Assembly (NCBI GenBank): GCA_902537055.1
Contig: CACAZW010000002.1
Location: 61,001-125,000, forward strand
Origin: an uncultured Pelagibacteraceae bacterium
GTDB taxonomy: Bacteria; Pseudomonadota; Alphaproteobacteria; Pelagibacterales; Pelagibacteraceae
Direction: 5' to 3'
Length of the DNA: 64,000 bases
Positions 1-64,000 of the stretch are shown here, in pieces. The first letter of the stretch is position 1. Every line of letters starts with the position of its first letter. A program made the position numbers and the translations under genes. The notes below the pieces were generated by a model. The model saw only the letters and a list, made by a program, of their open reading frames with translations. It did not search any database and had not been told where the DNA came from.

Positions 1-562
1 ATATTTCAGCATATCCACATACAATTTCTCTTTTGGGGAGGGTACGTAGTAAATTAATATCTGAAATTACTAAATCTGGCTGATAAAAACTTCCTATAAG
101 ATTTTTTCCAAATTTATTATTAATACCTGTTTTACCGCCTATAGAAGAGTCGACTTGAGCTAATAAAGTAGAGGGTATGTTAATAAATTTTATTCCTCTT
201 TTAAATGTGCTGGCCGCATATCCAACTACATCTCCTGTAATTCCTCCACCAAATGAAATTATACAGTCTTCTCTATAAAAATTATTTTTAAATAAAACAT
301 TATGTATTTTATCGATACTTAAGTTACTTTTATTTTTCTCATTTGCACTAAAATTTAAAGTATAGATTTCTTGATTCTTTAAATTTCCTAAGAGTATTGT
401 TCTAAATTTTTTTGGTATCTTGCTATCAATTACTATTAAACATTTTGAAAATGATAATTTATTTTTTTTTATAATATTTCTTAATTTTGAAATTATATTG
501 GTACCAATATGAACTTCGTAATTTTTACTTTTAGTTTTAACCTTTATTATTTTTGTTTTCAT
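1..562 (-). CDS. aroB: 3-dehydroquinate synthase, N-terminal part (runs off window start)
   Basis: Reverse-strand reading from 562 gives MKTKIIKVKTKSKNYEVHIG...IISFGGGITGDVVGYAASTFKRGIKFINIPSTLLAQVDSSIGGKTGINN, with typical AroB motifs; overlaps the aroK 3' end. Confidence 0.9.
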   Translation of the reverse strand, partial: MKTKIIKVKTKSKNYEVHIGTNIISKLRNIIKKNKLSFSKCLIVIDSKIPKKFRTILLGNLKNQEIYTLNFSANEKNKSNLSIDKIHNVLFKNNFYREDCIISFGGGITGDVVGYAASTFKRGIKFINIPSTLLAQVDSSIGGKTGINNKFGKNLIGSFYQPDLVISDINLLRTLPKREIVCGYAEI

Positions 563-1061
563 ATTTTTTTATAATTTTATTTGCTATTTCATTTTTATTT
601 AGCAGATCACAATTAATTGTGAAGTCTGCCAAACTATATATTTTAGCTCTTTCATTTATTAGTCTCTCTAGATCTGTTTCACTTAATGTCATGGTTAGAG
701 GTCTTTTTTTGCTACCATTTATTCTTTTAATTATTATATCCTTTTTCCAGTTCAACCAAAAACTAAAAGAACTTTTCTTACATTCTTTCCTAATATTGGT
801 ATTAATATATGCACCTCCACCTAGTGATAAAATTTGTTTTTCACCTTTTAAACATGATAATGTTATTTCTTCTTCACATTCACGGAAGTATTTTTCTCCC
901 TTTTTTTTGAAAATTTCTGCAATTTTCATTTTTTCTTTTTCTTCAATTTTATTATCTATATCAATGAATTTAAGTTTGGTTTGTTTAGAAATCAATTTTC
1001 CTATTAATGTCTTTCCCGAGCCCATCATACCTACTAAAACTAGATTTTTATTTGATTCCAT
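537..1061 (-). CDS. aroK: Shikimate kinase
   Basis: LVGMMGSGKTLIGK P-loop, FIDID, FRECEEE, LSLGGGAY, RPL motifs; adjacent to aroB. Confidence 0.93.
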   Translation of the reverse strand: MESNKNLVLVGMMGSGKTLIGKLISKQTKLKFIDIDNKIEEKEKMKIAEIFKKKGEKYFRECEEEITLSCLKGEKQILSLGGGAYINTNIRKECKKSSFSFWLNWKKDIIIKRINGSKKRPLTMTLSETDLERLINERAKIYSLADFTINCDLLNKNEIANKIIKKYENKNNKG

Positions 1062-1157
1062 ATATTTCTAAGTTGAAAAAACACAAATATGTCTTATTTT
1101 GATTTTACAAAATTATATGCTTTTAAAACATTATACTACAAAGGAATATAACATAAT

Positions 1158-1298
1158 ATGAAATTTGCAATTAAAGCTGGAATTATTTTTTTTATATTAA
1201 TTTTGTCTATTGTTGTTTTGAGTCAGATTGATTTCCCATCCCCAAACAAAAAAATTGAAGTGATTTTGCCTAATGAAAATTTTAAAACAATTAAGTAA
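1158..1298 (+). CDS. Small single-pass membrane protein (46 aa), not in supplied ORF track
   Basis: ATG at 1158, MKFAIKAGIIFFILILSIVVLSQIDFPSPNKKIEVILPNENFKTIK*, hydrophobic N-terminus; overlaps the next ORF start at 1273. Confidence 0.5.
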   Translation: MKFAIKAGIIFFILILSIVVLSQIDFPSPNKKIEVILPNENFKTIK

Positions 1299-3012
1299 GA
1301 TAATTTTCAAGATAACCTTAATCTTATTTTTTTATAATTGTTCTTTTGCAAATGAACCAATCGATATCTGGAAAATTGAAAAAAAAGACATTATTAATAA
1401 AGAAAAATCAACCTCAAACATAAACGTAAGTAATAATCTGAATACTAATACAACCTTATCAGTTCAATCTAATTCCGAGATAGTAATAAATAAAGAAATC
1501 GAGTCATCCGCTATAAAATTAGCTGGATTATATGATCCTGCACAGAATGGCCTAAAAATTGACATGTGGTCGAACAGTGATGGTGAGTTAATTAAAAGTA
1601 TATTAAATAAAAATTTAAATAGAAATTTATCTGAATTTTCAAAAAAAATATTAGATATAGCTTTACTAACAAATTCATATATTCCTACAAATAATATTAC
1701 TGAAGAGGAATTTTTGGAGTTTAAATTTAATCATTTAATAAACAAAAAAGATTTTGAATTAATTAAAGAATTTTTAATTAATAACTCTGAAGTTTCAAAT
1801 AAAAATAAATTGATTAAATTTTATTCAGAATATTTTCTTTCCAACTCTGAAGTAAAAAAAGCATGCGAAATATTTAATATTAGTGGTGCTATTACTGATA
1901 AGTATTTAAATAATTTTAAAATTTATTGTTTAATTCTAGAAGATAAAAAAGAACAAGCTCAACTACTTTTCGATTTGTCAAAAGAGTTGGATGAGATAGA
2001 CACTTTTTTTGAAAATAAATTTAATATATTAATGGGTTACGCTAGCAAAGATGAAATAATTTCAGACGAAAATATTTTATATTTTCACTTATCTCATAAA
2101 ACAAATAATGATTTTAATTATGAGCCAAAAATGGACTCACCTAGATATATCTGGAGTTATTTGTCATCATCAAATATTCTTAAAAATGCAAATTCCTTTG
2201 ATATTGAAAATCCAGAAGATTTAAGATTATTAGAAAGAGCAACTCACGAAAATGTATTTGAAGAGAGAGAACTACTAGATACATATAAAAAATTTCAATT
2301 TAACATAACACAACTATTAAATGCCAAAGATGCTTATAAGCTACTTCCAGATTATGAGGGCAGAGCTTTATTATATCAAAGATTACTTTTATCTGTTGAT
2401 GTCGAGCAAAGATTAAGTATGACGTCTGAACTATATAAATCTTTCCAAAAAAAAAAATTAGATAATGCGTTTGATAATGAAATTAAAGTAATATTAAAAA
2501 AAATAAAAAAAGATGATGTTCCCTCAAATTTTACTACCTTTTATGAAAATCATACTGACAACAAGTTAAAAAAGGAGAGAAAGATAAAATTTAATAATAA
2601 AAAAATACATCAGTCAAAATTATTAAATTACTTTTTAAATAAAACTAGTTTGCCTAAAGCTGAGAAGGAAACAAACGATATTTTAAAAAAAATTAAAAGA
2701 AACAAAAAATATGTTTTTTCAACAAAAGATATGATTCTTATTGAATCGCTTAAATCAGATGGCGTAAAAATAGATAAAAAATACGCAAACCTTTATGAAT
2801 ACAACTATCAATTTTCCTCTGATATAAAACAAATGCTATCGAATGGAGAGTTAGGCTTATTGTTAATTAAAATAGTAGATATTGTTGGTGAAAGTAACCT
2901 TGAAGATCTAGATATAAACACTGTTAATTTATTAGTTTCAACCATGAATGAGCTAAAAAATGTAGATTTAAGGAATGAAATTCTAATAGAAGTCTTGCCT
3001 TTAAAAGTCTAA
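1273..3012 (+). CDS. Hypothetical exported protein (579 aa)
   Basis: Long ORF with N-terminal signal-like segment (ILKQLSKIIFKITLILFFYNCSFA); no family recognised. Confidence 0.8.
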   Translation: MKILKQLSKIIFKITLILFFYNCSFANEPIDIWKIEKKDIINKEKSTSNINVSNNLNTNTTLSVQSNSEIVINKEIESSAIKLAGLYDPAQNGLKIDMWSNSDGELIKSILNKNLNRNLSEFSKKILDIALLTNSYIPTNNITEEEFLEFKFNHLINKKDFELIKEFLINNSEVSNKNKLIKFYSEYFLSNSEVKKACEIFNISGAITDKYLNNFKIYCLILEDKKEQAQLLFDLSKELDEIDTFFENKFNILMGYASKDEIISDENILYFHLSHKTNNDFNYEPKMDSPRYIWSYLSSSNILKNANSFDIENPEDLRLLERATHENVFEERELLDTYKKFQFNITQLLNAKDAYKLLPDYEGRALLYQRLLLSVDVEQRLSMTSELYKSFQKKKLDNAFDNEIKVILKKIKKDDVPSNFTTFYENHTDNKLKKERKIKFNNKKIHQSKLLNYFLNKTSLPKAEKETNDILKKIKRNKKYVFSTKDMILIESLKSDGVKIDKKYANLYEYNYQFSSDIKQMLSNGELGLLLIKIVDIVGESNLEDLDINTVNLLVSTMNELKNVDLRNEILIEVLPLKV

Positions 3013-3026
3013 ATAATAAATAAACT

Positions 3027-3548
3027 ATGTCAGTAAAAGAACTAATCACTGTACCTGATGATATTCTTAGAAAAAAATCTGAGCCTTTAGATAAGGTTGA
3101 TGCTAATGAAAAAAAACTCATAAAAGATTTGTTTGAAACTATGTACCATCATAATGGTATAGGTTTAGCAGCTGTTCAAGTTGGAATACTTAAAAGAGTA
3201 GTTGTTTTAGATGTGTCAAAAAATGAAAATGAAAAAAAACCTTTATGCTTTATTAATCCACAAATAAAAACTTTAAGTGAAAAAATGTCTACATATGAGG
3301 AAGGTTGTTTATCAATACCTAATACCTTTATTGAGATAGAAAGACCAGAAATTTGTACCGTATCTTATATAGATGAAGATGGTGATAAGAAAGAAATGGA
3401 ATGCGATGGACTACTCTCAACATGTTTACAACATGAAATAAATCATCTAGATGGAAAACTAATTATTGATTATTTATCTAAAATCAAAAAAGATTTAATA
3501 ATAAAAAAATTGTCTAAACAAAAGACCTCTAATAGAGTTGTTGTTTAA
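3027..3548 (+). CDS. def: Peptide deformylase
   Basis: GIGLAAVQVG, EGCLSIP, CLQHEINHLDG motifs; followed by fmt. Confidence 0.95.
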   Translation: MSVKELITVPDDILRKKSEPLDKVDANEKKLIKDLFETMYHHNGIGLAAVQVGILKRVVVLDVSKNENEKKPLCFINPQIKTLSEKMSTYEEGCLSIPNTFIEIERPEICTVSYIDEDGDKKEMECDGLLSTCLQHEINHLDGKLIIDYLSKIKKDLIIKKLSKQKTSNRVVV

Positions 3549-4463
3549 ATGTCAAATATTGTATTCATGGGTACGCCACAGTTTGCTGTGCCTATTCTAA
3601 AAAAAATTAATCAAAAATATAAAATTAACTGTGTATTTACGCAGCCTCCAAGTAAATCAAATAGAGGTCAAAAGTTTACGAAATCACCAATTCATAAATG
3701 TGCAGAGGAACTTAATCTAGAAATTAAAACTCCAAAAAAAACTGATGAAGAATTTGAATATCTTAAAGAATTAAATTTAGATCTTGTAATTGTTGTTGCA
3801 TACGGACAGTTAATTTCAAAAAAAATTCTTGATTTGAGTAAAAAAGGGTTTTTGAATATTCATGCTTCATTATTACCAAAATGGAGAGGGGCGGCACCAA
3901 TTCAAAGATCAATTTTAAACAATGAAAAAAAAACTGGTATATCATTTATGAAAATCGATGAAAAATTAGATTCTGGACCAGTATGTAATAAATATTCAAT
4001 AGATATTCTTGACCGAGATAATGCAGAAAATTTGTCTGAAAAATTATCTTATTTGAGCACAGAAAAAATTTTAGAAAATATGCAAAATGTTTTAGAAGGA
4101 GAGGCAATATTTAAAGAGCAAGATCATGCAAAAGCTACATACGCAAATAAAATTAAAAAAATAGAGGGAAAGATAGATTGGAATAATAGTGCTAGTAAAA
4201 TAATTGCTCAAATAAATGGATTATATCCAAAACCTGGTGCATGGTTTCAGCTTAACAACAAAAGATATAAAATATTAAAAGCCAAATTTAACAAGCAGTC
4301 AGCAATAATCGGTGAAGTAATCGACGAACAAATGACAATAGCATGTGGTGAAAATTCAATAAATATTATTGAGATACAAAAAGAGGGCAAGAATCCTCAA
4401 TCGATTAAGGAATTTTTATTAGGGAATAAGGTTAGAAAAGGAACAATAATTACAAGTGAATAG
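3549..4463 (+). CDS. fmt: Methionyl-tRNA formyltransferase
   Basis: MGTPQFAVPIL, NIHASLLPKWRGAAPIQRSI motifs. Confidence 0.95.
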   Translation: MSNIVFMGTPQFAVPILKKINQKYKINCVFTQPPSKSNRGQKFTKSPIHKCAEELNLEIKTPKKTDEEFEYLKELNLDLVIVVAYGQLISKKILDLSKKGFLNIHASLLPKWRGAAPIQRSILNNEKKTGISFMKIDEKLDSGPVCNKYSIDILDRDNAENLSEKLSYLSTEKILENMQNVLEGEAIFKEQDHAKATYANKIKKIEGKIDWNNSASKIIAQINGLYPKPGAWFQLNNKRYKILKAKFNKQSAIIGEVIDEQMTIACGENSINIIEIQKEGKNPQSIKEFLLGNKVRKGTIITSE

Positions 4464-5196
4464 ATATCAGATTCTAATAGAATACGAAGGCACTTTATAC
4501 AATGGTTGGCAAATTCAAAAAAAAGGTAAGTCAATACAGGAAAATGTTGAGATTATCTTATCTAAACTATTAAAAGAAAAAATAAAAATTTATGGGTCTG
4601 GACGAACAGATACAGGAGTTCATGCTAAAGAGCAATCAGCTCACTTTGATACTACAAACAAAATTATTCAAAAAGATAAATTATTGAATTCACTAAACTT
4701 CTTTTTAAATAAAAAAAAAATATCTATTTTAAAAATAAAGAAAAAAAATAAACTTTTTCATTCAAGATATTCTGCAAAAGAAAGACGGTATACTTACTTA
4801 ATTAGAAATGATGCTTCTCCTTCAGTTATAAATTTTAACAGAGAGTGGCATATTAAAAAAAAAATTGATGTTGAATTGATGAAAAAGGGAGCAAAAAAAT
4901 TAATTGGAACTCATGATTTTTCAACTTTTAGAGCATCTAATTGTGCTGCAAAAAGTCCGGTAAGAACCATGAAAAAAGTAAAAATAACCAAAGTTAAAAA
5001 TGTTATAAAAATTGAATTTGTGTCAAAGTCATTTCTTAAGAGTCAAGTTAGATCCATGGTTGGTTCACTCAAATACCTTGGTGAAAATAAATGGAACTTA
5101 AAAAAATTTACCAGTATCTTTAAATCAAAATCTAGAAAAAATTGTGCTCCTATTGCTCCTGCACATGGCTTATATCTTGAGAAAATTATTTATTAG
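4456..5196 (+). CDS. truA: tRNA pseudouridine(38-40) synthase
   Basis: YEGTLYNGWQIQ, GSGRTDTGVHA motifs; def-fmt-truA order. Confidence 0.94.
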   Translation: MNRYQILIEYEGTLYNGWQIQKKGKSIQENVEIILSKLLKEKIKIYGSGRTDTGVHAKEQSAHFDTTNKIIQKDKLLNSLNFFLNKKKISILKIKKKNKLFHSRYSAKERRYTYLIRNDASPSVINFNREWHIKKKIDVELMKKGAKKLIGTHDFSTFRASNCAAKSPVRTMKKVKITKVKNVIKIEFVSKSFLKSQVRSMVGSLKYLGENKWNLKKFTSIFKSKSRKNCAPIAPAHGLYLEKIIY

Positions 5197-5647
5197 AATT
5201 CTTTTTTTTCTTTTTTATTCTCCATCTTGATCCTTCTCTAACTATATAACCACAACAATTTTTGGAACCACACTTACAAGGAAAATCCTTATAGTTTTCA
5301 TCAAAACTAAACCCATAATCATAAGTTAGTTCCTCATTTTTATTTATATCTTTAATGGAACTTATCCATAATTTTAAACCTTTGCCTTCAACTTCGCAGT
5401 TTGGATCACAAGAGTGATTAATAAGTCTTGCAGTATTGTAAGCAAAATCACCGTCTAAATCATATCTATTATTTAAGTTAAAAAGATAAATCGCTTTATC
5501 ATTATCAAATTTTGGATTATTTTCGGTCTGTTTTTTTGTAATTATTTTACCTGTGTAGTAAATAATCTTAGTTCCTTTTTTTATATTTTTAGATGCAAAT
5601 AGTCCCCTGTTATCAATATTTGATGATTTTTGTTTGTATAGTTTCAT
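5186..5647 (-). CDS. SET-domain protein (putative protein lysine methyltransferase) with post-SET cysteine cluster
   Basis: NRGLFASKNIKKGTKII, RLINHSCDPNCE, EELTYDYGF and CKCGSKNCCGYI (CxCxxxxC post-SET); Lys-rich C-terminus. Confidence 0.88.
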   Translation of the reverse strand: MKLYKQKSSNIDNRGLFASKNIKKGTKIIYYTGKIITKKQTENNPKFDNDKAIYLFNLNNRYDLDGDFAYNTARLINHSCDPNCEVEGKGLKLWISSIKDINKNEELTYDYGFSFDENYKDFPCKCGSKNCCGYIVREGSRWRIKKKKKNSNK

Positions 5648-5649
5648 GA

Positions 5650-6579
5650 TTATTTATTTTCTGACTCGATTAATGCATTTACATGATAATTAGCGCTTTC
5701 AGCAAGTGCTTTCAGGTCGTATCCACCTTCTAATAAAGATACTACTTTTCCGTTAGTAAATTTATTAGTGGCTTTTAGTGTTCTTCTTGTTATTTCATAA
5801 AAATCTTTGGATGAAAGTTCAAATTGAGCTAATGGATCGTTTTTGTGGGCATCAAAGCCAGCAGAAAAGATTAGGTAGTCAGGCTTATATTCAATTAACC
5901 TATCTAAAACTCTATCATAAGCATTAAAATACTTTTCAGAATTTGTACCTGCAGGAAGAGGTATATTAAGAGAATTATTATACTTTCCCTTGTCTTTTTC
6001 TGAGCCACCACCTGGATAAAATGGATATTGATGTGTTGATATATAAAGTGAATTTTTGTTGTCATACATTACATCATAATTTCCATTTCCCCAATGAACA
6101 TCAAAATCTACACATGCAATTCTTTTATACTTATATTTTTTTTTTAAATAATTAACTGCAACACCTGCATTAGAAATACAACAGAAGCCCATTGATTTAT
6201 TTTTTTCGGCATGGTGTCCTGGCGGTCGCACAACACAAAATGCATTTTTATATTTTTTATTTTCAATTCCATCTATTGCGCTTATAGCTGATCCTGCAGC
6301 CTGAAATACTGCATCCTTACTTCCAGGCGATACAACTGTATCACCATCTAAAAAATTTAAGCCACTTTTAGGAAATGAGTCTTTTAAATTATTAATATAA
6401 TCTTCAGAATGTGTCATATTAAGAATATCATTAGGAACAACATCTGGCTTATCCCAAAGCAGTTCTTTATTTTTTTTTAAAGTATCAATTATTGAAATTA
6501 CTCTCTTCGGTTGCTCTGGATGACCATCGCCTGTTATATGTTTTTCTGAAGAATCAGATGTTATAATTGCAGTTTTCAA
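5650..6579 (-). CDS. Histone deacetylase / acetylpolyamine amidohydrolase superfamily protein
   Basis: VRPPGHHAEKNKSMGFC, CVDFDVHWGNG, SAGFDAHKNDPLA, LLEGGYD motifs. Confidence 0.92.
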   Translation of the reverse strand: MKTAIITSDSSEKHITGDGHPEQPKRVISIIDTLKKNKELLWDKPDVVPNDILNMTHSEDYINNLKDSFPKSGLNFLDGDTVVSPGSKDAVFQAAGSAISAIDGIENKKYKNAFCVVRPPGHHAEKNKSMGFCCISNAGVAVNYLKKKYKYKRIACVDFDVHWGNGNYDVMYDNKNSLYISTHQYPFYPGGGSEKDKGKYNNSLNIPLPAGTNSEKYFNAYDRVLDRLIEYKPDYLIFSAGFDAHKNDPLAQFELSSKDFYEITRRTLKATNKFTNGKVVSLLEGGYDLKALAESANYHVNALIESENK

Positions 6580-7718
6580 GTGAAGTAATTGTGTAAGATG
6601 TTCTTATAAATCTTAGTTAACTTTTTTAAATCTGAGATCGATGTTCTTTCATTAACCATATGAATAGTATTATTTCTTAACCCAAGCTCAAGACGTGGTA
6701 TCGAACCTAAAAATCTGCTGTCACTAGTGCCACCTCTACAATTTAATTTTGCATTGTTCCCTGTAACTTTTTTTACAACTTTTTTTACCATATAAATTTC
6801 TTTATTTGGCTCTGTGTAAAATGCTTCTCCACTTACTTTATAATCTATTTTGGTTTTGCAATTTTCTTTTTTTGCAACTGCATTAATAATTTTACTAAGT
6901 TTTTTTTTCAAAGATGTCGATTTATAAGTTGAATTAAATCTAACATTAAATTTAGCATTTGCAGATTGTGGGACTACATTTTCAGATATATTATCCACAT
7001 TCATTTTTGTAAATTCCAAATTTGATGGTGGCATATACTTTGTCCCTTTGTCTAGCTGAACACTTTTCAGTTTAGATACTATTTTAGCTAGAGCAGTACA
7101 TGGATTTATATATGTCCCATAAAATGCTGAGTGTCCGCTTTTTCCATATACTGTTACTGTCCCATTCATAGAACCTCTTCTTCCAATCCTGATTTCGTCT
7201 CCAACTGATTTATTTGATGACGGTTCGCCTACTACCGAAAAATCAATTTTTTCTTTTTTTTTCTTTAAATATTTCATAACGGCTGGACAACCATGGCCTG
7301 TAGTTTCTTCATCTGCCGTAATTATTATTGATATAGAACCTTTAAATTTTTTATTTTTAATAAAATTACTTACAGCACTTATCCAACATGCAACACTACC
7401 TTTCATATCCTGGGATCCTCTGCCATATAAATATCCTTTTTTTACAACTGCTTTAAATGGCGGAAACTCCCAATTATTGAGGTTAGCAACAACATCTGTA
7501 TGACCCAAATAATTAATGTTAGGTTTTGATTTACCAAATTTTGCATATAAATTTAATGCTGGTTTAGCACCTGTCCCTTTTGATTTAATTATATGACATT
7601 TAAAACCTATTGATGAGAGTTTCCTTGAAAGGAAATTCATAATACCCTTATCTTCTGTTTTAATTGTTTGAAATTTTATTAGCTCCTGAGCTAACTTTAA
7701 TTCATTATAAGTTTTCAT
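6576..7718 (-). CDS. dapE: Succinyl-diaminopimelate desuccinylase
   Basis: YLGHTDVV, YGRGSQDMKGSVA, TADEETTGHG, GEPSS, GRRGSMNG, GGTSDSRF; next to dapD. Confidence 0.93.
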   Translation of the reverse strand: MKTYNELKLAQELIKFQTIKTEDKGIMNFLSRKLSSIGFKCHIIKSKGTGAKPALNLYAKFGKSKPNINYLGHTDVVANLNNWEFPPFKAVVKKGYLYGRGSQDMKGSVACWISAVSNFIKNKKFKGSISIIITADEETTGHGCPAVMKYLKKKKEKIDFSVVGEPSSNKSVGDEIRIGRRGSMNGTVTVYGKSGHSAFYGTYINPCTALAKIVSKLKSVQLDKGTKYMPPSNLEFTKMNVDNISENVVPQSANAKFNVRFNSTYKSTSLKKKLSKIINAVAKKENCKTKIDYKVSGEAFYTEPNKEIYMVKKVVKKVTGNNAKLNCRGGTSDSRFLGSIPRLELGLRNNTIHMVNERTSISDLKKLTKIYKNILHNYFT

Positions 7719-7722
7719 TAGT

Positions 7723-8550
7723 TTATTCTCTTAAAAGATCGTTAACAGATGTCTTTGATCTAGTTTTTTCATCAACTTGTTTAATTATTACTGCACAATA
7801 TAAAGATGGTGCTTGTGGATTGTTTTTATCTGGTAAGGATCCTGGAACTACCACTGAGTAAGGTGGAATTTTTCCATAAGTTATTTCACCAGTTTTTCTA
7901 TTAACAATTTTTGTTGATTGTCCAATATACATTCCCATACTTAGAACAGAGCCTTCTCCAACTATTACACCTTCTACTACTTCTGACATTGCTCCTAAGA
8001 AAACATTATCTTCAATAATTGTTGGTAATGCTTGGGCTGGTTCTAATACTCCACCAACCCCAGTTCCGGCCGAGATATGACAATTTTTTCCAATCTGACA
8101 ACAACTTCCTGCACGACTAAATGTATCCATCATAGTACCTTCATCTATGTACGCTCCAATATTTACATAACATGGCATAAGAACAGCATTTTTTGCAACA
8201 AAGGAACCACGTCTTGCTGCTGTGTTGGGAACCATTCTGAACCCAGCTTTTTCAAAATCTTCATTCGTCCAGCCAGCAGTTTTACCTTTTAATAAGTGAC
8301 TTTTATCTCTCCATGTTGAATATGGCCCCGCCATGATATCCATTCCATGCATTCGAAAACTTAACATGATAGCTTTTTTTAGATGTTGATGAGTAACCCA
8401 TTCACCATTGATCTTTTCAGCCACTCTTGCTTTTCCACTGTCTAGATCATCAATAATTTGATTAACAGCATCCTTTAAAGATTTATCTGAATTTTGGTTT
8501 ACTTTATCTTTATTTTCCCAAGCTTCATTTATAATTTTTTCAATACTCAT
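7723..8550 (-). CDS. dapD: 2,3,4,5-tetrahydropyridine-2,6-dicarboxylate N-succinyltransferase
   Basis: Hexapeptide-repeat protein with VPNTAARRGSFVAKNAVLMPCYVNIGAYIDEGTMMDT, HISAGTGVGGVLEP. Confidence 0.95.
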   Translation of the reverse strand: MSIEKIINEAWENKDKVNQNSDKSLKDAVNQIIDDLDSGKARVAEKINGEWVTHQHLKKAIMLSFRMHGMDIMAGPYSTWRDKSHLLKGKTAGWTNEDFEKAGFRMVPNTAARRGSFVAKNAVLMPCYVNIGAYIDEGTMMDTFSRAGSCCQIGKNCHISAGTGVGGVLEPAQALPTIIEDNVFLGAMSEVVEGVIVGEGSVLSMGMYIGQSTKIVNRKTGEITYGKIPPYSVVVPGSLPDKNNPQAPSLYCAVIIKQVDEKTRSKTSVNDLLRE

Positions 8551-8554
8551 AATT

Positions 8555-9226
8555 TTATGAGTTTTTTAATAACCTTATTTCTTTTAAAAATAAAGAGAGA
8601 TTTTCGATTTTATAGTCGATGTAATCTTTATCAGACTCTTTTTTGCCCCAATATTCATTATTGATAAGCCAAGCTGTTATAGTACCCCGCTCTTTACCTA
8701 TTGATAAATTTTTAGCTATATCCTCAATATAAAGAGTTTCTTTTGGATTAATCTTAAATTTATCAACCATAAGATCAAAAGCTTTGGCTTCAGGCTTAGG
8801 GTGATATTTTGCGTCTACGATATCAAATATATCTTTAAATTGGTCTTCAATACCAAGAGTTTTCACTATATTTTTTACGTGCGCTTTACTTCCGTTTGTG
8901 AATACGAATTTATTTAAATTTATGTTTTCAAGCTCATTTCTTAAAACAAGATCTTTTTCCATAAATGAAAGATCAATATCATGAACATACTCCAAAAATT
9001 CTTCCGGTGGTATATTATGATGTATCATCAATCCATTTAAACTTGTGTTGTATTTGTGAAAATAATCTCTTTGTAATTCTTTAGCTTTTACAAGATCTAA
9101 TTTGAGTTTATTTGAGATATATTTTGTCATCCTCTTACTAACTTGGCCAAAAACCGCCTCTAAATCATTATATAAAACGCCATCACAGTCGAACAAAATA
9201 TTTTTTATATTTTTTAGATTATTCAT
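8555..9226 (-). CDS. HAD-family hydrolase, pyrimidine 5'-nucleotidase type
   Basis: ILFDCDGVLYND, VFTNGSKAHV, KPEAKAFDLM, YIEDIAKNL; position between argB and dapD. Confidence 0.82.
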   Translation of the reverse strand: MNNLKNIKNILFDCDGVLYNDLEAVFGQVSKRMTKYISNKLKLDLVKAKELQRDYFHKYNTSLNGLMIHHNIPPEEFLEYVHDIDLSFMEKDLVLRNELENINLNKFVFTNGSKAHVKNIVKTLGIEDQFKDIFDIVDAKYHPKPEAKAFDLMVDKFKINPKETLYIEDIAKNLSIGKERGTITAWLINNEYWGKKESDKDYIDYKIENLSLFLKEIRLLKNS

Positions 9227-10074
9227 TTTCTTATTAATGTTCCTGCGCCCTTATCAGAAAATAACTCAAATAGTATTGAATGTGGTTTTCTTCCATCAAC
9301 AATAACAACACCTCTAACACCATTAGATATTGCATCTAGACAAGTGTTTATTTTTGGTATCATACCTCCAGAAATAATATTATTTTTTAACATTTCATTG
9401 GCTTTATCGAGATTAATTTCAGATATAAGTTTTTGATTTTGATCAAGAACCCCCTCAACATCTGTCATCAAAAGAAGACGTCTGGCATCGATCTCTTTTG
9501 CAATTGAACCTGCAGCAACATCTGCATTAATATTATAAATTCTGCCGTCATCACCCAATCCTAAAGGGACAACAATTGGAATTTGTTTATTATTAATAAA
9601 ATTTAATATTTTCTCTTTATTAATTTTTTTTGGTTTCCCGACATATCCCAATTCTTCACTTTCTGGAATAATATTAATTACATTATTTTCTTTAGGTGAT
9701 ATTGAACAAACATTAGTGTTTTTAGATTTTAATTCATGTAGAATCTCTAAATTAAGCTCTATTAAAGCCTCTTCTATATATCTTATTATTTTTTCGTCTG
9801 AAACCCTAAGTCCTTTGATAAATCTTGTTTCAATATTATTTTCATCTAATTTTTTTTTAATATTTTTACCTCCACCATGTACTACTATTGCTGATAAACC
9901 GATTTTGTTTATTACTGAAATATCTTCTATGAACTGATTAAATAGTTTTTTATCTAATAAAACTGATCCACCACATTTTATTACTATAACCTCGGACTGG
10001 TATTTATTTATATATTTTTCAACTTCATTAATATTTGGCCCATCTTTTGGAATAATCTTATCTAATTCCATCAA
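9223..10074 (-). CDS. argB: Acetylglutamate kinase
   Basis: VIKCGGSVL, VVHGGGKNI, LMTDVEGVLD, GGMIPKI motifs. Confidence 0.95.
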   Translation of the reverse strand: MMELDKIIPKDGPNINEVEKYINKYQSEVIVIKCGGSVLLDKKLFNQFIEDISVINKIGLSAIVVHGGGKNIKKKLDENNIETRFIKGLRVSDEKIIRYIEEALIELNLEILHELKSKNTNVCSISPKENNVINIIPESEELGYVGKPKKINKEKILNFINNKQIPIVVPLGLGDDGRIYNINADVAAGSIAKEIDARRLLLMTDVEGVLDQNQKLISEINLDKANEMLKNNIISGGMIPKINTCLDAISNGVRGVVIVDGRKPHSILFELFSDKGAGTLIRK

Positions 10075-11757
10075 TTAAACTGTTTTAACTGAAGTTCTCT
10101 TCATAATTACATACTGTTGTGCCATTGTAAGCACGTTGTTAATTGTCCAATATATAACTAGTCCTGATGGAAAAGGTGCAAGTATGACTGTTAAGAATAC
10201 AGGAAAAAACATAAATATTTTTTGCTGAATTGGATCTGGTGGTGTTGGATTAAGTTTTTGTTGCATCCACATTGTTACACCCATTGCTACTGGCCAAGCT
10301 CCGATAATTAAAAATGATGGAACATCATATGGTAACAAACCAAATAGATTAAATAGACTTGTAGGATCTCTTTCACTTAGATCATGTATCCAACCAAAAA
10401 AAGGCTGATGTCTCATTTCAATTGTAACAAATAACATTTTATAAATTGCAAAAAAGAATGGTATTTGAATTAAAATAGGTAAACATCCACTTACAGGATT
10501 CACTTTCTCTCTTTTGTAAAGAGCCATCATTTCTTGCTGTAACTTCATTTTATCTTCCTTATGTAGTTCTTTAAGCCTTACCATTTCAGGTTGAAGAACT
10601 TTCATTTTTGCCATTGATCTAAACGAGTAGTTAGCGAGAGGAAAAAATAATATTCTTATACAAGCGGTAATCAGTATAATTGCAATTCCATAGTTACCAG
10701 TTAATTTAAAGAAATAATCTGAGATTAGGAAGATTGGCTTTGTAAGGAAGTACAAAAAGCCCCAATCAATTGCCAAATCAAATTTATTAATATTTAGTTT
10801 TTCTGCATAACCATCAACAACATCCACTTCTTTTGCCGCAATAATCACTTTTACCTGATTAGTTTTACTTTCATTAGCCCTGACTTCTGTTGCAGCAGTC
10901 TCTATGAAATTGGCTTTAAATTTATTCTTATAATCGAAATCTGATCTAAAACTTTTATTATTTTCTGGGATTAAACTCGTTATCCAATATTTATCTGTAA
11001 TACCCATCCATCCTTTGTTAGCATTTACAGAGTACTTCTTGTCTTTAATGTCATCGTAATCTTCTTCAACAAGATTATCATCAAAAACACCTAATAAGCC
11101 TTCATGTAATATATAAAAATCAGTTACATCAGGAGCTAGGTTTCTAATAATCTGTCCATATGGATAAAAGTTATAAGTATTTTGAGTATTATTTGTAATT
11201 TTTTGATTAACAGTAAATAAAAACTTATCATCTATACTTATTTCCTTCTCAAAACTTATATTCTGTTTATTATTCCACACTAATTTAATTGGATTGCTCG
11301 GTGTTAGCAATTTATTGCCAACCACTTCCCATTTTGTATTTGAATTAGGAACTTCGATATCTTTATTATTTATAGCCCAACCTGTTTCTATATAATAACC
11401 ATTTTCAGACTCTTTAGGATTAAGCAAAACTACATTTACATCAGAGTCTAATGTTTCAGTATATTTCTTAAAAATCAGATCATCGATTAATGATCCTTTT
11501 AGAGAAATAGAACCTTTAATATTTTCATTTTCAAAAAATATTCTCTCAACTTTGTTAATTGCCTCTGATCTAGAAATTTTATTATTCTCAATATTTTGCT
11601 CTATTTTTGGTGCCTCGTTTAGCTGAAGATTGTTCTTACTTTGATCATTATTAGTTAGCTGCTTTGGATCAGGACTTGGAGGAGCAAAAAATAATCCATA
11701 GAGAATTATTACTGCTGCACTTAATGAAATTGCTGCTATTACGTTTCTTGTGTCCAT
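10075..11757 (-). CDS. yidC: Membrane protein insertase YidC/Oxa1
   Basis: MDTRNVIAAISLSAAVIILYGLFFAPP N-terminus and C-terminal Oxa1 domain (NYGIAIILITACIRILFFPLANYSFRSMAKM). Confidence 0.95.
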   Translation of the reverse strand: MDTRNVIAAISLSAAVIILYGLFFAPPSPDPKQLTNNDQSKNNLQLNEAPKIEQNIENNKISRSEAINKVERIFFENENIKGSISLKGSLIDDLIFKKYTETLDSDVNVVLLNPKESENGYYIETGWAINNKDIEVPNSNTKWEVVGNKLLTPSNPIKLVWNNKQNISFEKEISIDDKFLFTVNQKITNNTQNTYNFYPYGQIIRNLAPDVTDFYILHEGLLGVFDDNLVEEDYDDIKDKKYSVNANKGWMGITDKYWITSLIPENNKSFRSDFDYKNKFKANFIETAATEVRANESKTNQVKVIIAAKEVDVVDGYAEKLNINKFDLAIDWGFLYFLTKPIFLISDYFFKLTGNYGIAIILITACIRILFFPLANYSFRSMAKMKVLQPEMVRLKELHKEDKMKLQQEMMALYKREKVNPVSGCLPILIQIPFFFAIYKMLFVTIEMRHQPFFGWIHDLSERDPTSLFNLFGLLPYDVPSFLIIGAWPVAMGVTMWMQQKLNPTPPDPIQQKIFMFFPVFLTVILAPFPSGLVIYWTINNVLTMAQQYVIMKRTSVKTV

Positions 11758-11996
11758 TATTTAATATTCTTTTTTTTTACCGGATCATACCCATGTCCTC
11801 CTCCCAAAAATTTTATAGGATGACAAGATAAAATTCTTTTAACGCCTTTGTAACAACCTCTCAAAAGACCGTATTCATTTAAACTATCAATAAAATATTC
11901 TGAGCAGGTTGGAAGATACCTACAATTATTACCTAGAACTGGTGAAATGAAATATTTATAAAATTTAATTAAATATATTAGTCCTTTTTTAATCAT
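11757..11996 (-). CDS. yidD: Membrane protein insertion efficiency factor YidD
   Basis: YKYFISPVLGNNCRYLPTCSEYFIDSLNEYG, CHP, GGHGYDPV. Confidence 0.94.
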   Translation of the reverse strand: MIKKGLIYLIKFYKYFISPVLGNNCRYLPTCSEYFIDSLNEYGLLRGCYKGVKRILSCHPIKFLGGGHGYDPVKKKNIK

Positions 11997-11998
11997 AA

Positions 11999-12340
11999 CT
12001 ATCTAATTTTTTTTAACTCACTAAATAGTTTTATTTTAATAAAATTGTACTCGTCTTCTAAAACAGATTTTCTAGCAATTAATAAATAACTATAGTTAAG
12101 GTTAATTTTTATTTTTTTTAAAGCATCATTCATCATATTTCTTAGTCTTCTTTTAATTTTATTTCTTATAACAGCTTTACCAATCTTTTTTTTTGTAATA
12201 AAACTTATATTAAAGTATCTATTACTTTTACTTTCTAATCTCCTGTAAAAAATTGTTGAATATCTATTTGAAATTTTTCTACCATTTAAAATAAATTTAA
12301 AATCCTCATTTTTGGATAAACTTTTTAATTTAACCTGCAT
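11999..12340 (-). CDS. rnpA: Ribonuclease P protein component
   Basis: Basic protein with KKKIGKAVIRNKIKRRLRNMM motif, between rpmH and yidD. Confidence 0.93.
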   Translation of the reverse strand: MQVKLKSLSKNEDFKFILNGRKISNRYSTIFYRRLESKSNRYFNISFITKKKIGKAVIRNKIKRRLRNMMNDALKKIKINLNYSYLLIARKSVLEDEYNFIKIKLFSELKKIR

Positions 12341-12474
12341 TAAACAGTGAGTTTTTTTCTACCCTTACTTCTTCTTCTTCTAATTAGTTTTCTTCCACCT
12401 TTAGTCTTCATTTTAGACCTAAAACCATGCCTTCTTTTTCTCACTTTTTTACTAGGTTGATATGTTCGTTTCAT
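12340..12474 (-). CDS. rpmH: 50S ribosomal protein L34 (not in supplied ORF track)
   Basis: Reverse strand: [44 protein letters not shown]. Confidence 0.97.
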
Positions 12475-12558
12475 AATAAGGCTTCTTTTTTGTTAAATTT
12501 CGGTAGTTATACAATTTAATGTATATAAGTACAGCGATTTTTAATAAATTAGAACAAA

Positions 12559-13275
12559 ATGGAAAATGAAAATAAATTAAAAATTATTCTCGGTATTATA
12601 TATCTTTCCATAGTTACTGGCTTTTTGTTGCTTTTTTTTAGCTATTTTTCATTTGACGACTTTTCAAGTTTTGAACTTATAAAAAATAATAGAGATAAAT
12701 TAAATGATATCAAAAATTCCAATCTTTTAATTGCTAGCATGTTATTTTTTATTGGAGTGATTATTTGGGTTATGCTCTTAGGATTTGGTTCGCCAGTTTT
12801 TTTAGTTGGAGGATTTCTATTCGGAAAATGGATAGGGACAATGCTTATAGTATTTGGTTTATCTATTGGGGCAACACTTTTGTATATTTGTGCAAATTAT
12901 TTTTTTAAAGATTTAATTAAAAAAAAATTTTCGTCAAAGTTTTCTAATCTAACTGAAAAATTTAAAAAAAATGAATTTATTTTTTTTTTGATATATAGAT
13001 TTGTTGGTGGTGTACCATTTTTTATTTCAAACATTTTACCAACATTATTTAATGTTAAGATTAGGAATTTCTTTTTCGGATCTGTTATTGGAATGACACC
13101 TCAATTATTTGTTGGAGCTTCACTCGGAGCAGGGCTAAATAAAGTGATTGAAAACAATCAAGAACTTCCAAATATATTTGATATAATTTTAACTCCAGAT
13201 ATTTATGTACCAATAATTGGTATGATTATCCTGGTTTTAATTGGATTTTTAGTAAGAAAAAAATTCTACAAATAG
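12559..13275 (+). CDS. TVP38/TMEM64 (VTT/SNARE-associated, DedA-like) membrane protein
   Basis: Multi-TM protein with FGSPVFLVGGFLFGKWIGTMLIVFGLSIGATLLY, YRFVGGVPFFISNILP. Confidence 0.8.
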   Translation: MENENKLKIILGIIYLSIVTGFLLLFFSYFSFDDFSSFELIKNNRDKLNDIKNSNLLIASMLFFIGVIIWVMLLGFGSPVFLVGGFLFGKWIGTMLIVFGLSIGATLLYICANYFFKDLIKKKFSSKFSNLTEKFKKNEFIFFLIYRFVGGVPFFISNILPTLFNVKIRNFFFGSVIGMTPQLFVGASLGAGLNKVIENNQELPNIFDIILTPDIYVPIIGMIILVLIGFLVRKKFYK

Positions 13276-13276
13276 C

Positions 13277-13350
13277 TGGTGCCCTCACCCAGAATTGAAC
13301 TGGAAACTCATCCTTACCATGGATATGTTATACCATTTAACTATGAGGGC
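13277..13350 (-). tRNA. tRNA-Thr (anticodon GGT)
   Basis: Reverse strand folds as a cloverleaf: GCCCTCA/TGAGGGC acceptor, D-stem GTTA/TAAC, loop ATGGTAA, T-stem TCCAG/CTGGG, A73 and encoded CCA. Confidence 0.88.
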
Positions 13351-13445
13351 ATTATTTAATTATAATTAGTGTATAAGATTGTTTTTTTCAAATAAATGCC
13401 TTAATTTTTTACGAAAATCGGGTATATCTAAATTAGGTAAATGCT

Positions 13446-13643
13446 ATGGGAATTCACTACGATTATAAATCTACAAGAGGAGCTAAGGCTATGGAGAAGC
13501 AGGCTAAAAGAGAAAAAAAGCTTGCAGAGAAAAGAGCAAAAAAAATAGCTAAACAGGGTGACCCCAAAAGTTCAGAGGATAAAACAATACCAATCGATCA
13601 AGTAATAACTTTGGATCACCTTACCAATCCAGATAAAAAATAA
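13446..13643 (+). CDS. Small basic hypothetical protein (65 aa)
   Basis: MGIHYDYKSTRGAKAMEKQAKREKKLAEKRAKKIAKQGDPKSSEDKTIPIDQVITLDHLTNPDKK; co-directional with dcd-murA. Confidence 0.6.
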   Translation: MGIHYDYKSTRGAKAMEKQAKREKKLAEKRAKKIAKQGDPKSSEDKTIPIDQVITLDHLTNPDKK

Positions 13644-13648
13644 TCAAG

Positions 13649-13750
13649 ATGGACAGGAAGAAGGATAAAAAAGCTAAACTCGAAGAAGCTTTGAGGAAAA
13701 ACTTAAGAAAAAGAAAAATTTTTCAAAGAAAAAATAAAAAAAATAAATAA
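13649..13750 (+). CDS. Small basic protein (33 aa), not in supplied ORF track
   Basis: ATG at 13649: MDRKKDKKAKLEEALRKNLRKRKIFQRKNKKNK*, ends next to the dcd start; resembles the short L.EALR.NL.RRK proteins I recall near murA in alphaproteobacteria (memory, not searched). Confidence 0.5.
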   Translation: MDRKKDKKAKLEEALRKNLRKRKIFQRKNKKNK

Positions 13751-14305
13751 ATGTCAGTACAATCAGATAAGTGGATAACCAAAATGGCGAAAGATCACGC
13801 AATGATTTCGCCATTTGAAGATAAACAAATAAGGGAAGGAAAAATTTCATTTGGTGTTTCTTCATACGGGTATGATGCGAGAGTATCTAATGAGTTTAAA
13901 ATATTTACCAATGTTAACTCTGAAATTGTAGATCCAAAAAATTTTAAACCAACAAATTTTGTAACAAAAGAATCTGATGAATGTATTATTCCACCAAATT
14001 CTTTTGTTTTAGCAAGAACCATCGAATATTTTAAAATTCCAAGTGATGTCTTAGTTATTTGTTTAGGTAAATCCACTTATGCTAGATGTGGAATAATTGT
14101 TAATGTTACACCTTTGGAGCCAGGATGGGAAGGCCATGTGACTCTTGAATTTTCTAACACAACCCCATTACCAGCCAAAATATATGCAAATGAGGGTGTG
14201 GCTCAATTTATATTTTTAAAAGGGAATGAGAAACCTGATGTTTCATATGCCGACAGAAATGGAAAATATATGGGTCAAAAAGGGGTAACGCTTCCCAAAA
14301 TTTAA
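13751..14305 (+). CDS. dcd: dCTP deaminase
   Basis: [61 protein letters not shown]. Confidence 0.95.
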
Positions 14306-14306
14306 A

Positions 14307-15569
14307 ATGGATAAATTTAAAATTAATGGTCCCTCTAAGATCAGAGGAGAGGTATCAATTTCTGGAAGTAAAAACGCTGCTCTACCAATACTTGCTGCGA
14401 GTTTACTCTTTGATAAAAATGTAACAATTAAAAATCTTCCAAGAGTTAAAGATATTGATACGATGCTTAATTTGCTGAAATCGCTAGGAAAAAAAATTAG
14501 CTTTAAAAATAATAAAAAAATCGCGACAATCTCAAAAGGAAAAAAAAATAATTTTTTTGCACCTTATTCTTTAGTTAAAACAATGAGAGCAGGAATTTTA
14601 GTTCTTGGTCCTTTGTTGGCAAAAAATAAAAAAGCAAAAGTAAGTAGCCCAGGTGGTTGCAGTATAGGAGTAAGACCAATAGATATACATCTAAAAGCTA
14701 TATCAAAGTTAGGTGTAAAAATAAAAATTGAAAAAGGATATGTTAATGCAAAAGCTCAAGAAGGATTAGTTGGTTCTGAAATAAGATTTCCAAAAATATC
14801 CGTTGGAGCTACCGAAAATTTAGTTCTTGCTGCTTGTCTTGCAAAAGGAAGGACAACAATAAAGAACTGCGCTATAGAGCCTGAAATCAAAGATCTGACA
14901 AATTTTTTAAAAACAGCTGGTGCTAAAATCAAATGGATCGGTAAAAGAACTTTGAAAATTGAGGGTGTTAAAAAATTAAAAAGTATAACTTACTCAATCA
15001 TGAATGATAGGATTGAAGCAGGTACTTTTTGTGTTGCTGCATGTTTGAATAGTGGAAATTTAAAAATTAAAAACTTTGAGCCAAAAATTATAAACACAGA
15101 GATAAATTTACTTAAGAAAATTGGTGCAAAGATAAAGACCACGAAAAATACAATTCAAATTAAGGGACCAAAAAAAATTAGAAGTTTGAATTTTTTAAAA
15201 ACTGGAGAATACCCAAACTTTCCCACTGATTTGCAAGCTCAAATGATGGTATTACTAACCAGAGCGAATGGAAAAAGTACAATTGAAGAAAATATATTTG
15301 AAAATAGATTTATGCATGTCCCAGAATTAAAAAGATTGGGTGCAAAAATAAATACTAAAGGAAACAAGGCAATTATTGAAGGAACTAATAATTTAGAGGG
15401 AGCCGAGCTAATGTCTAGTGATTTAAGGGCATCAGTAGCTTTAGTTTTGGCAGCTTTTATTTCGAGAGGAACATCTATTATTAATAGAGTATATCATTTA
15501 GACAGAGGTTATGAAAAAATTGAAAATAAATTGAAAAAAATTGGTGTAAAAATAAAAAGAATATCTTAG
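14307..15569 (+). CDS. murA: UDP-N-acetylglucosamine 1-carboxyvinyltransferase
   Basis: GEVSISGSKNAALPILAASLL, PGGCSIGVRPIDIHL, DLRASVALVLAA. Confidence 0.95.
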   Translation: MDKFKINGPSKIRGEVSISGSKNAALPILAASLLFDKNVTIKNLPRVKDIDTMLNLLKSLGKKISFKNNKKIATISKGKKNNFFAPYSLVKTMRAGILVLGPLLAKNKKAKVSSPGGCSIGVRPIDIHLKAISKLGVKIKIEKGYVNAKAQEGLVGSEIRFPKISVGATENLVLAACLAKGRTTIKNCAIEPEIKDLTNFLKTAGAKIKWIGKRTLKIEGVKKLKSITYSIMNDRIEAGTFCVAACLNSGNLKIKNFEPKIINTEINLLKKIGAKIKTTKNTIQIKGPKKIRSLNFLKTGEYPNFPTDLQAQMMVLLTRANGKSTIEENIFENRFMHVPELKRLGAKINTKGNKAIIEGTNNLEGAELMSSDLRASVALVLAAFISRGTSIINRVYHLDRGYEKIENKLKKIGVKIKRIS

Positions 15570-15970
15570 TGAATAATTTTTTAAAGAAGGTAATCGCTCA
15601 ATCCCCAGACGACTTACAAATTATATCAGCGATATGCGCAGAGTCTAAAGTCAAAATTTCTGATATAAAATATTTACCATCTACAAAAATTTTTTTACTT
15701 TCTGTTTTAAGAATAGATAAGGAAACAGATAGTAGTAAACCTATTAATAGTGTTATAAAATTTGAATTTATTGAAAGTTCTAAGTCTAAAAACATTAACC
15801 AATCCAATGTAGATTTAACTTTAGAATTATTTGCAATTGATATTTTTAAAAAAAAAGAAAATTTTGAAATAGTTCTGTTATTTTCAAAAAATGGAATTAT
15901 AACACTGTCCACAGAAGTTATTGATGTAACGTTAGAAGACCAAAAAATTGAAAATGATAAAAGTAATTAA
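15569..15970 (+). CDS. DUF2948-family protein (GTG start)
   Basis: Position between murA and hisD and sequence AQSPDDLQIISAICAESKVKISDIKYLPSTKIFLLSVLR. Confidence 0.75.
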   Translation: MNNFLKKVIAQSPDDLQIISAICAESKVKISDIKYLPSTKIFLLSVLRIDKETDSSKPINSVIKFEFIESSKSKNINQSNVDLTLELFAIDIFKKKENFEIVLLFSKNGIITLSTEVIDVTLEDQKIENDKSN

Positions 15971-17216
15971 TTGTAAGAAAAAAAATTATAATAGAGAATT
16001 AGTATCTTTTTTGGATAAAAGGAGATCTGGAAAAGCAGTAGACACTTCGATAGTTCCAAAAATTTTAAAAGATATCAAAATTAATGGAAGAAAAGCACTT
16101 TTAAAATATGAGAAAAAGTTTAGTAAAAATATAGAGATAGTTCCTTCAAAAGATAAAGTAAACAAGGCAATTAAAACATTAGAACCTAAGATTAAAAAAA
16201 GTATCGATTTAGCTTATAATAGAATTTTTAAGTTTCATTCACTACAAAAACCAAAAAATATTAAGTATGTAGACAATTTTAAAAATAAACTTGAATATAA
16301 GCATGTGCCACTACAGTCTGTAGGTATTTATGTACCAGCCAATTTACCATCCACATTATTAATGAATGCAGTGCCTGCAAAAATTTCTGGTGTAAAAAGA
16401 ATTGTTTTGGCCAATCCAAAACTTAATGGAAAACTAAATCCTGCTGTTCTTTATGCAGCTAAAAAAGTTGGAATTAAGGAAATTTACTCAATGGGTGGTG
16501 CCCAAGCTATAGCAAGTTTAGCATACATTCAAAAAGTGAATAAAATTGTAGGGCCTGGAAATATTTATGTTGCAAGAAGCAAACGTGAAGTCTTTGGTGA
16601 TGTTGGAACAGAAGGAATGGTCGCTGGGCCTAGTGAAATTTGTGTTTTAGCAGATGGTAAAACTGATCTAAATCAAGTTATAACATCTATGATTGGACAA
16701 GCAGAACATGATGTAAATTCTCAGTGTATTTTAATTACAAAAGATAAAAAATTAGTAAATAAATTTAATATAGAAATAAAAGAAAGTATCAAAAAAGTTC
16801 AAAGGAAACGAGTTGTTTTAAAAAGTTTAAAAAATAATGGATTAATTGTGTTAGCCCAAAGTGATAAGCAAATAATAGAAGTAATTAATGAAGTTGCTCC
16901 AGAGCACTTAGAAATTAATGTGTCTAATTTTAAAAAGTATTTAAATCAAATTTATAATGCAGGAAGTATTATGATTGGAAAGTATTCTCCAATGGCTGTC
17001 TCAGATTATAATGTTGGTTCTAACCATGTATTACCAACTTTAGGATCTGCAAAATTTTCATCTGGACTAAATCTAAGTGAATTTTATAAAAAAATTAGCC
17101 ATATAACTCTTACAAAAAAAGGTATTGAGAAATTAGGAGAATCCGCTACACATCTCGCTGAGTATGAAGAACTAGATAATCATGCTCAAAGTATTAAATC
17201 TAGAATGAGGAGATAA
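15948..17216 (+). CDS. hisD: Histidinol dehydrogenase
   Basis: [71 protein letters not shown]. Confidence 0.95.
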
Positions 17217-17220
17217 TAAT

Positions 17221-17436
17221 TTGAGTAAACAGGATACGTTGGAGTTTGAAGGTGTGGTAACAGATCTTCTTCCTAATGCTATGTTTAGAGTTAAACTAGA
17301 CAATGGTCATAACGTTACAGCTCACACGGCAGGAAAACTTAGAAAAAATCGTATTCGTGTTTTACAAGGTGATAGAGTGAAATTGGAAGTATCTCCATAC
17401 GATTTATCAAAGGGTCGTATAATTTTTAGATCTTAA
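17221..17436 (+). CDS. infA: Translation initiation factor IF-1 (TTG start)
   Basis: [64 protein letters not shown]. Confidence 0.95.
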
Positions 17437-17439
17437 TAT

Positions 17440-17515
17440 GGCTTCGTAGCTCAGTTGGTAGAGCAGAGCCCTGAAAAGGCTTGTGTCGCTGGTTCGAGTC
17501 CCGCCGAAGCCACCA
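17440..17515 (+). tRNA. tRNA-Phe (anticodon GAA)
   Basis: GGCTTCG/CGAAGCC acceptor, loop CTGAAAA, TTCGAGTCC T-loop, encoded CCA. Confidence 0.95.
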
Positions 17516-17630
17516 CTCCCATGTGGTATTAATATCCATCATTATGCTTGCATTCAAAATTAAAATCTAATAACTATCCATCAGCTATTTATAGCTAATT
17601 ATATAATAACAAAGAAAGAGTAACTAAAGT

Positions 17631-17843
17631 ATGAGTACATTAAAAGGCAAAGTAAAGTGGTTCAACGGTAAAAAGGGCTACGGTTTTATTGAAAGAGAAG
17701 ACGGTGAAAAAGATTGTTTCGTTCATGCGAGTGCAGTTAGAGAAGCTGGGCTAAGATTTTTGAATGAAAACGATGCTATAGAATTCGAAATTCAAGATGG
17801 CGAAAAAGGTCCAAGCGCTGTAAATTTGAAAAAATTAGGTTAA
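17631..17843 (+). CDS. Cold-shock domain protein
   Basis: [31 protein letters not shown] (RNP1/RNP2). Confidence 0.95.
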
Positions 17844-17873
17844 TAAAATTTAATTCATCAAAAATATTTGTAT

Positions 17874-17908
17874 AGGAATAGGATATGTTAAATATCATAG
17901 CTATTCCT
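17874..17908. repeat. Inverted repeat / hairpin downstream of csp
   Basis: AGGAATAG-GATAT-GTTAA-ATATC-(ATAG)-CTATTCCT. Confidence 0.6.
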
Positions 17909-18037
17909 GTGCAAAGCCTTTTCTTGCTTGAATTTAAAAAAAAAAATGCTAATTACACAGCAATGAATAAATTCGTTATTATTAACAAAGAAACTCACAG
18001 ACATCATTTTCATGCTGGCTGCAAGCTAGCTATTTAA
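17885..18037 (+). CDS. Possible 50-aa ORF downstream of csp (uncertain)
   Basis: MLNIIAIPVQSLFLLEFKKKNANYTAMNKFVIINKETHRHHFHAGCKLAI*; the only ORF noted in an otherwise empty ~240-nt gap; no homology recognised. Confidence 0.25.
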   Translation: MLNIIAIPVQSLFLLEFKKKNANYTAMNKFVIINKETHRHHFHAGCKLAI

Positions 18038-18087
18038 TTATTTATAAATTTAATTTTATCCACATTTAGTATAAAACAGTAGAAGGA

Positions 18088-18164
18088 GCACGGGTAGCTC
18101 AGTTGGTTAGAGCAGCGGTTTGTGGAACCGAAGGTCGACAGTTCGAATCTGTCCCCGTGTACCA
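18088..18164 (+). tRNA. tRNA-His (anticodon GTG)
   Basis: GCACGGG/CCCGTGT acceptor (G1:U72), loop TTGTGGA, TTCGAATC T-loop, A73, encoded CCA. Confidence 0.94.
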
Positions 18165-18168
18165 AAAA

Positions 18169-19599
18169 ATGAATAAAGAAAAAAAATTATCAGCCAATAA
18201 CCCTTCAGGTTTTGTTGATAGATACGGTAACGAATTAGCATTAAAAGAAAACTTAATTGCTAAAATTGAAGAAAATTTTTTAAAATTTGGTTTTTCTAAG
18301 CTAGAAACTCCAAGTTTTGAAATATCAGAAAATATAGGAAAATTTTTACCAGATGAAGATAGACCAAGCTCTGGTGTATTTGGTTTTCAAGAGGAAAATG
18401 ATAGTTGGATATCATTGCGTTATGATTTAACTGCACCATTAGCAAGATACGTGTCTCAAAATTATTTAAATATCTCAAATCCTTTTAAAAGATACCAAAT
18501 TGGCAATGTATGGCGAAATGAGAAACCTGGACCTGGAAGATTTAGAGAGTTTACTCAAGCCGATTGTGATATTATTGGATCGAATAATCCTTTAGCAGAT
18601 GCTGAAATGTGCAATCTTTTAGCTGACACATTATATTTCTGCGGCTTAGAAAAAAATCAATATCAAATAAAATTAAGTAACAGGAAATTAATACAGGGTC
18701 TTATTGAAAATTTAAAAATTTCAGAAAGCAAACAACAACTTACAGTTTTAAGAGCTATTGATAAACTTGATAGAGTTGGAACTAATGGTGTTAAACAATT
18801 GCTTACAACTGGACGAGAAGATAAATCTGGTGATAAAACTATTGGAGCAAACCTCTCTAATAATCAAGCTGAGGAAATAGTTAGTTTTATAAATATGAAA
18901 TCTCTAGATGAAATTAAGTCAGCCATACCAAACAAATTAGTTGAAGATGGTGTTGATGAATTAAACAAAGTATTAGATGGATTAAGTTATTCATCTAATT
19001 TTGATCAAATAATTTTTTCTCCTGAAGTTATTAGAGGACTTGAATATTATGATGGCCCAATATTTGAGGCAAATTTAACATTTAAAGTTAAAAATCAAAA
19101 AAACCAAGAGGTGGAGTTTGGCTCGGTTGGCGGAGGAGGAAGATATAATTCTTTAGTTTCAAGATTTAAAAAAGTAGACCTATCTGCAACAGGTGTATCT
19201 ATAGGTCTTGATCGTTTGTTATACGCATTAGTTCAGTTAAACAAAATTGAGGTAAAAAATTATTCACCAATAATAATATGTGTTTTAGATGAAAAATATC
19301 TCTCTAATTATTATGAATTGTTATCACAACTTAGAAATCAAAATATAAGATCTGAAGTTTATCTGGGTGACTCAGGTTTGAAATCTCAATTAAAATATGC
19401 TGATAAAAGAAATTCGCCAGCCGTAATTCTCTGTGGAGATGATGAATTTAAAAATAATAAAATTACTATAAAAAAGTTAGTCCCAAATTTAGATGAAACA
19501 TCAAGAAATTTATCTAGAGAAGAATGGAAAAAATCTGAAAATACTCAAATTACATGTGATAAGGAGAACCTGATTGATGAAATCAAAAAACTTGTCTGA
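18169..19599 (+). CDS. hisS: Histidyl-tRNA synthetase (start corrected from track 18103, which reads through tRNA-His)
   Basis: ATG at 18169 MNKEKKLSANNPSGFVDRYGNE; RYDLTAPLARYV, YQIGNVWRNEKPGPGRFREFTQADCDIIG, GLEYYDGPIFE, GGGGRYNSLV. Confidence 0.93.
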   Translation: MNKEKKLSANNPSGFVDRYGNELALKENLIAKIEENFLKFGFSKLETPSFEISENIGKFLPDEDRPSSGVFGFQEENDSWISLRYDLTAPLARYVSQNYLNISNPFKRYQIGNVWRNEKPGPGRFREFTQADCDIIGSNNPLADAEMCNLLADTLYFCGLEKNQYQIKLSNRKLIQGLIENLKISESKQQLTVLRAIDKLDRVGTNGVKQLLTTGREDKSGDKTIGANLSNNQAEEIVSFINMKSLDEIKSAIPNKLVEDGVDELNKVLDGLSYSSNFDQIIFSPEVIRGLEYYDGPIFEANLTFKVKNQKNQEVEFGSVGGGGRYNSLVSRFKKVDLSATGVSIGLDRLLYALVQLNKIEVKNYSPIIICVLDEKYLSNYYELLSQLRNQNIRSEVYLGDSGLKSQLKYADKRNSPAVILCGDDEFKNNKITIKKLVPNLDETSRNLSREEWKKSENTQITCDKENLIDEIKKLV

Positions 19600-20629
19600 A
19601 AATATTTTAAAAGTAATTAAGTCAAATGGATATAAATATATTGATCTTGATACAATAATTGACACGAATTTAATATTGGAAAGGTCAGGAGAAAATTTCA
19701 AAAGATTTATATTTTCTTTCAATGATCAATTGGGAAATGAACTATGTTTAAGACCTGATTTAACAATTGCATCTTGCGTTAGATATTTAAATCAAAATAA
19801 GAAAATTAGTGAAAAAATTTTCTATAGTGGTCAAGCATTTAGAAAAGGATTAAATAAAAAAGATTCTGTTGTCAGAAATCAAATTGGTTTTGAAATATTA
19901 GGATCTTTTACTGAAAAAAAAGATGATAAAAAAATAATAGAAACTTCACTTAAAGCATTATCAAAGATTAAATATAAAAGCGGAAATTTAGTTATAGGTA
20001 ACATAGAAATTTTTAGGCTTTTGTTAGATAAATTGGATTGTCCAGCAAGATGGAAATTAAGATTACAACGTCATTTTTGGAGAGAAAAATATTTTAATGA
20101 TTTATTAAAAAGATTGGAGACCAACTCTGACATTGATCCAACAATCGTTGAAATAGATAAAAAAAAATACTCTAGAATGATAAATGGAAACCAAAAAAAA
20201 GAAGTTGCTGGAAGATCAGTAGAAGAAATATTATCAAGATTTGATAGTAAAATTAAAGATCCAAGAAGAACAAAAAAGGGAAGTAATGTCGTAAAAATTT
20301 TAAAAGAGTACTTAAAAATTGAGTGTCCAATTAATCAAGCATCTAAAAAGTTAAATTTATTTTTTAAAAAAAATAAAATTAACCTTAGAGTTCAGGATGA
20401 TTATTTTCCAATAACTAAAAATAAAATTAATAAATTAAATGTTAGATTTAGCTCTTCTTTTGGAAGACACCTCGAATATTACACCGGTTTGGTATTTAAG
20501 ATTGATATTAAATCAAACTCCGAAAAGTTAAATATTAGAGGTGGCAGATACGACTCTTTAATCAAAGATCTAGGTTTTAACAAAAATGTGCCAGCGGTTG
20601 GAGCTGCTATTAACTTAGAGAAAATATGA
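19574..20629 (+). CDS. hisZ: ATP phosphoribosyltransferase regulatory subunit HisZ
   Basis: HisRS-like paralogue (LCLRPDLTIASCVRYL, FYSGQAFRK, RHLEYYTGLVFKI, RGGRYDSLI) between hisS and hisG; TTG 19574 or ATG 19577 start. Confidence 0.87.
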   Translation: MMKSKNLSENILKVIKSNGYKYIDLDTIIDTNLILERSGENFKRFIFSFNDQLGNELCLRPDLTIASCVRYLNQNKKISEKIFYSGQAFRKGLNKKDSVVRNQIGFEILGSFTEKKDDKKIIETSLKALSKIKYKSGNLVIGNIEIFRLLLDKLDCPARWKLRLQRHFWREKYFNDLLKRLETNSDIDPTIVEIDKKKYSRMINGNQKKEVAGRSVEEILSRFDSKIKDPRRTKKGSNVVKILKEYLKIECPINQASKKLNLFFKKNKINLRVQDDYFPITKNKINKLNVRFSSSFGRHLEYYTGLVFKIDIKSNSEKLNIRGGRYDSLIKDLGFNKNVPAVGAAINLEKI

Positions 20630-21471
20630 TAATTTGGCTAGCCTCATATCCTAAAAGTGGAAATACTTGGCTAAGATCTTTGATATCAAGTTATTACTTT
20701 TCGACTAAAGGGACTTTTGATTTCAATTTATTAAACTACATCGATCAATTTCCTTCACCAAAATATTTCGAGGATGTGAAAGATAATATTGTAAATCCTG
20801 AGGATTTTTCAAAATATTGGTTAAATAAACAATCGCAAATTAATAAAGACAAAAAGTTAAGATTTTTTAAAACGCACGCAGCGATGTGTAAAATTAATAA
20901 TAATCCATTTACAGACAATAAAAATACTTTAGGTGCAATTTATATTTTAAGAGATCCTAGAAATTTAATAACATCACTATCAAATCATTATCAGCTCAAT
21001 CTTAATGAATCCTTGGATTTTATGATACAGGAGAAAAAAGCTCTAGTTGATAGAGTTGATAACAAATTTAAAGCATTTGTGCCAATATTTTCTTGGCAGT
21101 TTCACTTAAAATCTTGGATTCAAAATAAATCTTTTAAGACCATGGTAATTAGATATGAAGATTTAACTAATGAAACATATTATACATTTAAAAAAGTGAT
21201 AGAGTTTATTGATAGCTTAGCAAATAATAAAAATAAATTTGATAAAGAAAAAGCAAAAAAAACTATTGTAAGCTGCAGCTTTAAAAATCTTCAAGATCTA
21301 GAAAAAAATAAAGGATTTTCTGAAGCTTTAACTAAAAAAAATTCTAAAGAGAAAATAAAATTTTTTAATTTAGGTAAAGACAATGATTATAGAAAATTAC
21401 TTAATGAGGACTTAATAAATAAAATGAATAATATTTTTCAAGAAGAGTTAGTAAAATATAAATATGAGTAA
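20626..21471 (+). CDS. Sulfotransferase-domain protein (PAPS-dependent type)
   Basis: WLASYPKSGNTWLRSLI (5'-PSB loop), GAIYILRDPRNLITSLSNHY (3'-PB), IRYEDL. Confidence 0.87.
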   Translation: MIIWLASYPKSGNTWLRSLISSYYFSTKGTFDFNLLNYIDQFPSPKYFEDVKDNIVNPEDFSKYWLNKQSQINKDKKLRFFKTHAAMCKINNNPFTDNKNTLGAIYILRDPRNLITSLSNHYQLNLNESLDFMIQEKKALVDRVDNKFKAFVPIFSWQFHLKSWIQNKSFKTMVIRYEDLTNETYYTFKKVIEFIDSLANNKNKFDKEKAKKTIVSCSFKNLQDLEKNKGFSEALTKKNSKEKIKFFNLGKDNDYRKLLNEDLINKMNNIFQEELVKYKYE

Positions 21472-22135
21472 TGATATCGTTAAAATTGGAATTCCAAGCA
21501 AAGGTCGTTTACGATCTGGAGTATTAAATATTTTTAAAAAAAAGAAACTAACAATTCTTTCTGAAAGAGGTGATAGAGATTTATTTGGATATATTAAAGG
21601 AAAAAAAAATATTATTATTAATTATCTGCATGCTAGAGAAATAATAGAACGTCTTGCAGATGGATCCTTAGATATTGGTTTTTCTGGTTATGATTTATTA
21701 ATGGAAAGTGAGATTAATATTCAAAAGAAGATAACTGTTAAAAAAAAGTACGATTTTGGAGAAGCTACACTGGTAGTTGCAATTCCTGATGATTGGATAG
21801 ATGTACAAACAATGCCGGATCTCGAAGAAATAGCTTTCGAATTTAAAGATAAAAAAAGAAGTAGATTACGTATAGCTACAAAATATCCAAATTTAACAAC
21901 AGAATTTATGTTCTCAAGGGGAGTTACACAATTTAAGTTGGTAAAAAGTCTTGGTGCAACAGAGATATATCCATTCACTGGATCATCTGAAATAATAACT
22001 GATATAACTTCAACAGGTGCAACTTTAAATGCTAATAACTTAAGGATACTAAAAGATGGAATAATCCTTAATTCTCAAGCTTGTTTAATGACATCAAAAA
22101 AAATTAGAGAGATAAAACTCTTAAAAGAGTTTTAA
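21464..22135 (+). CDS. hisG: ATP phosphoribosyltransferase catalytic subunit (short form)
   Basis: IGIPSKGRL, DIGFSGYDLL, LRIATKYPNLT, SSEIITDITSTGATL. Confidence 0.93.
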   Translation: MSNDIVKIGIPSKGRLRSGVLNIFKKKKLTILSERGDRDLFGYIKGKKNIIINYLHAREIIERLADGSLDIGFSGYDLLMESEINIQKKITVKKKYDFGEATLVVAIPDDWIDVQTMPDLEEIAFEFKDKKRSRLRIATKYPNLTTEFMFSRGVTQFKLVKSLGATEIYPFTGSSEIITDITSTGATLNANNLRILKDGIILNSQACLMTSKKIREIKLLKEF

Positions 22136-22176
22136 ATAAACTTTAAATATCATTAAGTAAGTGTAACATACGAATC

Positions 22177-23274
22177 ATGGATACTATTTTAATAATTATT
22201 TTAGCTTTTATATTGATAGCCACTTTAGCTATTCTTTATTTAAATATTAAGTCGAATGCAACAAAAGAGGATACAAATAAAGATGCTGACGAAATTGCAA
22301 AACTAAATGCTGAAATAGTTAAATTAAAAGATAGTTTAAATACTACAATTAATAACTCTTTAAGTTCAATGTCTTCATCTTTTAATAATCTTTCAACAGG
22401 TGTTACAAAAGATATGACAGCAGCTCTTACAAAAGTCGATGAAAAAGTTGCAGCTTTTAATTCTCAAGTTGAAAATTTAAACGAAAGTCAAAAAGGTATT
22501 AATAAAATTTTAGCTGGAGTTAAAAAGTACGGAACTTTAGCTGAATTTAGCTTGGGATCACTTATTAAGGACCTGCTACCTTCATCTCAGTATTTTTCTA
22601 ATGTTAAAATGAAAGAAGAAACAGGTGAAAATGTTGAATTTGCAATTAAACTTCAAGAGGGAGTGTTAGTCCCTGTAGATAGCCATTTTCCTGTTGAAAA
22701 ATTTAAAGCTATTCAAGATGCTCATCAAGAAGACGATAAAAAATCTATAGCAGATGCAAGAACTAAACTTGCAAAAGTTTTTAAAGAAAAAGCTAAAAGT
22801 GTAAATGAAAAATATATTGTACCGCCTAAAACTACTGATTTTGCAATTGTGTATGCACCAACAGAGAGTTTGTTTTTAGAGCTGGCTAATTATCAAGATC
22901 CAACTACTAAAGAATTATTGACCCAGGAATTAATGAAAAAATATAAAGTGACTATTATGGGACCAAATAATTTATCTGGATATTTACAATCATTGCACAT
23001 GGGTTTTCAAACATTAAAAGTTCAAAAACATGCAACCGAAATATATGATCATTTAAAAACAATAAGTACAAGATTTACAAAACATTTTGATGGAATTATT
23101 AATCTCAGAAAAAAACTAGAAGAAGCTATGACAGCTGTTGATAAATTTGGAACTGATGCAAGATCTATTAAAAGAACATTAGAAAATATAAAAGATCCAG
23201 AGCAAATTGAAAAAGCTATTGAAACCGAAAACGTAGAAAAATTTGAAGATATTCCAAGACAGGTAAAAAATTAA
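22177..23274 (+). CDS. rmuC: DNA recombination protein RmuC
   Basis: N-terminal TM, coiled coil, LLPSSQYFSNV, VPVDSHFPVEKF, VYAPTESLFLEL, MGPNNLSGYLQSLHMGFQTL. Confidence 0.9.
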   Translation: MDTILIIILAFILIATLAILYLNIKSNATKEDTNKDADEIAKLNAEIVKLKDSLNTTINNSLSSMSSSFNNLSTGVTKDMTAALTKVDEKVAAFNSQVENLNESQKGINKILAGVKKYGTLAEFSLGSLIKDLLPSSQYFSNVKMKEETGENVEFAIKLQEGVLVPVDSHFPVEKFKAIQDAHQEDDKKSIADARTKLAKVFKEKAKSVNEKYIVPPKTTDFAIVYAPTESLFLELANYQDPTTKELLTQELMKKYKVTIMGPNNLSGYLQSLHMGFQTLKVQKHATEIYDHLKTISTRFTKHFDGIINLRKKLEEAMTAVDKFGTDARSIKRTLENIKDPEQIEKAIETENVEKFEDIPRQVKN

Positions 23275-23297
23275 ATTAATCTTTTAGAAACACTTGA

Positions 23298-23984
23298 ATG
23301 AAGTGGAACAATAAATTTAACTATCCAAAATCATCAAGATCAATTGAAGATGGATATAGAAAATATTTAGTAGGAGAAAATAAATTACCAAGCGTTACCA
23401 CAATTTTAAGTGCCACCAAGTCAGAAGAAGAAAAAGCAGCTTTAGCTAACTGGAAAGAAAGAGTAGGAGTTAAAGAAGCAAATAGAATTAAAACAGAAGC
23501 ATCATCAAGGGGTACATCAATGCATTCTTATATTGAAGATTACTTAAGAGGAAGAATTAATGAAAGTTTTTTTGAAAGTAATGAACAATATAAAAATATG
23601 GCCAAAGAAATAATTAAAAAAGGAATTACTGGACGTCTTGATGAAGTATATGGGATGGAAGAAACCTTATATTATCCAGAACAATATGCTGGGACAGCCG
23701 ATATGATAGCTTTATATGAGGGCAAAGATGTAATAGTAGACTTCAAACAGGCCAATAAGCCAAAAAAATCAGATTATATTCAGGATTATTTTTTACAACT
23801 TGGTGCTTATACTTTAGCGCATGATGTTGTCCATGGAACTAAAATGAAAGCAGGAATAATTTTGCTTTGTACTAAAGATATTTTATTCCAGGAATTTAAA
23901 ATTGAAGGAGCCGAGTTAGAAATGTATCAAAATTTATTCTTAGGAAGAGTTAAAAAATTTTATGAGATGAATAATATATCTTGA
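23298..23984 (+). CDS. PD-(D/E)XK exonuclease, MGME1/RecB-nuclease-like
   Basis: LPSVTTILSAT; GTADMIA...DVIVDFKQANKPKK...QLGAYTLAHD (D, DxK and QxxxY of RecB-type nuclease). Confidence 0.75.
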   Translation: MKWNNKFNYPKSSRSIEDGYRKYLVGENKLPSVTTILSATKSEEEKAALANWKERVGVKEANRIKTEASSRGTSMHSYIEDYLRGRINESFFESNEQYKNMAKEIIKKGITGRLDEVYGMEETLYYPEQYAGTADMIALYEGKDVIVDFKQANKPKKSDYIQDYFLQLGAYTLAHDVVHGTKMKAGIILLCTKDILFQEFKIEGAELEMYQNLFLGRVKKFYEMNNIS

Positions 23985-24108
23985 CTTTATTTAACCTATC
24001 CATAAAAGTGTCATTAACACCTGAGCTAATCGTTTATATGCTAATGGTTAAGTCTGTAATAAGCTTTCCAAAAACCCATTAAATATTAGCCAATTTGAAA
24101 GTAAAATT

Positions 24109-25542
24109 ATGAATTTAGCAATTTGGGATATAGAAAGTTCATCTGCCTCTACAGACTTCGGGAGCATCATAGAAATCGGTGGAATTTTAGTTGATGAAAA
24201 TTTTAAGGAAAAAGACAGATTTAATTTAAGATGCCGCTTGCCTGAAGGTGAGGTCTTTCAAGCGATGGCATTAATTGTAAACAAGACATCAATAAAACAA
24301 TTAACCCAAACAAATCTATCGCATTACCAATTGTTAGCTGAGGTTGAGAAAATTTTTAAACGATGGTCACCCTGTATTTTTCTTGGATGGAGTAATATTG
24401 GGTTTGATGACGAAATGATAAGAAAAGAGTTTTTTAAAGGGATTAGATATCCATATCTTACAAATGCTGCTCCAAATAAAAGACACGATGGTATTAATAT
24501 TGCTCGTGCAGCTTATGCGATAGATCCGTCAATTTTAGAAGTAGAATTTAATGAAAAAAATAACGCAGTATTTAAATTAGAATCATTAGCAAGAATGCAG
24601 GGCATAGATTCAACCGATGCTCATAGTGCTTTAAGTGATAGTATTATGACTGCCAAAGTCTTAAATATTGTCAAAAAAAAACAACCAAGTACTTGGGAGG
24701 CTTTTTTTAAAACTGCAAATAAATCTGACACTGAAACTATTATAAAGAAAGGGGAAATTATTACCTTAAATGAGTATTATTATGGTAAATCTAGACTTCA
24801 TCTTGTTGCACCTCTTCATCAAAAATATTGCATGCATCCAATATATGCTGGCTGGTATTATGCATTCGACTTAAGGATTGATATAGAACCTCTATTAAAT
24901 CTATCGATAAATGAGCTAAAAGTTGAAATGAAAAAGTCTCCTAAATTTTTAAGAACTATTAGGTCTAACAAGGCTCCGATTATTGTAGATGCTAAATACG
25001 GTATGCAAGCAGAACCTTACAATGTGATGGATAAATCGTTAATTAATAAAAGAGCAGATATAATTAGAAATAACGAAAAATTTTCCCAAAATATACTTCA
25101 TGCATTAAGAGAAGTAGCTGAAGAAAAAGAACAATCTAAAACACAAGAAGATATATATGCTGAAGAGAGCATTTATACTAAATTTACATCAAACAAAGAT
25201 ACTGCCTTATTTCCTGCTTGGCATGCAGCATCATGGAAAGATAAACTTAAATTACTAGATAAATTCGATGATGATCGTTTAGTGGGATTTGGAAAAAAAA
25301 TAATTTTTCAAGAGGCGCCCGAAGTTCTCCCCGAGAGCATGCTTAAATCAATTAAACGAGAAATAGCAAAGCGAATTTTGAGTGAAAAGAAAGAAAAATG
25401 GTGGACAATTCCAACTCTTTACACAGAAATTGATACTTTGAGAGAAAAATATACCAATGAGAATGATAACGAAAAGCTTGCACTACTAGACGAATTTAAT
25501 GAATATGCAATGTCAATACAGAAAAAGTATGAAAATGTTTAA
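24109..25542 (+). CDS. sbcB: Exodeoxyribonuclease I (SbcB-like, DEDD family)
   Basis: DIESSSASTDFGSIIEIGGILVDENF, FLGWSNIGFDDEMIRKEFF, HDGINIARA, DAHSALSDSIMTAKV. Confidence 0.83.
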   Translation: MNLAIWDIESSSASTDFGSIIEIGGILVDENFKEKDRFNLRCRLPEGEVFQAMALIVNKTSIKQLTQTNLSHYQLLAEVEKIFKRWSPCIFLGWSNIGFDDEMIRKEFFKGIRYPYLTNAAPNKRHDGINIARAAYAIDPSILEVEFNEKNNAVFKLESLARMQGIDSTDAHSALSDSIMTAKVLNIVKKKQPSTWEAFFKTANKSDTETIIKKGEIITLNEYYYGKSRLHLVAPLHQKYCMHPIYAGWYYAFDLRIDIEPLLNLSINELKVEMKKSPKFLRTIRSNKAPIIVDAKYGMQAEPYNVMDKSLINKRADIIRNNEKFSQNILHALREVAEEKEQSKTQEDIYAEESIYTKFTSNKDTALFPAWHAASWKDKLKLLDKFDDDRLVGFGKKIIFQEAPEVLPESMLKSIKREIAKRILSEKKEKWWTIPTLYTEIDTLREKYTNENDNEKLALLDEFNEYAMSIQKKYENV

Positions 25543-25608
25543 TGTGGATAATTTTAACATTTTTTTTTTAACTATTGATAAAAAAATTTTTGTTTATATA
25601 TAAAACTA

Positions 25609-25929
25609 ATGGCAACATTAAAAGTTACAGACGAAAAATTTGAAGAACAGGTTTTAAAAAATGAGAAACCTGTTTTAGTAGATTTTTGGGCTGAATGGTG
25701 CGGACCGTGTAAAATGGTAGGGCCAATCTTAGAGGAAATTTCTGAAGAGATGGCAAATGATATTGTCATTGCAAAACATGACATAGACTCAGAGCCTAAC
25801 ATGCCTACTAAGTATGGTGTTCGTGGAATTCCTACAATGCTTTTATTTAAAGGTGGTGAATTAAAAGCAACTAAAGTTGGAGCTACACCCAAGAGTGATA
25901 TTGTTGCTTTTATTAAAGAAAATATTTAA
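25609..25929 (+). CDS. trxA: Thioredoxin
   Basis: VLVDFWAEWCGPCKMVGPILEEI. Confidence 0.96.
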   Translation: MATLKVTDEKFEEQVLKNEKPVLVDFWAEWCGPCKMVGPILEEISEEMANDIVIAKHDIDSEPNMPTKYGVRGIPTMLLFKGGELKATKVGATPKSDIVAFIKENI

Positions 25930-27191
25930 TTCAAATTAAGTAACTCACCAGCAAGATATAAAGACCCGGTTATCATTATCAAATCATCTTTACCTGGATT
26001 TATAGAGTTAAGAGCTTCTTCAATAGATTTTTTGTAACTAACATTAGGATATTTATTTAATTTTTCCTTTAAATCTATTCCTTTGATAGCATTCGGTTGG
26101 TTAGGAATATCAATTGTTGTTATGGAAGATATATTATTAAATTTGCTTATATATTCTTTGTGATCTTTATTGGACATCATTCCAAGAATTAAATGCTTTT
26201 TACAATCAAGAGTATTTAAATATTCATTAAGAGCTTTTGCACCTAAAGGATTATGTGAGCCATCTAAATATAATCTATTATCCTTACAAATATTTTTAAG
26301 CTTTCCAGATTTAATTTCTTGAAGTCTTGCAATACTTTTTATCTTAGTAATGCCTTCTTTAATATTTTCATCTTTTACTCCTAGTTGTAAATCTCTCACT
26401 GTAGCAATAGCGGTTGCACAATTATCAATTTGAAAATTACCTAAAAGATTTGGTTTTGGTAATTTTAAACCACCATATTCATCTTCATAATAAATAAAAT
26501 TATTTTCACTTAATGAATAATTAAAATGATCTTTATAAATTATTTTTTTTGATTGATTATTATTAATTGTTTTTTTTATTAAATTTAATGTTTCATCCGA
26601 GCTTTGTTTGCTAACTACAATAGTAGAATTTAGAAGGGATGATGTTTTTTCATAAACAATTTTTTCAATATTTTGCTCATTTTTCGGTAACCAGTCTAAA
26701 TGATCTAAACCTATTGAAGTAACAATACTAGATAAATTATTATCAATAATATTTGTTGCATCAAATCTATGAAATAGACCGCTTTCTATAATATTTATTT
26801 TGTCTTTAAATTTACTTGCATTGTAAAAATATGCTGCAGTTAATATTTCGAAGTAAGTTATTTGCTCTCCATTATTAACATTTTCAACTTCTATTAATAA
26901 CTTAGATAAGTTTTCGTCAGATATTTCTTTATCATTAAAAATAAATCTCTCATTAATTTTTTGAATATGTGGGCTAGTATAAATATTACAATCTATATTA
27001 ACTGTTTTTAAAATTGATCTTACTGCCTGTATAGTTGAATACTTACCATTTGTACCAACCACAGAAATATATTTTAATTTATTCTGTGGATTACCTAATT
27101 TTTTACAAAGGTTCTTAACTCTATCAAGACTTAGGTCGATTTCTTTAGGATGCAGCTTTTGCAAGCGGTTCAATATTGTCTGAAGTTTCAT
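25926..27191 (-). CDS. folC: Bifunctional folylpolyglutamate/dihydrofolate synthase
   Basis: RLQKLHPKEIDLSLDR, VVGTNGKYSTIQAV, YTSPHIQKINERF, LDGSHNPLGAKAL. Confidence 0.92.
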   Translation of the reverse strand: MKLQTILNRLQKLHPKEIDLSLDRVKNLCKKLGNPQNKLKYISVVGTNGKYSTIQAVRSILKTVNIDCNIYTSPHIQKINERFIFNDKEISDENLSKLLIEVENVNNGEQITYFEILTAAYFYNASKFKDKINIIESGLFHRFDATNIIDNNLSSIVTSIGLDHLDWLPKNEQNIEKIVYEKTSSLLNSTIVVSKQSSDETLNLIKKTINNNQSKKIIYKDHFNYSLSENNFIYYEDEYGGLKLPKPNLLGNFQIDNCATAIATVRDLQLGVKDENIKEGITKIKSIARLQEIKSGKLKNICKDNRLYLDGSHNPLGAKALNEYLNTLDCKKHLILGMMSNKDHKEYISKFNNISSITTIDIPNQPNAIKGIDLKEKLNKYPNVSYKKSIEEALNSINPGKDDLIMITGSLYLAGELLNLN

Positions 27192-28077
27192 TTATTTGAT
27201 TTTCATTTACCGCGTTATCTTTTTTTAACAATATTGATAATAGTAAGCTTATTTCAGTTTTTAAATCTTTTCGCTTAACAATTCTGTCAACAAATCCATG
27301 TTTTTCAACAAACTCAGATTTTTGAAAATCAGGACTCAACTCTTCCTTCACTGTAGCTTGTATAACTCTTTTTCCCGCAAAGGCTATTAAACAACCAGGT
27401 TCAGCAAAATGAATGTCGCCTAACATCGCAAAAGATGCAGTAATTCCACCAGCTGTTGGATCTGTAAAACAAACTAAATAAGGAAGATTATTTTTTTTAA
27501 GTTCATTAATAGCAAGTGTAGTTCTTGTCATATTTGCAAGGGCAATTGGAGACTCAAACATTCTTTGTCCTCCACCACATGGAAAGAATACAAAAGGAGT
27601 CTGATTATCAATAGCATGTTGAACACCATAAATAATTGCTTCGCCCTCAGCTGCACCAACAGAGCCACCAATAAACTCAAAATTTATAGCTCCTGCTGTT
27701 ACCTCGATTCCATTTATTCTTCCTTTAGCAATCATCACAGCTGAATTTTGATTAGTTTTCTTTCGTGCAGATTTTAATCTATCTTTATAAGATTTGGTAT
27801 CTACCCATCCAAGTGGATCTTCTGCAGGAATTGGTGTATCAAGTATTTCGTAAGCATTTCTTCCAAAAATAATATCAAATCTTTGTCGACAATTAATTCT
27901 ATGATGTTTTCCGCATGAGTTGCAAACCCATAAATTTTCTTCAAGATCTTTTTTTAATATTGGGCCTTTGCAACAACTGGTCCAGTCTGAGTTTGCAATA
28001 TCCTCTTTAGAAGGTCTTTTTTTTAAAACTTTTTTAATTTTTTCACCAAAACTTAAAGCTTTTGTAATCCAGTTCAT
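27145..28077 (-). CDS. accD: Acetyl-CoA carboxylase carboxyltransferase subunit beta
   Basis: Zn-finger CCKGPILKKDLEENLWVCNSC; GGSVGAAEGEAI, FPCGGGQRMFE, DPTAGGITASFAMLGD. Confidence 0.95.
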   Translation of the reverse strand: MNWITKALSFGEKIKKVLKKRPSKEDIANSDWTSCCKGPILKKDLEENLWVCNSCGKHHRINCRQRFDIIFGRNAYEILDTPIPAEDPLGWVDTKSYKDRLKSARKKTNQNSAVMIAKGRINGIEVTAGAINFEFIGGSVGAAEGEAIIYGVQHAIDNQTPFVFFPCGGGQRMFESPIALANMTRTTLAINELKKNNLPYLVCFTDPTAGGITASFAMLGDIHFAEPGCLIAFAGKRVIQATVKEELSPDFQKSEFVEKHGFVDRIVKRKDLKTEISLLLSILLKKDNAVNENQINETSDNIEPLAKAAS

Positions 28078-28874
28078 AGAATTTTATTTTTTAATTTTTT
28101 TACTAGCTTACTTACATTTGTGACAGGATTTTGTCTATGCTTTAAACTCTTGCTAATTTCCTTACAAATAGCACTTCCAACAACTAATCCATCTGCAGAT
28201 TTTAATTTACCAATTGTTTTTTCTGTGATTCCAAAACCAATAACTACCTTTTTTTTTGGATTGATTTTTTTTATTTTGATATAATTTTTTATTATCTCTT
28301 TAGGTGATACTTTTAATTTACCACCAGTTGTGCTTAACATTGAAATAAAATAATTCATAGGATCAGAGTCTTTTATAATTTTTTTAAGCCTAATTTTTGT
28401 TGTTGTTGGTGATAAAAGCTGAATAAAATAGATAGATTTTTTTTTACATTTTTTTGCGAAATTCTTATTTTCTGGCCAAGGTAAATCCACAACTATTAAT
28501 CCATTTACTCCAGATAACTTACATTTATTTAAGAATTTATTTTCATCATATTGAAAGATCATATTGTAATAGCCCATTAATATTACAGGTTTATTCTTAT
28601 CAAACTTTTTGAAATCTTTTACAATTTTAAAAATATCATTTACTTTAATTCCATTTTTGATTGCTCTATATGCACTTGTTTGAATTTGACTTCCATCTGC
28701 TACGGGGGTGTTATGGGGCACACCTACTTCTAAAATATCTGCATTTTTAGAAATTGATTTTAATATATCTAAAGATTGTTTTTTTGAGCTATCTCCAGCA
28801 ACAGTATAGGTTAGTAAAGCCGGCCTATTTTCTTGTTTTGCTTTTTTAAATGCTACACTAATTGGATTTAACAT
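28074..28874 (-). CDS. trpA: Tryptophan synthase alpha subunit
   Basis: LEVGVPHNTPVADGSQIQTSAYRAI, GLIVVDLPWPE, VGFGITEK, DGLVVGSAI. Confidence 0.94.
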   Translation of the reverse strand: MLNPISVAFKKAKQENRPALLTYTVAGDSSKKQSLDILKSISKNADILEVGVPHNTPVADGSQIQTSAYRAIKNGIKVNDIFKIVKDFKKFDKNKPVILMGYYNMIFQYDENKFLNKCKLSGVNGLIVVDLPWPENKNFAKKCKKKSIYFIQLLSPTTTKIRLKKIIKDSDPMNYFISMLSTTGGKLKVSPKEIIKNYIKIKKINPKKKVVIGFGITEKTIGKLKSADGLVVGSAICKEISKSLKHRQNPVTNVSKLVKKLKNKIL

Positions 28875-30102
28875 ATTTTTTTCCTAATCTTTTCTCTAAA
28901 ATTCCTCGGTCCTTGTAAGCATCACCGCAACTGTTAACAACTACGATCGTATCTTTACTCAATTTTTTCGATTCAGCTATTGCAACAGCGAATGCGTGGC
29001 TGGGTTCAAGAGATGGTCTTAATTTTTCAAATTTTGTAACAAGTTTGTAAGCATTTAATGCTTGTTCATCACTTGCAGCAGTATATCTAGCTCTCTTTGT
29101 GTCTTTTAAAAAACAATGAAGCGGAGAAATTCCAGGGTAATCCAAACCTGCTGAAATAGACTCCGTCTCTTCTATTTGTCCATCTGAGTTTTGATTAACG
29201 TATTGGGCCGCACCATGGAGAATTCCAATTTTAGAACCATAAGTTAATGGTGCTGCATGCTTTTTACTTTTTGCAGGTCCTCCAGCTTCCACGCCAATAA
29301 ACTCACATTTTTTTTTATCATAATCCATAAACTCATTCCAAAACCCAAAACTCGAACTTCCACCACCCACACAATTGTAAAGTTTAAGTTTTTTTGGAAT
29401 TGATCCAAACTCATCAATTAATTGAACTTTTAACTCTCTTGAAATTTGACTAGTACTCCATCCGCAAATACGAACAAAAACAGCTGGCCCAACTGTGCTT
29501 CCTACACACATGGCTGTAGTATCACAATTAGCAACCCAAAACCTCATACACTCTGAAACAGCATCCACAAGCGTTTGGCTTCCTGAATAAACTGGAACTA
29601 CCTCGGCACCATTTTTTTTCATCGCTTTTACATTTGGTTGTTGTCTTGCAATATCTTTTGCTCCCATGAAAATTTTACATTTAAGACCAAACTTTTTTGC
29701 GGCCATGCTTAACATTTTACCCGCATACCCGGCGCCTGTATCCCCAATTATAACTTTTTTACCAGAGCGTTTTGCAAGTAAACAATGAACAGTTGCGTTG
29801 TAGACTTTGTGTGCTCCACCGTTTGCATCTGAAACAACTTTAGACCAAATTTGAGCTCCACCAACATGTCTTGTCAAATTTTCTAATTTAATAAATCGTG
29901 TAGGTACACCAATCCAATTTTTAAAATATCTGTCTCTTTCTTGAATAAATTCTTTATCTTTTTTAAGTTTGTTAAATAGTACTTCTAAATCTTCGATAGG
30001 TTTTTTTAATGTTTCAGGAACAAAGTTTCCTCCAAATTTTCCTCCCCAAAATCCAAGTTTATTACCTTGGTCTATTACAGGAATTCCTTTTTTAAGTTTC
30101 AT
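28858..30102 (-). CDS. trpB: Tryptophan synthase beta subunit
   Basis: GGKFGGNFVPETL, GAHKVYNATVH, GDTGAGYAGKM, CVGGGSSSFGFW, GLDYPGISPLH. Confidence 0.95.
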   Translation of the reverse strand: MKLKKGIPVIDQGNKLGFWGGKFGGNFVPETLKKPIEDLEVLFNKLKKDKEFIQERDRYFKNWIGVPTRFIKLENLTRHVGGAQIWSKVVSDANGGAHKVYNATVHCLLAKRSGKKVIIGDTGAGYAGKMLSMAAKKFGLKCKIFMGAKDIARQQPNVKAMKKNGAEVVPVYSGSQTLVDAVSECMRFWVANCDTTAMCVGSTVGPAVFVRICGWSTSQISRELKVQLIDEFGSIPKKLKLYNCVGGGSSSFGFWNEFMDYDKKKCEFIGVEAGGPAKSKKHAAPLTYGSKIGILHGAAQYVNQNSDGQIEETESISAGLDYPGISPLHCFLKDTKRARYTAASDEQALNAYKLVTKFEKLRPSLEPSHAFAVAIAESKKLSKDTIVVVNSCGDAYKDRGILEKRLGKKYVKSN

Positions 30103-30716
30103 ATTTTTGCAGACAAGTTTAACAATTTATCAATTTTACTTATATCTTTTTTTCCATTTTCATTTTCACATGCTCCAGAAATATCGATTATGAAATCTTT
30201 ATTTTTAAAACTTGGAATATCATCTATTTGGATATTTCCTGCAATCATTTTATTCAATTCGTTTGGCACTTCATTTAGTAAATTATGATCAAAACTTTCA
30301 GATTTATGGTAACCTTTTGAGTCAAATAATATTATGTCTGATACATCCGAATATTCTTTATATTTTACAACATCATCTTTTCCAGAAATGGTTAAAGCTG
30401 TAATTATTTTTATTTTATATTTTGATTTAATTTCTTCAGTTCTTTCAGGGTCTACATCGTATAGTTGATAATAGTCAAAATTTAAATCTTTAATCTTTTC
30501 CAAAATCTCATCGTTAGGATTCACAAGGACAGAGACAAAGTTCACATTCTTTTTATCAATATTAATTAAATTTTGTAATTTGTCATATTCAATAAATCTT
30601 CTACTTTTTTCATAATTTGTAATGAAACCTATCATATAAGGTTTGTATCTATGATTTAAAATATAGGTTAAAGTTTTAGGATCTGAGATCCCACAAATTT
30701 TTAAACCCTTTATCAT
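30099..30716 (-). CDS. trpF: Phosphoribosylanthranilate isomerase (divergent)
   Basis: LKICGISDPKTL, MIGFI, YYQLYD, DIILFDSKG, IAGNIQIDDI, FIIDISGACENENGKKD; pyrF-trpF-trpB-trpA order. Confidence 0.85.
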   Translation of the reverse strand: MIKGLKICGISDPKTLTYILNHRYKPYMIGFITNYEKSRRFIEYDKLQNLINIDKKNVNFVSVLVNPNDEILEKIKDLNFDYYQLYDVDPERTEEIKSKYKIKIITALTISGKDDVVKYKEYSDVSDIILFDSKGYHKSESFDHNLLNEVPNELNKMIAGNIQIDDIPSFKNKDFIIDISGACENENGKKDISKIDKLLNLSAKI

Positions 30717-31387
30717 TTATCTAAGTGCTTAATTAGTTTCTGAATATTATTCTTAATGTTGCCTTTAGTAATATCTCTACCTATTACAAGCCAGTCAGCA
30801 CCGTTTTTGTAAGCCTCATAAGGTGATAAAACTCTTTTTTGATCGTCTCTTCTTGAATTAAATCTTATACCAGGAGTTATAATTTCTTTTTTAAATACTT
30901 TTTTTACTATTTTAACTTCTCGAGCACTACACACAATTGCATCTAGCTTTGCTTTATGGGCTAATTTAGCTTGGTGAAGAACTACTTTCTTTACATCTTT
31001 GCTAAATCCGATTTGCTTCAGTGCTTTATTATCTAAAGATGTTAATATTGTAACACCTACTAATTTTGTCTGACCAGAAACTTTTTTAGAAGCCTTTAAT
31101 GCCTCTAAACCAGAGTTTATATGAATTGTTATGTAATTAAATCTCAAATCTTTAACAGCTTTTATTGTTGAGGAGCATGTATTTGGTATATCCGAAATTT
31201 TGTAATCTCCAAATGTAATTTTGTTTTTTAAACTTGATACAAAATTTCTACCGTCTTTTGAATTTAAAAGCTCTAATCCAAACTTATATCCAATTTTAAT
31301 ATTTTTGTTTTGTGTTTCTTTTATAATTTTTTTAATTTTTTTAATATTTGTGCTATCGCATGCTACAAAAACTTTATTCTTTATCAT
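30713..31387 (-). CDS. pyrF: Orotidine 5'-phosphate decarboxylase
   Basis: FGDYKISDIPNT, ITIHINSG, GVTILTS, DAIVCSAREV, ITPGIRF, DWLVIGRDITKG. Confidence 0.92.
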   Translation of the reverse strand: MIKNKVFVACDSTNIKKIKKIIKETQNKNIKIGYKFGLELLNSKDGRNFVSSLKNKITFGDYKISDIPNTCSSTIKAVKDLRFNYITIHINSGLEALKASKKVSGQTKLVGVTILTSLDNKALKQIGFSKDVKKVVLHQAKLAHKAKLDAIVCSAREVKIVKKVFKKEIITPGIRFNSRRDDQKRVLSPYEAYKNGADWLVIGRDITKGNIKNNIQKLIKHLDK

Positions 31388-31664
31388 TTATTTTTTTTGA
31401 CCAATTTTTTGATATTTTAAAGTTAATAGAATATTTCTCTTTTATGTAGATTTTTTCGTTCGTTCTTGGATTACGAGCATATCTAGCCTTTAATAATTTA
31501 GGTTCTATTGAAAAAACATCTCTTAGTTCAACTCTCTCATGTCTTTTCAGTGATTTTTTTATTTCATCTAAGAAAATTTGAACTATTTTATTTAAATCTT
31601 TTTTTAGAAAATTTGGGTAATTGTTTGAAAATTTATTGATAAGATCTGACCTTTTTGAAGACAA
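31374..31664 (-). CDS. ihfB: Integration host factor subunit beta
   Basis: HU/IHF fold: VELRDVFSIEPKLLKARYARNPRTNEKIYIKEKYSINFKISK; adjacent to rpsA. Confidence 0.88.
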   Translation of the reverse strand: MSSKRSDLINKFSNNYPNFLKKDLNKIVQIFLDEIKKSLKRHERVELRDVFSIEPKLLKARYARNPRTNEKIYIKEKYSINFKISKNWSKKINDKE

Positions 31665-31668
31665 CTAT

Positions 31669-33399
31669 CTATTTTTCATCCTTATTTTTTTTATCTCCTA
31701 ATTTTTCAGATAATGATGAAAAAGGAAGATTTTTACCACTTAGTGGACTTGAAAATTTAGATACAGCCTCCTTATTTTGTAACTCTTCAAGTAATTTGAT
31801 ACTTAAACTAACTTTTCTTTTCTCGAAATTTATTTCGGATATAGCCGCATCAATTCTCTCTCCACCAACAAACCTTGATGGTCTTGCATCTGAAGCATTT
31901 ACTGCAATATTAGATTTCTTAATTAAAAAGTCTAATTCACAATTTTCAGGTTTTACTAGCAATCCTTTATTATCTGAAGAAATAACATTTACAGTTATAA
32001 CATCGTTGACTTTTTTACCTTTAAACCAACCAAATGGATCATTCCCCAACTGTTTTAATCCTACTCTCACTTTTTGTTCATCTTTTTTTATCTCTAGAAT
32101 TTTAACTTTAAGATTATCACCTTTTTTATATTTTTTTAATTCTTCATCAGGATTATTTGTATAACTTAAATCATTGGCATGTAAAAAACCGTCAATATCA
32201 AAGTCACCTAACTTAACATAAACTGCGTATTCATTCGTACTAGATATTGTACCATTTATCTCACTACCCTCAGGGTATTTATTCATAAACACTTGGTAAG
32301 GATTTTCGATAGTTAATTTGTGAGATATCGCAATTCTTCTTTTTTCTTTATCAATCTCCGTAATAACACAATCAATCATATCACCAATTTTAAATAATTT
32401 TTTTGGTACAATATTCCTTTTTGTCCAACTCATCTCGCTGCTATGTAACAAAGTACTCAAACCTGGTTCTAATGAACAAAAACAACCGTAATCGGTTATT
32501 TTCTCAACTTTTACTTTGTATTTTCCACCAATTTCATAATTTCCAATATGTTCAAAAGGATCAGGAGATAACTGTTTTATAGAACACCCAATTTGCAATT
32601 TTTCTTTGTCTATTGAAATTATTTTTAAGTCGTGTTTCTCACCAATATTAAATATTTCATCTGGGTGATTTACTCTAGAGTAAGAAATTTCTTGCAGATG
32701 AACCAATACATCAATTTCATTATTAACTTCAAAAAAACATCCAAATGATGAGTATCCTTTCACAACTGCATCTTTAATTATGTCGCCTACTTTAAATTTT
32801 TCTACAATTTTAGCTTTATCCTCTCTTTTATTTGTAGAAACAATTTGTCTTCTAGATACACATGCGTTTCCTCTTAATTTATCTAATTTTATAATTGCAA
32901 ATTTTTGCTCAACTCCAATTAAATGGTCAATGCTTTTTAAGGGCTTATCGCTGACTTGAGATCCAGGACAAAACATAAGCGAGCCAGTTTCTTTATGTTC
33001 AACAATTACTCCTCCTTTACATTTACTTGTTATCTTTCCAATTATAGATTCATTTTTTTCATAAGCCTTTTCAAGCTCATACCAACCCTTAATTTTTTGA
33101 GCTTTTATTGCAGATACAACCACCTCTCCATTCTTATCCTCTATTCTTTCTAACAAAACTGGTATATTTTCTCCAATCGCAATGCTATCTTTCATATTAA
33201 TCATTTTAATTTCATTTATATCAATAATTGGCTCACTTTTTAAACCAGGTATAAATATGAATACAAACTTCTCGGTGATCTTTGTTATTTTTCCCTCTAT
33301 AATTTTACCTTCTTCTATTTTGTTCTTAGATAATTGTGAGTTTAACAGCTTTTCAAACTCTTGATTTTTGGGGTATTTAAGATCTTTATAAATTTCCAT
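31669..33399 (-). CDS. rpsA: 30S ribosomal protein S1
   Basis: Multiple S1 repeats (GKITSKCKGGVIVEH, GCFFEVNNEIDVLVHLQEIS, ISSTNEYAVYVKLG); cmk-rpsA-ihfB order. Confidence 0.95.
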   Translation of the reverse strand: MEIYKDLKYPKNQEFEKLLNSQLSKNKIEEGKIIEGKITKITEKFVFIFIPGLKSEPIIDINEIKMINMKDSIAIGENIPVLLERIEDKNGEVVVSAIKAQKIKGWYELEKAYEKNESIIGKITSKCKGGVIVEHKETGSLMFCPGSQVSDKPLKSIDHLIGVEQKFAIIKLDKLRGNACVSRRQIVSTNKREDKAKIVEKFKVGDIIKDAVVKGYSSFGCFFEVNNEIDVLVHLQEISYSRVNHPDEIFNIGEKHDLKIISIDKEKLQIGCSIKQLSPDPFEHIGNYEIGGKYKVKVEKITDYGCFCSLEPGLSTLLHSSEMSWTKRNIVPKKLFKIGDMIDCVITEIDKEKRRIAISHKLTIENPYQVFMNKYPEGSEINGTISSTNEYAVYVKLGDFDIDGFLHANDLSYTNNPDEELKKYKKGDNLKVKILEIKKDEQKVRVGLKQLGNDPFGWFKGKKVNDVITVNVISSDNKGLLVKPENCELDFLIKKSNIAVNASDARPSRFVGGERIDAAISEINFEKRKVSLSIKLLEELQNKEAVSKFSSPLSGKNLPFSSLSEKLGDKKNKDEK

Positions 33400-34057
33400 T
33401 AATTATTATTTTATTGTCAATTATTTTCTTTATTTTAATAAAGCACGCTTTCTTACTTAATTTAGAAGTATTAATCAAGATTGAATCTTTGGTTTTTTTT
33501 AAAGGGCTATGTTTTCTATTTTTGTCTAAATAATCACGTTTTCTAAGGCTTTTTAGAACTTCTTGAAATGATATTTTTTTCTTCAATTTTTTGTATTCTG
33601 CATGTCTTCTTTTTGCTCTTACTTGTAAATTTGCCGTAATATATAATTTAATTTTGGCATCTTTCATTATTACAGAAGTTATATCTCTTCCATCAAGTAC
33701 TGAGCCTGAATATTTATTCGGTGGATTATAAGCACAATTTGTTTGAAAATCTTTAACAATTTTTCTTATTGTTTTGTCTTTAGCAATTATTGATGCAGAA
33801 TTTGCAACTTCATCAGACAAAAGCTTTTTATCATTTAGTTTATTGATTTTTAGTTTAGAGATTTTCTTCTTGATTAATTTGTTATTGAATTTATTTTTGT
33901 AATCTAACCTTAATTTTCCAATTAATCTATATATTTTCCCAGTATCTAAGTAAAATAGATTATATTCTTTTGAAATGTACTTTGCTTGTGTTCCTGCGCC
34001 AGCCGCAGCAGGTGAGTCAATAGCTATAGTAATTATATCTTTTCTTTTTCTTTTCAA
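33386..34057 (-). CDS. cmk: Cytidylate kinase
   Basis: IAIDSPAAAGAGTQAKYI, FYLDTGKIYRLIG, LDGRDITSVI, RRHAEYK. Confidence 0.9.
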   Translation of the reverse strand: MKRKRKDIITIAIDSPAAAGAGTQAKYISKEYNLFYLDTGKIYRLIGKLRLDYKNKFNNKLIKKKISKLKINKLNDKKLLSDEVANSASIIAKDKTIRKIVKDFQTNCAYNPPNKYSGSVLDGRDITSVIMKDAKIKLYITANLQVRAKRRHAEYKKLKKKISFQEVLKSLRKRDYLDKNRKHSPLKKTKDSILINTSKLSKKACFIKIKKIIDNKIIINGNL

Positions 34058-35379
34058 TTTATATTTGCACCAAGTTTTTTTATAATTTTAATAAAATTTG
34101 GAAATGAGGAGTTAACAGAGTCTGTATCATATATTTTCCATTTGCCCCCCAAGCTTAAAGCTGCAATACAAGACATCATAAAAACTCTGTGATCTTTTTT
34201 GAAATTTTTAATGTGATAATTTCCATTTAATTCTAGTTTAGGATTTCCATAAATCTTAATATCATTTTTTTTTCTTGTTACCTTTATTCCTATTTTTTTT
34301 AAAAAATTTACTGCTATATCTAATCTAGGGCTTTCTTTATTATTAAGCTCTCCTAAATTTTTAAAAGTAGATACTCCTTTGGCTTTTGCAGCCGCTAGAA
34401 AAATTATTAAAAATTCATCTATTGCTGAACTATTAAGACTTTTAGGGCAATTTATTCCCTTAAGATTTTTTTCACTGCTTACAATAATATCTGAGGTTTC
34501 TTCACCTTTGTATTTTTTTTTATTTTTCAGCAATATTTTTGCATTCATTTTATTTAAAATTTTAATTACCCCAATTCTTGATTTATTAACATTGATATTT
34601 TTGATTATTAATTCAGAATCTTTTGATAATAAGGTTAACACTAGAAAAAAAGAACTTGAGCTTATATCTCCTGGAACTCTGTAATTAAATCCATTAAAAT
34701 TGTGTTGACCTTTAACTTCAATAATATCATAATTTTTCTTTGGAACTACTTTAATAGGAAATCTAAGACTTTTTAAAAGTAGTTCTGTATGATTTCTAGA
34801 TTTTTTTGCTATTATTTTTGTAATACCTGGTGTTTTTAAAGCTGCAAATATTACTGCACTTTTGCATTGTGCACTTCCAAGTTTCTCAAAATAATTTATA
34901 GGTCTTAAATAATTAGATCCTTTTATTTTTACAGGTAATTTTGATTTGTTAGATTTAATTTTCAGTCCAAATTTTTCAAGTGGATCTGTTATTCTGGAAA
35001 AGTCTCTAACAGATAAACTTTTATCTCCTACTACAGATATTTCATTATTTGAGTTGGCTAATAATCCCAATATTAGCCTCGCAAAAGTTCCTGAATTACC
35101 AGCATAAAGTTTAATTCTTTTTTGAGTATTATATCCTGCAAGTCCAAGTCCTTCAATTTTGTAGTAATCTTTAAATTTTTCGTAATTTATACCCAACCTT
35201 TTGATTGATTTAAGAGAATTTAAGACATCTTCAGATTCAAGGAGATTATAAATTTTAGAAACCCCAATTGCTTGGGATGCCAACAGTACACATCTTATTG
35301 AAATACTTTTGTCTCCACTAATTTCAATTTTTTTTTTAAATTTTCTTATCTTATTTCTAATTTGTATGTAATTATTCAT
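34054..35379 (-). CDS. aroA: 3-phosphoshikimate 1-carboxyvinyltransferase
   Basis: GDKSISIRCVLLAS, LYAGNSGTFARLILGLLA, LGSAQCKSAVIFAAL, VPGDISSSSFFLV. Confidence 0.94.
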   Translation of the reverse strand: MNNYIQIRNKIRKFKKKIEISGDKSISIRCVLLASQAIGVSKIYNLLESEDVLNSLKSIKRLGINYEKFKDYYKIEGLGLAGYNTQKRIKLYAGNSGTFARLILGLLANSNNEISVVGDKSLSVRDFSRITDPLEKFGLKIKSNKSKLPVKIKGSNYLRPINYFEKLGSAQCKSAVIFAALKTPGITKIIAKKSRNHTELLLKSLRFPIKVVPKKNYDIIEVKGQHNFNGFNYRVPGDISSSSFFLVLTLLSKDSELIIKNINVNKSRIGVIKILNKMNAKILLKNKKKYKGEETSDIIVSSEKNLKGINCPKSLNSSAIDEFLIIFLAAAKAKGVSTFKNLGELNNKESPRLDIAVNFLKKIGIKVTRKKNDIKIYGNPKLELNGNYHIKNFKKDHRVFMMSCIAALSLGGKWKIYDTDSVNSSFPNFIKIIKKLGANIN

Positions 35380-35386
35380 TGATGAA

Positions 35387-36163
35387 TTAACTTATATTAA
35401 ATTCATCACCAAAATACATTGTTTTTGCCTGTTTATTACTTATAACTTCATTCGGACTTCCTGATGCTATTATTTTTCCATTAGATAAAATAATTGCTCT
35501 ATCAACACAGTTTAGTAAGTCTCTAGCCTGATGATCGCATATAACAATAGATATTTCTTCTGAAGATTGTAAATTCAATATTATTTCTTGTAACATTTTA
35601 ATAGTAAGAATATCTAAAGCTGCAAAAGGTTCATCCAGCAATAATATATTTGGATCGTTTATTAAAGCCATAGCTATAACTAGTTTTTTTTTCTGACCAC
35701 CAGATAAATTTTTACTTTTTATTTTTAATAGTGACTCAAATTCAAATTGAGTGATCAATCTATTTAATTTATGCTCCCTTAATTCTTTTTCTAGTATATG
35801 TATTTCTGCAACTAATTTTAAATTATCCTCTAAAGTTAAATCATGGATTAAGCCCCCATATTGTGGCACTAGCCCTAATTTAAACTTTGTAAATCTCTCA
35901 TTTATAGGTAATTTTGTAGAATTAGTGCCATCAATAATTATCTCACCAAAATTTGGGTCTTTTAAGCCTGTTATCAAATTAAAAATAGTTGATTTACCAA
36001 CACCATTAGGACCCAACACTCCTAAAATCTCCTGCTTATTAATCTTCAGATTTAAGTTATCTATAATTTGTCTTTTATTATAAAACACAGAAATATTTTT
36101 TAATTCAATAACTGGTTCTATTGTTTTAAAATTTTTTATTCTAAATTTTTTTATAAGAGCCAT
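35387..36163 (-). CDS. lptB: LPS export ABC transporter ATP-binding protein
   Basis: LGPNGVGKSTIFNLITGL, LVPQYGGLIHDLTLEDNL, NLSGGQKKKLVIAMAL, LLLDEPFAALD. Confidence 0.9.
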   Translation of the reverse strand: MALIKKFRIKNFKTIEPVIELKNISVFYNKRQIIDNLNLKINKQEILGVLGPNGVGKSTIFNLITGLKDPNFGEIIIDGTNSTKLPINERFTKFKLGLVPQYGGLIHDLTLEDNLKLVAEIHILEKELREHKLNRLITQFEFESLLKIKSKNLSGGQKKKLVIAMALINDPNILLLDEPFAALDILTIKMLQEIILNLQSSEEISIVICDHQARDLLNCVDRAIILSNGKIIASGSPNEVISNKQAKTMYFGDEFNIS

Positions 36164-36906
36164 TATTTGGATTTAAATTCAATATAATCTTTTGAATTTA
36201 TTCTTATATCTTTAGTCAAAATATTTATAATTATATTTTGTGCTTTCATAGTTGAATTATTATCAACTATTATAACATTATTATACCCAACCGCAATATT
36301 ATCACTAATATTTAAATCTAAGTTATCACACCTAATTGTCTTTTCATCATAATCTATTTTAACATTGTCATAAAATTTTGAGTTTTGATTTGAGTAATTG
36401 TACTCCGCAAAATTTGACTTTATTTTTATTTCAGATCTCTTATTAGATGTTATTATTCCGTCTACTCTCTCTAATTTCAATATATCGCTATTTTCTTTGT
36501 CAGTTTTACCAAACTTTGCTATGATTTTAAAAATATCTCCATTATTATTTGTAGTAATATATTCAATATCTTTACTCAAATTATTTATTATATTTAAATT
36601 ATTGTTAGTCTTTGTATTTTCATTTTTTTTTTGATTTTTATCTTTTAAATTATTATTCAAATTCTCATTTATTTGATCTTTTTCAATTTTAGCAGAATTA
36701 TTTTTACTATTTGAGTTTTCTTCTTCAAGAATTTCTTGGTCAGTCGTATTACTTATAAGTTTATTACTCTGATTAATTTTGAATAATTCTTCTTGACTAT
36801 ACTTGTTTTTTAAGGGCCCAGAGTAAAAATATATAAAATACAATCCACCAATAATAATAAAAATTAATAATAATAGTATAATTTGAAGAAGTGACTTTAT
36901 AGACAT
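36163..36906 (-). CDS. LptC-like LPS export protein with long Asn/Lys-rich linker
   Basis: N-terminal TM; C-terminal LptC/OstA-like region (AEYNYSNQNSKFYDNVKIDYDEKTIRCDNLDLNISDNIAVGYNNVIIVDN); between lptB and kdsD. Confidence 0.65.
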   Translation of the reverse strand: MSIKSLLQIILLLLIFIIIGGLYFIYFYSGPLKNKYSQEELFKINQSNKLISNTTDQEILEEENSNSKNNSAKIEKDQINENLNNNLKDKNQKKNENTKTNNNLNIINNLSKDIEYITTNNNGDIFKIIAKFGKTDKENSDILKLERVDGIITSNKRSEIKIKSNFAEYNYSNQNSKFYDNVKIDYDEKTIRCDNLDLNISDNIAVGYNNVIIVDNNSTMKAQNIIINILTKDIRINSKDYIEFKSK

Positions 36907-37886
36907 TAGCTAATGTTAGATTTTAAGATGTCATGCATATGTATTAATCCAATTGTCTTTTTTCGTCTTTTTTCTTTATGAACACATAGTGAAGTAATTT
37001 TTTTTAAATTCATAATAGATAAGGCTGTTGCCGCTAAGACATCTACGCCAATAGTGATTGGATTTCTCTTCATTACTTTTTTTAGGCTGAGATCTTCAAA
37101 TTTTTTATATTTTTGAGTAATTCTCCTCAAATCACCATCAGTTATAATTCCAGTGGTATCTCCATTTTCGTTTTTAATTATTAAAACACCAAGTTTTTTG
37201 TCATTAATAATTTTTAAGGCTTTTTTCATTTTTGCATTTTCTTTTACAACTGGAAGTTTTCTGCCCTTCATCATCAAATCTCCGACAGTTTTAAGTTTAA
37301 TTGATAAAGTGCCACTTGGATGAAATTTTTTAAAATCGTATTTGGTAAAATTCTTAAACTTCATGCACGAAATAGCGATAGCGTCACCTAAAGCTAATTG
37401 ATTTGTAGTTGAAGATGTTGGAACAATATTTTCTGGCCCAGCTTCCTTTATTGATGGCATTAAAAAACTTGCATCAGAATTTTTATATAATATTGAATCT
37501 TTTTTTGATGTTATACCAATTAGCGTAATATTTTTATTTCTTGAAGCATACTGAATAATATTTTTTAACTCATCACTCTCTCCGCTATTACTTATTAGTA
37601 TAACAATATCGTTTGATGTTATCTGTCCCATATCACCATGACTTGCATTTGTTGCATCTAAAAAAAATGAAGGAGTTCCAGTTGATGAAAAAGTTGCAGC
37701 CCATTTTCTTGCAATAATTCCGCTTTTTCCAACTCCAGATATAATTATTTTTCCATTTTTACAGTTTAAAATTATTCTAACTATATTTGAAAATGACTCG
37801 TTTATATTTCTTTTTAAAAAATTTAGTGCATTAATTTCAAATTTAATTACTTCTTTAGCTATTTTTTTAATTTTTTTTGCTTGCAT
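36906..37886 (-). CDS. kdsD: Arabinose-5-phosphate isomerase (SIS + CBS domains)
   Basis: GVGKSGIIARKWAATFSSTGTPSFFLDATNASHGDMG, SNSGESDEL, FHPSGTLSIKL, CBS pair. Confidence 0.93.
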   Translation of the reverse strand: MQAKKIKKIAKEVIKFEINALNFLKRNINESFSNIVRIILNCKNGKIIISGVGKSGIIARKWAATFSSTGTPSFFLDATNASHGDMGQITSNDIVILISNSGESDELKNIIQYASRNKNITLIGITSKKDSILYKNSDASFLMPSIKEAGPENIVPTSSTTNQLALGDAIAISCMKFKNFTKYDFKKFHPSGTLSIKLKTVGDLMMKGRKLPVVKENAKMKKALKIINDKKLGVLIIKNENGDTTGIITDGDLRRITQKYKKFEDLSLKKVMKRNPITIGVDVLAATALSIMNLKKITSLCVHKEKRRKKTIGLIHMHDILKSNIS

Positions 37887-38498
37887 TTAATGAGACCAAA
37901 TATCATCAGTGAAAGATGCTAAATCTAATTCTACTCTAATATTAATAAATTTAATCGCTTCAAAATATAATTTATCTCTTTTCTCTCTTACCAAAATCTT
38001 CTTTAGATTATTATAAATTTTATGAAGGTAAATTACATCTTTCGCACAATATTGAAGTTGTTTCTCGGATAAATCACCTCCAAAATCCGAAGATTGAAGA
38101 CTTTTATTTATATCACTTCCAGTAAACTCTTTAATTAAATCCTTTAATCCATGTTTGTCACTATAACTTCTAGCAATTTTGCTCATTATTTTTGTACAAT
38201 TAACATTTTCAACATCAATGTTTAAATATTTTTTGATAAACAAAAGATCAGCTCTTGCATAATGAAAAATTTTGTTAATTCTTTTATCTTCCAAGATTTT
38301 TTTTAGATTTGGTGCCTCATAAGTACTTCTGTTTAGCTGAATTATATGAGCATCGTCGTTTCCAGTTGAAATTTGAACTAAACATAGCTGATCTCGCTCA
38401 ACGTTCAAACCCATAAATTCACAATCTACAGCTATATTGTCACTTAGAGTTAATTCATCTGGTAAATCTTGTTTGTGTAATTTAATATCAATATTCAT
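37887..38498 (-). CDS. Ribonuclease D-like 3'-5' exonuclease
   Basis: AVDCEFMGLNVERDQLCLVQI, FHYARADLLFI, CAKDVIYLHKIY (DEDDy). Confidence 0.88.
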   Translation of the reverse strand: MNIDIKLHKQDLPDELTLSDNIAVDCEFMGLNVERDQLCLVQISTGNDDAHIIQLNRSTYEAPNLKKILEDKRINKIFHYARADLLFIKKYLNIDVENVNCTKIMSKIARSYSDKHGLKDLIKEFTGSDINKSLQSSDFGGDLSEKQLQYCAKDVIYLHKIYNNLKKILVREKRDKLYFEAIKFINIRVELDLASFTDDIWSH

Positions 38499-38514
38499 TT
38501 GATAGAATATATAT

Positions 38515-39480
38515 ATGAAACAAAAAGAAATTCTACTTTTCGGTGCAACTGGGCAAATAGGGAGAAATTTAATTAGAAAGTTATCTAAAAATAACTATAA
38601 AATTACAGCAGTTACAAGAAATATTCATAGAGCAGGCTACATTATAAAAACACAAGCAAACCCTGGCTATCTAGAATTGGTAGAACTTAAAAATTTTAAT
38701 TTAAATAAAATTGAACAATTGTTTGAGGATTGCGACATCTGTATAAATCTTGTTGGGATATTGTACGAAAATAAAAATCAAGATTTTAAAACAATACATA
38801 CCGATCTTCCAGATATGTTATCTAGAATTGCAAATAAGTTTAAAATAAATAAATTTATTCACCTATCTGCACTTGGAATAGATGAGGCGATAGATAGTAA
38901 ATATGCAACTTCTAAATTAGAGGGTGAAAAAAGAATAATAAAAAACTTTAATAATCACATAATTATTAGACCATCAATTGTTTACTCAGTTGATGATAAT
39001 TTTACTACAAACTTTATGACATTATTAAATCGATTACCAGTAATGCCATTATATTATCAAGGTAAAACAAAATTCAGCCCAATCCATGTTAGTGATCTAA
39101 CAGATATTATTTTTAATATTATTGAAAGAGGTTATTCCAATTTAATTTTAGAGTGCGTAGGACCTGATATATTATCTTTTAAAGAAATCCTAGAAAGTCT
39201 TCTTGGAGCTATAGACAAGAAAAGATTATTAATACCTTTACCATATCAAATTGCAGCCATATCAGCAAAAATTCTACAATTGTTACCAAAACCTTTGCTT
39301 ACTGAAGATCAACTTAAACTTTTAAAATACGATAATATTAAATCTGAAAATTACAAAACTAATTTTGATTTAAAACTTGACGCAAATAGAAAATTCAAAT
39401 TTGAAATTAATAAATATAGTTATAATTGGCGATCGGGTGGTCAATTTGCAAACAAAGAGTTAATAGAAAAAAATGACTAA
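38515..39480 (+). CDS. Complex I NDUFA9-family NAD(P)-binding protein
   Basis: ILLFGATGQIGRNLIRKLSKN, CINLVGILYENKNQDFKTIHTDLP, YATSKLEGEK, IIRPSIVY. Confidence 0.86.
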   Translation: MKQKEILLFGATGQIGRNLIRKLSKNNYKITAVTRNIHRAGYIIKTQANPGYLELVELKNFNLNKIEQLFEDCDICINLVGILYENKNQDFKTIHTDLPDMLSRIANKFKINKFIHLSALGIDEAIDSKYATSKLEGEKRIIKNFNNHIIIRPSIVYSVDDNFTTNFMTLLNRLPVMPLYYQGKTKFSPIHVSDLTDIIFNIIERGYSNLILECVGPDILSFKEILESLLGAIDKKRLLIPLPYQIAAISAKILQLLPKPLLTEDQLKLLKYDNIKSENYKTNFDLKLDANRKFKFEINKYSYNWRSGGQFANKELIEKND

Positions 39481-39751
39481 TTTTTTAGTTATAGGAATTT
39501 GCATAGTTTTATTACTTGCCGTTATTTATATTTCTGCAAAACCAATAAGTATGGGTATAGAGGCTAGACGAAATACAAAAGAAAAAAATAATAGTGATGT
39601 AGAAGAGAGCTTACTAAATCAAAAAGAGGATAAAATCGAAATAAACTCAAAAAATATTTCAGATGAGATAATAAAATTAAACAAATTAATGAATGAAGGA
39701 ATAATAACTAAAGATGAGTATGAAAAAGCTAAAAATAAATTATTGAGTTAG
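39473..39751 (+). CDS. Small membrane-anchored protein with SHOCT-like C-terminus
   Basis: N-terminal TM; DEIIKLNKLMNEGIITKDEYEKAKNKLL. Confidence 0.7.
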   Translation: MTNFLVIGICIVLLLAVIYISAKPISMGIEARRNTKEKNNSDVEESLLNQKEDKIEINSKNISDEIIKLNKLMNEGIITKDEYEKAKNKLLS

Positions 39752-40242
39752 GCAGATTTTACTTTTTTCTGCATAAATTTAGGCACCTCTTCATCTTTAT
39801 CGATTACTTCTTCTTTTTTTCCTTTTGGCTGAAACACAACCATCAAATGTAAAGGGCAGTAAGAAAATTTTTCAACATTCTTTCTTCCACAAAATCTTGC
39901 ATCCTTTTCATCAGGATCCAATTCCATGTATTTACAAGTATCTTCAGTTAGTTCTTCCAAAGTTAAATTTTTTGCAGGTTCAAAATTTTTATCCAATAAT
40001 AAAGATTTAAATTTACTTCTTCGGCCTTTAAGTTTAATTTCATTCTCACTCTTATTAATGATGAATTTTGAATTACTAAATCTAACTTTAGTTTTTACTT
40101 TGGAAGATAAATTTAATCTATGAGCCTTTCCAATTACTGCATTACGCGAAACACCACCAATTATTTCAGCTATTTGACTTGCGGTATGTTCTTTTCCCCA
40201 AAGTTCCTTAAGTTTGTTAACTTTTTCCTCTGTCCAACTCAT
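39748..40242 (-). CDS. gcrA: GcrA-family cell cycle regulator (start corrected from track 40293)
   Basis: MSWTEEKVNKLKELWGKEHTASQIAEIIGGVSRNAVIGKAHRLNLSS N-terminus; C-terminal CKYMELDPDEKDARFCGRKNVEKFSYCPLH. Confidence 0.92.
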   Translation of the reverse strand: MSWTEEKVNKLKELWGKEHTASQIAEIIGGVSRNAVIGKAHRLNLSSKVKTKVRFSNSKFIINKSENEIKLKGRRSKFKSLLLDKNFEPAKNLTLEELTEDTCKYMELDPDEKDARFCGRKNVEKFSYCPLHLMVVFQPKGKKEEVIDKDEEVPKFMQKKVKSA

Positions 40243-40395
40243 TAATATACTATATTTAGTATTATATTTTTTTATAATAACATGATGTTGCACAAATATA
40301 TTTTAAAACAAGTCCTTTTTCATTTTTTTTAACAATTTTGAAATATTTTTTATAACTTGAAGTTGAAATTATAATTATGAAATAAAAAACCATGT

Positions 40396-41565
40396 ATGAA
40401 TATGAGCGCATTGGCACAAAACTATAAAAGAAAAAATTTAGCATTCATTAGAGGGAATGGTAGTTTTTTGATTGCAACTAATGGCAAAAAGTATCTTGAT
40501 TTTGTTCAAGGGATAGCAGTCAATTCATTTGGTCATGCAAATAAACATTTGATAAAAGCTATAGCTAAGCAATCTAAAAATTTATGGCATGTATCAAATG
40601 CTTTCAAAATTCCAGAAGGAGAAAGATTAGCAAGAAGATTAGTTGCAAGAACTTTTGCAGACGCTGTCATATTTCAAAATAGTGGAGCTGAAGCTACTGA
40701 GACAGCTATTAAAGTCGCAAGGAGATATTTTTATTCAATAGGCAAGGAGCATAAAAATAGAATTATTTGTATTAAGAATTCTTTTCATGGCAGAACAATT
40801 GCAGCAATACATGCCAGCGGGTCAAAAAAAATGACAGAAGGATTTGGGCCAAAAGTGCCAGGTTTTGATCACTTTGAATTTGGTGATCACAAAAAACTTA
40901 AAAAATTGATAAAAAAAAATACAGCAGCTATTATGATTGAAACAGTCATGGGTGAAGGAGGTATTAAAGTAATTCCAAATTGGTGCATAAAAGCTATTAG
41001 AAAAATATGCAATCAAAAAGAAATACTTTTAATTCTTGATGAGGTTCAGTGCGGTATTGGAAGATCTGGAAAATTTTTTGCTTTTGAACACTCTAAGGTT
41101 AAACCTGATATAGTCCCCATAGCAAAAGGAATTGGGGGTGGTTTTCCTATCGGTGCAGTCTTAATGACAAAGAAAGTTGCAAAAGCTATGGTACCAGGTA
41201 CGCATGGTTCAACATTTGGTGGAAACCCTCTTGCAATGGCAGTAGGTAACGCTGTTTTAGATCAAATAAATAAGAATTTATTAATGAATGTAAACAAAAT
41301 GTCGAAATATTTTATTAATGAACTTAATAAAATAAAAATTAAATACCCCAAGGTAATTAAAGAAGTCAGAGGAGTGGGGCTGTTAATTGGTTTACAACTT
41401 TTTAAGGACCAAACTAAGTTTATAAAAAAATTAATGGAAAATAAATTATTGACTATTAGAGCAGCTGAAAATGTCATAAGAATTTTACCCCCATTAAATG
41501 TAACGAAAAGAGAAATTGATATAGCTTTAAAAATTATTAGTAAAGTTTGTAATCAGATAAAATGA
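40396..41565 (+). CDS. argD: Acetylornithine aminotransferase
   Basis: FQNSGAEATETAIKVARR, LILDEVQCGIGRSGKFFAFEH, GSTFGGNPLA; followed by argF. Confidence 0.93.
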   Translation: MNMSALAQNYKRKNLAFIRGNGSFLIATNGKKYLDFVQGIAVNSFGHANKHLIKAIAKQSKNLWHVSNAFKIPEGERLARRLVARTFADAVIFQNSGAEATETAIKVARRYFYSIGKEHKNRIICIKNSFHGRTIAAIHASGSKKMTEGFGPKVPGFDHFEFGDHKKLKKLIKKNTAAIMIETVMGEGGIKVIPNWCIKAIRKICNQKEILLILDEVQCGIGRSGKFFAFEHSKVKPDIVPIAKGIGGGFPIGAVLMTKKVAKAMVPGTHGSTFGGNPLAMAVGNAVLDQINKNLLMNVNKMSKYFINELNKIKIKYPKVIKEVRGVGLLIGLQLFKDQTKFIKKLMENKLLTIRAAENVIRILPPLNVTKREIDIALKIISKVCNQIK

Positions 41566-42491
41566 AACACTTTATAAATTTAAAAGATATTCCAAGTAAA
41601 GATCTTAGAAAAATAATTGTTGATGCAAAACAAAGAAAAAAACAAAGAAAAAAATTAAATACTTTGGAACCAGACAAAGGATCGCCTCTTAAAGGTAAAA
41701 TGCTAGTACAAATGTTTGAAAAAGCTAGTTCAAGAACAAGAATAAGCTTTTATTTAGCTATTAAACAGCTTGGAGGTGGAACACTGACACTTAGATCTAA
41801 TGAACTTCATCTTGGACAAGGTGGTGAGACGATTGCTGATACTGCTAAAATTCTATCAACATATGGTGATGGTTTTATGTTGAGAACCGATGATGATAAA
41901 AAAATTGATGATTTTCAAAAGCATTTAACTATACCTATAATAAATGGTTTAAGCCCCTCATCTCATCCAACTCAAGTGTTATCAGATATTTTTACTGTTG
42001 AGGAAATAAAAAAAAAACCAATATCAAAATTAAAAATCTGTTGGATTGGAGACTCCAATAATGTTTTGGACAGTTTAATCGCAGCATCTGTTAAGTTTTC
42101 TTTTAAATTAAGTATTGGATGTCCAAAAAAATTTGCACCAGGCAAGAATGTTAAAGATTGGGTAAGCAAAAATAAGAAAAAAATATTTATTTATCATGAT
42201 CTAAAAAAAGCAGCTTTGGATGCAGATGTAATTTTTTCTGATAAAGTAATATCTTTAAATGACAAAGTGAACAAAAAAAGAAAAAAACAACAGTTTCAAA
42301 AATTTAAAATTAGAAAAGAGATATTTAATTATACAAAAAAAAATTGTATTTTTTTGCATTGTTTGCCAAGAGGGGATGAAGTCGAGGAGGAAGTTTTTTT
42401 AGGAAAAAATTCTCATGTATGGCAACAGGCATTGAACAGAGTTCATGTTCAAAAAAGTATTCTATTGTATTGTTTTGGAAAACTAAGGTAG
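41562..42491 (+). CDS. argF: Ornithine carbamoyltransferase
   Basis: FEKASSRTRISFYLAIKQLGG, SHPTQVLSDIFTV, FLHCLPRGDEVEEEVF. Confidence 0.94.
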   Translation: MKHFINLKDIPSKDLRKIIVDAKQRKKQRKKLNTLEPDKGSPLKGKMLVQMFEKASSRTRISFYLAIKQLGGGTLTLRSNELHLGQGGETIADTAKILSTYGDGFMLRTDDDKKIDDFQKHLTIPIINGLSPSSHPTQVLSDIFTVEEIKKKPISKLKICWIGDSNNVLDSLIAASVKFSFKLSIGCPKKFAPGKNVKDWVSKNKKKIFIYHDLKKAALDADVIFSDKVISLNDKVNKKRKKQQFQKFKIRKEIFNYTKKNCIFLHCLPRGDEVEEEVFLGKNSHVWQQALNRVHVQKSILLYCFGKLR

Positions 42492-43022
42492 AGGTAACGG
42501 ATTATCTGAATTTTGGTTAAGATATAAAATAACAGATGCCCTGTCTTTTTCTTTTCTTAATCCAGCAAATGCCATCTTAGTTCCCTTAATATAACTTTGA
42601 GGTTTTTTTAAATAACCATTCATCTCTTCAAATGTCCAATCTTTGTCATATGCTGCCATTGCCTTTGAATATTTATAATCTTGTTTTGATGCAACTTTTC
42701 TTCCTATTACACCATACAATGCTGGTCCGATTTTATTTTCTCCACCTTTATTTACTAAATGGCAAGCAGAACATTTTTTAAAAACCTTTTCTCCATGAGA
42801 AACATCTCCTAATACAAGCAATGCAGCAATATCAACTTTTTCCTCAATTTTTTCCACCGTTGAATTTGAAATTTGGCTGCTTTCTTGAATATCTACTTTG
42901 TAAGCTGATTTCTCCGGTTTATCTACATGAAAAGCTATATCTGAAATTTTCCCAATTCCAATTACAAGTAGTGCAATAAGAAGAACGGCTGCAATAATTT
43001 TGTTTATTTCGAATGAATCCAT
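42483..43022 (-). CDS. Membrane-anchored c-type cytochrome (CycM-like)
   Basis: N-terminal TM, KCSACHLVNKGGENKIGPALYGVIGRK, KGTKMAFAGLRKEKDRASVILYL. Confidence 0.9.
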   Translation of the reverse strand: MDSFEINKIIAAVLLIALLVIGIGKISDIAFHVDKPEKSAYKVDIQESSQISNSTVEKIEEKVDIAALLVLGDVSHGEKVFKKCSACHLVNKGGENKIGPALYGVIGRKVASKQDYKYSKAMAAYDKDWTFEEMNGYLKKPQSYIKGTKMAFAGLRKEKDRASVILYLNQNSDNPLPLP

Positions 43023-43119
43023 TATTTTTTTTTAATATGGTCGTATAACATGTTAAACAAAATTTATAAGAAATTTAATTTATAAATTTGCGTCCCAAAG
43101 ACGCATAAAATATGAATAT

Positions 43120-43854
43120 ATGAGTAATTCAATTATAATAATTCCATCAAGATTAGCAGCAACAAGACTCCCTCATAAACCGTTAATAAAAATTAATAAT
43201 AAAACTCTAATTATGCATGTATATGAAAAAGCTATAGAAAGCCAAATTGGCGAGGTTTATGTTGCAACATGCGACGAGGAAATTGCCTCAGAAGTAAGAA
43301 AAAATGGAGGTAAATTTATAATGACAGATATCAAACATACAAACGGGACTGATAGAGTATTTGAGGCCGCTCAGAAATTAGATTTAAAAGATATAGATTT
43401 TATTATTAATGTGCAGGGAGATGAACCAATGATTAATCCTTTAGATATCAAAAATTTAAATAAATTATCAAAACAAAAAAACTTAAATATTTCAACATTA
43501 GCTTACAACATTGAGAAAAATGAAGACTATAATAATCAAAATATTGTAAAAGTTATTACAAAAAACAGGATATCCGATAACTCAATATCAGAAGCTTTAA
43601 ATTTTCATAGAGTAATTAAAGAAAATAGCTATGACAATATATACCAGCATTTCGGGATATATTTATTTAAATATTCAGCTTTAAAAAAGTTTGTTAATTT
43701 TAAAAAAAGCAAAAATGAAATCAAAGAAAGACTGGAACAACTAAGAGCAATCGATAATAATATGAAAATCGACGTGCTATTGGCAAATTATTTTTCCTCT
43801 GGAATTGATACTAAAAAAGATCTAGAAGAATACATAAAATTATTGAATAAATAA
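43120..43854 (+). CDS. kdsB: 3-deoxy-manno-octulosonate cytidylyltransferase
   Basis: IIPSRLAATRLPHKPL, VATCDEEI, GTDRVFEAA, NVQGDEPMI, RLEQLRA. Confidence 0.95.
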   Translation: MSNSIIIIPSRLAATRLPHKPLIKINNKTLIMHVYEKAIESQIGEVYVATCDEEIASEVRKNGGKFIMTDIKHTNGTDRVFEAAQKLDLKDIDFIINVQGDEPMINPLDIKNLNKLSKQKNLNISTLAYNIEKNEDYNNQNIVKVITKNRISDNSISEALNFHRVIKENSYDNIYQHFGIYLFKYSALKKFVNFKKSKNEIKERLEQLRAIDNNMKIDVLLANYFSSGIDTKKDLEEYIKLLNK

Positions 43855-43858
43855 TAAT

Positions 43859-44689
43859 ATGAAAATTGTTTACCAAGGTATTGCTGGAAGTTATAGTGAA
43901 AGTTGTGCAAAACATATGTTTCCGAATACAGAGACTATTCCTTGCAAAACTTTCGATGAATGTTTTGAAAAAGCACATAAAGATAGCAATATTAGAGCAA
44001 TCATACCAGAGTCCAATAAAACTACAGGAAACATTGGAGTAGAATATTTAATTTTTAAACATAGGTTAAATATTTATGAAGAATTTTTTTTCCCAATTAA
44101 TCATAATTTAATTGGCATAAAAGGATCAAAATTAAAAGACATTAAAAATGTTTATTCCCATGCTCAAGCGTTAAGTCAAGCTTCAGAATTTATAAAAAAA
44201 AATAAATTTTTAGCCAATGTTAGAGCTGATACTGCAGGTTCTGCAAAATATATTTCAGAAGAAAAAGATAAAACAAAAGCTGCAATTGCATCAAAATTAA
44301 GTGCTAAAATTTATGATTTAGAAATTTTACAAGAAAATATTCAGGATGTTGATGATAACTACACAAGATTTCTGATAATGGGTAAAGATATAATTCAGCC
44401 AGAAATTGATAAAAATAATTTTATTACATCATTGTTATTTAAACTTAGAGAGAGGCCGGCAGCTTTGTATTCTGCTTTGTCCGGTTTTGCTATTAATGGA
44501 GTGAATATGACGAAGCTTCAAAGTTTCCCAGAAAAAAATTCATTTTCGTCATTCTTTTTCCTATGTGATATTGATGGACATTTGGATGATAAAAAAATAA
44601 AAAATTCACTAGAAGAGCTTGCTTTCCACTGTGAAGATATGCACGTCCTAGGTGTTTACAAAGCACATGAATTTAGGGAAAAAAAATAA
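43859..44689 (+). CDS. pheA: Prephenate dehydratase
   Basis: YQGIAGSYSESCAKHMFP, NTETIP, ACT-domain RERPAALYSALSGFAINGVNMTKLQSFP. Confidence 0.93.
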   Translation: MKIVYQGIAGSYSESCAKHMFPNTETIPCKTFDECFEKAHKDSNIRAIIPESNKTTGNIGVEYLIFKHRLNIYEEFFFPINHNLIGIKGSKLKDIKNVYSHAQALSQASEFIKKNKFLANVRADTAGSAKYISEEKDKTKAAIASKLSAKIYDLEILQENIQDVDDNYTRFLIMGKDIIQPEIDKNNFITSLLFKLRERPAALYSALSGFAINGVNMTKLQSFPEKNSFSSFFFLCDIDGHLDDKKIKNSLEELAFHCEDMHVLGVYKAHEFREKK

Positions 44690-44722
44690 TTAACTTTATT
44701 GTAGATTAGAAAAAATTATTGT

Positions 44723-44728
44723 TATAAT
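44723..44728 (+). promoter_or_regulatory. Candidate -10 box (TATAAT) for SRP RNA
   Basis: TATAAT 7 nt upstream of the predicted RNA 5' end at 44735; -35 weak. Confidence 0.45.
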
Positions 44729-44734
44729 ACATTT

Positions 44735-44822
44735 GGAGGCCTTCCAGGTGGGATTACCATGAACTCCCCCAGACTTGAAAAAGAGCAAGGGTAATGAGTT
44801 TTTTCCAGGTTGGTTGGTCTCC
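44735..44822 (+). ncRNA. ffs: Signal recognition particle (4.5S-type) RNA
   Basis: GGAGGCC...GGTCTCC terminal stem; apical CCCCCAGACTTGAAAAAGAGCAAGGG resembles SRP domain IV (CAG/AGCA internal loop, GAAA tetraloop); upstream of dnaX. Confidence 0.85.
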
Positions 44823-44826
44823 TATT

Positions 44827-46437
44827 ATGACAATAAAATCTCAAGTTCTCGCATTGAAATATCGACCCCAAATATTTAAAGATTTAATAGGGCATGAAGA
44901 AATTGCAACGACAATTTATAATTCTATTATAAATAATAGTTCAGCTAATGCTTTTTTGTTTACTGGCATTAGGGGAATTGGAAAGACCACATTTGCAAGA
45001 ATTGTAGCTAAAGCTTTAAACTGCGAGCACACACTTGAAGGGATGTGTGAAAAGAAATGCAGTCATTGCGACCCTATAGCAAATTCTAATCATATTGATG
45101 TTCTTGAAATAGACGCAGCAAGTAAGACTGGGGTTGATGATGTTAGGGAGCTAATTGAATTTTCTAGATATCCACCAACATTAGCGAAATTTAAAATTTT
45201 TATAATTGATGAAGTACACATGTTAAGTAAGCAAGCATTTAATGCTTTACTTAAGACATTGGAAGAGCCTCCAAAGTATTTAAAATTTATTTTTGCAACC
45301 ACTGAAGTAAAAAAAATTCCTATTACTGTTATATCTAGGTGTCAAAGGTATGATTTGTCTAGAGTTAAGTCTGAAGAACTATTTGATTATTTAAAAAATA
45401 TAACAATAAAAGAAAAAAAAGATGTTGAAGATAATGCTATTAAATTAATAGTCAAATTATCAGAGGGCTCTGTTAGGGATGCATTATCTTTATTAGATAG
45501 AGCAACTATTTCTAACAATAAGAATTTTCTGACATTCGAGGATGCTCAAAAGATCTTTGGATATATCAATAAAAGTTCATACATAGAATTATTAGAAATA
45601 ATTTTTTTAGGAGATGAAGAAAAAATAATAGATCATTACAGAAAATTGTACGATACAGGCATTGAGCCTGACCTATTTTTAAATGATTTTTTAGAGGTAT
45701 TATATTTTGTAAAGAATATATCTTACATTGAAGATGGAGGGAATAATTTTTCATTAAATGATAGTGATTACAAAAAAATAACTTCTTTATCAAAAGAAAT
45801 AGATCCAAATGCCTTACTATTATTTTGGGAATTTACTTTGAAAACTTTAAAAGAAATAAATATAGTTTCTAATCCAAATTTATTAGTTGAGATGTTTCTT
45901 ATCCAATTAACTTATCTAAAAAAAAAAAATGTAATACAAAATAATCAGCAAAAAGAACCAAACAAAACTCTATTAAAAAATATAGATGTAAATAATACTG
46001 TAAATAAAGATGCAATTAATCAAATTAAAAATATTACACAAGAAGAAAAAAAAATTGAAAAAAAAAATAAATTAGAGATCAACAATTTAGAAGATATAAT
46101 CAAAATGTGCTTTGAAAAAAAAGAGATGAAACTAAAATACGAATTAGAAAATAATGTAAACTTAGTATCTTTTTCAAATATGAATATTGAAATTTCTTTT
46201 AATGATAAATTAAATAAAAATTTTGTAAAAGATTTATCTGAAAAATTGTTTGATTGGACAAAAAACCGGTGGTTAATTTCTTTTTCAAAAGAAAAAGGTG
46301 AGATGAGTGAAAAAGAGAAAAAAAATATTCTTAAAAAAAAAAAAATCAGAGAGTATGAAAGTTCAAGTGAATATAAAAATTTGTTGAAAGTACTTCCTGA
46401 TATCGAATTGATTGATATTGAAAAAAAAGATGACTGA
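44827..46437 (+). CDS. dnaX: DNA polymerase III subunit gamma/tau (start corrected from track 44794)
   Basis: ATG 44827 MTIKSQVLALKYRPQIFKDLIGHEEI; FTGIRGIGKTTFARIVAKALNC, Zn Cys cluster CEKKCSHCD, DEVHMLSKQAFNALLKTLEEPP. Confidence 0.94.
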   Translation: MTIKSQVLALKYRPQIFKDLIGHEEIATTIYNSIINNSSANAFLFTGIRGIGKTTFARIVAKALNCEHTLEGMCEKKCSHCDPIANSNHIDVLEIDAASKTGVDDVRELIEFSRYPPTLAKFKIFIIDEVHMLSKQAFNALLKTLEEPPKYLKFIFATTEVKKIPITVISRCQRYDLSRVKSEELFDYLKNITIKEKKDVEDNAIKLIVKLSEGSVRDALSLLDRATISNNKNFLTFEDAQKIFGYINKSSYIELLEIIFLGDEEKIIDHYRKLYDTGIEPDLFLNDFLEVLYFVKNISYIEDGGNNFSLNDSDYKKITSLSKEIDPNALLLFWEFTLKTLKEINIVSNPNLLVEMFLIQLTYLKKKNVIQNNQQKEPNKTLLKNIDVNNTVNKDAINQIKNITQEEKKIEKKNKLEINNLEDIIKMCFEKKEMKLKYELENNVNLVSFSNMNIEISFNDKLNKNFVKDLSEKLFDWTKNRWLISFSKEKGEMSEKEKKNILKKKKIREYESSSEYKNLLKVLPDIELIDIEKKDD

Positions 46438-46747
46438 TTTTAATAAAATTTTAGAAAAAGCAAAAGAGATAGAAAAAAAAATGAAAGAAAGTCAGGAAAA
46501 TCTTAAAAAAATTGTGGTTAATGGTGTGTCTGGTGGAGATGTGGTTAAAATTACCCTCAACGGAGACGGAGAGATGACTAAAATTTTATTAAGCGATAAA
46601 GTGCTCAAAGAAGATAAAGAGATAATTCAGGATTTAATCACTGCCGCACATAATGATGCTAAAAATAAATTAAAATCAAAAACTTCCGAAGAAATATCTA
46701 AAGCGACTGGTGGATTAGGTGTGCCTGGATTTAAATGGCCTTTATAA
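46430..46747 (+). CDS. YbaB/EbfC nucleoid-associated protein (start corrected from track 46412)
   Basis: MTDFNKILEKAKEIEKKMKESQ...GGDVVKITLNGDGEMTKILL; dnaX-ybaB-recR order. Confidence 0.93.
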   Translation: MTDFNKILEKAKEIEKKMKESQENLKKIVVNGVSGGDVVKITLNGDGEMTKILLSDKVLKEDKEIIQDLITAAHNDAKNKLKSKTSEEISKATGGLGVPGFKWPL

Positions 46748-46751
46748 TTAA

Positions 46752-47360
46752 ATGCAAAATCTTCCTGAAATAGATAATTTAATAAAACTAATATCTAAAT
46801 TACCAGGTCTTGGACCAAAGTCTGCAAAAAGAATAATTTTAAAAATGATCAATAATCGCCAAGAAATATTAAGGCCTTTGGCAAATAATTTAAGTCAGGT
46901 AATAAAAAATATTGAACGTTGTAAAATATGTGGAACATTAAAACCTAAAACAATTAATTGCGAATATAATAACTGTAGTTTAGTAGAAAAAAAATATGAT
47001 AAAATTTGTGTAGTCGAGAACATTTCAGATCAATGGGCAATAGAAAGTTCATCTATTTTTCAAGGTTATTATCATATTTTAGGTGGCACGATTTCTGATA
47101 CCGATAACACCAATAATAGAGAAAATTTGCTAATTAATTCTTTAATTGAAAGAATAAAAAATGATAATATTGATGAAGTGATTTTAGCAACAAGCGCTAC
47201 CGTTGAAGGGCAAACCACTGCTTTTTACATTCAGGATAATTTAAAAAATACAAATGTAAAAATTTCAAAATTAGCTCAAGGTTTGCCTGTTGGAGGAGAA
47301 ATAGAAACTTCAGATGACGGAACGCTTATATCTGCCTTTAAAAATAGAAGAGATTTATAA
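46752..47360 (+). CDS. recR: Recombination protein RecR
   Basis: LISKLPGLGPKSAKRI, Cys4-like zinc region, YHILGGTISD, SATVEGQTTAFYI, LAQGLPVGGEIE. Confidence 0.94.
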   Translation: MQNLPEIDNLIKLISKLPGLGPKSAKRIILKMINNRQEILRPLANNLSQVIKNIERCKICGTLKPKTINCEYNNCSLVEKKYDKICVVENISDQWAIESSSIFQGYYHILGGTISDTDNTNNRENLLINSLIERIKNDNIDEVILATSATVEGQTTAFYIQDNLKNTNVKISKLAQGLPVGGEIETSDDGTLISAFKNRRDL

Positions 47361-47368
47361 ATTTAAAA

Positions 47369-49519
47369 TTAGCTTTTTTTAATTAACCTATTTAAATGCA
47401 ATAGAGGTTCAGTATAGCCCGAAGGTTGTGACTTACCATGAAAAATCAATTCACATGCTGCCTTAAAAGATATTGACTTGTCGAAATTAGGTGACATATT
47501 TTGATATTCTGGATCACCTTGATTTTGTTTATCAACAATCTTTGCCATTTTTTTTAGAATTTCTAAAACTTGTCTATTTGAGCAAATACCATGATGCAAC
47601 CAGTTTGCTATATGTTGTGATGATATTCTTAGTGTTGCTCTATCCTCCATTAATCCAACATTATTTATGTCTGGAACTTTAGAGCACCCTATCCCTTGAT
47701 CTACCCATCTAACAACATATCCTAATATTGTTTGAGCTGAGTTACATAACTCATTATTTATTTCTTCTTTGCTCCAATTTGGTCTATCTGCAATTGGTAT
47801 AGTTAATAAATTGTCAATGTAATTAATTTTATTTTCATTTAATTTTTTGTGCTTTTCAAAAATATTTAACTTATGGTAATGCATTGCATGTAAAGAAGCT
47901 GCTGTGGGAGATGGTACCCATGCACAATTCGCACCGGCTTCAAGATGTGATATTTTTTGATCTATCATGTCTTTCATTTTATCTGGCATAGCCCACATAC
48001 CTTTACCTATTTGTGCAACACCTGAAAATCCACATTTTAAACCAACAACAACATTGTTATTTTCATAAGCAGTTATCCACTTTGATTTTTTCATGTCACC
48101 TTTTTTTATCATTGGACCTGCTTCCATTGATGTATGCATTTCATCTCCGGTTCTGTCTAAAAAACCTGTATTAATGAAAAAAACCCTGCTTTTTAATGTT
48201 CTGATACATTCTTTTAAGTTTACAGATGTTCTTCTCTCTTCATCCATAATACCGCATTTAATCGTATTCTTTTCAAGTTTTAATACTTCTTCAACTCTTG
48301 TGAATATTTTATCTGTAAAAGCAGTCTCTTCAGGTCCATGCATTTTCGGTTTTACAATGTATATAGATCCAGTTCTTGAGTTACCTTTTCTTTTTAAATC
48401 ATGAATTGCTGCAGCAGTTGTAATAAATGCATCCATGATACCTTCTGGGACCTCAGAACCATCTTCTAAAATAATTGCTGAATTAGTCATTAGATGACCA
48501 ACATTCCTAATTAAAAGTAAGCTTCTACCATGTAATTTTTCTTTTTTATTATCTTTTGAAATATAACTTCTATCTGGATTTAGTTTTCTTTCTAAAGTTT
48601 TTCCATCCTTTTCGAAGACAGATTTTAGAGTTCCTTTCATCAAACCCAACCAATTTCTGTAACATAATATTTTATCTTCTGAATCTACTGCTGCAACACT
48701 ATCTTCGTTATCACATATTGTAGATATTGCAGATTCTATAATTATGTCACTTATTCCCGCAGTATCTTGAACAGCACTAAATGCTTTTGGGTTAATTATT
48801 ATCTCAATTTTTAAATTATTATTTTCTAAAATTATTGTTGTTGGATTATTAGGCTCTCCTCTGTATCCAATAAATTTATTTTTATCTATTAGCTCAAACT
48901 CTTTATCATCTTTTAAAATTTTCAAGTCACTTCCCTTTATTTTAAATCCATTTATATCTTTCCAATGAATTTCATTTATAGAGAAGTGGTCATTTAGAAA
49001 ATCACGTGCATATCTTATTACCTCTTGTCCTCTTAGAGGATCATACTTTTGACTTCCAGTTTCTTCTGACTCAATTAAATCTGTTCCATATAAACTATCG
49101 TAAAGACTCACCCACCTAGCATTAGCAGCATTTAATGTATATCTAGAGTTCATTATAGGAACTACAAGTTGAGGACCTGCAATGCTTGAAATTTCACGAT
49201 CAAGCTTTTTGGTATCTATTTTGAAATCATTCCCTTCTTCTTTTAAATATCCAATTTCTTTTAAAAAATTCTTATACTCTTGATGATTAAATTCTCCATT
49301 TCTGTTTTTTTTTAACCATAAATCAATTTCAGATTGAAGAGTTTCACGAACTTCTAATAACTTTTTATTGATTGGCGCAAGTTCATTAATACTTTTATCA
49401 AATCCATCCCAGAAATCTTTTTCGTTAACATCTAATCCTGTAAGAAGTTCATTTTTTACAAAATCAACCAAATTCTTAGAAACAGATAAAGTATTTATTT
49501 TAATAAATGAATCACCCAT
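47369..49519 (-). CDS. glcB: Malate synthase G
   Basis: NAANARWVSLYDSLYGTDLI, DEERRTSVNLKECI, FINTGFLDRTGDEMHTSMEAGPM, GANCAWVPSPTAASLHAMHYH. Confidence 0.96.
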   Translation of the reverse strand: MGDSFIKINTLSVSKNLVDFVKNELLTGLDVNEKDFWDGFDKSINELAPINKKLLEVRETLQSEIDLWLKKNRNGEFNHQEYKNFLKEIGYLKEEGNDFKIDTKKLDREISSIAGPQLVVPIMNSRYTLNAANARWVSLYDSLYGTDLIESEETGSQKYDPLRGQEVIRYARDFLNDHFSINEIHWKDINGFKIKGSDLKILKDDKEFELIDKNKFIGYRGEPNNPTTIILENNNLKIEIIINPKAFSAVQDTAGISDIIIESAISTICDNEDSVAAVDSEDKILCYRNWLGLMKGTLKSVFEKDGKTLERKLNPDRSYISKDNKKEKLHGRSLLLIRNVGHLMTNSAIILEDGSEVPEGIMDAFITTAAAIHDLKRKGNSRTGSIYIVKPKMHGPEETAFTDKIFTRVEEVLKLEKNTIKCGIMDEERRTSVNLKECIRTLKSRVFFINTGFLDRTGDEMHTSMEAGPMIKKGDMKKSKWITAYENNNVVVGLKCGFSGVAQIGKGMWAMPDKMKDMIDQKISHLEAGANCAWVPSPTAASLHAMHYHKLNIFEKHKKLNENKINYIDNLLTIPIADRPNWSKEEINNELCNSAQTILGYVVRWVDQGIGCSKVPDINNVGLMEDRATLRISSQHIANWLHHGICSNRQVLEILKKMAKIVDKQNQGDPEYQNMSPNFDKSISFKAACELIFHGKSQPSGYTEPLLHLNRLIKKS

Positions 49520-49665
49520 AAATTTTAAATTTAGAAACCGTTGTATATGACAATCAATAAATTATGTCATTACTTTATTTAAAAAAATGTTATTTTTCAT
49601 ACGAAAAGAATATAATTTTTGTAATTTCATCATTTTATCGCCAAAAAATTATATATAATAAAGCA

Positions 49666-50772
49666 ATGAAAAATTATTTAAATTTTGAGACAGATATAAA
49701 AAACTTAGAAACAAAATTAGATAAATTAAAAGATCCTTATAATCAAGACGGCATTTCAGAAGTTGATACAACTAAAATTACAGATTTACAAAATGAAATA
49801 GATAAAAAACTTAACGATGTATATTCAAATCTAGATGCATGGCAGACAACATTGGTTGCAAGACACGAGGATAGACCTAAATCAAAATTTTTTATTGATA
49901 ATTTATTTGATGAATTTATTTCACTTTCTGGGGATAGATTTTATGGAGAGGATAAGTCTGTAATATGTGGTTTTGGTAAATTTAATTCTAAGTCAGTTTT
50001 AGTAATAGGACAGGAAAAGGGCGAAAATTTAGATACAAGGATTGAGAGAAATTTTGGAATGATGAGACCAGAAGGTTACAGAAAAACAATAAGATTAATG
50101 AATTTAGCTAATAAATTCAAAATACCAATTATTAATTTTGTTGATACTCCAGGTGCATACCCTGGAGTTGGTGCTGAAGAAAGAGGACAAGCGGAAGCAA
50201 TTGCAAAGTCTATTGAATGTTCTATGCAACTGACTGTTCCAACTTTATCTATAATTATAGGCGAAGGAGGCTCTGGTGGTGCTATTGCATTAGCTTCTTC
50301 AAGTAAAGTATTGATGTTAGAGAATGCAATATATTCAGTAATATCTCCAGAGGGATGTGCAACCATACTTTGGCGAGATCCAACAAAAACTTTAGAAGCT
50401 GCGAAAGCAATGAAACTTTCAGCGAAAGATCTTTTAAAACTAGAAATTATAGATGAGATAATACCCGAACCTTTGGGTGGTGCGCATCGAGATAAAGATC
50501 TTATTTTAGATAATGTACGAAATGCTATTGATAGAAACTTAAGTAAATTTCTTACGTTAAATGAGGAAGAAATATTAAATCAAAGAAAGAATAAGTTTTT
50601 AGATATTGGAAGGAATAAAGGCTTCACCACTAATGCAACGAATCAAGATAAACTTACTATTAAAAATAATCTCTTTCAAAATTTGATTTTAAAAATTAAA
50701 ACTAATAAAAAATTATTTATTTCAACTACATCAATTCTTCTATTATTAATTTTATTAACAGTGATTTTTTAA
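49666..50772 (+). CDS. accA: Acetyl-CoA carboxylase carboxyltransferase subunit alpha with C-terminal hydrophobic extension (start corrected from track 49564)
   Basis: MKNYLNFETDIKNLETKLDKL; GDRFYGEDKSVICGFG, FGMMRPEGYRK, DTPGAYPGVGAEERGQAEAIA, GEGGSGGAIALA, SPEGCATILWRD; ends NKKLFISTTSILLLLILLTVIF. Confidence 0.94.
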   Translation: MKNYLNFETDIKNLETKLDKLKDPYNQDGISEVDTTKITDLQNEIDKKLNDVYSNLDAWQTTLVARHEDRPKSKFFIDNLFDEFISLSGDRFYGEDKSVICGFGKFNSKSVLVIGQEKGENLDTRIERNFGMMRPEGYRKTIRLMNLANKFKIPIINFVDTPGAYPGVGAEERGQAEAIAKSIECSMQLTVPTLSIIIGEGGSGGAIALASSSKVLMLENAIYSVISPEGCATILWRDPTKTLEAAKAMKLSAKDLLKLEIIDEIIPEPLGGAHRDKDLILDNVRNAIDRNLSKFLTLNEEEILNQRKNKFLDIGRNKGFTTNATNQDKLTIKNNLFQNLILKIKTNKKLFISTTSILLLLILLTVIF

Positions 50773-50773
50773 T

Positions 50774-53308
50774 TTATAAGGCACCGCAACAATTTTTAAA
50801 TTTTTTTCCAGTAGCTTCACATCTTTCATTTCTAGATATTTTTCCTTCTTTATTTTTTACAAGTAGGCATTTTGGATCATCCTTAATATTATCACTTGTT
50901 TTAGTCTGACTATCATCTTTTTCTATTATTCTTAAATTTAGAAGCATTGTTACAAGATCAGTTTTTAATTTTCCCAGTAAATTTTCAAATAATAGAAAAG
51001 CTTCTTTTTTGTACTCCACTAAAGGATCTCTTTGTCCATAAGATCTTAAGCCAATTACTTGTCTTAACTGCTCTAGGTATTGAATATGTGATTTCCAATT
51101 TTGATCTATAATTTGTACCAATATTCTTTTTTCAATTTCTTTTCCTTGTTCAATGCCTAATAAATTATTTCTTTCATCTCTGTTATTTATAAATTTATCC
51201 TTTATTTTTTTTTCCATTGTTTTGAGATCTGAATTTAAAATTTCACCCAATTCATCATCAGTTATTGATTTTCCTAAAGTCTGCTTTAAAGCATTTGGAA
51301 ATTCTTTAGAATTTGGAGATTTTTCGTATAATATTTTTTGTCTTTTTAAATTTTCTAATACCTCTTCAAGAAAAATATCTGAATAATTCTCCTCTTCTTT
51401 GCCATCTATTACATTTTTTCGTTGTTCAAAAATTACATGTCTTTGGTCATTAAGAACATTATCAAATTTAATAAGCGTTTTCCTGATATCAAAATTTCTT
51501 GCTTCAACTTTTTGTTGTGCTCTTTCAATTGCCTTATTTATCCAAGGATGATCAATGCTTTCACCATTTTTAAGACCAAGCTTTTCTAGCATTGAATTCA
51601 TGGTTTCTGAGCCAAATAATCTCATCAAATCATCTTCTAAACTTACAAAAAATATTGAACTGCCTTCATCTCCTTGCCTTCCTGACCTTCCTCTTGCTTG
51701 ATTATCAACTCTCCTACTTTCCATTCTTTCGGTTCCAATTACAAATAAACCTCCCCTTTTTTTCACATCATCTTTTTCAGATTGGTTTTGTCCACCCAAC
51801 TTAATATCAACACCTCTTCCTGATATACTCGTTGTAATAATTACAGAATTTATTTTGCCTGCGTTTGCAATAATTTCAGCTTCTTTCTCATGATTTTTAG
51901 CATTTAAAACAATATGTTTTATTTTTTCTTTTTCTAACAAATTTGAGTAATGTTCAGATTTGTTTATGCTAGATGTAAAGACTAATAGTGGCTGTCCAAT
52001 TTCATTACATTCTTTTATTTTTTGAATGATTGCATTATCTTTTTCTAAACTTGTTCTAAAGATTTGGTCGTTAAGATCATTTCTTATCATATTTTTGTTA
52101 GTAGGTATCTGTAAAACTGGCAAGTTATAAATTTCAAAAAATTCTGCAGACTCTGTTTGAGCTGTTCCAGTGCAACCTGCCAATTTATCATACAACTTAA
52201 AAAAATTTTGATAGGTTATTGAAGCTAGTGTTTGATTTTCAGCTTTAACTTCTATTTTTTCTTTAGCTTCCAAGCTTTGATGAAGTCCATCACCAAATCT
52301 TCTACCTGGCAATTGCCTACCTGTTTGTTCGTCAATTATAATTATTTCGTTATCTTTAACTATATAATCTCTTCCATTCTCAAATAAATAATTTGCCTTT
52401 AATGCTTGGTTTACATGATGAACTAAATGTAAATTTTCTGGGTCATAAAAATTGTTATTTTTTAAAATACCAGCATCAGAAAATATTTTTTCAACGTTAT
52501 CTATTCCTTCATTCGTTAAAAGTATATTCTTATCTTTTTCATCTAAATCAAAGTCTGATTTTTTTAAATTTTTTATTAATTTATCTACAGCAATATATTG
52601 CATAGTTTTATCCTCTGCTGCTCCAGAAATAACTAGAGGAGTTCTCGCCTCATCAATTAAACAAGAGTCAATCTCATCAACTATTGCAAAATTGTGCTTC
52701 CTCAATACCATTTCGTTTTTTGAATATTTCATGTTATCTCTTAAGAAATCAAAACCTAATTCACTATTAGTGGCATAAGTTATATCTTTATTATAATTTT
52801 CTTTACGTTCCTCGTCTGACTGGTCTGAGTTTATAAACCCACAGCTCAAACCCAAAAAATTGTAAATTTTACCCATATTTACACTATCTCTTTTTGCCAG
52901 GTAATCATTTACAGTAACTATATGGACACCTTTTTTTTCTAATGCGTTAAGGTATGCCGCAAGAACAATAGTAAGTGTTTTACCTTCACCTGTTTTCATC
53001 TCAGCAATCTTATTCTCGTGCAAAGCAATTCCACCTATAAGCTGAACATCAAAATGTCTCTCATTATTAATTCTTCTCGAAGCCTCTCTTACTAATGCAA
53101 ATGCTTCTGGCAATAAATCGTTTAATTTTTCCCCATCTTTTAATCTGGAAATAAATTCATTTGTTCTTATAGGAAAATTTGAATCCTCAAATTTAGTAAC
53201 TACATTTTCTAAAAAATTAATTTTATTTACAATTTTCTGAATTCTATCTAATTCTTTTTGATTACCACTTTTTATAAATTTGCTAATAATGTTTAAAGGA
53301 TTAAGCAT
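50774..53308 (-). CDS. secA: Preprotein translocase ATPase SecA
   Basis: GEGKTLTIVLAAYLNAL, VNDYLAKRD, VDEIDSCLIDEARTPLVISG, GRGVDIKLGG, NQARGRSGRQGDEGSS. Confidence 0.96.
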   Translation of the reverse strand: MLNPLNIISKFIKSGNQKELDRIQKIVNKINFLENVVTKFEDSNFPIRTNEFISRLKDGEKLNDLLPEAFALVREASRRINNERHFDVQLIGGIALHENKIAEMKTGEGKTLTIVLAAYLNALEKKGVHIVTVNDYLAKRDSVNMGKIYNFLGLSCGFINSDQSDEERKENYNKDITYATNSELGFDFLRDNMKYSKNEMVLRKHNFAIVDEIDSCLIDEARTPLVISGAAEDKTMQYIAVDKLIKNLKKSDFDLDEKDKNILLTNEGIDNVEKIFSDAGILKNNNFYDPENLHLVHHVNQALKANYLFENGRDYIVKDNEIIIIDEQTGRQLPGRRFGDGLHQSLEAKEKIEVKAENQTLASITYQNFFKLYDKLAGCTGTAQTESAEFFEIYNLPVLQIPTNKNMIRNDLNDQIFRTSLEKDNAIIQKIKECNEIGQPLLVFTSSINKSEHYSNLLEKEKIKHIVLNAKNHEKEAEIIANAGKINSVIITTSISGRGVDIKLGGQNQSEKDDVKKRGGLFVIGTERMESRRVDNQARGRSGRQGDEGSSIFFVSLEDDLMRLFGSETMNSMLEKLGLKNGESIDHPWINKAIERAQQKVEARNFDIRKTLIKFDNVLNDQRHVIFEQRKNVIDGKEEENYSDIFLEEVLENLKRQKILYEKSPNSKEFPNALKQTLGKSITDDELGEILNSDLKTMEKKIKDKFINNRDERNNLLGIEQGKEIEKRILVQIIDQNWKSHIQYLEQLRQVIGLRSYGQRDPLVEYKKEAFLLFENLLGKLKTDLVTMLLNLRIIEKDDSQTKTSDNIKDDPKCLLVKNKEGKISRNERCEATGKKFKNCCGAL

Positions 53309-53367
53309 ATTTTTGATGTTTTAATAATAATAAATTATATAGTTATTTATTTAAAAAATTAAATAGC

Positions 53368-54669
53368 ATGGATTTTAGTATAAACAACTTTTTTGATAAG
53401 AAACATAAAGTTTCTAAAATAGGACATTTTCAAGATCTTGAACATATTGATGGGTTGTCTATTTCAACAGTTAGCTGTGGTCTATATGATAAAAAAAGAG
53501 ATGATTTAGTTTTATTTTATTTTAGGGAAGGAGCAAATTATGCAAACGTTTTTACGCAATCTAGATTAGTCTCTGAAAATATTAAATGGAATAAAAAAAT
53601 AAAAGATAAAAAAATATTTGGTATTTTAATTAACACAAGAAATGCAAATGCTTTGACAGGAAATGATGGATATAATTCTCTAAAAAAAATCTCTTTGAAT
53701 TTATCAAAATTATTAACATCAAAACAAATTGCAGATGAGGACAAACCAAGAGAAATTAAACCAAATCAAATATTATTTGCTTGCACAGGAACTATCGGAG
53801 AAAAATTTCCTGAAAATATAATTTTGAGCAATACTAAAAACTTGGTTGAAAAAATAAAATATAATCAAAATAAACTAATTTGGATTAAAGCAGCTCTTGG
53901 AATTATGACAACAGATACTAAACCTAAATTATCAATGGCTGAATGCAAAATAGGAGGTTCTGAAGTAAAAATATATGGTATTGCAAAAGGATCAGGAATG
54001 ATCTTTCCAAATATGGCAACGACCTTAGGATTTATTTTTACTGATGCAAATATTTCTTCTTCAATTTTGAAACAGATACTTAATTTAAATATTAAGACTA
54101 CTTTTAATGCTATAACTTGCGATGGAGATACTAGTACTAATGACATGGTTTCAATTTTTTCAACAGGTAAAGCCAATAATAAAGAGATAAAAAGTTTTAA
54201 AGATCCAAAATTAAAACAATTCATTAATAGCGTTCATCAGGTTATGCTTAACTTAGCAAAAAGAGTTGCAAGTGATGGAGAGGGAGCAACAAAATTTGTT
54301 ACCATTAATTGCCTTAATTGCAAAACAGAGAAAGATGCAAAAAATATATGTTTCTCTATAGCCAACTCACCATTAGTTAAAACAGCAATCTTTGGAGAAG
54401 ATCCTAATTGGGGAAGAATAGCCATGGCAGTAGGAAAGAGTGATGCAACTATTAAACATGAAAAAATATCTATATTAATGGGATCTAATATTATCCTTAG
54501 AGATGGTAAATTAGATAAAAATTATAATGAAAGTATTTTAAGTGAGTATATGAAAAATGAAAATATAGAGATAACGATTGATCTATCTATTGGAAATAAA
54601 AAGTTTACAGCATATACCATGGATTTATCTAAGGAATATATTGAAATTAATTCAGATTATAGATCCTAG
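53368..54669 (+). CDS. argJ: Bifunctional ornithine acetyltransferase/N-acetylglutamate synthase
   Basis: NTRNANALTGNDGY, ACTGTIGEKFP, GSGMIFPNMATTLGFIFTDA, TCDGDTSTNDMV (cleavage-site region). Confidence 0.94.
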   Translation: MDFSINNFFDKKHKVSKIGHFQDLEHIDGLSISTVSCGLYDKKRDDLVLFYFREGANYANVFTQSRLVSENIKWNKKIKDKKIFGILINTRNANALTGNDGYNSLKKISLNLSKLLTSKQIADEDKPREIKPNQILFACTGTIGEKFPENIILSNTKNLVEKIKYNQNKLIWIKAALGIMTTDTKPKLSMAECKIGGSEVKIYGIAKGSGMIFPNMATTLGFIFTDANISSSILKQILNLNIKTTFNAITCDGDTSTNDMVSIFSTGKANNKEIKSFKDPKLKQFINSVHQVMLNLAKRVASDGEGATKFVTINCLNCKTEKDAKNICFSIANSPLVKTAIFGEDPNWGRIAMAVGKSDATIKHEKISILMGSNIILRDGKLDKNYNESILSEYMKNENIEITIDLSIGNKKFTAYTMDLSKEYIEINSDYRS

Positions 54670-54706
54670 GTATTGAAATCTTATAAAACACAATTATTTA
54701 ATTCTA

Positions 54707-55129
54707 ATGATAAAGTACCTATTAAATTGTAAAAATTGTAAACTTGAGTTTGAAAGTTGGTTTGCTAGCTCTAAAGAATTCGATAAATTAAAAAAACTAA
54801 AGCTTCTTAATTGTCAACAGTGCAATTCCCAAAAAATTGAAAAATCATTGATGAGGCCAAATTTAGCGAATTCCAACTTTAAAAATGATAAAGCTTTAAA
54901 AAATAATAAAAATGTTAAAAAAAAATTAATAGAATATCAAAAATTTATTAAAGAGAATTTTGAATATGTTGGAGAAAGCTTTGCTTATGAGGCAAGATCT
55001 ATCCACTATAATAAAAATAAGAATAAAAAAAGTATTTACGGTAAAGCATCAATTGAAGATGTTAAGGAGCTAAAAGAAGAAGGAATAGAAACATCAACTA
55101 TTCCATGGATTGAAGATAAGGAAAATTAA
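54707..55129 (+). CDS. DUF1178-family protein
   Basis: KYLLNCKNCKLEFESWFASSKEFDKLKKLKLLNCQQCNSQKIEKSLMRPN. Confidence 0.85.
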   Translation: MIKYLLNCKNCKLEFESWFASSKEFDKLKKLKLLNCQQCNSQKIEKSLMRPNLANSNFKNDKALKNNKNVKKKLIEYQKFIKENFEYVGESFAYEARSIHYNKNKNKKSIYGKASIEDVKELKEEGIETSTIPWIEDKEN

Positions 55130-55854
55130 CCCTTTTTATATTTCGTGATATAATTTATAGATTTATCACTTGAAAGACTCCATTTATTTAAAAGTGGATT
55201 AAATTTTACTCCATCAATCCTTTTTAATACAAGTGAGTTTTTGTTGCATATATTTTCTAGATTTTTGGGTTTTACAAATTTATTCCAATCGTGTGTTCCA
55301 ATTGGAAGCCATCTCAAAATATATTCAGCGCCTATTATCGCAAATACATAAGATTTTAACGTTTGGTTTAATGTAGCAATAAACATTATGCCATTATTTT
55401 TTAAAAATTTATTACTCTGATTTATAAATTTAGGAATATCTTCAACATGTTCAACTATTTCCATGTTAAGAATCACATCAAATTTTTTTTCATATTTAAA
55501 ATTCTCTGGAGATTTATCATAATATTCAATTTTTAAATTACTTTTCTTTAAATGATGTTTTGCAATATCAATATTTTTTTTAGATGCATCAATACCTACA
55601 ACTTCTGCCCCAAGTCTTGCTAAAGGCTCAGATAATAAACCTCCTCCGCATCCAATATCGAGAATACTTATTCCTTTTAGTGGTTTGTGGTTAGATGATA
55701 TGTTAAAGTCTTTAATAATATTGTCTTTTATATATTCTATTCTAATTGGATTAAATTTGTGAAGTGGTTTAAATTTTCCCTTAGGATCCCACCATTCTTC
55801 TGCAATTTTGTTAAATTTTTCTACTTCTTCCTTGTTTATAGTATTATTGCTCAT
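55126..55854 (-). CDS. ubiG: 3-demethylubiquinol 3-O-methyltransferase
   Basis: EKFNKIAEEWWDPKGKFKPLHKFNPIRIEYI, ILDIGCGGGLLSEPLARLGAEVVGID, GTHDWNKFVKP. Confidence 0.95.
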   Translation of the reverse strand: MSNNTINKEEVEKFNKIAEEWWDPKGKFKPLHKFNPIRIEYIKDNIIKDFNISSNHKPLKGISILDIGCGGGLLSEPLARLGAEVVGIDASKKNIDIAKHHLKKSNLKIEYYDKSPENFKYEKKFDVILNMEIVEHVEDIPKFINQSNKFLKNNGIMFIATLNQTLKSYVFAIIGAEYILRWLPIGTHDWNKFVKPKNLENICNKNSLVLKRIDGVKFNPLLNKWSLSSDKSINYITKYKKG

Positions 55855-55920
55855 TCTTTATTGACATTATAAATAAGATGTATTTTATCAATATTATAAA
55901 GCTTGTAAATAAAACTACCA

Positions 55921-57132
55921 ATGAAAATTATTGTATTAAAATTTGGCGGTACTTCAGTTGGGTCAATTCAAAGAATTAAAAAAGTATCAAAAATAATTAG
56001 ATCTTACTCAAAAAAGTATAGGGTAATAGTTTTGTCATCTGCAATGAGTGGAACTACCAACAAGTTGATCAATATGTCAAAAAAAATCAGTGAAAATTTT
56101 CCAGATAATGAATATGATACCTTAGTTTCTGCTGGCGAACAGATTTCTTGCTCGTTGTTAGCAGGCCATCTAGCGGCAAATGGTATAAATTCTAGATCTT
56201 GGATGGCCTGGCAAATACCAATTATAACAGAGGGAAAACACAAATATTCAAGAATTAAATTTATAAATAAAACTAAAATTTTAAAATTTTTAAAATCGGG
56301 TGGGATTCCTATTATTGCTGGATTTCAAGGAGTGGATAAAAATTTAAATATTACAACTATTGGCAGGGGTGGCTCTGATTCTAGCGCAATTATGCTTGCA
56401 AAGTTTTTTAAAGCTGATCGATGTATTATTTATACAGATGTAGAAGGAGTATATACAACCGATCCAAATAAACTAAATTCTGCGAAAAAAATTAAAAATA
56501 TTTCTTATGAAGAAATGTTAGAAATGGCCTCGTTAGGATCAAAAGTAATGCAGCCAGATTCGATACAGGATGGAAGATTAAATAGGATAAATATTGAGGT
56601 AAAATCATCATTTATAAACAATTCAGGCACATTAATAACTAAAAGAAAAAATATTATTAATAATAAAATTATCACAGGAATTTCCACTACAGATAATGAT
56701 GCAAAAGTAACTTTATTAGGAGTTAAAGATAGACCAGGTATTGCAGCTTCAATATTTAAACCACTTTCACAAAATTCAATAAACGTAGATATGGTAGTTC
56801 AAAATATATCTGCTGATGGCAAGCAAACAGATCTTACATTTACAATTAAGTCCAATGATTTGAATAAAACAAAAAAAATTATAAACAAAAATAAAAATAT
56901 TATTTTTAAAAAATTAATATTTGATAAAAATGTATCAAAAGTATCAATAATAGGTGTTGGAATGATCACTACTCCAGGCGTAACATTTAGAATGTTTCAA
57001 GCACTTGCAAGAAAAAATATAAATATACAGGTAATCTCAACTTCCGAAATTAAAATATCAGTTTTAATAAAAAGCACAAATGCTTTAAAAGCTATAAAAT
57101 GTTTACATAAAGAATTTAAATTAGACAAATGA
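55921..57132 (+). CDS. lysC: Aspartate kinase
   Basis: [59 protein letters not shown] domains. Confidence 0.95.
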
Positions 57133-58223
57133 TATCTGAAATTAGACCATTTAGAAAAATTAATAGAAAGAAGACTAAAGAGATAGGTGTTGGTAAACTT
57201 AAAGTTGGTGGAAGTAACCCAATCACAGTTCAGACAATGACCAATACATTGACAACTGATCATAAATCTACAATTGAACAAATTCATAAAGTTACTGAAG
57301 CTGGTGCAGATATCGTAAGAGTTTCATGCCCTGATAGTAAATCAACAGAAGCTTTAAAAACAATAATTAAACACGTGGATGTTCCTATAGTTGCAGATAT
57401 CCATTTTCATTATAAGAGAGCAATTGAAGCTGCAGAAAATGGTGCAGACTGTCTTAGAATAAATCCTGGAAATATTGGAGATATAAAAAGAGTTGCAGAA
57501 GTTGTTTCAGCTGCAAAAAATAATAATTGTTCAATTAGAATTGGTGTAAATGCTGGATCACTTGAAAAAGATATACTAGAAAAGTATAAGGAGCCTTGTC
57601 CAGAGGCTTTAGTAGATAGTGCTTTGAGAAATATAAGAATAATTGAAGATATGGATTTTTCAAATTTTAAAATAAGTGTAAAATCTTCCGATGTCTTTCT
57701 GTCTATTGCAGCATATAAGTTGTTATCAAAAAAAACAGATTATCCTCTTCATCTGGGAATAACCGAAGCTGGCAGCTATTTGCCTGGCAGTGTTAAAACT
57801 TCAATAGGATTTGGTAGTTTATTATTAGATGGGATTGGAGACACTATACGAGTTTCACTCTCTGACGATCCTGTTGAAGAAATTAAAGTTGGTAATGAAA
57901 TTTTAAGATCTCTAAACTTAAGAAATAGGGGTGTAAAAATTATTTCATGTCCGTCCTGTGCTAGACAGGCGTTTCAAGTTATTGAAACTGTGAAAGAATT
58001 AGAGAAAAGATTATCTCATATAAAAAAACCAATAACACTATCCATCATAGGTTGTGTAGTTAATGGACCAGGAGAGGCAAAACAAACAGAAATAGGCATT
58101 ACAGGTGGTGGAAAAGATAATCATATGTTGTATTTAAATGGTTTAGAAACAGAAAAAGTAATGACAAAAGACATGATAAACAAAATTGTTTCTTTGGTAG
58201 AAGAAAAAGCTTCAAACTTATAA
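57129..58223 (+). CDS. ispG: 4-hydroxy-3-methylbut-2-enyl diphosphate synthase
   Basis: [72 protein letters not shown]. Confidence 0.95.
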
Positions 58224-58233
58224 AAATTAATAG

Positions 58234-59307
58234 ATGCTCCCACAGCAAAAAGTTCAAAACTTAATTGATAGACATCTTATATTAGAAAAGCAACTTTCTT
58301 CAGGAGAAGTTGATAAAAAAAAATATGCTGAAATTTCAAAAGAATATTCGGATCTAAACGATATTGTAAAATACGCAAAAGAATATTTAAGTTATCAAAA
58401 AGATACAGAGGATTTAAACAATATAATTAATGATAAAAATTCAGATAAAGAGATGAAAGATTTTGCAAGTAGCGAACTTCAAAAACTTAAGGATAGTTAT
58501 AATACTAATGAAAAAAAAATAAAATTGTTTTTGCTTCCAAAAGATCTTGCGGACAGTAAAAATGCAATAATAGAAATAAGAGCTGGAACTGGCGGCCTTG
58601 AAGCAAGTCTTTTTGCTTCTGATTTATACAAAATGTATGAAAAAGTAGCACAGAAGAAAAGATGGGTTACTGAAATCATATCTATTTCTAAGAGTGAGGC
58701 AGGCGGTCTTAAAGAAGTAATAGCATTAATCAAAGGAAAAAATATTTATTCTTCTCTTAAATATGAAAGTGGAGTTCATAGAGTTCAGCGAGTGCCAGAT
58801 ACTGAAACTCAAGGAAGAGTCCATACTTCAGCAGCAACTGTAGCAGTATTGCCTGAAGCGGAAGATTTGGACATCAACATAGATGAGAAAGATTTGAGAA
58901 TTGATGTTTTTAGAAGTAGTGGACCTGGCGGTCAAAGTGTCAATACCACAGATTCTGCAGTACGAATAACTCATATTCCATCTGGAATTGTTGTAAGTCA
59001 ACAAGACGAAAAATCACAAATAAGGAACAAAGAAAAAGGACTAAAAATACTTAAATCTAGAATTTATGATTTAGAAAGACAAAAAATAGATCAAGAAAGG
59101 TCCAAGGATAGAAAAAGTAAAATTGGGACAGGTGATAGATCTGAAAGAATAAGAACCTATAATTTTCCACAAGGAAGGGTTACAGATCACAGAATAAATC
59201 TAACTTTGCATAAACTTGAGGAATTTATGGAAGGTCAAATATTCGATGAAATGATTGAAAATTTAAGTTTACAAGCTCAAGAAGATGAACTTAATAAGAT
59301 AATTTAA
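58234..59307 (+). CDS. prfA: Peptide chain release factor 1
   Basis: [68 protein letters not shown]. Confidence 0.96.
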
Positions 59308-60149
59308 TGAATAATTTAGAGGCATTAAATTTTGGATCAAAATTATTAAAAAAAAATAAAATAATAAGTTACAATTTAGATTCCGAATTATTATTGTCGA
59401 ATATCTTAAATTTATCTAGAGAGCAATTATTAATAAATCTTGATAAATCTCTAAATAAAGAAAATTATTATGCTTACAAAAAATTATTAAGAAGACGAAA
59501 AGAAAATGAGCCAATAGCTTACATATTAAAAAAAAAAGAATTTTGGAAATACTGTTTTATTGTAAATAAAAACGTTTTAATACCAAGACCAGAAACTGAA
59601 TTAATAGTTGAACAAATACTTAAAATGATTGGATTTAAGTCATCTAAAAGCATATTGGATGTTGGCACAGGCTCTGGATGCATAATTATTTCAATCTTAA
59701 AAGAGAGGTCGAATTGTAATGGAACAGCTATTGATATTAGTAAAAATGCCTTAAAAGTTGCCGTTTCTAATGCAAAAATGCATCACCTTCGAAATAAAAT
59801 TAAATTCATTAATATCGATATTGACAAATTAAATCATAATAAATATGATTTTATTTTATCTAATCCACCTTACATAAGTGAAATTGACTTTAAAAGATTA
59901 GAAAAAAGTGTTCTTTTTGAACCAAAGATTGCTTTAAAAGCAGGACAGGATGGATTAAGTGAGATAAAAAAATTAATTTTAAAAAGTAAAAGCTTGTTAA
60001 AATTAAACGGTAAACTTGTTTTTGAAATAGGATTTAAACAGGAAGATAAAATAAAGAATTTTTTAAAAGAAAACGGCTTTTATATTAACAAAATTTGTAA
60101 AGATATATTTAGAAATGCAAGGATAATAATATCAACTAATCTAAAATAA
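59307..60149 (+). CDS. prmC: Peptide chain release factor N5-glutamine methyltransferase
   Basis: EPIAYILKKKEFW, VLIPRPETELIVE, ILDVGTGSGCIIISIL, FILSNPPYI. Confidence 0.94.
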   Translation: MNNLEALNFGSKLLKKNKIISYNLDSELLLSNILNLSREQLLINLDKSLNKENYYAYKKLLRRRKENEPIAYILKKKEFWKYCFIVNKNVLIPRPETELIVEQILKMIGFKSSKSILDVGTGSGCIIISILKERSNCNGTAIDISKNALKVAVSNAKMHHLRNKIKFINIDIDKLNHNKYDFILSNPPYISEIDFKRLEKSVLFEPKIALKAGQDGLSEIKKLILKSKSLLKLNGKLVFEIGFKQEDKIKNFLKENGFYINKICKDIFRNARIIISTNLK

Positions 60150-60151
60150 TA

Positions 60152-60553
60152 ATGAATAATTATCGCAATAATAGAAAGCACAGATTTAAATCTAGTTCTG
60201 ATAGAGGATTTAGAAAAAGACCTTTGAATGGAATTAAGATCCAAAATGACTATAACTCTAGCTCAGAATTTAGACATAAAAATCCTGGAAGAAATAATCA
60301 AAATGCAGCAAAACTAATTGATAAGTACAATAATCTAGCAAGAGAAGCTTCGTCCTCTGGAGATAAAGTTTTATCTGAAAACTATTTACAACATGCTGAT
60401 CATTTTTCTAGAATATTGAGTCTGCAAGAAACTAATAGATCACAAAACCAAACTAATAATATTATTGAGCAGGATTTTAAACAAAGTAACGATGAGGTAA
60501 AAAAAAAAAAAGATGAAAATTCGTCATTAACTTCTGTTAATGAGAATGACTAA
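60152..60553 (+). CDS. DUF4167-family protein
   Basis: KNPGRNNQNAAKLIDKYNNLAREASSSGDKVLSENYLQHADHFSRIL; basic N-terminus; follows prmC. Confidence 0.85.
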   Translation: MNNYRNNRKHRFKSSSDRGFRKRPLNGIKIQNDYNSSSEFRHKNPGRNNQNAAKLIDKYNNLAREASSSGDKVLSENYLQHADHFSRILSLQETNRSQNQTNNIIEQDFKQSNDEVKKKKDENSSLTSVNEND

Positions 60554-61893
60554 TTTACTTTTGAAATAAGGTTTGATTTTAATACATCAATTTTAATTTT
60601 TGCAACCTCGAATTTTTTTCTTTCATCACCTTTTAATATTTTTCCTGAAGGCAATTTAAGTTTTTGAGAGTTAACTTTTTTTCCATTTTCAATAACTTCA
60701 TAATGCAAGTGCGGACCTGTAGACATACCAGTTGATCCAACATATCCAATTATTTGTCCCTGTTTAACTTTGACTCCCCTTTTAATGCCTCGACCAAATT
60801 TTGACATATGTGCATATACTGTTTGATATTTACTATTGTGTTTAATTTTTACACAGTTGCCTCCACCGCCACACCAGCCAGCTTTAATAATTCTCCCATC
60901 ACCAGAAGCCATTATAGGTGTTCCTTTAGGCGCAGCAAAGTCTGTGCCAGTATGCATTTTCGTATATCCTAAGATAGGGTGTTTTCTTTTTCCATAAGAA
61001 GATGATAAGCGAGCTCCATTTATTGGAGTCTTCATTAATGTTTTTTTTACACTTTTTCCATTTTCATCAAAATAATCAATCTTATTTTTATCATACTCGT
61101 ATTTATAAAGTTGGTAATTTGTATTTTGTAAATTTAAACTTGCAAATATAATTTCTCCAGTATCAACAACTTTATCTTTATCATTTATAAATTCTTCATA
61201 AATAATTTGAAAACTATCATTTTTCCAAACATCTCTTTGGAAATCTATTTGAAATCCGTAAAGTCTTGCAAACTCAATAATTATATTTGGACTGATATTT
61301 AAATTTATCGCGCTATTGTACAATGAATCTGTTATAATTGTTTCTTTATATACAATCTTTTTTATAAAATTTTTTTCAATCTTTTTTGAGATAAAATAAT
61401 CTTGATCTTTTACTTTAGTAAATAATATCTCGTTTTTTTTGTCTGTTTGGATTATAAATTCTATCACTGAACCATCTAATAAGTTATCAATTTTAAATGA
61501 GAATTTTTGATTAATTTTAAGAATTTTCAGAGATTTTTCATTTAATATTGTTTCAAGTAGTATTTTTTTTTCCTTATTATCAATTTTTAACTTATTTAAA
61601 ATACCTTGATGAGTGTCACCAGATTTTGAGAGATATTTGATGTACTTGTATCTTGGCTTTAAATTTTGCGTTAATTCTTTAATAGATTTTTTAAGATATA
61701 TATTTTCTAGGCTAGATTTTATTTTTTTATGTCTCTCAATATTGTTACTTGAATATATTCCTGTAACGAATAATGCTAAAATGGACAATAATATCAACCA
61801 AAAAAATAATCCATACTCTTTCAGACTGTTCATTTTAAAATTTTTCATATTATCCAATGAAAAAGCATTGATTTTTCTGGGTTTTTTTATCAT
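60550..61893 (-). CDS. M23-family metallopeptidase (LysM-like N-region)
   Basis: N-terminal TM; SSSYGKRKHPILGYTKMHTGTDFAAPKGTPIMASGDG, YAHMSKF, GSTGMSTGPHLHYEV. Confidence 0.94.
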   Translation of the reverse strand: MIKKPRKINAFSLDNMKNFKMNSLKEYGLFFWLILLSILALFVTGIYSSNNIERHKKIKSSLENIYLKKSIKELTQNLKPRYKYIKYLSKSGDTHQGILNKLKIDNKEKKILLETILNEKSLKILKINQKFSFKIDNLLDGSVIEFIIQTDKKNEILFTKVKDQDYFISKKIEKNFIKKIVYKETIITDSLYNSAINLNISPNIIIEFARLYGFQIDFQRDVWKNDSFQIIYEEFINDKDKVVDTGEIIFASLNLQNTNYQLYKYEYDKNKIDYFDENGKSVKKTLMKTPINGARLSSSYGKRKHPILGYTKMHTGTDFAAPKGTPIMASGDGRIIKAGWCGGGGNCVKIKHNSKYQTVYAHMSKFGRGIKRGVKVKQGQIIGYVGSTGMSTGPHLHYEVIENGKKVNSQKLKLPSGKILKGDERKKFEVAKIKIDVLKSNLISKVN

Positions 61894-62009
61894 ATATTAA
61901 TAATCTAATATCTTGATTTATTAATATTATTATTTATAAGCGGACCACTCAACATTAAAAAATGTTAATTATTGGTTAAAACCAATTAGCTATTTAAAAA
62001 GTTTATATT

Positions 62010-62035
62010 TTAAGAAGAGAAGTGTGGACGGTTAA
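62010..62035 (+). other. 5' arm of pre-16S processing stem
   Basis: TTAAGAAGAGAAGTGTGGACGGTTAA pairs almost fully with 63648-63673. Confidence 0.8.
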
Positions 62036-62121
62036 GGTTACCAAAATTTGTCGTGCACACTTCAACATTAAATAAATATTATTCTTAGTATTTATTTAGA
62101 AGCTAGTGTGCGCCGTTTTTA

Positions 62122-63597
<1,476 letters not shown>

Positions 63598-63647
63598 AAG
63601 GATGATTAAGAATTATTTCTTAATCTAAAAAATATAACAGGATAATG

Positions 63648-63673
63648 TTGACCGTCCTCATTTCTCTTCTTAA
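63648..63673 (+). other. 3' arm of pre-16S processing stem
   Basis: TTGACCGTCCTCATTTCTCTTCTTAA complementary to 62010-62035. Confidence 0.8.
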
Positions 63674-63700
63674 GATTTGTGTTACACTCTTCTGCGAAAG

Positions 63701-63777
63701 GGGCCGGTAGCTCAGTTGGTTAGAGCACACCCTTGATAAGGGTGGGGTCGAAAGTTCGAGTCTTTCTCGGCCCACCA
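63701..63777 (+). tRNA. tRNA-Ile (anticodon GAT)
   Basis: In the rRNA spacer; GGGCCGG/TCGGCCC acceptor, loop with TTGATAA, encoded CCA. Confidence 0.96.
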
Positions 63778-63786
63778 TTAAATACT

Positions 63787-63862
63787 GGGGGATTAGCTCA
63801 GCTGGGAGAGCGCCTGATTTGCATTCAGGAGGTCAGCGGTTCGATCCCGCTATCCTCCACCA
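63787..63862 (+). tRNA. tRNA-Ala (anticodon TGC)
   Basis: In the rRNA spacer; GGGGGAT/ATCCTCC acceptor, loop TTTGCAT, encoded CCA. Confidence 0.96.
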
Positions 63863-63920
63863 AGAGACACACAGCTATTTAAAATTGTAAAAAAATATAA
63901 AATTATCAATATCTATATCC

Positions 63921-63971
63921 GATTGTTTATAAAATAGAACAATCAGAAGATATTCGAAATGATGAATATCT
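63921..63971. repeat. Two tandem hairpins in 16S-23S spacer downstream of tRNA-Ala
   Basis: GATTGTT(63921-27)...AACAATC(63938-44) and AGATATTC(63948-55)...GAATATCT(63964-71). Confidence 0.7.
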
Positions 63972-64000
63972 AAAAAAATTTAATTCAACACAGAATTTTT

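Follow-up and report, generated by a model that had tools for sequence, protein, structure and literature searches.

With reference to the described systems, the enzymes closest to the smaller of the two genes studied here are the SET domains of the KMT2/MLL (Set1) type, which methylate histone tails in a setting where histone deacetylases and methyltransferases cooperate. The same fold family is found in prokaryotes as chlamydial SET/NUE, LegAS4/RomA and the Methanosarcina SET protein, and virus-encoded SET domains are held in BFVD for giant viruses and a few uncultured Caudovirales. In chlamydiae, SET, SWIB and topoisomerase genes co-occur (PMC6426960). BurB, a small SET protein of Burkholderia thailandensis, methylates the free amino acid methionine, which it binds mostly by main-chain contacts (PMC12542666). 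For the deacetylases, Graf et al. (PMC11532494) described RPPGHH, EGGY and a Leu gatekeeper as marks of cluster 1 acetyl-lysine deacetylases, with the Glu gatekeeper of HDAC10 and the PIS motif of bacterial ApaH setting other types apart, and deletion of the alphaproteobacterial member AZC_0414 of Azorhizobium (modelled on 5ji5 at 45.6% identity) raised protein acetylation (PMC9927263). In this study, a stretch of 64,000 nucleotides from an uncultured Pelagibacteraceae bacterium, referred to as the window, was investigated for a SET gene and an HDAC-family gene that lie side by side. Our preferred reading, to which we give a probability of roughly 0.6, is that the first encodes a core SAR11 protein-lysine methyltransferase, possibly with a DNA-associated substrate, that the second encodes an independent deacetylase, and that the two share an operon by position.

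A sequence-only reading of the window had placed two minus-strand frames, 2 nt apart, directly after dapD and dapE at the end of a lysine-biosynthesis operon. The frames, their spacing and their strand were recovered exactly as described, and both upstream genes are equivalog matches (Table 1). The operon itself runs in the order yidC, argB, pyrimidine 5'-nucleotidase HAD, dapD, dapE, HDAC and SET, so that dapD-dapE belong to it as proposed, but the presence of yidC, argB and the nucleotidase makes it not purely a lysine operon. The SET frame begins with ATG, and the TTG start of the HDAC gene overlaps the dapE stop by 4 nt (TTGA), an overlap shared by several relatives. The ihfB gene that had been reported for the window was also located, as an IHF/HU-family gene.

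Table 1. Features of the SET-HDAC locus and related genes, in positions of the window
Feature	Position	Strand	Remarks
truA	4456..5196	plus	convergent; 3' end overlaps SET 3' end by 11 nt
SET-domain protein, 153 aa	5186..5647	minus	KMT2-like SET and post-SET Cys cluster, lysine-rich C-terminus
HDAC-superfamily deacetylase (predicted), 309 aa	5650..6579	minus	class II / cluster 1-like; TTG start inside dapE stop
dapE, succinyl-diaminopimelate desuccinylase	6576..7718	minus	NCBIfam equivalog; immediately upstream of HDAC, same operon
dapD, tetrahydrodipicolinate N-succinyltransferase	7723..8550	minus	NCBIfam equivalog
pyrimidine 5'-nucleotidase-like HAD hydrolase	8555..9226	minus	TIGR01993 above cut-off; same gene run
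argB-like acetylglutamate kinase	9223..10074	minus	TIGR00761 above cut-off; same gene run
IHF/HU-family DNA-binding protein	about 31386..31655	minus	96-aa frame, no lysine-rich tail

The SET protein matches Pfam SET with 83 bits (E 2e-23), and the full landmarks and post-SET cysteine cluster seen earlier are present as N77-H78-S79-C80, E106-L-T-Y-D-Y111-G and C124-x-C126-x4-C131. When 85 relatives were aligned (SAR11, HIMB59, phages and other proteobacteria), none departed from N77, E106 or Y111 (85/85); H78 is kept in 84/85, C80, C124 and C126 in 83/85 and C131 in 81/85, so the catalytic residues that the earlier reading wished to see in alignment are all there. The N-H-x-C pseudoknot strand together with the catalytic Tyr makes the protein KMT2-like, and the C-x-C-x4-C cluster with the Cys of NHSC is of the kind that holds zinc and completes the sites for SAM and lysine. 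Its top solved relatives in a profile search are KMT2/MLL SET domains (E 2.6e-40), about 33-37% identical to it, and the one SET effector model of NCBIfam matches it weakly (26.9 bits vs a cut-off of 550). The structure check suggested earlier gave the same neighbours: an AF2 model built on the 85-sequence alignment (pLDDT 90.1, pTM 0.82), replacing a poor run on 17 sequences (pLDDT 64), has the MLL1 SET domain as its closest fold (TM 0.75-0.77, 32-34% identity). SET was found in 258/297 genomes of the order, being nearly universal in SAR11, and the best relatives, which place the window in SAR11, are 97-99% identical to the window protein. Among close SAR11 relatives the median dN/dS was computed as 0.045 for SET and 0.062 for HDAC, with dapE at 0.10 and truA at 0.25 for comparison; both SET and HDAC are under strong purifying selection. 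Owing to the conserved residues, the profile and fold match to KMT2/MLL and the low dN/dS, the window protein is very probably a functional SET enzyme.

Like the KMT2/MLL enzymes, the SAR11 protein combines SET and post-SET without a pre-SET, carries N-H-S-C and E-L-x-Y-D-Y and has a Tyr at the F/Y switch; unlike them it stands alone at 153 aa, with a shorter SET-I, no WRAD-type partners and no histones. From the chlamydial, LegAS4/RomA and Methanosarcina proteins it differs in being a core gene of a free-living, streamlined host. These features predict methylation of protein lysine as the likeliest reaction, and Tyr109 at the F/Y switch, a position that is Tyr in MLL1 too, suggests mono- or dimethylation. 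Since BurB methylates a free amino acid, the sequence alone does not prove activity on protein lysine. A small-molecule methyltransferase of that sort, turning methionine into S-methyl-methionine, would suit the seawater habitat of SAR11, which is rich in DMSP and sulfonium compounds. BurB is itself a compact bacterial SET protein with this activity (PMC12542666), and the SET of the HIMB59 order lies by phosphate and lipid genes (PMC10734472). The profile and fold neighbours of the SAR11 protein are nevertheless of the KMT2 type, BurB being outside its best 60 profile matches and best 50 fold matches; the post-SET zinc cluster that closes the lysine channel is conserved, and no small-molecule-pathway partner genes are conserved beside SET. 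No residue test is decisive here because the methionine contacts of BurB are mostly main-chain, and we regard a BurB-like activity as quite improbable.

The larger protein matches Pfam Hist_deacetyl with 279 bits (E 7.5e-83), and the HDAC motifs noticed earlier extend to a full set of zinc ligands and active-site motifs: R118-PPG-H122-H123, D160-V-H162, D243 and E284-GG-Y287. The ligands D160, H162 and D243, the dyad H122-H123 and the Tyr Y287 align with those of solved enzymes, as in the class II-like/cluster 1 type, and the foot-pocket motifs RPPGHH and LEGGY are those of robust deacetylases (PMC11532494). Its top single-domain PDB relative is 5ji5, and it shares RPPGHH, D-x-H, D, EGGY and the Leu gatekeeper with 5ji5, AZC_0414 and HdaH of cluster 1, from which it differs by its insertion after dapE and by a Trp at residue 163 in the window's lineage. 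This residue, next to a zinc ligand, is encoded at window positions 6091-6093 in the motif DVHWGNG, where Trp replaces the second His of DxHH; over 53 loci it is H in 35, W in 12, F in 5 and A in 1, and W163 could shift the specificity of the enzyme.

On the strength of RPPGHH, EGGY and the gatekeeper, the 5ji5 match and the relative AZC_0414, the window protein is most readily taken for an acetyl-lysine deacetylase. A role as amidohydrolase of acetylpolyamines or other small molecules is unlikely, even though sub-cluster 1c is annotated as alphaproteobacterial acetylpolyamine hydrolases and small molecules are the substrates of some cluster 1 enzymes (Graf et al., PMC11532494), and W163 comes with other changes around the active site. 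The gatekeeper sought in the window protein is neither the Glu of HDAC10 (PEG) nor the PIS of the cluster 4 bacterial acetylpolyamine amidohydrolases but DPL (Leu250), in line with the DPL of HDAC6; it has RPP and not the RPA of dimethoate/propanil hydrolases, and 5ji5, HdaH and HDAC6 all score far better than the ApaH structures. The comparison with polyamine enzymes, put forward earlier as one that could refute the proposed pair, leaves a deacetylase as the likelier assignment.

The main proposal of the sequence-only reading was that the two enzymes reversibly modify a lysine-rich nucleoid or ribosomal protein. As removing an acetyl group does not undo methylation, reversal by this pair is the wrong chemistry, and the form of the proposal that can be weighed is a functional pair controlling one such protein, in which HDAC would clear acetyl groups and SET would methylate the same lysines. 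Eukaryotic cooperation between the two kinds of enzyme offers a precedent, both genes are under purifying selection, and the order dapE-HDAC-SET|truA occurs in 58/80 named-genome loci (contig ends truncate a few of these), counted among the matches listed in a scan saturated by Pelagibacteraceae. However, another 19/80 loci have SET directly after dapE, before truA, 2/80 have ptrB-SET|truA, in a clade where SET is apart from HDAC, and 1/80, whose contig ends at SET, was left unjudged. Whole-genome stretches also show dapE|truA with neither gene (G032, G158, G054) and with HDAC only up to truA (G009, G164), and two further genomes (G097, G211) have HDAC after dapE and no SET. The dapE|truA junction of SAR11 relatives thus exists in four versions, with both genes, with SET or HDAC alone, or with none. 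In L162 (4948-5067) and L236 (1379-1498), 120 bp are all that remains of HDAC, between dapE and a SET gene that is intact; HDAC has decayed there and SET was kept. Across loci the identities of SET and HDAC to the window are barely correlated (r = 0.27), which fits a recombining site, and phages have taken SET and not the SAR11-type HDAC.

The adjacency, whose conservation in relatives had been named as a check, is kept in the majority of genomes of the window's genus and is absent or broken elsewhere. An HDAC-family match was obtained in 286/297 genomes of the order, a count that takes in a second, distant paralogue. That eight genomes of the same genus had lost SET and HDAC together was considered and rejected, for seven of the eight also lack dapE and the eighth has dapE at a contig end, so these absences are assembly gaps and not true loss. 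Outside the genus, SET occurs in phosphate/phosphonate gene islands (g2 and the HIMB59 order) and, in the second SAR11 family, beside trhO / UDP-glucose dehydrogenase. In three HIMB59-order loci (L078, L079, L080) it adjoins a metallophosphoesterase-glycosyltransferase pair and phosphate-regulon genes. A link of SET to the phosphate regulon was rejected for HIMB59, where the gene is part of a flexible phosphate island already described (PMC10734472), and likewise for g2, where L069 has phosphate genes and L070 phosphonate-type genes on that side of SET; with a flexible island in one group and differing flanks in the other, both contexts are treated as variable sites. Among loci with the order dapD-dapE-HDAC-SET-truA (L089-L168), gene identities to the window are mosaic (dapD 59-99%, dapE 48-98%, HDAC 56-98%), suggesting frequent recombination, and one contig labelled as a Cytophagales MAG (L102) bears the SAR11 locus dapE-HDAC-SET|truA; it was probably misbinned and belongs to Pelagibacteraceae.

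Conserved linkage and co-occurrence across these genomes did not reveal a dedicated SET-HDAC module. With four junction states, an HDAC remnant, uncorrelated divergence and unrelated SET contexts, SET and HDAC are carried independently of each other in a housekeeping cluster, and the lysine-biosynthesis operon is only their insertion site. The two probably do not form a matched pair, and joint control of a single nucleoid or ribosomal protein is very improbable, with the adjacency in most Pelagibacter-genus genomes leaving some room for a functional link.

For the possible substrate of the methyltransferase we turn to its distant homologues, which share about 28-39% identity with the window SET and come from the groups f194 (Burkholderiales-like) and f217, whose beta/gamma assignment is a reading of genome size and gene context. 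In 10 of the 11 SET-bearing f194 genomes examined, SET is divergent beside a topoisomerase of about 1000 aa with a C-terminal SWIB, echoing the chlamydial co-occurrence of SET, SWIB and topoisomerase (PMC6426960), and the SWIB-topoisomerase linker is lysine/alanine-rich and H1-like; the exception (G897) has a separate SWIB gene only. Some f194 SETs (in the set L211, L212, L213, L217, L219 and among six-frame matches) have a lysine-rich tail of their own. Small f217 genomes (1.7-2.0 Mb) show the order dnaA-dnaN-gyrB-SET, with SET about 2 nt after gyrB in L221 (5120-5614) and L222 (5320-5814), and in five f217 genomes HU lies within about 1-10 kb of SET. Through these SWIB-topoisomerase, gyrB and HU neighbours, the chlamydial co-occurrence and the DnaB-like helicase of the phages described below, the wider SET family points towards DNA-associated lysine-rich proteins, a substrate class that we infer for SAR11 by analogy only. 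In SAR11 itself, neither a DNA-topology gene beside SET nor a SWIB gene was found. The lysine tail of TopA was rejected as a substrate, as its length does not track the presence of SET, and so were HU and IHF, which are present in SAR11 but tail-less and show no association with SET. The nucleoid or ribosomal substrate proposed earlier is not supported for SAR11, where nothing links SET or HDAC with IHF, HU or ribosomal proteins.

A scan of viral contigs disclosed 19 contigs with SET and no host flanking genes. The SETs of the IMG/VR marine phage contigs (L169-L187, L246-L263) are intact, with the catalytic residues kept, and their identity to the window SET is 66-71% or 46-48%. On the contigs examined, the hallmark genes near SET include those for a DNA primase, a DnaB-like helicase, a virion structural protein, an ATP-dependent DNA ligase and a dCMP deaminase. 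In group A, the helicase next to SET has its closest counterparts in the very large phages PA5oct and Atu_ph07, and one group B contig has 328 kb; some SET-bearing marine phages probably have very large genomes. The tree puts the group A phage SETs within the Pelagibacteraceae g5 SETs and gives group B a SET of the HIMB59 order as its sister. Because the AU test rejects a single phage origin (p-AU 0.0035), phages captured SET at least twice, from SAR11 and from HIMB59-type hosts; for L169 as a further capture the test gave p 0.39.

A SAR11-type SET was not found in 50,697 deposited phage records, no clear PHROG for SET was found, and the viral SETs of BFVD are only remote ones, about 20-23% identical, whereas the phage SETs here reach 46-71% identity to the SAR11 SET and are nested among host genes. 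The SAR11-type HDAC was not captured by phages, its best match there having 33-38% identity. That phages of two host groups took SET independently suggests a target of importance during infection. A bolder extension would be a SAR11 system in the style of histone tails, in which SET methylates a DNA-bound or replication protein and phages repeatedly took SET from SAR11 and HIMB59 hosts to set or keep the mark while infecting; we hold this as tentative and, on balance, unlikely.

Under our preferred reading of a methyltransferase and an independent deacetylase, the SET protein would act as a SAM-dependent protein-lysine N-methyltransferase with a KMT2-like fold, binding SAM at the face formed by N-H-S-C and the post-SET zinc while the lysine would enter from the opposite side to Tyr111. 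Tyr109 would hold the product at mono- (or di-) methylation, and a lysine-rich, DNA-associated protein would be the likeliest class of substrate. The HDAC-like protein would be a zinc-dependent enzyme deacetylating protein lysine side chains, with no action on the SET product. Both genes were inserted in the housekeeping neighbourhood dapD-dapE|truA-fmt-def and have been lost, gained and recombined there independently. The presence of the genes, their intact motifs, the fold, the purifying selection, the separate inheritance and the capture by phages are computed results, and lysine methylation, its degree, deacetylation and the class of substrate are inferred from them.

SAR11 is among the most abundant bacteria of the ocean. 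Both enzymes are ordinary as enzymes; what is new here is the marine phage contigs with SAR11-related SETs beside replication genes, and the parts worth following are the core SAR11 SET, the degree to which it is conserved and the way phages have captured it repeatedly. As SAR11 keeps few non-essential genes and yet holds SET as a core, strongly conserved gene, our data points to an unrecognised protein-methylation function in these gene-poor bacteria.
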